From positions 1 to 24,845 of the IMG/VR virus record IMGVR_UViG_3300044614_001077: a stretch of DNA of 24,845 nucleotides. One strand, given 5' to 3'. A program made the position numbers and the translations under genes. Each line of letters starts with the position of its first letter. Positions within the stretch are counted from its first letter, which is position 1. Positions 1-24,845 of this stretch are shown here, one piece after another. The notes beneath the pieces are model-generated. The model ran no database searches. It had not been told where the DNA came from and worked only from the letters and a program-made list of their open reading frames with translations. Origin of the DNA: a virus.

Positions 1-787
1 CAAAAGCATCAACAGTAAATCTTGTTGCTCTGATAGTTTGAGTTGCCCCAGCAACTGTTGGTGTGTTGTATGTTCCCTGAGTAATAGTTGTTGGAATTAA
101 ATCTAGTGATGGGTTTCCTGCAACACCACTACCATTAGTTACTGCAATTCTTCCACTAGTACCCTGAATAGTTCTAGTTACAATATTACCATCAGAAACA
201 CGAGTGATGATACCAGTTGTAGTTAGATCTGCGACACCTTGTAAGTCTCTATCAAATGGTTGTGCAGATTGTCCCTCTACAGTTCCTGCTAATCCATATT
301 CTTGTAGAGTTGTTGGATTAGATGCATTTGTAATTCTTCCCTTAGCATCAACTGTTACTTTTGTATATGATCCAGTTGAATTTAGTGTGCCATCATAATG
401 AGGAAGAGACTGAATAATTTGTAGAGATGATGTAAGGTTCAAGTTTGCTGAACCATCAAATGTGGCGGATGCTGTCACATCACCACTTATAGCAATCTGA
501 CGAGTGTTTGCAAGGCGAGTTGCTGTTGATGCGTTACCAATTAGAGCACCAGTAATTGCACCAGCTTGGAAATTACCATCAGCATCTCTCTGAATGAGAG
601 TATTGGGGGCATTCGTTACTGACTCTAATGGTCTTTCGTATCTAAGAGAGTTCCAAGCGGTGATACCATCACCTATCTTAATTCGACCAGTATCAATCTC
701 GATACCAAGTTCTCCGATAGCAAGCGTCGGATTAACATTCGCCCATTCCTGAGCAGAACCTCTTCTTAGTTGTATTCTATTTGCCAT
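1..787 (-). CDS. tail fibre/adhesin-like virion protein, Mtd-type N-terminus (C-terminus beyond window)
   Basis: The frame opens at the ATG at 787-785 and runs without a stop to the window edge, giving 262 visible residues; the C-terminus is missing. The N-terminus (MANRIQLRRGSAQEW, then IGELGIEIDTGRIKIGDG and TAWNSL) matches the small domain at the start of many phage fibres and of the major tropism determinant (Mtd_N type). About residues 65-130 are a linker of the NATASTRLANTRQIAISGDV kind, and residues about 195-240 carry the fibre motif TSGRIAVTNGSGVAGNPSL. It is probably a trimeric fibre or baseplate-attached adhesin acting in host recognition; the receptor-binding tip is not visible. 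A GGGA sequence lies 9 bases before the ATG, and a consensus late promoter sits about 40 bases upstream, directly behind a terminator, so this gene starts its own transcript. The family call is good; the exact fibre (long, short or accessory) cannot be decided here. Confidence 0.8.
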   Translation of the reverse strand, partial: MANRIQLRRGSAQEWANVNPTLAIGELGIEIDTGRIKIGDGITAWNSLRYERPLESVTNAPNTLIQRDADGNFQAGAITGALIGNASTATRLANTRQIAISGDVTASATFDGSANLNLTSSLQIIQSLPHYDGTLNSTGSYTKVTVDAKGRITNASNPTTLQEYGLAGTVEGQSAQPFDRDLQGVADLTTTGIITRVSDGNIVTRTIQGTSGRIAVTNGSGVAGNPSLDLIPTTITQGTYNTPTVAGATQTIRATRFTVDAF

Positions 788-826
788 TGGTAATTATCCC
801 AAGCTCTCAAATAATTCTCTCTTTTG

Positions 827-834
827 TATTTATA
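827..834 (-). promoter_or_regulatory. T4-type late promoter, TATAAATA
   Basis: On the minus strand the octamer is TATAAATA, an exact match to the T4 late consensus read by the gp55/gp33-type late sigma machinery. It ends 39 bases before the ATG at 787, so a transcript would begin near 821 with a leader of about 34 bases. It sits in the only real intergenic gap of the window (788-863) and its first T is the last T of the upstream terminator tract. Confidence 0.85.
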
Positions 835-861
835 AAAAAATAAGGGGGGAATCCCCCCTTT
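834..861 (-). terminator. rho-independent terminator of the upstream structural operon
   Basis: On the minus strand, just after the stop codon at 866-864, the sequence AAGGGGGG-ATT-CCCCCCTT (860-842) can form an 8-bp GC-rich stem with a 3-base loop, followed by A and seven T (841-834). This is a textbook intrinsic terminator. It separates the long baseplate operon from the fibre gene at 787. Confidence 0.88.
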
Positions 862-863
862 AA

Positions 864-1064
864 TTATTCTTCACTGGAATCTACTTCCACATCTTCATCC
901 TTAGTTAGATATTCTAGAGTTTCGATAGCACCAAGTAGTTTAAGTGCTTGAACTTCATTTTCTTTAATCTTTTGAGTAAGAGTTTGATTCTCATTGATTA
1001 AATTTTGATATCTTTCCTTGAAACTGATAAGAAGTTCTTCTTGACTGGTTGACTCAATTGCCAT
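864..1064 (-). CDS. small acidic coiled-coil protein of unknown function (66 aa)
   Basis: I do not recognise a named family. The 66-residue protein has a long helical, heptad-like stretch (about residues 10-55, with LLISF, YQNLI, LTQKI, ALKLLGAIETLEYL) and a strongly acidic tail (KDEDVEVDSSEE), with no membrane segment and no cysteine. A good Shine-Dalgarno sequence, AGGAG at 1077-1073, lies 8 bases before the ATG and supports this start. The gene overlaps the end of the preceding small gene by 11 bases, so translation is probably coupled. It is the last gene before the terminator. Its place between a giant baseplate protein and a fibre gene suggests an assembly helper or minor virion part, but that is inference from position only. 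Confidence 0.75.
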   Translation of the reverse strand: MAIESTSQEELLISFKERYQNLINENQTLTQKIKENEVQALKLLGAIETLEYLTKDEDVEVDSSEE

Positions 1065-1296
1065 TATGTTCTCTCCTAATTAATGTACTCAATAAACTTT
1101 TAATTTCAGAAATATCAGAACTCAGAGATTTCACATCATCTTTTAATTCCTCAAATTCTTTTTGGTGATTTTTTAACTTTTCGTAGGTACGAATATAAGA
1201 TTCGTACCCACTTCCATCTTTATTTATTACTGCACTAGTAGAGTCATCTCTAAAAAGAGATGCGCTATCTTTAATTTTTCTCAATTTCTCACTCAT
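1054..1296 (-). CDS. small coiled-coil protein of unknown function (80 aa)
   Basis: I recognise no named family. The 80-residue protein is charged, and its C-terminal half (residues about 38-72: YEKLKNHQKEFEEL, DDVKSLSSDISEIKSLLSTL) has heptad spacing typical of a coiled coil. The N-terminal 30 residues are Ser/Asp/Lys-rich and look flexible. There is no signal peptide or membrane segment. The ATG lies 2 bases after the TAA of the 2415-residue gene, with no clear Shine-Dalgarno sequence, so it is likely translated by re-initiation. Its last 11 bases overlap the next small gene. The coupling suggests it is made in step with the large virion protein and perhaps binds it; this is unproven. Confidence 0.72.
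   Translation of the reverse strand: MSEKLRKIKDSASLFRDDSTSAVINKDGSGYESYIRTYEKLKNHQKEFEELKDDVKSLSSDISEIKSLLSTLIRREHNGN
1071..1077 (-). promoter_or_regulatory. ribosome binding site of the 66-aa gene
   Basis: AGGAGAG on the minus strand, inside the 3' end of the upstream small gene and 6 bases before the ATG at 1064. It is the strongest Shine-Dalgarno sequence in the lower half of the window and fixes the start of the 66-residue gene despite the 11-base overlap. Confidence 0.75.
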
Positions 1297-1298
1297 GT

Positions 1299-4200
1299 TT
1301 ATACTGCAGTTGCAATAGATCTAAAGTATTTAATCTGAGGAACTAATGCCTGATTTGGAGAAGATAGAACAACTTTGATTTGGAATTTAGTAAATTCTAA
1401 ACCAGACTTGTTATACTCATATGCCTTAAATACAAGATCATTTACTGGAGTAACTGGTCTATCTGGTCCACCATCAGTATTGAAGAATTCCCATAGAAGT
1501 GAATTCTCATCACCAGTAAATCCTACAGGAACTACACGATATAGAACTCGGATATTAGTATCATTTGGTCTATATGCATCGAACATTACTCTCAGTGATC
1601 TAGAAACTTGATTATCAAGTGAAATCATTCTAGTAATGTAGACTGCATCATGAGGATCACCTTCTGGTAATCTAGCTAGATCCCAATTATCTGGATTGTT
1701 GATGCGATTGGATGTAGTAATAATACTGCATCTATCAAGATCAATAACTGGAGATAATGTATCAGTTTCCGATTCCAAAATTAGTTCCATAGTAAATGAC
1801 TTTTCTCCAGACAACTTAGCATCTTCATTAATTTTTGATAAAATTAGAGATTGATTTGCTAAGATATTTGCATCATTTAGAGTCACATTCTCATAAGAGT
1901 TTGTATTTACAAATGATGGTTCTTGCTCAATAGCACCGATTGATGTTCCAGATACTCTATTAATTCTAGCATAAATTTGAGTTCCTGGTAAAACAACATT
2001 ATTGATATTTGGCGTAAGTACCTCAAATGGAACATTCTGAGAAGCAGTCGCAAATATTCCTCCAGACGAAATACCTACTGTAGCAACAGATGCTACAGTT
2101 ACATCGTATGAATCTAATGTTGGATTGATAATTGATGTATGAACTTTGTTAATTTGTGTTAGTGGAATTCCATCTAAGTTATAACACTCAACTGCAGAAC
2201 CAATTTCATGCGCTGCTGCTGTTGTTCCTCCTGCACCTCTTCCTGCAGTTGTTTTTACAGTGATTGTAAATCCATCTGTAGAAATATTAGTATATGCAAT
2301 AATTTCATCATCAATCTTAATGTATCCTGGATTATCTTCCCCATAAGTAAATCCACCAATCTTCTTATGGAATGCTCCAGCATCAGCAACAGTAATTGAA
2401 GTATCTGTAGCAGATATTGCTTGTCTTAGAGTTGTTGATGGGATTTCCGAAATTATGCCAGTAATTGCAACATTATTAGTGGTATCATGCATACCATGGT
2501 TGCTATGGAGAATAGTAATTTTCTTACTGGACTCTGGATATGTTGTAGTTGTTGATGGGAATTTTTGTAAAGAATCTCCAGAATATGTTGATGTATTTAC
2601 AATAGTTGAAACAGATGGATTTGTTTGGCTAATTGTTTCACCATCATCAAATTCCTTGGATACATAATTGACTTCTAGAACACCAGTTGAAACATTCCAT
2701 GATGTTACATAAGCTTTTGCTCCACTTGTCTGTCCAGTAATCAACTTACCAACTGTAAAGTTTCCAGTTAGAACACCAGCAGTTGTACTTACATTTAGGG
2801 TAGCAGTTGCCTGACTACTGATAATTGGGTAAACTACATTACCTCCAACATCAGTTCCCTGTAAGAATGATCCTTCAATATCAGTAATTGTAATTTTGTT
2901 TGGACTTGATACTGTATCTACAGAAACAATAGTTGCTGAAGCATTACTTGTATCTTGATAAATTCTAGCACCAAGAGTGAATTGTGCAGAAGCATCGTTT
3001 AGAGTAATGACCTGATTTGGTTTGTATGTAACGATTGGATTTTCTCTTAGTTTTAGAATACCCCTATTGCCAATATTCAACTCTGCATTATTGAGCACTA
3101 GTTTTCCTGATAAAGGACCAAACTTTGCTCTGTATAGAGTGAACTTGAGATCTTGTAGTTGGTTTGGAGACCAGGTAGAAGCGTTTTGTGACTTAAATAG
3201 GACACCAGCATAAGGTTGTTCTGAAATAGTTCTATCACCAGTAATATCAACCTGTCCCATTTCTGAGATCCAAACTTCATATTCATTTGAGTCTGTGAAT
3301 AGAACTATTGCATATTCCTGAGTCTCACTAATGTATACTGGAGCTGGGAACTTGAATGTGGTAGGAATGGATGCATTCTCAGATACTTCGACTTGATCTG
3401 GTGCAAGAACAGCAGTAGATAGTGGTAGAATTCTATTGCAAGGTACTCCATATTCCATCTCACGGATCTGAACGCTGATTGGAATATTTTGATCCTTCTT
3501 AGCAAAGAATAGATCAACAGAATCTAGATAAACACCACCTCTTTCCTCAATCATGAATGACTGTGCAAGAGGATCCCAGTAACCAATCTGAACTTGTTCT
3601 TGACGAGTTCTAGTTGTGGTTCTCTGCTCATTTAATTGATCTGTTACAATTTCAGCATTTCTGATCGATAGGATTGTTTCTTGTAGTGTTTCTAGAACAC
3701 CAGATGCATCATAATTTGTCTGAGCACTAGAACTATCAGTTGATCCAGGTAAAGCTCTTGAATCAGTTGAACTTACAGTTAATCTAAATAATCTTCTTCC
3801 AGTTGCCCAACGAGGATTAGTCGTTACGGATGCATTTGGAATAAAGAATGATCCCTTAAAGGTTCCAGTTCTATCGGTGATAATTCTCTTATCTCTTACA
3901 ATAGCAGTAGCTGATGATGTTTTACCAACTAATATAATACCAATTTCAATTTGACCGTAGTACTGTCCAGATACTTGCTCCGCTAACTTATTAGTATCGA
4001 TATTTAGATATTGAGTTTGAGAGGAATATACTTCTGGCAATTCTCCATCGGTATATGGATTCGATCTCAATCCATCGTTAGGTGCTACTACTTTTGCTGA
4101 GAAAATAGCAGAACCATCTCTTCTAGTAGTACCAGATACTAAGCGATATCCTTCAACTGTCTCTCCAATCTGGAATGGAATGTTATTTGTTCTTGAATCT

Positions 4201-7200
4201 TCTGCTGGATCCTTAATAAGTTCAATAAGTTTAGGTGTAGTGTATGAAGATACGGCAACATTATCAAAGAAACTATAATATCTTGTTAGTGGTTTGAGTT
4301 TTTCTGCAACAATAGAAATATTTCTAGATCTAATGAATGGAATATTTTGCTTATTAATTACTCTAGATCCTAAACTTCTTTGCTCAAAGGTTGCAACTAC
4401 TCTCTGTTGTGTTCCAGTTCTTCTTTCAAGAATACCAGTGGTAGTTGTAGTTCTAGTTCCAAATCCTGGAATATTTCTACCAAGAGGTCCTAACCATCCT
4501 CTCCACTCACCTCCACTAACAGTTGTTCTAGCACCAGACCAATCTTCTTGCCATGAACCCCATGAAATAGCACCAAAACCATTTTGATCTGCATTAATTA
4601 ATCTAGCCTGACTTTGGAAGTTACCTTCTACTTGTACTACATTTACTGGAGCAACATCAGTATCTACCCAATCATCGCTGCTTGGATTTAGTGTCAATAC
4701 ACCGATGAAACTGAAAACATTGAATGGGTTTACATTTTCAACCAACGATGCATATGGTTGAATGATTAGTGCTTCTCTTTGATATGGAAGAGTAATGATT
4801 CCAACATTTCTTGTGACATTGGATGATGAAGTCTCATTAGGAATTAGTGAAACATTAGTTGTGTAGTGAGATGCTCTAAGTGTTCTGCTATTGAAATCCA
4901 TGGAAGCAGAATAATCTGGATTATCAAGATCAGCAACATTCTGATTCTCAAACGAATCAACTAAGAAACCATTCTTAAACTTATCGTTGCCAAATTCATC
5001 TTTAATGACTAGTGAATTAGTATCCTGCTCAAGTAGGGTTAGTACACTATAGTATTCGATATTATGAACTCTCTTTTCTAGAGATGTAATATCTCTCATA
5101 GTATATCTCTTAATATCCTCTTGGAACACTAGGGAATCTACTTTAGGATTAAAACCATAAGCATTGTGTCCAATAATTGCTAAGAGAAGAGCATCATCTC
5201 TATCTTCTGGTGGAATTGGATTTTCTGCAGGAGTACCTAAAATAGTGAAGAATTTTCCGAGTTGATCAACAAATACTTTATCAATTCTCTTGACATAATG
5301 AGAATAATCCAATCTAAAATCGCTATCTGGTTTTGGTAAATCAAATACAGTTGAATTTGCTCCTTGAAATTCACGACTTACAAAATCCAATGACGAACAC
5401 TGTAGATAATATGGATTACTTACTGAACCAGCCCCATCGACTAATTGTTTTACAGCTGGTCTGAAATCTAGAACATCAGATAGTGGTTTTTTATTTGTGA
5501 TTGAACCAACAGAATATGTATAGATTGGAATTTCCTTGTAATCAATACCAACATAGGAATTGATATTGAAGTAGTCTCCAGTTGCTTCATGGGAGAAGAA
5601 GTCCACAACTACTTTCAATTTTCTAATAGGAGCAGCAGCACCTTTCTTTCTAACTAATTTAGAAATTCCATAATAATGATTTGTTTGACCAGACTCTAGA
5701 TAGAATGAACTGGTGATGTTTTTACTTCCTAGGTTAATTGAACCTTCTGCATCACTAATTAATCCTTGAATATTATTTCCTAGACTATTAACTCCAGTTA
5801 CGATTTCATTCTGGATGAACTTTTGATCTGTCTGGTATACAATTGAAAGTCTTAGTGAAGATGAGTTGAAATCAACCACTAATGCCTTTGCACCAGAAGT
5901 TCTTCCTGTAACAATAGATCCAGTAGCAAAGAAGGCAGATTCCACAAGAGTGACATATGGAATTATTGCTTCATTGTTATCAATTGACTCATAGACTGCA
6001 TGTAGTTTATAAGCGTCAGTAACTCCTAGAGAAATATCTTTATCTTCAATTCTAGTTCCGTATAGTGGACTATATGCTAATCCAAATGGAACTTGATCGC
6101 TTTGGTTTGATGATCTGCTTACTCTCCATACAGACATCTTGGTTGCATTTTTTACCTTTTGGAAAACAGCATTTTTAGAGATAGATGCATTTAATCTTAC
6201 TGCAGTAATACCTACTAGATTTCCAACTGTAATTGTAGTTCTTGGTACTCCACTAGTGTTAAATGTCGTGTATGCAGCGTTAGATGAATTAGTTGTCTGT
6301 AGAGTTAAGATCTCACCAATTGTGTAAGATGATCCTACTGACACTCCAGTAACAACTAGAGTATATGCTCTAGAATCAACTGCAGAAAACTGCTGAGTCT
6401 CTGGTAATGAAATAGTAAAACTGTTACTAGTAGTTTGAGCGTCAAAAGTCCTTCTGAGAATAAAACTTTCATCACTGATACTCTGAATAGCTTCTTTTGG
6501 TAATTCGATGAATAGATCATCTAGTTGAGTATCTTCGATCTTTGGTCTAAATCTAAAAATACTCGTAAATTGTTGACCATCAGTAGGCGTTACTACATCA
6601 AATCCAGCATCAGTTTCTACCGTTACTGAAATTGATTGTGTGTCATAATCAAATACAGTGCTTAGATCATAATTAGATGGCAATACTGCCACTGAAAAAT
6701 AATTTCCAGGAGCGAAGTATAATCTATCATATGGTCTAACTTCTAATGCAATATTACTATTGAATCCAATTAGGACATCATCACCGCTATCATATGTAAA
6801 TCTTGTTCCAGATAGTTGGAATGAATCATTAAACATTATATCACAACTAAATGCAACAGCATTTGATGAGTCTCTACCAATGAATTGTCTGACATCAGAG
6901 AATTGATAGTTATAAATTTTACTTACAGTTCCGACATCTCTACCATCAACTGAAATTACTTCCCCTTCTCTGAAATTGCCATTTACATTAATTAATTCTA
7001 AGTTGTCGGAAGTTACTGATAATGCACCTCCACTAACTCTAATAAAACCAGTTGCTCCAGATGATTTACCTACAATCTGAGATCCTGCTATGATAGTAGT
7101 AGAAGCACCTAGCTTAATTCTTGTGAATAGAGAAACATCAAATAGGAATGCTTTATATACATCATTCTCGTTTCCAGTTACACCATCAGAGGTGTCCTCT

Positions 7201-8546
7201 AGTTCCCAATTGGATATTCTTGCAAATCCAATAGTTGTTCCATTAGAAGATCCTGGGGTAGTATTCTCACGATCCTTCAATTCCACAATTTGGTAAGATG
7301 GTGAAATATTTGGTCCAGTAATTAAAGGTGTTCCGTAGACATTACTGACTAGAACATAGTTACCCAACTCAAATGGTACAATATTATTTTGTAACGATAC
7401 AAAGTTTCTAGGTTTAGGTACATCTAGATACTTTGGATTTGTTGATTGAATTGGATATCCTCTTAGATATGCTCTACCAGGAGATACTTGAACAGCATAA
7501 AGTGATTCTGACGCCTCTACTTTGGTGTCTTCTGTAATCTCCCCTGCATTATATACACCATCATTAAATCCATCATTTAGACACTCTCTTACCGTAATAT
7601 CAAATGGATCGATCATGAAATCGCCATTTGTATCAAATGTTCTTTTTGCTAGTTCTTTTTCTAGTTCACTATATGCTGTTCTTTCAACGAATGATTGTAC
7701 TTTTCCGTTTTCAATACGAATCAATTCAATGAAGTTTTTATCAGCGTCATCACCAATTTCTTTTTTGATTAATGTGGTGTTAATCTTAAATCTATGTGCT
7801 CCAGGTGCAGCATAGTTTGATGATCCAGCAGCATTATCATTTAGCGAATCATCATCTTCTGGTGTAATAATAGATTCAGATACTTCAAGACCAACTCTGA
7901 ATGATGGGTCTTTTGCATATTGATCTAGAATGATATATTGAGACTTTACATCTACAAAGTGACCTCTAATAAAATATACACCTGTGTTAACATAAGCAAC
8001 AGATGCAACTGCAGTTGCTTCATTAGGAATCATCTGAGCAAATGGACTTCCAATTTCTAACAGAGTTCCACCAAATGTGATTTCTTTATCTGCTAGTAAT
8101 TGTTCATTATCTAAGAATCTTAGAATATCGTTGTTTGTTCCACCAGCTTCAGTATACTTAACATATAGAGTAATAAAATTCCTATCAGACTCTTCTGCAG
8201 AAATTGAATATAATACTTTTGCCTTTACCCCAGTAGTAATACCAGTTATGGTTGTACCAGTTAATTGTGATCTGTATAGTTCTACTTCAGATCCAAGGAA
8301 ACTAGACTGTAGCAGAATGCAGTCTACATTGTTATCAAATCCAACTTGACCAGGGATGACCATGGAACCATCCTTGAAGAAATGGTTTCCCATGTTCTCG
8401 ATCTGATTCTGTAAGATCGATTGCATTGTAGTGAGTTCTCTTGCCTGAATCGGGAACCCAGGACGATAAAGAACCTTATAAAAGTTCTTAAACTTATCAA
8501 AATCATCATAATAAGGTGTTACATTTAAGTTGGTATTCTGGGGCAT
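1299..8546 (-). CDS. giant DUF4815 virion structural protein (2415 aa)
   Basis: The N-terminus (YYDDFDKFKNFYKVLYRPGFPIQARELT, given in parts: PYYDDFDKFKNFYKV, RPGFPIQAREL; then LQNQIENMGNHFFKDGSMV) is the hallmark of DUF4815, a domain found in large tail or baseplate proteins of marine T4-like phages; it fills roughly the first 550-600 residues. The middle has several GxxTSGAxAxV beta modules (near 7105-6950, 5930-5790, 3950-3860 and 2975-2590) and a motif IRSRNISIVAEKLKP..YSFFDNV (near 4330-4260). Around 3580-3100 is DPLAQSFM...GGVYLDSVDLFF...VQIREMEYG...PYAGVLFKSQN, another signature of this class. The C-terminus (about 1675-1302) is a beta domain ending IKYFRSIATAV. It has no membrane segment. 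It follows gp8 by 16 bases, the place of gp9/gp10 in T4, so a peripheral baseplate or fibre-attachment role is likely, but I see no gp9 or gp10 homology. GAG at about 8 bases before the ATG is a weak ribosome site. Confidence 0.88.
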   Translation of the reverse strand: MPQNTNLNVTPYYDDFDKFKNFYKVLYRPGFPIQARELTTMQSILQNQIENMGNHFFKDGSMVIPGQVGFDNNVDCILLQSSFLGSEVELYRSQLTGTTITGITTGVKAKVLYSISAEESDRNFITLYVKYTEAGGTNNDILRFLDNEQLLADKEITFGGTLLEIGSPFAQMIPNEATAVASVAYVNTGVYFIRGHFVDVKSQYIILDQYAKDPSFRVGLEVSESIITPEDDDSLNDNAAGSSNYAAPGAHRFKINTTLIKKEIGDDADKNFIELIRIENGKVQSFVERTAYSELEKELAKRTFDTNGDFMIDPFDITVRECLNDGFNDGVYNAGEITEDTKVEASESLYAVQVSPGRAYLRGYPIQSTNPKYLDVPKPRNFVSLQNNIVPFELGNYVLVSNVYGTPLITGPNISPSYQIVELKDRENTTPGSSNGTTIGFARISNWELEDTSDGVTGNENDVYKAFLFDVSLFTRIKLGASTTIIAGSQIVGKSSGATGFIRVSGGALSVTSDNLELINVNGNFREGEVISVDGRDVGTVSKIYNYQFSDVRQFIGRDSSNAVAFSCDIMFNDSFQLSGTRFTYDSGDDVLIGFNSNIALEVRPYDRLYFAPGNYFSVAVLPSNYDLSTVFDYDTQSISVTVETDAGFDVVTPTDGQQFTSIFRFRPKIEDTQLDDLFIELPKEAIQSISDESFILRRTFDAQTTSNSFTISLPETQQFSAVDSRAYTLVVTGVSVGSSYTIGEILTLQTTNSSNAAYTTFNTSGVPRTTITVGNLVGITAVRLNASISKNAVFQKVKNATKMSVWRVSRSSNQSDQVPFGLAYSPLYGTRIEDKDISLGVTDAYKLHAVYESIDNNEAIIPYVTLVESAFFATGSIVTGRTSGAKALVVDFNSSSLRLSIVYQTDQKFIQNEIVTGVNSLGNNIQGLISDAEGSINLGSKNITSSFYLESGQTNHYYGISKLVRKKGAAAPIRKLKVVVDFFSHEATGDYFNINSYVGIDYKEIPIYTYSVGSITNKKPLSDVLDFRPAVKQLVDGAGSVSNPYYLQCSSLDFVSREFQGANSTVFDLPKPDSDFRLDYSHYVKRIDKVFVDQLGKFFTILGTPAENPIPPEDRDDALLLAIIGHNAYGFNPKVDSLVFQEDIKRYTMRDITSLEKRVHNIEYYSVLTLLEQDTNSLVIKDEFGNDKFKNGFLVDSFENQNVADLDNPDYSASMDFNSRTLRASHYTTNVSLIPNETSSSNVTRNVGIITLPYQREALIIQPYASLVENVNPFNVFSFIGVLTLNPSSDDWVDTDVAPVNVVQVEGNFQSQARLINADQNGFGAISWGSWQEDWSGARTTVSGGEWRGWLGPLGRNIPGFGTRTTTTTGILERRTGTQQRVVATFEQRSLGSRVINKQNIPFIRSRNISIVAEKLKPLTRYYSFFDNVAVSSYTTPKLIELIKDPAEDSRTNNIPFQIGETVEGYRLVSGTTRRDGSAIFSAKVVAPNDGLRSNPYTDGELPEVYSSQTQYLNIDTNKLAEQVSGQYYGQIEIGIILVGKTSSATAIVRDKRIITDRTGTFKGSFFIPNASVTTNPRWATGRRLFRLTVSSTDSRALPGSTDSSSAQTNYDASGVLETLQETILSIRNAEIVTDQLNEQRTTTRTRQEQVQIGYWDPLAQSFMIEERGGVYLDSVDLFFAKKDQNIPISVQIREMEYGVPCNRILPLSTAVLAPDQVEVSENASIPTTFKFPAPVYISETQEYAIVLFTDSNEYEVWISEMGQVDITGDRTISEQPYAGVLFKSQNASTWSPNQLQDLKFTLYRAKFGPLSGKLVLNNAELNIGNRGILKLRENPIVTYKPNQVITLNDASAQFTLGARIYQDTSNASATIVSVDTVSSPNKITITDIEGSFLQGTDVGGNVVYPIISSQATATLNVSTTAGVLTGNFTVGKLITGQTSGAKAYVTSWNVSTGVLEVNYVSKEFDDGETISQTNPSVSTIVNTSTYSGDSLQKFPSTTTTYPESSKKITILHSNHGMHDTTNNVAITGIISEIPSTTLRQAISATDTSITVADAGAFHKKIGGFTYGEDNPGYIKIDDEIIAYTNISTDGFTITVKTTAGRGAGGTTAAAHEIGSAVECYNLDGIPLTQINKVHTSIINPTLDSYDVTVASVATVGISSGGIFATASQNVPFEVLTPNINNVVLPGTQIYARINRVSGTSIGAIEQEPSFVNTNSYENVTLNDANILANQSLILSKINEDAKLSGEKSFTMELILESETDTLSPVIDLDRCSIITTSNRINNPDNWDLARLPEGDPHDAVYITRMISLDNQVSRSLRVMFDAYRPNDTNIRVLYRVVPVGFTGDENSLLWEFFNTDGGPDRPVTPVNDLVFKAYEYNKSGLEFTKFQIKVVLSSPNQALVPQIKYFRSIATAV

Positions 8547-8562
8547 CGTTTTTCTCTATTAA

Positions 8563-10095
8563 TTAGAACTCAATAACAATTTTAATGTCTTCGATCTGAT
8601 CGTTTGCACGGGAGATCGGTCTTCTATTATCTATATAGATAACTTGTCCGCTGTCTTTTTGGATCTCTGGATCTGCATAACCAGCAGTAAATCTCATACC
8701 CAAATCATATTCAGTATTGTTGATAATTCTGTTGGATGCTCCAGGAACAGCAGGGAAGTTTACATCTGGTTGTCCACTTGCACCAGATGTTGCTCCAGTG
8801 ATAGTATTACTTCCAGAAAAATCATTTAGTGAACCAGTAATTTCTGGGAAAATACCATCAACTTTATTTTGATAGTATTTTAGGACTTTTGTTGTAGAAT
8901 CCCATGATACAACTCTTCCTCTAGAAGTAATTGTTTGACCACCAACACTCTTAGATTGTGTGATAATCTCGTCTGGTAGGAAATTACCTTGAAATGTTGG
9001 TGGGAAAATAACTGCTCTGAGTGAAGTTAATGTTAGTTCATTTGTCAATTCACTAGTGCTATATCTTTTTGGATTTAATACTAGACCAATTCTTCTATAG
9101 TCGTTATCAATTGGGAAGTCTCCAGATCCTTCTGAGTATGATAATTTTGCATTTACCATGACTCTATATCCACCCAATTCATAAGCACTATTTGATCCAT
9201 GTCCACCTTGAGGGGGAATGATAACATCGATAGAACCACCACTTCCAGTGCCAATTCCATTTACATCATCAACTACGATCTTTCCGAATGTATATCCAGT
9301 ACCACCAGAAGTTACAGTAGCATTTACAATTCTACCACCATCAATTACTAGAGAAACTCTACCACCAATCCCATCACCATTGATGGGCACATTATCAAAT
9401 GTACCGTTGTTATAACCAGAACCAGCAGCAGAAATTACAACAGTATCAATTTCTCCTTGTACTGCGTTTGAGTTAACTGCGGAGTCATTTAGTACTGGAA
9501 TGTATTCTGACGAGAAGAACTTAAGAACCTGAGCAACAGGAATCGTGTACATATATTTCCATCTATATCCATCAGCAGTTGTGATAATAGATGTCGATGT
9601 TCCAGTTGGTTCAATAGTTGAAGGTCTACCATTAGGATCAGATGGTGAAGTGCCATTGTAAATGCACTTATATGCCTGATATGAAGAGTTTACAACATAG
9701 AAGTCAGCATCATATAATCTAGTAGAACCAGATGCAGCAGTCTTTGTAGGAGAATAGTCATGACGATACATATCGTAGATAAATCCCAGTCCACCAGTTG
9801 TCTTTTCTGGGGGAATCCAGTCAATTCTACGAACTACTTGAATACTGTCATTTGCAAGAACTCTCTTTAGCGATATCATGTCATCGTAGACATCACTATA
9901 CTCAGAAAAACTATCTACAGGTTCTGGTGGATTATTGTCGGATTCCCACTCTTGAGGTCTTCCGATAAATACATATAATCTGTCCCTAGTTGATCCTGCT
10001 TCCAAATCAGTTGCCTCTGGGTTTGGTCCTTCTAGAGACTTAATGAATTTTTGAGCAGCATATATTCTAAATTGATCAGTGAGAAGTGCTGACAT
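8563..10095 (-). CDS. gp8: baseplate wedge subunit gp8, enlarged
   Basis: This is the relative of T4 gp8, a dimer-forming wedge subunit of the hexagonal baseplate. Matching landmarks in order are: GRPQEW near residue 45 (T4 GRSEPW), RRIDW at 89-93 (T4 PRRDW), YQAYKCI at 139-145, IEP and DGYRWKYMYTIP at 161-186 (T4 IEPGDGYVWEYLFEIP), YRRIGLVLNPK at 333-343 (T4 FRQISIITNP), and SGQVIYIDNRRPI..ANDQIEDIKI at 482-505 (T4 SGEMIYMENRPPI..MDQTEEINI). The protein has 510 residues, against about 334 in T4. The extra length is two inserts, residues about 215-298 (Gly-rich GxGY module) and about 364-450 (SGATSGASG-type module). AGGA at 10107-10104, 8 bases before the ATG, supports the start. The T4 matches are from memory of the family, not an alignment run. 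Confidence 0.92.
   Translation of the reverse strand: MSALLTDQFRIYAAQKFIKSLEGPNPEATDLEAGSTRDRLYVFIGRPQEWESDNNPPEPVDSFSEYSDVYDDMISLKRVLANDSIQVVRRIDWIPPEKTTGGLGFIYDMYRHDYSPTKTAASGSTRLYDADFYVVNSSYQAYKCIYNGTSPSDPNGRPSTIEPTGTSTSIITTADGYRWKYMYTIPVAQVLKFFSSEYIPVLNDSAVNSNAVQGEIDTVVISAAGSGYNNGTFDNVPINGDGIGGRVSLVIDGGRIVNATVTSGGTGYTFGKIVVDDVNGIGTGSGGSIDVIIPPQGGHGSNSAYELGGYRVMVNAKLSYSEGSGDFPIDNDYRRIGLVLNPKRYSTSELTNELTLTSLRAVIFPPTFQGNFLPDEIITQSKSVGGQTITSRGRVVSWDSTTKVLKYYQNKVDGIFPEITGSLNDFSGSNTITGATSGASGQPDVNFPAVPGASNRIINNTEYDLGMRFTAGYADPEIQKDSGQVIYIDNRRPISRANDQIEDIKIVIEF
8746..9006 (-). other. second insert in gp8 (beta module, residues ~364-450)
   Basis: This segment lies between the conserved NPK block and the conserved C-terminal SGQVIYIDN block and has no counterpart in T4 gp8. 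It reads FQGNFLPDEIITQS...RGRVVSWDSTTKVLKYY...GSNTITGATSGASG, the same pattern (ExI..., VxSWxxxTxxL, TGATSGA) seen in modules of the DUF4815 protein, the 702-residue protein and the giant protein. Edges are approximate. Confidence 0.65.
9203..9453 (-). other. first insert in gp8 (Gly-rich GxGY module, residues ~215-298)
   Basis: This segment separates the conserved DGYRWKYMYTIP block from the YRRIGLVLNPK block. It contains GSGYNNG, VPINGDGIGGRVSLVIDG, GGTGYTFGKIVVDD and IDVIIPPQGGHG. The order and spacing match a segment of the giant protein at about 21660-21400 (GTEYEAG, VPISGDGAGGKVRITVDG, GKGYTTAFIDID, LRVVIPPRGTG), so the two are almost certainly copies of one module. Confidence 0.75.
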
Positions 10096-10132
10096 TGTTT
10101 AATTCCTATACTTCTGGTTCTTCTTGCTAATA

Positions 10133-10140
10133 TATTTAGG
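10133..10140 (-). promoter_or_regulatory. weak late-promoter-like site upstream of gp8
   Basis: CCTAAATA on the minus strand, one base off the NATAAATA form of late promoter, in the 47-base gap between the 702-residue gene and gp8. Spacing to the gp8 ATG (37 bases) is almost the same as for the consensus site at 827-834. The mismatch makes activity uncertain. Confidence 0.4.
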
Positions 10141-10142
10141 CG

Positions 10143-12251
10143 TTAAAAACTATCATTTCTCAATTGAGTATCATAACTAATAGAGAGTATTCTCCAAGAC
10201 GCTCCATTTTGACCTGTTAAAATTTCTCCACCAAGAATTGCTTCAGCAACAGCACCAGATCCATTTCCACCACTAAATGTAATTTGTGGTACATCTGTAT
10301 ATCCATAACCACCATTGGATAATGTTATTGTACTAACTTGGTCTGCCAACATCACTGCAGTAGCAGCTGCTGATGTTACTGAATTATTTTGGAATTGAAT
10401 TATAGGTGCAGAATTATAACCATTACCTCCAGAAATTACCTTAACACCAACTACTGTACTGTTATCGGAGAATTTATATAGTAATCCAATATCTTCATCT
10501 TGTGTATCATATGGTATTATTGAGTTGACAACGAGAGTTTGTGTATTTGGATTCCAAGATTCTACAGTAGCTCTAATTTGTGAATTTAATCCAGTCACAG
10601 TTTCTCCAATAACATAGTTAACTCCATTGAAATATGCTGGATTGCGAGTATCTAATTTAATAGTGAGACGAACGAAATGATCTACTCCCTCGTTCAGATT
10701 ACTTGCATCAACAACTGTAGCATTCTTGAATGGAATGCTAGAGTCTCTTACTTTATCTCCAACTTGGAATAATGTGGTATTTTGACCCCCTTGAGTTTCT
10801 TCAATACCATATAATGTTGATGGAATACCACCATCTAAATTAATTTGATCTTCATAGTCAGTTCCAGTGTTTATTAGATCTGGTAGACCATCTCCATCAC
10901 CATCCAATTCTGCAATATCCTCAAATGCAAAATCCAATAATACTGAGGGTATCTCTGTTAATCTGAAAATAATTGAACCTTCTTGGTCTATAACATTGTG
11001 TGGAATACTAAATGTTCCAGATGAATCTGATACCCCAGCATCAAACACTACATTGCTCTTTTCTCCAGGAAGTCCAGCATCAATAAATGCTAGTTCATCT
11101 ACTTGGAAAACAATGAATAATTCTTTTGTTAATGGATTCCAATCATATACTATAGCAATTTTATTATTTGCACTTTCTGTGCTCCTAATTAATCTATCTC
11201 CAACATTAAATTCATATGTTGTTATTCCAGTAACTTCATCATCTTGAGTGTCATCTAATACAACTCTCTGATCATATCTAAAGTTAATACCTCTAGTGCA
11301 ACCAGTTAATCTATTGACATCCTTTCCAGTATATCGTATTAATTCAGATCCCAATAAGATAACACCACTTCCTGGAAATGGATTGGTAGTAGACACATAA
11401 ATGTTTGTATCATTTCTATCTGCATCTATTGTAAGACCAGCAATATTGTAATATTCTAAATTATAAGATTGTCTATTTCTTGCAATTTTTTTTAATTTTG
11501 TTTTTCTGGCAAATACAACTCTAGGTGGAGTTACATATCCCCTTCCTGAATTTTGTAGAACAATATCGACAATTTGTCCTTGATTTATTACAGCTCTTGC
11601 CTTTGCTCCAACTCCACCTCCACCAACTAAAAGGACATATGGTTCTTTTAGATAGAACTGTCCAGGATTACTAATAGTGAAATTGGTAGATACAATCGAA
11701 GTATTGTCAATTTCTGCAACTCCTCTTGCACCTCTACCACCACCGCCACTAATGGACAAGAATGGTGGTTCCTCATATTCTCTACCTTCATTTAATATTG
11801 TCAATCCAGTTACTGTTCTTGGAGTCGCCCTAAGAACAGCACCATTTCCTTCTCCACCAATTATTTCAGCATCAACATCATAGAATTGTTTATCGCCACT
11901 TCTAAGCATTTTAATATAATCAATACTTCCATTTTCTTTTAATACAACTTCTGCATCTGCTGGATCTGGTAATTCAGTGGCGTTTTCTGGTATCTGTGGA
12001 AAGAATTTAACCCTCAGCGGATCATATCCCTCACCAGAATCAAGAACCTGCACTGAAACGATTCTGCCATTTTCTATAATTGGTTTTAGTACAGCATCTC
12101 GTATAGGAGTTCCACAATTTCTTATAGTCAATACTGGTGGTCTAGATTCACTATATCCAGATCCACCATTTTTAATGATGACGGAATCAACTCCCAAGTC
12201 ATCATTAAAAACAGGAACTATTACTGCTCCAGATCCAGGTCTAGTTGCCAT
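10143..12251 (-). CDS. Gly-rich repeat virion structural protein (702 aa)
   Basis: There is no named T4 counterpart. Residues 1-250 are about five copies of a beta module with the pattern V..(G/N)GxGY..PP.V...GGGGxGA.A.A..I..G.I (GSGY at 31, GEGY at 73, GREY at 156, GQFY at 197, GRGY at 236, with GGGG at 169 and 210). Residues 270-322 form a second module (DTNIYVSTTNPFP, GVILLGSELIRYTG, LTGCTRGIN). Residues 340-390 and 545-590 are GE/GD..(V/L)..(T/S)...A.V..WNP.T..L modules. Residues 600-675 return to two GxGY modules. Residues 450-458 (DGDGDGLPD) fit the DxDxDGxxD calcium loop. It has no signal peptide or membrane segment. Its position just before gp8 and modules shared with gp8 suggest a baseplate or fibre part. 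No strong Shine-Dalgarno sequence is visible; a late-promoter site lies 23 bases upstream of the ATG. Confidence 0.8.
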   Translation of the reverse strand: MATRPGSGAVIVPVFNDDLGVDSVIIKNGGSGYSESRPPVLTIRNCGTPIRDAVLKPIIENGRIVSVQVLDSGEGYDPLRVKFFPQIPENATELPDPADAEVVLKENGSIDYIKMLRSGDKQFYDVDAEIIGGEGNGAVLRATPRTVTGLTILNEGREYEEPPFLSISGGGGRGARGVAEIDNTSIVSTNFTISNPGQFYLKEPYVLLVGGGGVGAKARAVINQGQIVDIVLQNSGRGYVTPPRVVFARKTKLKKIARNRQSYNLEYYNIAGLTIDADRNDTNIYVSTTNPFPGSGVILLGSELIRYTGKDVNRLTGCTRGINFRYDQRVVLDDTQDDEVTGITTYEFNVGDRLIRSTESANNKIAIVYDWNPLTKELFIVFQVDELAFIDAGLPGEKSNVVFDAGVSDSSGTFSIPHNVIDQEGSIIFRLTEIPSVLLDFAFEDIAELDGDGDGLPDLINTGTDYEDQINLDGGIPSTLYGIEETQGGQNTTLFQVGDKVRDSSIPFKNATVVDASNLNEGVDHFVRLTIKLDTRNPAYFNGVNYVIGETVTGLNSQIRATVESWNPNTQTLVVNSIIPYDTQDEDIGLLYKFSDNSTVVGVKVISGGNGYNSAPIIQFQNNSVTSAAATAVMLADQVSTITLSNGGYGYTDVPQITFSGGNGSGAVAEAILGGEILTGQNGASWRILSISYDTQLRNDSF
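10878..10904 (-). other. calcium-loop motif DxDxDGxxD in the 702-aa protein
   Basis: Residues 450-458 read DGDGDGLPD, an exact fit to the DxDxDGxxD loop of EF-hand, dockerin and thrombospondin type-3 proteins. It lies between beta modules of a virion protein. The motif is clear; calcium binding is inferred. Confidence 0.6.
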
Positions 12252-12273
12252 AGTATTTTTCTAATTATATTAG

Positions 12274-12281
12274 TATTTATG
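12274..12281 (-). promoter_or_regulatory. late promoter CATAAATA overlapping the subtilase stop codon
   Basis: On the minus strand CA-TAA-ATA contains the stop codon (12279-12277) of the protease gene. It fits the NATAAATA form of T4-like late promoter. A start near 12268 would give a leader of about 17 bases for the 702-residue gene. Confidence 0.6.
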
Positions 12282-13938
12282 ATACCTTTCTTCTTTGTAT
12301 TGCAACTCTAGGATAGGTCATTCCAGAAGATTGTCTTACGCTATAATTAAATTTTGGATTTGCTACTCCAGTTTCTGGCCTATCTTTTTTGTAGTATGCG
12401 TATCTATTATTTGATGTGTTGCCTAGGGAAATATAGTCTCCAGCATTACCTCCAGTTGTAGAGATTTGACCAATTTTAGATGCACTGAATATATAATCTC
12501 TTGCAATAGTTTGATTTATATTTGGTAATTGCTCTGCTAAGCAAGCAAGTAATCCTGCTACTTGAGGACTTGACATACTGGTTCCAGATATTGAACCAAT
12601 TTTATATGAAGATGATCTTGGATCATTTGCTAGTATAATGCTAAATTCTGCTGCAGCAGTAGCATCATATACAGAAGACACAATATTTGATCCTGGAGCA
12701 TATAAATCTACTCTACTTCCATAGTTACTAAAAGTTGATTTATATTCTTGTGAAGTAGTTCCAATACTTCCAACACAAATACTATTTCCTGCAGCAGTTG
12801 GGGAAGATCCTCTACTGTGGAATATTTGTTGTCCAGATACAATGATAAAATTATCCCAATCTTGCATACTGCTAGTGGCACAATTCCAATAAGAATTTCC
12901 AGCAGAACCAACAATAATTACGCCATCATTAATTGCATCTTGAACATCAGCATCTAATGCAGCATATCTAGCAGGTATTTGATACAAATAATTATTAAAT
13001 GGAACTGGAACACCATTCTCTTCTAATGCCTGTTTCTTTACTGTATTAGATAATCCTGATAGTGTTGTAACAGTAGATCTGTACATTACTTGAAATATAT
13101 CAGCAAGTTGATAATTTGTTGTATATGAGTATCCCCAACTATTATTAACTACTGTTGGATTTCTTCTGCCAGTATTAGCATTTACATCTTTGTTTTTATG
13201 CCAATGTCTAATATAATCAAATATCACTAGCGCCCAATCTGAACCACCATAGTTACCACCTTGATAATTAAATTCCATGTTAAAGATTTTAGAATCTCTT
13301 GCCCATCCTTGAGTATTCCCAGCAACAGTTCCAGCAACATGAGTTCCATGGTTACTGCTTATGTTGGAATAATTATATGTTCCAGTAGTAGAAATACCAA
13401 GTATAGAACTATACTGAAACCAATCAATTTGATTTACTCTGGTTCCACCAGTGCCATCATCATTTATTGCAAATTCTGGATGTGATGGATTTATGTGGGC
13501 ATCTACAATTACTACATCTACATTTTTGCCAGAGCTAGTTGTCTTTATATTTGCAGACCTTTGAGTAAATGCACTATTTGTACCCCATCCAGCAGCCTGT
13601 CCACCTTCAGTTATTCGGAGTAACCCCCAATTTTTATCAGAAGAATCAATTGTCGAATTCTTCTCAAATACTCCAGTTTGTGTCCAGAATGGTGTTACAC
13701 TAAGTCCTAGTTCACTTGGTAGTAATTCTACAGCAAGAACTCTAGGATCATTCCTTAGAGATTCTGCTTCTTGCTCCGTCAAACTATAATGAGTATTTCT
13801 ACTTATATCTCTTCTCAACTTGCAAGAAACTTTTCTATTGGGAATATATAAATCCCCACCAGGAGTTTCCATATCATCATAAAATTGCTCTAGATCATCA
13901 AATTTTTTTAATGTAACTACATATATACTTTTCATCAT
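12277..13938 (-). CDS. subtilisin-like serine protease (S8) with I9-like propeptide
   Basis: The 553-residue protein has an intact subtilase core: Asp146 in VVIVDAHINPSHPEF, His197 in SSNHGTHVAGTVAG, oxyanion Asn348 in VGSAGNS, and nucleophile Ser454 in GTSMSSPQVAG. The Asp motif is DAH instead of the usual DTG or DSG. Residues about 3-75 (SIYVVTLKK ... LTEQEAESLRNDPRVLAVELLP) resemble an inhibitor I9 propeptide, so it may be made as a zymogen. There is no signal peptide and no membrane segment, unlike secreted subtilases. The C-terminal 100 residues carry no domain I know. The first ATG (13938) forms an ATGA overlap with the fibre gene; the second ATG (13935) is 4 bases from the GAGG at 13943-13940 and may be the true start. 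It lies among virion genes, so it probably acts in virion maturation or is carried in the tail to cut host surface protein; neither is shown. Confidence 0.9.
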   Translation of the reverse strand: MMKSIYVVTLKKFDDLEQFYDDMETPGGDLYIPNRKVSCKLRRDISRNTHYSLTEQEAESLRNDPRVLAVELLPSELGLSVTPFWTQTGVFEKNSTIDSSDKNWGLLRITEGGQAAGWGTNSAFTQRSANIKTTSSGKNVDVVIVDAHINPSHPEFAINDDGTGGTRVNQIDWFQYSSILGISTTGTYNYSNISSNHGTHVAGTVAGNTQGWARDSKIFNMEFNYQGGNYGGSDWALVIFDYIRHWHKNKDVNANTGRRNPTVVNNSWGYSYTTNYQLADIFQVMYRSTVTTLSGLSNTVKKQALEENGVPVPFNNYLYQIPARYAALDADVQDAINDGVIIVGSAGNSYWNCATSSMQDWDNFIIVSGQQIFHSRGSSPTAAGNSICVGSIGTTSQEYKSTFSNYGSRVDLYAPGSNIVSSVYDATAAAEFSIILANDPRSSSYKIGSISGTSMSSPQVAGLLACLAEQLPNINQTIARDYIFSASKIGQISTTGGNAGDYISLGNTSNNRYAYYKKDRPETGVANPKFNYSVRQSSGMTYPRVAIQRRKVS

Positions 13939-15077
13939 GCCTCAAGTTGAAGGACTGTTAAAGTAACTGAAATGGATGCTGCAGACCCAGATTTATTTAC
14001 GATCTTTAAGTAAATATTTTCTGATGGAGTTTGATCATCATTAAATCCAATTGCAACTGGAGTCATTGCTTGAGTTGCTGCCGCTGTGGTTATAACCTCT
14101 GCGACTACTCCAGAACCTGGAATTGGATCTGTAGTTTCAGATCTTCCTGCATCTGCTGTCCTAGAAACTGTTGATGTGTAAATTGTAACCCAAGCAGCAG
14201 CACTTGTTGTTATTTTCAGTAGAGCATAAGTCTTAAACCCAATAACTGCCACATCAGATGATGCATTATTTGCTATAGTACCAGTTGATACTGTAAGTGT
14301 TCCTCTTTGCTGAAGAGAACTTCCTCCTCCACCACCTGAAATATCGTCAATTGAATTTACCCAAGTTGTTCCATCATATTTTAATACCTGTCCAGTAGTT
14401 GGAGCAGTTACTTCAACATTAGATAAGTCCTGTATATTTACTGGAACATTAGGTTTATTTGTTAGATCGTTGTAACTACCAGAGAAAAGTGTGGGTTTAC
14501 TTAACAGATCGTTATAAGAACCACTGGTCGCCACAGCAGATAATGTTGGTTTATTACCAAGATCATCATATAGACCACTAGTAGCAACGACAGATAACGA
14601 TGGTTTGTTTAGAATTCTCGCTACACCAGAAGAAGCATTCCAATCAGTATTAACCTGAGCAGCAGGTATTGTTGGTTTATTCGTTAAATCATTATAATTT
14701 CCCGAGAATAGTGCAGGTCTACCAGTAAGATCGCTATACGAACCACTGGTTGCCACAGCAGATAATGTTGGTCTATTTAAGATTTGAGATATTCCAGAAG
14801 TGGCATTCCAATCAGAATTCACTTGAGCCGCTGGTATTACAGGTCTATTGATAAGATCATTATAATTTAGTGCAGCATTAATAAATGCCACCCCATTTGA
14901 TCTTAATACCTGACCAACAGTAGATGATGTCTCAATATCAATTTTAATATTGGTGCCATCTCCGAGTTTTTCATATACCTCGTTAAGCATTGAATTTAAC
15001 TTTTGACCAGCAGATCTCAGAGAGTCGCCAGTCCCGTCATTCGGAGATGCTCCAACATTTATTAATTGTTTTGCCAT
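13935..15077 (-). CDS. tail-fibre-like protein with YNDLxNKP repeats (380 aa)
   Basis: The N-terminus (LINVGASPNDGTGDSLRSAG, then QKLNSMLNEVYEKLGDG) is a short virion-anchoring motif seen at the head of many phage fibre proteins. Residues about 70-215 are repeats: YNDLINRPVIPAAQVNSDWNA, ILNRPTLSAVATSGSYSDL, FSGNYNDLTNKPTIPAAQVN and so on, a pattern typical of trimeric beta-helical or triple-stranded fibre shafts. Then come a linker GQVLKYDGTTWVNS, a GGGGG hinge near residue 250, and a C-terminal beta domain of about 125 residues with no named match, possibly the tip. It has no membrane segment. AGGAG at 15093-15089, 11 bases before the ATG, supports the start, and a late-promoter site overlaps the preceding stop codon. 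The gene overlaps the protease start by 4 bases, so the two are translationally coupled. It is likely a short accessory fibre on the baseplate. Confidence 0.8.
   Translation of the reverse strand: MAKQLINVGASPNDGTGDSLRSAGQKLNSMLNEVYEKLGDGTNIKIDIETSSTVGQVLRSNGVAFINAALNYNDLINRPVIPAAQVNSDWNATSGISQILNRPTLSAVATSGSYSDLTGRPALFSGNYNDLTNKPTIPAAQVNTDWNASSGVARILNKPSLSVVATSGLYDDLGNKPTLSAVATSGSYNDLLSKPTLFSGSYNDLTNKPNVPVNIQDLSNVEVTAPTTGQVLKYDGTTWVNSIDDISGGGGGSSLQQRGTLTVSTGTIANNASSDVAVIGFKTYALLKITTSAAAWVTIYTSTVSRTADAGRSETTDPIPGSGVVAEVITTAAATQAMTPVAIGFNDDQTPSENIYLKIVNKSGSAASISVTLTVLQLEA
14440..14875 (-). repeat. fibre-shaft direct repeats
   Basis: This is the coding repeat region of the 380-residue fibre. 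The clearest DNA copy pair is 14518-14553 and 14740-14775: 36 bases with only two differences (both C/T), 222 bases (74 codons) apart, encoding LSAVATSGS-type units. YNDLxNKP, IPAAQVN and DWNA(T/S)SG units alternate with these. The near identity at DNA level suggests recent duplication or gene conversion. Confidence 0.8.
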
Positions 15078-15088
15078 CTTTTTTATTA

Positions 15089-15093
15089 CTCCT
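15089..15093 (-). promoter_or_regulatory. ribosome binding site of the 380-aa fibre gene
   Basis: AGGAG on the minus strand, 11 bases before the ATG at 15077 and within the short leader behind the late-promoter site. Confidence 0.65.
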
Positions 15094-15100
15094 ATAGATT

Positions 15101-15108
15101 TATTTATG
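15101..15108 (-). promoter_or_regulatory. late promoter CATAAATA overlapping the giant-gene stop codon
   Basis: On the minus strand CA-TAA-ATA contains the stop codon (15106-15104) of the giant gene and fits the NATAAATA late-promoter form. A start near 15095 would give a leader of about 18 bases that still carries AGGAG for the fibre gene. Confidence 0.62.
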
Positions 15109-18100
15109 AAGCATCAAAAGTTATAAATGATAAATCAAATGTGGTAGCAGATGAATCAAATGATCCTTGCGTTTCTTCAGGATCTGGAATTTCTGTTAGA
15201 ATTTCAATTTCTGGATATAAGTATCCAATTCCAGCATCTATAACATCAACTCTAGAAATACCAACTTGTGCCTTTACTTGTCCATCAAAACCAGTTGGTG
15301 AACTTAATGAAACTACAGGAGTTGAGGTATAACCCTCTCCGCCAGAAGTTAACTGTACAGTTCTAATTCTTCCTCTAATTAGATTTGCTAATGCTTCACC
15401 ATTTCTTCCAAAGACCGAACCAAGATAATCAAATGTGATCAATGAGTTTGATGATTCGACAATAGCAACAGTTCTATCTCTATCTTCAGATTCAATTTCA
15501 AGTTGGTCTCCAGATTCAATTGGTGGAATTACTGTAGCAGCAATAACATCAGCATCAGATCCAATATACGAGTATGCAACAAAGGTACTACCAGCACGAG
15601 GAACTTCCGCAAAGTTGATTCTTGAACCAACAATCTCAAATGCTACTCCTGGTTCTTGAATAACTCCATTTAATGATACAATGATATTATTTTCTGGTCT
15701 AATATTTGTAGACTGAACTCCATCTGTAATTGTTAATGAATAGAATACTTCATTTAATTTTAAGTTGAAGCTGCTTCTTAGTGAGTCAAACTCGAATGAA
15801 ATATCATCTAGTTTTCTCAATTTACCAACATAAGTTCCGTGGAAAGTTGCTCCTAATTCTGGTGCCTCTAAGAATTCAATAACATCACTGAATGTATTAT
15901 ATGATACTCCAGCTGGTTGTAGAATACCATTAATGTAAACTAGAACATAACCATCAGAATCTGGGAAGTATGAGATTCCATTATTAGATGTCAACTTAAA
16001 TGTTGTTTGTGTGCCATCAAAACCTCTGAAGGATCTTGAAATTCTACCAACAACTTCTTTAACAGTGACAATACCAGATCTATAATCATTAGACACTAAC
16101 TGAGAATACTGTGTAAATGTTCCCTTAACGCCACTCAAATATAATCTATAGTTTGATCCAATTTGGAGAATTCTTTCAACATATCCGTATGCAATTTCGG
16201 ACTGTACAGAAACAGATTCTACACTTGCGAATCCACTTGGATACTGTTCGGAACCAGCAAAATATGCAATAGTTTCTCCAACCTCAAAATTATCATCATC
16301 TAGTAAATTGGAGATGTATAGATATTTTTGACCTCCATTCTGCTCATACTTGAGTAAAACTGCTTCTTTTCCTTGAGGAATATTGTCCGTAACATTAACA
16401 ATCTTTTCCCCAACCACAAATGTCGTAGATTCTTCATTTGGAAGATCTATCGTTAAACGATATACATTTGTAGTTTTTACAAGACTACCAATAGATACCT
16501 GAGTTCCTTCATAACCTAAAGTATCAATATAGATGTCACTCGTCGAAGAATATACTACATTAGATACATGGAATTTATCATTAAGTGATTCAGTATCTAG
16601 TACTAACTTACCACCAGAAGTATCAAGTACTGGAGATGTTGTTCTTTCATATAGAGATACCGTGGATTCGGAATCAGATTTTGGTGCTCTGATGTAATCT
16701 CCAGTGGAGAAACTTCCAAGGACATTCTTAAGTTGAACTCTATTATCAATAGAAACTATAGTTGCAGTGAAATTATCTTCATTTAAGAGAACATTGTTCA
16801 CATTAAATGGACCGCTTTGGATTGCAACATCAATATAGTTAATAGTTTCGGAATAGTATACCGAATATACCTTACAAATTCTTGATGGTTGACCTAAAAC
16901 TGTAAGTTCCTGATTAATATCGAATGTTTCTACTGCTTCAGCAAAGTTAACTCTAAATCTCTTTAGAATAGTTTTTACATCTGCTCTATTGATAATGATT
17001 GATGAAATCTCACCATATTCCTGAGAAGTTGTGCCATAGATATAATCTCCTTCAGTAATACCACCCTTAACTGGAGTTATTGGATCTCTAGTTGGATATA
17101 CAATAGAAGGAATTACAATTGAATTTTCTGGAACAATAGCATTATCATCAATATATGATGAATTATTTAATGTTCCTAATAGTATGCTCATATTATCATC
17201 AATAAATGACTGCATACTGGTCAAATTGCCCCCAGTTATTGAAATTGCAGAGTCTGTATATGAATAGAAACCAGCAGCACTAGAAGGAGATTGTAAAGTT
17301 TCTGCAACTGCTTGCTTCATCAAATCTCTAACTTGCTGGTATGCATAAATGCTCTGAATTAATTCTCCCTGTAGTGAAGTTACAGTTCCAGTTGCAGCAT
17401 CAATATATGCAACAGTAGATTCGTAAATTCCACTATTGCCATCTGTTAATAGATCATATACAATAGCATCAACAATATATCCAATGTCTCTTATGCACTT
17501 AGCATTTCCACCTGGGATTGAGAATCCTGGATAATTGTTAAGTGTTCTCTGAATAGTTTCATTCTGAATATACAACTTATTAAACATAATAAGTTTAGCA
17601 GCATCTCTCTTCACCTGTGTAGTTGGGATGAGAATATCAATTGCCTTTTGGAATAGAACATCAATCGCTGATTTAATATCTGCACATCCACCACCATATG
17701 TTCCATCATCTAATATAATTGTTAGATCCTTATATTTTGATGTTGTTATTCCATATAGTGAAGCATATTCTGTAGTTCCAGTAACAATCCAATTGTTAAC
17801 TGCATATTGGCAAAGTTCATTTGCCTTTTCCATTGCAACTACAGTAGGTAGAAGTTCATTCTTGATATACTCGATGTTATCATCGGATCCAACATAGAAC
17901 TTCATTGCATTGATAGTATTAACATCTCCTCCAGATACTAGATCTGAAATAATAGATGGTAAAATATACTGTACCAGATCTCTCTTACATGTTGCAGAAG
18001 AACCACCAGGATAGTTAAATGCCTTATACTGAACTCCATTTAGGGTATAAGTAAATTGACTATCAATATGAGCGATAGTCTCATCAGCAATGAAGTTTCT

Positions 18101-21100
18101 ATTGAACCAGATTAGATCACCAGCATCTCTATAAACATTTCCTGTAGGTGCAATCGTGTCATTAATGGAATTCCATAATGTGTCAATCTGAGCACGAACA
18201 TCAGCACAGTCTCCAAGATCAATTGTGATATCAACTGGAGGAATTGGGAATCTTTCAGTGTATTCTGGAGTTTCACTCAATTGACCAATTACTGCTTGCT
18301 GACAAAGTTCATTCATTTGAGTGTGGGTATAAACACTCTGGAGGACTTGTCTCTCAATAAATCTTAGACCACCATTACTATCAAGATAGAATCTTGCAGC
18401 AGTGATTGACTCATAGTTTCCACCATTTTCAATATCAGAAATTACAGCTTGTAGTAGTAGTGATAAATCTAATTTACATCTATTTGTTCCTTCGGTAGAT
18501 GATGCGCTATCTCCAGGTATAACTAGATCTGGATAACGATTTTTTAGTCTACCTGCTGCCTCATCGATAATATAAGCAGAATTTAGTCTTAGTAGATTTG
18601 CAGCATCTCTAAATCTGTGTTGAGCATCAGAGTAGATTTGATCAGTAGTAATAATTTTATCAGAAGTATCAATTTGCTTGACAACAAATGGAATAGCGAA
18701 ATATGTCGATACTTTTGCTGTTATTGAGTTATAAGAAATATTCTCTCCGACTATAAAGTTTCCAGTCTTATCTCCAACATAAATTGTTTTTAATGCATAA
18801 TTGACACCAATAATGTCTGCTGATACTCCACTAATTGATCCAAGTATAGTATTTCCTATTTGGAAATTACCTCCACTCAAATCATAATATGTTAGTTTTC
18901 TAACCTCAATAGACTCATCTTCACTAAAATCGTCAGTTTCATTTCTATATTCTACTTTAATATTTTGTACAAATTCTCCTTGTAGTAACTCTGCAGTTGG
19001 ATTTGTGTAATTTAACAGTGTATTCTGAATTTCCTCAAAGTCCACAAATGTACTTTCTACCTTGATATCAGAATCATCAATATCAACTACTTCAGCAACA
19101 CTTCTACTAATATCATCAACAATAGTATTTGGATTTGATGGATTTACGATTCTGTTGAATAGTAAACCATAGAATCTACTTGGGTCACTGATGGATACTG
19201 AAGATACTGGATCAATCTTAATACTGGTTAAGATCTTATGGTTCGCTGTTGAAGTTTGACCAATAATGATCTCATTTGCTACAAAAGTTCCAGAAATTGA
19301 ACTTAGAATGAGTCTCTTGATTTGTGGATTCCAAAATACAACTTCTCCAACTGCAGATGATGTTGATCCAACAACTTCTTCTCCGATTTGGAAATCACCA
19401 ACGAATGAGTAATCTGAATTGATTACGATGTATACATTAGGATCTGTGTATGGAGCTAGTGATATAACTTTGGCAACAATTCCAGTTTGTGCTGAAATTA
19501 TAAAGTCATCAATATCAATGTTTAGTAGTCCAGAAGGAGAATCATAAGTACCAGAAGTTTTGCTAATGACAATTTTATTTGTTATTACATTTGACTGTGG
19601 TTCTAAATTAATTTCTTCTACTACTGCAGTTTGCTTACTTAAGTTAGTAAGTTTTTCTTGGAATCTGTATATATTGCTGTTAATAATAGATTCAACAGAG
19701 ACTATGTTTGCATTTAATCCAGTTGCAGGTGATATTACAGTTTCTGTATTTAAGAAGGTTCCCTGAATATTGAATACTGTTAGTGTGGTTGATGTTGAAG
19801 AAACAACCGTCGCTGTTGCATTAGATACAAGACCTCTAATAGTATTTCCAAGTTCTGGGATAATGCCACTAATATTATTAATTGTTATTAATTTTGTTTC
19901 CTCAAACTGAAGTTCAACCTCTGCATAACTAATTTTGGTTGGTGCAGGAGGTGGCTCACTGAAGATGATATTTCCTTGCTGAACATTAAATGAACTTCCA
20001 GGTGCCTGAACAACTCCATTTATGGTAATCATAAATTGACTTGTCTGTGCAACAACAATATTTCCATCAATTGTTAGTGGGAAAATTCTTCTTTCTCCAT
20101 CAAACAGAGTGGAAATATCATCCAATTTCTGAACAACAGATGTTAGAATTTCCTCAGAAGATGTTAGTCTCTTATTTCTGAACAGAACTTGAGTATTATC
20201 AAATTCACTGTAGATTGGTTCTGCTAGAGCAAAGTTATCTATGTGAGAAACTACAGAACTCTCAATTAGATTTACACTCTTGACTAACTCAAAGTCTGTT
20301 TTATTAGTTAATCCCTTGTTCTCTCCAGTAACTCCAATTTCACCAAAAATCTTAAATCCAGCTGGGTGTACATTATCAATTACGATATTTTTCCATTCTT
20401 CAATAGAGATAGGACTCTTAATATTATATGAGAACGCTTGGTATAGGTAAGAGTCTTGAACTCTTTGTACAATTTCACTTGGTTTGCCAACATCATCTAG
20501 GAATTTGCCAGTTGTTTTTGTAATAGAATCAACTTCTAGAATACCTCTAGCAATACTAATATCACCAATAGTACCACTTGCCTTAGAAATTGATCCAGTT
20601 ACATTTTGACCAATCTCAAAATCACCACTATAGTCAACTAATTTGAGTAGTCTTGGACCAATTTGCCATCCATCATTATTTGATACTATTCCAATTGCAG
20701 TTGCATTATCGATGTTTAGACCCTGGAATACTGTTTCTCCAGATAGGAATCTTGCAGTTTCTAGTACAGATTCTGCCTTACCACCGAAGGAATCTGTTAG
20801 AATGATCTGTCTTCCAGTACCATTATTAACAAATGAGATAAAGTTTCCAGTTTCTGCATCAACTGGTGTTAGTGCAATACGAAGCTGGTCATCTTCTAAA
20901 CCAGATGTTGTACCAGAAATTGCATAGTAAGTCTGATTTGGATTGATGAAACCGAATGATGTTAGTGGGAAGTCAGCACCTTCTCCAAGGTCTCTGATAT
21001 CAAACTTAACCTCAGCACCATTTGGAATTCCATGTGGGAATGCAAACTGGAATAACTGTAGGTCAATGTTTACAACATATGTGAAACTAGACTTTAATTC

Positions 21101-24100
21101 GACAGTTGGTTCTGTTGTATATCCAGATCCAGGATTCTTAATTACAATAGCATTAATTCTACCATTTCTTAGGATTGCTTCTGCAATTGCACCAGTTCCT
21201 CCACCACCAGTAATTACAACTTCTGGAGGTGAAGTATATCCAGTACCAGGATCAATCACCTTGATGCTGCTTAATACGCTAGTACTTGTTAACTGTAGAT
21301 TAACTGGGAATGTGATTTCTGGTCTTAATGTATAGTCATGAGTATAATCAAAACCAAAGTTGTTGTTCTTTAGTCTCTTAATTTTACCAACACTACTTCC
21401 CTTAACAAAAATAGAAGCACCAGTTCCTCTTGGTGGAATTACTACTCGTAACTCAGCACCAGATCCAGTTAGTTGTGGACCAAGAATACCAGGAATTGCA
21501 TCAATATCAATAAATGCTGTAGTATATCCTTTTCCTGGATCAGTTACAATAACTTCAACAATTTGACCTGCAGGATCTGTACTTCCATCTACTGTAATTC
21601 TTACTTTTCCTCCAGCTCCATCTCCAGAAATTGGAACTCCAAAGTATTCCCCTGCTTCATATTCTGTTCCAGGATCTATAATTTCTACTCTTTCAATCTT
21701 TCTGGAAGATTCAATATCGGTAATGATAGGTAGTTTTTTATAGAAACCACCACCATTAATGAGTCTAATAGAACCGATAGAACCTACTGCCTTTTTAGAT
21801 GTGGTGGTATATGAAGATAATGCTGCAACTGCTGCCTTCTCTGGCTCAAATTTGATTGGGAAAATCAATTGATTTGCACCAGTTGTAATAGTTGCACCTC
21901 CAAGTTCCTTAACCTCAAATGTACCAATATAAGGACTTGGTAGAACATCAATGTAAGAATTATCTCCAACAGGACTTTCAGATCCAATTCTTGCTGGGTC
22001 TGCATAGTAACTGATATTTGATACATCGTCAGTTACCTTAAATGAAATGAATGGAGAGTTTCCTGGCTCATCTATACCTGGAGTTCCTTTTCTAACAATA
22101 TTCTTGAAAGTATATTCAATTTTGTTTAGATTATCTCTGTAGAAAGATAAGAAGTGTCCTAGGTTTGATGGATCAGATGTATCAAAGGTATACTGCTGTC
22201 CATAAATTAATCTAATGATAGGATGCTTGACATAAACACTAAACGATGTTCCAGATCCAATAACTGAAGATGGTGATGTCTTAATGCTGAAAATAAATTC
22301 TTTCTTATTAAGAACACTACTTACATAGTAAGTACCATCAGTATTGGAATATTCAGGTGATGATTGTAGAGAAATAATATCTCCAATATTCAAGTAATGT
22401 GATGTAGCAGATCTTACAAATAATTGATCAGTATTTGCTGATGTGTTAATTTGCAATACTTTCTTCAGATTTGTAGTTAATGTAATTTGAGTTACTGCGG
22501 TTAGTCCTGAAATAGTTAATTGCTTCTTATCAGAACTAAATGAGAAGAATGAACTTCCAAGGATATATACAGATCCTCTAGAGTATGAAGATCCAGAAAT
22601 AACTTCATCAACTCTTACTTGATAATCATCATCCGAATAATCCTTAAAGATTGCAGATAATCCTACAGGAATATCAAAGACAAATGTTCCTGGAGTAGTA
22701 GCATCTTCATTAGCAAAGATGTATTTTGGTATCTCATTTACAGCATTATCGGATGTCTCTAATGATCCGCTGCTATTGACAAAAGTACCATTAACAGAAG
22801 AAATTAGTATCTGATTATCTTGTGGAATTACATCAATAATTTTTGCTGTTGCAATAGAGACATTAGATGAATTCTTTTGAGTAAGAGTCGTTCCTTTTGT
22901 AAAATTAAATTCCTGATTCAATGTTAGTCTTCTTACATTATCAACTTTAGATGTTGCGAATGTTCTAAAGAAGAATTTATCATACGACTTAGCAGATAGA
23001 ATTGGTTTTCTTCCTCCAGGGGAAGGAATAGTTGCAGTTCTAGTTGACCAAGTATCAAGAGTGGATACTATAGTTTGTGTATTTTGATCTAAGAACGATA
23101 ATACATCAGTAAAGTCTAATACTTGGAATCCTTCATTAGCTAAGATATAATTAGAAATATTTGTTTCTAATGCAATATTATTAAGTGTATATAATGTTCT
23201 GGAAATTTCTAGATTTGCATTTGTGAATTGAATATCACCAAGTCTGACTGAATCTGAGTTTTTGTCTAGTTTAATAGAGTATGATTTTGCAGTTCCATGG
23301 TCATATGGAGTTAATGCTGCTGATGGAACAGATGATGGTCCAGAATATGTAATAGAGTAATTACTATATCTAATTTCATCAACTCTCATGGGCCAAGAAG
23401 AATATGATGTAGTAGATCCAAACTCAATTGTAGTTGGATTCATATCTACACTTTCACTTATGGTTGCAATTTGCGTACCATTCCAAATTAATTTATATGT
23501 TGTAATTCCACTAGAGAACTCTTTCTTTAACGCAACATGGACCCATCCAGATGTTAAATCTGTAATATAAGTAGATGCAGCAGTAAGTTGTGAAATTGAT
23601 GCTGCATCATTACTTAATCTAACTTTTCCGTATGTGGATGGAGAACTAGTATCTGCAAATACAGCAACTCTTACCCCATTAGTTCCATTGGTGCATCTAA
23701 TTAATAGTGGAACTTTTGCAGTAGCTGCAGTATCCCACTTAATCCATTTTTCTAGAGTCCAGGATGAAGATGCAATACTTGTGGTTATTGACATCTTAGC
23801 ACTTTGACTCATATTATAAGCATATGTTCCATACTTAGAGGTTGTTCCAATAGAAACAGTTCCTGAAGTTACAATATTAGAAACTCTACCCAATCTATCT
23901 ACATAATCAGATCCATCGAATAAGAATTGAGTTCTATTTGGATAGTATCTTCCAGTTATAGTTGGATCTCCAGATACATCAGACACACATGACACTACAT
24001 CGTATCCATATGAATAATCTGTTGTTTCAATCTTATTTGATTTAATTACATTACCAAGATAGTTGATCTTTGAGATAATTACATATTTCGCATTATTTGC

Positions 24101-24845
24101 ATCTGTTATAGAACATGCAATATTGATCTCTCCAAATACATCAATAGATGTTTTTGCTGTCTGTAATGTTTGTGCTTGAGATATAGTATATGAATTTGCC
24201 CACTTGATTTCACCATCAGATAGGAGTCTTAGAACAGAAACTTTATTTTTGGTATTTGATGAGATTGTTCTTTGAGTTGCAGTAATATACAACTCATCAT
24301 ATTCATCAATAATAAGCGTTAGATCCTCGAAGTCACTATCAAGTGCCCCATAGGTCTTTGCCCAATCTACGACAATTTTATTAGCAATAATATTTGCTTT
24401 TGATATGTAAATGCTTGTAGATGACTTACCTAAGAGATATATTTCATTCTTTGAGTTTACTTTAATCTGGAAGAACTTATCTTCTGTTGAGGGGGAAGTG
24501 ATCTTTCTTCTAGTTAATGTATCTCCATTAGATGCAATGTACATAACTATTGCATCATTAGTGTGATTAGTGTTTGTTGATGTATAACCACAAATTAGAA
24601 TATTTCCATTGTAGATTGTGATGTCTGTAGCATAATCTCCTCTACTTGCACCACTAATACCACCATATTGCCTTTGCCAATTAATAGTGGATGAAGTTCC
24701 AGAAGAATTTTCTGTTAATTTGACAACAATGATATCTGGGTTAAATGAATTTGATAGTATTGGATTTGGTCTAGTAGTACCAATTATGTAAATTGAGTTG
24801 CCATCCTTAGCAATACCATTAAATACGCAATTCTTAGTTTCTTGA
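15104..24845 (-). CDS. giant modular virion protein, 5' end beyond window (at least 3246 aa visible)
   Basis: The frame is open from the stop at 15106-15104 to the window edge. The ATG at 24544 is not the start: 100 sense codons of the same repeat pattern continue upstream (including IYIIGTT, INWQRQYGG and ILICGYTS). In order the protein shows: propeller-like blades (24844 to about 23960); a LamG/concanavalin-like domain (about 23930-23300); beta modules including YTFDTSDPSNLGHFL near 22200; Gly-rich GxGY modules (about 21770-21080); an HGIPNGAEV module near 21050; an FDG...INGVVQAPG module (20110-19900); GExVxG-type modules (20630-18700); three Cys-bearing helical repeats (18610-17160); more GExVxG-type modules (17060-16240); two INGxxQxPG modules (16050-15560); and GxGY modules at the end. 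I see no gp7 homology, though T4 gp7 lies next to gp8. It is probably a large baseplate or side-fibre protein that meets the host; the exact location is inferred. Confidence 0.88.
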   Translation of the reverse strand, partial: QETKNCVFNGIAKDGNSIYIIGTTRPNPILSNSFNPDIIVVKLTENSSGTSSTINWQRQYGGISGASRGDYATDITIYNGNILICGYTSTNTNHTNDAIVMYIASNGDTLTRRKITSPSTEDKFFQIKVNSKNEIYLLGKSSTSIYISKANIIANKIVVDWAKTYGALDSDFEDLTLIIDEYDELYITATQRTISSNTKNKVSVLRLLSDGEIKWANSYTISQAQTLQTAKTSIDVFGEINIACSITDANNAKYVIISKINYLGNVIKSNKIETTDYSYGYDVVSCVSDVSGDPTITGRYYPNRTQFLFDGSDYVDRLGRVSNIVTSGTVSIGTTSKYGTYAYNMSQSAKMSITTSIASSSWTLEKWIKWDTAATAKVPLLIRCTNGTNGVRVAVFADTSSPSTYGKVRLSNDAASISQLTAASTYITDLTSGWVHVALKKEFSSGITTYKLIWNGTQIATISESVDMNPTTIEFGSTTSYSSWPMRVDEIRYSNYSITYSGPSSVPSAALTPYDHGTAKSYSIKLDKNSDSVRLGDIQFTNANLEISRTLYTLNNIALETNISNYILANEGFQVLDFTDVLSFLDQNTQTIVSTLDTWSTRTATIPSPGGRKPILSAKSYDKFFFRTFATSKVDNVRRLTLNQEFNFTKGTTLTQKNSSNVSIATAKIIDVIPQDNQILISSVNGTFVNSSGSLETSDNAVNEIPKYIFANEDATTPGTFVFDIPVGLSAIFKDYSDDDYQVRVDEVISGSSYSRGSVYILGSSFFSFSSDKKQLTISGLTAVTQITLTTNLKKVLQINTSANTDQLFVRSATSHYLNIGDIISLQSSPEYSNTDGTYYVSSVLNKKEFIFSIKTSPSSVIGSGTSFSVYVKHPIIRLIYGQQYTFDTSDPSNLGHFLSFYRDNLNKIEYTFKNIVRKGTPGIDEPGNSPFISFKVTDDVSNISYYADPARIGSESPVGDNSYIDVLPSPYIGTFEVKELGGATITTGANQLIFPIKFEPEKAAVAALSSYTTTSKKAVGSIGSIRLINGGGFYKKLPIITDIESSRKIERVEIIDPGTEYEAGEYFGVPISGDGAGGKVRITVDGSTDPAGQIVEVIVTDPGKGYTTAFIDIDAIPGILGPQLTGSGAELRVVIPPRGTGASIFVKGSSVGKIKRLKNNNFGFDYTHDYTLRPEITFPVNLQLTSTSVLSSIKVIDPGTGYTSPPEVVITGGGGTGAIAEAILRNGRINAIVIKNPGSGYTTEPTVELKSSFTYVVNIDLQLFQFAFPHGIPNGAEVKFDIRDLGEGADFPLTSFGFINPNQTYYAISGTTSGLEDDQLRIALTPVDAETGNFISFVNNGTGRQIILTDSFGGKAESVLETARFLSGETVFQGLNIDNATAIGIVSNNDGWQIGPRLLKLVDYSGDFEIGQNVTGSISKASGTIGDISIARGILEVDSITKTTGKFLDDVGKPSEIVQRVQDSYLYQAFSYNIKSPISIEEWKNIVIDNVHPAGFKIFGEIGVTGENKGLTNKTDFELVKSVNLIESSVVSHIDNFALAEPIYSEFDNTQVLFRNKRLTSSEEILTSVVQKLDDISTLFDGERRIFPLTIDGNIVVAQTSQFMITINGVVQAPGSSFNVQQGNIIFSEPPPAPTKISYAEVELQFEETKLITINNISGIIPELGNTIRGLVSNATATVVSSTSTTLTVFNIQGTFLNTETVISPATGLNANIVSVESIINSNIYRFQEKLTNLSKQTAVVEEINLEPQSNVITNKIVISKTSGTYDSPSGLLNIDIDDFIISAQTGIVAKVISLAPYTDPNVYIVINSDYSFVGDFQIGEEVVGSTSSAVGEVVFWNPQIKRLILSSISGTFVANEIIIGQTSTANHKILTSIKIDPVSSVSISDPSRFYGLLFNRIVNPSNPNTIVDDISRSVAEVVDIDDSDIKVESTFVDFEEIQNTLLNYTNPTAELLQGEFVQNIKVEYRNETDDFSEDESIEVRKLTYYDLSGGNFQIGNTILGSISGVSADIIGVNYALKTIYVGDKTGNFIVGENISYNSITAKVSTYFAIPFVVKQIDTSDKIITTDQIYSDAQHRFRDAANLLRLNSAYIIDEAAGRLKNRYPDLVIPGDSASSTEGTNRCKLDLSLLLQAVISDIENGGNYESITAARFYLDSNGGLRFIERQVLQSVYTHTQMNELCQQAVIGQLSETPEYTERFPIPPVDITIDLGDCADVRAQIDTLWNSINDTIAPTGNVYRDAGDLIWFNRNFIADETIAHIDSQFTYTLNGVQYKAFNYPGGSSATCKRDLVQYILPSIISDLVSGGDVNTINAMKFYVGSDDNIEYIKNELLPTVVAMEKANELCQYAVNNWIVTGTTEYASLYGITTSKYKDLTIILDDGTYGGGCADIKSAIDVLFQKAIDILIPTTQVKRDAAKLIMFNKLYIQNETIQRTLNNYPGFSIPGGNAKCIRDIGYIVDAIVYDLLTDGNSGIYESTVAYIDAATGTVTSLQGELIQSIYAYQQVRDLMKQAVAETLQSPSSAAGFYSYTDSAISITGGNLTSMQSFIDDNMSILLGTLNNSSYIDDNAIVPENSIVIPSIVYPTRDPITPVKGGITEGDYIYGTTSQEYGEISSIIINRADVKTILKRFRVNFAEAVETFDINQELTVLGQPSRICKVYSVYYSETINYIDVAIQSGPFNVNNVLLNEDNFTATIVSIDNRVQLKNVLGSFSTGDYIRAPKSDSESTVSLYERTTSPVLDTSGGKLVLDTESLNDKFHVSNVVYSSTSDIYIDTLGYEGTQVSIGSLVKTTNVYRLTIDLPNEESTTFVVGEKIVNVTDNIPQGKEAVLLKYEQNGGQKYLYISNLLDDDNFEVGETIAYFAGSEQYPSGFASVESVSVQSEIAYGYVERILQIGSNYRLYLSGVKGTFTQYSQLVSNDYRSGIVTVKEVVGRISRSFRGFDGTQTTFKLTSNNGISYFPDSDGYVLVYINGILQPAGVSYNTFSDVIEFLEAPELGATFHGTYVGKLRKLDDISFEFDSLRSSFNLKLNEVFYSLTITDGVQSTNIRPENNIIVSLNGVIQEPGVAFEIVGSRINFAEVPRAGSTFVAYSYIGSDADVIAATVIPPIESGDQLEIESEDRDRTVAIVESSNSLITFDYLGSVFGRNGEALANLIRGRIRTVQLTSGGEGYTSTPVVSLSSPTGFDGQVKAQVGISRVDVIDAGIGYLYPEIEILTEIPDPEETQGSFDSSATTFDLSFITFDAS
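15560..16050 (-). repeat. two INGxxQxPG beta modules in the giant protein
   Basis: Two tandem copies: FDGTQTTFKLTS...VLVYINGILQPAGVSY...IEFLEAPELGATF and FDSLRSSFNLKL...NIIVSLNGVIQEPGVAF...INFAEVPRAGSTF. A third copy lies at about 20110-19900 (FDGERRIFPLTI...FMITINGVVQAPGSSF...IIFSEPP). Confidence 0.75.
17160..18610 (-). repeat. three tandem alpha-helical repeats in the giant protein
   Basis: Each repeat starts RDA(A/G).L(L/I)..N..(Y/F)I..E (first base of the Arg codon at 18610, 18130 and 17608; periods 160 and 174 residues). It then has PG....C..D(L/I)...(I/L).(A/S)I..D(L/I)..G and ends with the GxCAD(V/I)..(A)IDxL(W/F) block followed by (A/I)PT. Copies 1 and 2 have three cysteines each (RCKLD or TCKRD, ELCQ, DCAD or GCAD); copy 3 keeps only the first (KCIRD). 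Confidence 0.8.
21400..21660 (-). other. Gly-rich module of the giant protein shared with gp8
   Basis: It reads GTEYEAGEYFGVPISGDGAG, then GGKVRITVDG, GKGYTTAFIDID and LRVVIPPRGTG. The same order and near-identical motifs occur in the first insert of gp8 (9453-9203). Confidence 0.75.
23300..23930 (-). other. LamG/concanavalin A-like lectin domain in the giant protein
   Basis: The segment begins FLFDGSDYVD and contains SWTLEKWIKWD, PLLIRCTNG, GWVHVALKKE, TYKLIWNGTQIAT and MRVDEIRYSN, the usual order of landmarks in LamG-type jelly-roll lectin domains (about 200 residues). This fold commonly binds glycans, but binding is not shown here. Confidence 0.75.
23960..24844 (-). other. propeller-like (SBBP-type) repeats in the giant protein
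   Basis: About five units of roughly 50 residues follow the pattern (N/D)..IYIIG.T....(D)..V.K....G.I.W...YG...D.(A)..I. Examples are GNSIYIIGTT, INWQRQYGG, NILICGYTS, NEIYLLGKS, VDWAKTYGA, DELYITATQ and IKWANSYT. The array continues past the window edge. Confidence 0.6.

Follow-up and report, generated by a model that had tools for sequence, protein, structure and literature searches.

On balance, we favour the reading that the subtilase analysed here is an exchangeable cargo protein, in many phages a peptidase, which a short C-terminal tail would dock onto the C-terminal domain (CTD) at the tip of a phage fibre and which would serve to cut a protein of the host surface. The window, i.e., the whole stretch of DNA analysed (24,845 nt; a virus record of 24.8 kb), comes from a relative of the cyanophages that is itself a T4-like phage, and its gp7-, gp8- and DUF4815-like baseplate genes all lie on the minus strand. 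What appears to be new is the CTD/tail module with its interchangeable S8, S53 and non-protease cargo; by its predicted fold, the enzyme itself is an ordinary subtilase. The correlation behind the fibre, CTD and tail half of the mechanism is a genomic one and is strong, and from it we infer direct binding of the tail to the CTD. The fibre-tip position of the protease, its proteolytic activity and its host-surface substrate are likewise inferred. The features of the window to which the text refers are as follows.

12277..13938, minus strand: S8 subtilase gene, 553 aa, putative cargo of the fibre CTD (open reading frame with ATG start and TAA stop)
13705..13938, minus strand: prodomain, residues 1-78 (beta-alpha-beta-beta-alpha-beta in the model; Pfam I9 below cut-off)
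12469..13686, minus strand: catalytic domain, approximately residues 85-490 (mature proteinase-K-like chains align from model residue 85)
13501..13503, minus strand: codon of catalytic Asp146, in the DAH motif (homologue alignments)
13348..13350, minus strand: codon of catalytic His197 (homologue alignments)
12895..12897, minus strand: codon of oxyanion Asn348 (homologue alignments)
12577..12579, minus strand: codon of catalytic Ser454, in GTSMSSP (homologue alignments)
12280..12381, minus strand: C-terminal tail, residues 520-553 (pLDDT <50 at 530-536 and 538-552)
12307..12336, minus strand: tail motif RQSSGMTYPR, residues 535-544, the proposed docking peptide (motif counts, tail HMM)
13935..15077, minus strand: fibre gene (380 aa), sharing 4 nt with the start of the protease gene
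14754..15071, minus strand: N-terminal domain of the fibre for baseplate attachment, T4 gp9/gp10-like, residues 3-108 (T4_gp9_10_N), swapped in other phages
13938..14315, minus strand: fibre CTD, a jelly roll and the constant partner of the protease (model pLDDT 92.6)

The subtilase and its prodomain

The window protease was matched by Pfam Peptidase_S8 with an E value of 7e-28 (98.1 bits; curated cut-off, 21.8 bits) and is a member of PHROG 9158 (E 2e-101), a family without assigned function that is here tied to the CTD and the tail. The catalytic and oxyanion residues had been placed at Asp146, His197, Ser454 and Asn348 in an earlier note made from the sequence, and these positions proved correct, being identical in 28/28 and 68/68 homologues in two alignments. 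Apparent changes of the Ser in a 168-row alignment were misalignments around a large insert, and the GTS was intact there. The AlphaFold2 model had a mean pLDDT of 90, and its catalytic part aligned with proteinase-K-like enzymes at Z scores of 35 to 37 (best, 5wsl; Z 36.7, 2.4 Å, 277 residues), i.e., the modelled protease has the subtilisin fold.

Like the proteinase-K-like subtilases (MEROPS S8A; aqualysin, Meiothermus keratinase, and proteinase K), the window protease has the D-H-S order, the oxyanion Asn, the fold and an N-terminal prodomain. Unlike them, it has a phage fibre partner and D-A-H in place of D-S/T-G, and it has no evident signal peptide, in line with the earlier note (maximum Kyte-Doolittle 15-residue mean over the first 75 aa, 0.25). 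A prodomain conserved like the catalytic domain and a conserved, disordered YPR tail also set the window family apart. The DAH motif had been called unusual, which holds with regard to those enzymes, but it is a family trait and not a one-off: among 68 rows, the +1 position was A, G, S, E or D, and +2 was His in 52.

Loss of the triad in related phages had been named as evidence that would speak against a tail protease. The CTD-linked set retained the triad with a single exception, a divergent CTD-linked subtilase of S-CAM1 (L052, 6350-8605, annotated as a tail fibre protein), where Glu replaces the catalytic Asp (VTLESGS) and the Ser and His motifs are intact. Catalysis is thus under selection.

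The N-terminal region had been described as the I9-like propeptide of a zymogen. The predicted topology fits this description, as residues 4-72 of the model form beta-alpha-beta-beta-alpha-beta, the order expected of subtilase prodomains, but the sequence gave little for an I9 assignment. Pfam I9 fell short of its 21.2-bit cut-off on the window prodomain (E 0.27, 12.4 bits) and matched 7 of 68 family members at E ≤ 1, and a prodomain profile searched against the PDB gave only sub-threshold matches to subtilase prodomains (E 0.8). Mean column entropy over the 68 rows was 1.42 for the prodomain vs 1.49 for the catalytic domain, indicating equal conservation within the family. Since a large propeptide is missing ahead of the catalytic domain in the S53 proteins that replace the subtilase in the same slot (see below), the zymogen stage is likely to serve folding only.

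The fibre CTD and the proteins behind it

The overlap between the fibre gene and the protease gene that had been noted earlier was found to be 4 nt (ATGA). Across the viral contigs, every protease homologue with upstream sequence was preceded by a gene whose product terminates in the common CTD of ~130 aa (hmmsearch, ≥128 bits); three edge-truncated loci lacking upstream sequence (L031, L103, and L106) were excluded from this count. The gap between the two genes ranged from -11 to +8 nt in this survey, and in a larger set the commonest gap was +1 nt (87 of 150), with a few automatic calls down to -32. The proposed survey of adjacency to the fibre gene thus upheld the link to the CTD at every such locus, but not to one particular fibre or genomic site. 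The products of the CTD genes ranged from 143-144 aa, where they consist of the CTD and nothing else, to more than 1,200 aa, and their N-termini were as different as MAKQLINVG, MAINFP, MSKILA and others. In the window, S-CREM1 and S-H38, the pair was embedded among the baseplate genes, but it lay near tRNA, hli or tail-fibre genes in Sf-FR1, S-WAM2, S-RSM4, S-CAM4 and others. A protease in a baseplate operon, as the gene had been described, is therefore true of the window, but the conserved unit is the fibre CTD with its downstream protein.

When the scan was reversed and started from the CTD (n = 84), the next gene encoded an S8 protein in 78 cases, a member of an unannotated ~770-aa family in 5 and an S53 sedolisin in 1. 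From the forward and reverse surveys together, we therefore conclude that the protease needs the CTD but that the converse is not true. Natural fusions of S8 and CTD were looked for, and none were found. Because a fold search with the CTD returned generic jelly rolls only (best Z 8.0), no function was transferred to it.

The S53 sedolisin-like proteins in the CTD slot came from phage contigs (L243, 6398-7675; also L291-L300); a search of the collection of phage records gave no match to them. The L243 protein aligned with kumamolisin (1t1g; E 9e-31) with ENTLD, SGDSG and GTSAS in register, so that the Glu/Asp/Asp/Ser motif positions are present and this replacement cargo is, as judged by its sequence, an S53 sedolisin. 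The non-protease cargo (600-930 aa, ~770) was found in L007 (4578-6881), L012 (3178-5508) and L050 (6383-8680), with further members in L051 (6380-8206), L054 (6374-9163) and L039 (708-2678). These proteins begin with VNGGNTGWS..DVxxALExAF, have no Pfam match as a family and have a cupredoxin-like domain in common with long subtilase homologues; CTDs with this cargo also occur in S-H9-1, Sf-CH1b, S-BM3, ACG-2014i and S-SCSM1. In a CTD tree based on few columns, S53-linked CTDs appeared in three well-supported places among the S8-linked ones, a pattern suggesting that cargo has been exchanged repeatedly on the CTD platform. A common fibre tip thus seems to receive different enzymes and adhesins by exchange among the phages.

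S8 homologues in P-SSM2, S-T4, S-SCSM1 (protein 228) and Sf-CH5 (L003, L004, L013, and L014) lack the YPR tail, and the fibre end domain with which they are paired is another conserved one, with the motif TPExGxxGxxTYRxxRxxxL. This domain is a possible second type of socket. Another C-terminal tail, RxI[IL]FNPF, was seen in just 2 of the 4 members of this subgroup.

The C-terminal tail motif and its proposed role

AlphaFold2 left the tail motif of the window protease disordered although it is conserved, with R520, P543 and R544 of the tail invariant in 68 rows; the typical consensus after the catalytic domain is RPxSGx[YFW]PR. With [YFW]PR required to lie 60 aa or more beyond the catalytic Ser, the tail was present in 140/141 S8 proteins with a CTD and 0/6 without one, and in 9/9 S53 proteins with a CTD and 0/3 complete ones without (0/5 counting incomplete ones), statistics that are limited by the relatedness of the sequences. 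The 140/141 tally uses corrected Ser anchors for three members, all of which have the motif. The sole CTD-linked S8 protein without a tail was L267, whose match to the loose motif lies inside the catalytic domain; in control ORFs, the loose motif occurred in 9/516. The CTD-linked S53 proteins form one clade in which CTD linkage and tail coincide, and their co-occurrence therefore counts as one event and not ten.

A tail HMM trained on the S8 tails alone was run on 2,450 other ORFs and recovered the CTD-linked S53 proteins (best E 5e-7), followed by small proteins located behind non-protease cargo (S-SCSM1_233, S-H9-1, Sf-CH1b, L281, L264, and L054). It also recovered ORF090 of P-SS2. The absence of the tail from L267 counts against docking, as do the CTDs of S-CRES1 and L048, which had no tail protein nearby. 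As the surveyed loci were centred on CTDs, near-complete genomes offered an unbiased test of the motif. The strict motif had 2 matches in the whole S-SCSM1 genome (228.8 kb, six frames), both in CTD operons, and 1 match in P-SS2 (100 of 107.5 kb, 93%), again in the CTD operon; each match lay within three residues of the C-terminus.

In the mechanism that we propose, the baseplate rim would bear a fibre with a gp9/gp10-like base and the jelly-roll CTD at its tip. The CTD would offer a docking face to which the flexible RPxSGx[YFW]PR-type tail of the downstream protein binds, and would act as a platform for exchangeable cargo, usually an S8 peptidase, sometimes an unrelated S53 sedolisin, and in a third form a non-protease protein together with a separate small tail-bearing protein. 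Upon host contact, the peptidase may trim a surface protein (S-layer, surface glycoprotein or receptor shield), and this trimming would let the phage bind or inject. Opening of the host surface, one of the roles raised in the earlier note, with a putative substrate of this kind, is our favoured reading of what the protease does. We give even chances to the more general proposal that a jelly-roll fibre end domain (socket) and an RPxSGx[YFW]PR peptide (plug) exchange tip proteins, including two classes of peptidase, in tailed phages of cyanobacteria and others, comprising myoviruses and at least one siphovirus.

The proposed arrangement resembles the polysaccharide depolymerases of phage tailspikes and fibre tips in that an enzyme is tied to a fibre, is replaceable and presumably acts on the host surface, but here the enzyme is a peptidase and a separate protein, carrying a short tail motif common to unrelated cargo instead of being fused to a spike. 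In the gp37/gp38 system of T4-like phages, a separate adhesin protein sits on the fibre tip. The gene order is similar, with a fibre gene followed by that of a protein thought to sit on the tip, whereas the cargo here is an enzyme or belongs to a different family and has the RPxSGx[YFW]PR motif; no similarity to gp38 was found. In the open-access literature on subtilases in cyanophage virions and phage tails, we found no description of the CTD/tail module. If the proposal is true, an interchangeable peptidase is borne on a fibre tip by many environmental phages, and fibre-tip proteins, which are mostly unannotated, can be found with the short tail as a sequence handle. The way in which T4-like cyanophages pass proteinaceous host surfaces would become testable, and the socket domain and plug peptide would amount to a natural rule for swapping fibre-tip functions.

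Virion proteins, alternative explanations and distribution

In purified P-SS2 particles, the CTD protein ORF087 was detected with an average of 11 peptides and the tail protein ORF090 with 4 peptides, and two proteins following ORF087 were also present (PMC2784084). The S-SCSM1 record marks as virion proteins the CTD protein, the non-protease cargo and tail protein 235, as well as the divergent S8 protein 228 and its fibre-like neighbour 227. We counted 48 such marks in this record vs the 45 proteins reported by mass spectrometry, and the terminase, the short tail fibre and several hub genes are unmarked. The virion-marked S8 protein belongs to the subgroup that lacks the YPR tail and is paired with the other fibre end domain, which counts against our main reading. 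In S-CREM1, the closest isolate, only 14 virion proteins were detected (PMC9964418). The suggestion of the earlier note that the protease is built into the tail is consistent with these data: it belongs with the fibre and is probably part of the virion, given the constant CTD linkage and the virion mark of S-SCSM1_228.

The protease could instead be a maturase of its own fibre, cutting the fibre or the CTD during assembly with no need to stay in the virion; the freeing of a fibre, another option of the earlier note, is a rival too. An obligate neighbour, translationally coupled and co-inherited with the CTD, would also suit an enzyme-substrate pair, but we regard a maturase as unlikely: cutting is not a requirement of the CTD, since there are CTDs that lack any protease and have a different protein in its slot, the slot is also filled by an S53 enzyme, which is expected to differ in cleavage preference, and the tail motif on non-proteases is left without a role. 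It is about as unlikely, in our view, that tail and CTD are an assembly device in which the CTD or fibre is a folding or assembly partner and the tail marks incorporation elsewhere than at the CTD. The correlation of tail and CTD is by itself no proof of contact, and there is a weak resemblance of the CTD to the beta-jelly-roll domain that Tk-SP subtilisin carries as a fusion (Z 7.0); a Z score near 7 is, however, at the level of a common fold, and where the gene encodes nothing but the 143-144-aa CTD, no shared partner other than this domain is present, so that direct contact between tail and CTD is the simplest explanation.

Processing of the giant baseplate neighbours, which the earlier note had proposed, is very improbable, even though the protease sits between a gene of 3146 aa or more and the gp8/DUF4815 genes in the window, S-CREM1 and S-H38. 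The gp8-like gene matches 649 phage records compared to 58 for the protease, which means that assembly of the baseplate does not normally involve the protease; the pair, moreover, lies in the tail-fibre region of most named relatives, away from gp7/gp8/DUF4815, and maturation of the giant proteins is disfavoured on both counts. There is a similarly slim chance that the protease is a late cytoplasmic enzyme acting on host proteins and no part of the virion. The lack of a signal peptide would agree with this, but virion proteins need none, and the constant fibre linkage, the adhesin-like extensions and the virion mark of S-SCSM1_228 all argue against it.

Relatives of the protease were found in those 58 records of the phage collection (E ≤ 0.01), mostly from Synechococcus and Prochlorococcus phages, with identities from 62% (S-CREM1) down to about 23%. 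A relative is encoded by at least 588 stretches of viral contigs, one of them on a contig of 400 kb. As psbA was present in only 1 of 10 larger contigs carrying the protease, the family also extends beyond those cyanophages that bear psbA. A scan of bacterial genomes gave mostly generic subtilases and one close match, in a 'Rickettsiales bacterium' MAG (L137, NZHE01000019.1), where a CTD-protease cassette of the phage type lies on a contig binned to the bacterium; this is probably a phage contig. Some long homologues carry lectin-like or Calx-beta/Ig-like domains, and the accessory domain can stand before or after the tail motif. Subtilase domains also occur within giant virion proteins of about 1,800-2,100 aa in P-HM2 (L056, 5263-10758; T4-GC 519) and S-TIM54 (L057, 4021-10458).

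Three baseplate proteins of the window (8563-10095, 10143-12251, and 15104-24544) have in common a repeated element of the type GSGYTxPPxVxIxGGGGxGAxAxA in their translations, and the first two match the same PHROGs (701, 460, and 4406). At 2-787, a protein cut by the end of the record starts with the N-terminal domain of the major tropism determinant (Mtd_N).

Follow-up and report, generated by a model that had tools for sequence, protein, structure and literature searches.

The end of a 24,845-base virus record (the whole stretch of DNA analysed here, hereafter the window) encodes, on its minus strand, a segment that structure prediction and structure comparison show to be a seven-bladed beta-propeller carrying a LamG/ConA-like fold between strands B and C of its last blade. 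The segment corresponds to residues 1-520 of an open reading frame (15104..24844, minus strand) that is open at its 5' end and encodes 3,246 visible amino acids of a giant protein of the baseplate cluster, which matches phrog_701 (virion structural protein). An overlapping environmental IMG/VR contig, L007, was used to extend this frame upstream; it is 100% identical to the window giant in protein sequence over the query, with five differences in 7,563 overlapping nucleotides. L007 carries the frame up to a start codon, so that residue 1 of the window frame becomes residue 1896 of a giant which, counted in this way, has about 5,140 amino acids; the same gene in 20 sequenced relatives encodes 5,422-7,876. 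The propeller-LamG module lies at about residues 1826-2440 of the full protein (L007 numbering), and the 'N-terminal part' to which the original prediction had assigned it is therefore N-terminal with respect to the visible end only.

The Kyanoviridae rank with the most abundant oceanic phages, and host binding by marine T4-like cyanophages is poorly resolved. A lectin-in-propeller module that is separable, common and has exact borders is a tangible target for expression and testing. Propellers in baseplates and LamG domains in phages are each known from earlier work; among the matches listed, no title or abstract in the literature on cyanophage baseplates, on adsorption and host range, on LamG/ConA-like domains or on phage propellers describes the nested module.

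Anatomy of the propeller and its nested domain

AlphaFold2 was given L007 residues 1800-2520 together with 41 aligned non-redundant environmental sequences, and returned a model (pLDDT 85.8, pTM 0.84) whose strand list splits into seven blades of four strands each, closing into a ring. The window ends short of blade 1 and of the N-terminal strand that closes the ring, both of which are encoded at L007 nucleotides ~5791-5986. Within the window, all on the minus strand, the model places blade 2 at 24659..24829 (model residues 102-158), blade 3 at 24500..24637 (166-211), blade 4 at 24347..24481 (218-262), blade 5 at 24185..24337 (266-316), blade 6 at 24026..24169 (322-369) and strands A and B of blade 7 at 23936..24010 (375-399). 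Strands B and C of blade 7 are set apart by a distinct jelly roll of about 212 residues, the LamG/ConA-like domain (23297..23932, minus strand), which is supported by PF13385, by a model of the domain alone and by structure matches; strand C follows at 23258..23296 (minus strand; model strand 616-621) and bears a conserved K-x-D motif. The fourth strand of blade 7 is taken, from the predicted strand list, to be the N-terminal strand 27-40.

The original prediction had described, at 23300-24845, about five propeller-like units followed by a LamG-type lectin. Five is right for the visible part, where blades 2-6 are complete and blade 7 is split, and extension upstream with L007 recovers blade 1 and the closing strand and brings the count to seven. 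The order of the two folds has to be revised, as in the AlphaFold2 model the LamG domain, instead of coming after the propeller, is inserted into blade 7, the last part of which, strand C, lies outside the interval originally described.

When the propeller was compared with solved propellers in VIA-align, the 50 matches listed gave Z 24.8-32.3 over 273-356 aligned residues and included CylK, streptogramin B lyase and G-beta. All 50 of the superpositions listed extend to model residue 622 or further, which would be unexpected unless the strand after the lectin belonged to the ring. Both of the folds originally foreseen, propeller and jelly roll, are thus returned by structure prediction. At the level of sequence, SBBP repeats (PF06739) were found in three of six homologues (best E 3.6e-5), DUF5122 was the sole match of the L007 member (E 0.0042, below the cut-off), and the module alignment, searched against PDB sequences, matched nothing.

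The nested domain scores 26.8 bits against PF13385 (E 7.1e-8, single-record search), and the whole giant protein 22.3 bits (E 1.5e-4). Both scores fall short of the curated cut-off of 27.6 bits, and the domain is for this reason described by its fold, as a divergent relative of the family rather than as a PF13385 member; the same profile matches three of six homologues (best E 9.8e-7). Folded alone, the domain gave pLDDT 87.7 and pTM 0.86, and this model superposes on domain 4 of AbnA with Z 19.9 (5hp6) and on the lectin domains of trans-sialidases with Z about 19. Its closest structure matches are domain 4 of AbnA, for which one entry (5hon) was deposited with an arabino-oligosaccharide, and the lectin domains of sialidases, while the tailspike of the cyanopodophage Pan3 (9vyh) stands at Foldseek rank 6 (E 2.9e-8). 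The domain as modelled has the ConA-like jelly-roll fold, and the LamG-like domain that had been read from the sequence proves to be real.

Distribution, divergence and association with the host

The propeller part was found in 292 of 50,697 phage records, all of them cyanophages by name. The conserved core upstream of it (L007 residues 801-1658) was found in 460 records, 296 of these with at least 80% coverage, and comparison of the totals indicates that the propeller occurs about as often as the full-length core. A tblastn search with LamG alone recovered three records only, a result of sequence divergence and not of absence: an insert of 213-349 amino acids stands at the same position of blade 7 in 21 of 21 Kyanoviridae giants, and an insert is present in all 74 environmental loci that span this position (among the best 80 of 264 IMG/VR loci). 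Its occurrence in every giant and in every spanning locus marks it as a fixed, fast-diverging part of the architecture. A mobile or optional LamG module was considered and rejected on the same counts.

The environmental alignment, drawn from the best 80 of the 264 IMG/VR loci, kept 71 together with L007. It left out L009 (from the same contig as L007), L017, L036 and L026 (contains X), as well as the partial loci L054, L057, L071, L076 and L079, which were restored for the insert count; L054, L071 and L079 end within the insert. In L057 the LamG domain appears to hold a further insert of ~80 amino acids with a GSGY repeat similar to those in other parts of the giant, one insertion inside another, and the blade-7 insert of S-CAM22 measures 349 amino acids. 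A relative from Syn30 is already annotated as a 'LamG-like jellyroll fold domain-containing protein'.

Divergence is unevenly spread along the protein. Averaged over 20 isolates, identity with L007 drops from about 60% in the core (residues 641-1660) to 31% in blades 1-6; the two halves of blade 7 stand at 37% each and the segment just after the propeller at 38%. LamG, at 23%, is the most diverged segment, as the original prediction of raised divergence had it. LamG identity is lower than propeller identity in 91% of 210 pairs, and lower than core identity in all of them. Median dN/dS was 0.16 for the core, 0.27 for the propeller, 0.33 for LamG and 0.28 for the segment after the propeller, over 1,342 pairs that share sequences and are hence non-independent, with dS near saturation; the set comprised 80 sequences, with P-TIM40, S-SZBM1 and P-RSM6 left out. 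LamG dN/dS exceeds 1 in 28 of these non-independent, near-saturated pairs. LamG evolves faster than the core, yet its median dN/dS is that of purifying selection. The propeller is not alone in changing fast, since the segment after it has nearly the same dN/dS. Hypervariability or strong positive selection of LamG is unsupported at a median of 0.33. Among S-RIM8 records there is almost no variation (99.8-100% in 16 records).

Pairs of isolates from the same host have LamG identities above expectation when core identity is used as covariate (P 0.013, linear; nominal), and the effect holds at P 0.003-0.008 when quadratic terms and the propeller or post-propeller segment are added (18-19 isolates; nominal). 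When the test is restricted to the 13 isolates of the larger clade the effect weakens to P 0.08-0.10, and the propeller has no clear same-host effect (P 0.10-0.43). The test took 19 of the 21 giants, L007 and S-CAM22 being without a strain; the larger-clade version also leaves out S-CREM1, S-H38, S-SZBM1, P-TIM40 and P-RSM6, and the host of ACG-2014d was read from the isolate name, for which reason the tests were also run without it. The host of isolation is a poor proxy, and phylogenetic non-independence remains in the P values. With isolation host as the proxy and kinship still present in the comparison, the link between LamG and host is suggestive only.

The S-RIM8 isolates A.HR1, A.HR3 and A.HR5 (source 'chemostat'), which we take to be the coevolution isolates of an earlier RIM8 study, with HR presumably denoting host range, show zero differences over positions 48500-72000 of their records, a stretch that covers the gene. 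A host link of the kind that had been forecast is only suggested for LamG by the tests across all clades (P 0.003-0.013); it weakens in the larger clade, and the A.HR isolates speak against it. PMC9910659 describes an analysis of three isolates from a single chemostat that did not point to any tail-fibre gene. The same paper relates that S-PM2d underwent changes in large proteins while coexisting with its host, and that two coevolution studies disagree on the involvement of fibre genes.

Baseplate context and other features of the giant

The giant gene is placed between gp6 and gp9/gp10-like genes, and 11 of 13 giant N-terminal regions match PF23786 (Baseplate_wedge), so that its location beside baseplate genes, as first described, is supported. 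Gene context and PF23786 together suggest that the giant is a part of the baseplate in the virion. The giant of S-SM1 (SSM1_102) is tagged T4-GC969, a cluster that PMC3037559 reports from purified S-SM1 virions, in which 41 proteins were detected, and at least the S-SM1 giant is therefore a virion protein. The name gp7 is used by some annotators for the giant and by others for another gene; a profile of the first ~1,825 giant residues, searched for T4 gp7 homology, matched no PDB chain at E<=1, and phmmer against the PDB with the neighbouring 702-residue protein gave one chance-level match only. A YHYH domain (PF14240) occurs in 13 of 13 giants scanned (best E 9.9e-33), at residues 1369-1534 of the L007 protein, outside the window.

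Downstream of the module, the giant contains three tandem helical repeats (about 17225-18637, minus strand; visible residues ~2070-2540). PF00502 (Phycobilisome) matches this region in two stretches (E 6.8e-12, above the cut-off), and in a phmmer search of the PDB 25 of 27 matches were phycocyanin chains (best E 3.8e-4). The motif AKCIRDIGY lines up with AKCARDIGY, a segment of phycocyanin alpha that contains the bilin-binding cysteine. PF00502 was also matched in the giants of S-CREM1 (4.2e-14), S-H38 (1.3e-14) and S-RIM2 (2e-6), and was absent from the P-TIM40 giant in the profile scan; a plain pattern search, with the chance rate uncontrolled, found C-x-[RKLQ]-D in 14 of 20 isolates. The helical repeats may be folds of the phycobiliprotein type that a phage baseplate protein has captured, and a literature search found no publication on a phycobilisome domain in a cyanophage.

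Additional LamG domains occur in the variable C-terminal parts of the giants of S-RIM2 (L006; residues ~4158-4304, PF13385 E 4.6e-35) and P-TIM40 (L004; residues ~4967-5090, PF13385 E 1.4e-14). The baseplate cluster of the window also includes a gene for a subtilase-family peptidase (12277-13938, minus strand; PF00082 E 7.3e-28), and a peptidase is annotated at the equivalent position in S-CREM1 and S-H38. A second giant of 2,415 amino acids (1299-8546, minus strand) matches DUF4815 (E 1.3e-59) and phrog_358.

Possible roles and known counterparts

The best reading of the propeller-LamG module, to which we would give about an even chance, is that it makes putative contact with glycans of the host. 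The conserved wedge regions would hold the propeller in place as a stiff base, with LamG jutting from one of the propeller faces, and several copies around the baseplate could engage in weak multivalent contacts with host-surface glycans, whether LPS or another envelope sugar. Such contacts may help to seat the baseplate, or to commit it, once the fibres have found the cell. The module would then be a host-contact surface apart from the tail fibres, and, instead of a hypervariable host-range switch, one whose slow divergence follows lineage and host. We infer the exposure of LamG, its candidate glycan binding, its multivalency and its part in seating or committing the baseplate. The interpretation given in the original prediction is plausible and partly supported, in its folds, its baseplate-gene context and its raised divergence; a second receptor-binding apparatus, with recognition of LPS by a putative lectin, would be a candidate function.

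The main rival to glycan binding is a structural role, which we consider a serious possibility. Propeller and LamG would on this account serve in protein-protein interaction, bracing the giant against other baseplate proteins or fibre proteins, and divergence would reflect weakly constrained surface loops of LamG that co-evolve with partner proteins. LamG folds also act as plain protein-protein modules, and the presence of the insert in every giant examined, purifying selection with a smooth gradient from core through propeller to LamG, the segment adjoining the propeller that changes as fast as the propeller itself, the identity of the A.HR isolates and the near-uniformity of the 16 S-RIM8 records are all in keeping with a structural part. 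It is less easily reconciled with divergence that peaks within LamG while both flanking halves of blade 7 are better kept, with nearest structural relatives that are carbohydrate-binding or lectin domains, and with a same-host effect, albeit weak, that is confined to LamG.

Catalysis seems unlikely. A propeller that degrades polysaccharide or is otherwise enzymatic, with LamG as its carbohydrate-binding module in the manner of sialidases and AbnA, would fit the high Foldseek ranks that CylK, sialidases and GH43 enzymes reach when the whole model is searched. For the sialidases and GH43 enzymes, however, the rmsd of the alignments is about 16-23 Å, and their lectin domains are matched by LamG on its own, so that it may be LamG that drives these matches. 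The VIA-align matches of the propeller are moreover WD40-type proteins, a lyase and CylK, and point to no single enzyme class. That the whole module is an artefact of chance or composition without a defined fold is hardly credible: a LamG Pfam score slightly below the curated cut-off would fit such a view, which is refuted by confident models, structure matches at Z 20-32 and conservation across many records.

A wider and more tentative picture can be drawn, one that we regard as possible though doubtful as a whole. The giant might be a composite host-sensing surface, in which a propeller showing a lectin from its last blade forms a fixed second host-contact apparatus of the Kyanoviridae, the lectin diverges with host, and some members add further LamG domains and phycobiliprotein-like repeats.

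Several known systems share parts of this design. Sialidases, trans-sialidase and AbnA join a propeller to a jelly roll, which has the fold seen in LamG. These are enzymes with other blade numbers, whereas the giant has seven blades and holds its lectin inside blade 7. The Pan3 tailspike (9vyh) is likewise a phage protein with a fold that matches LamG, but it is a podovirus tailspike that superposes with an rmsd of 5.7 Å at 15% identity to LamG. A further system is gp131 of the Pseudomonas phage PhiKZ, whose gp131C is a seven-bladed propeller (PDB 4GBF) in a protein at the periphery of a myophage baseplate, with a receptor-binding or cell-degrading role suggested and unconfirmed; the likeness is one of description, and the excerpt available of that account mentions no nested lectin (PMC4901313). 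The receptor-binding protein Gp45 of the Staphylococcus phage phi11 also has a propeller in a baseplate-attached protein, with the last blade closed by an N-terminal strand, but it is a dedicated, trimeric receptor-binding protein of five blades followed by tower domains, and the same excerpt makes no mention of a nested LamG (PMC4901313). Counterparts are also found in the other Kyanoviridae giants, those of S-RIM2, Syn33, S-SM1, S-CREM1 and Syn30 among them, which have the same propeller with its insert and, where records were fetched, the same gene neighbourhood as the window giant, and differ in LamG identities that fall to about 17-23% in distant members and in variable C-terminal parts, some with extra LamG domains.
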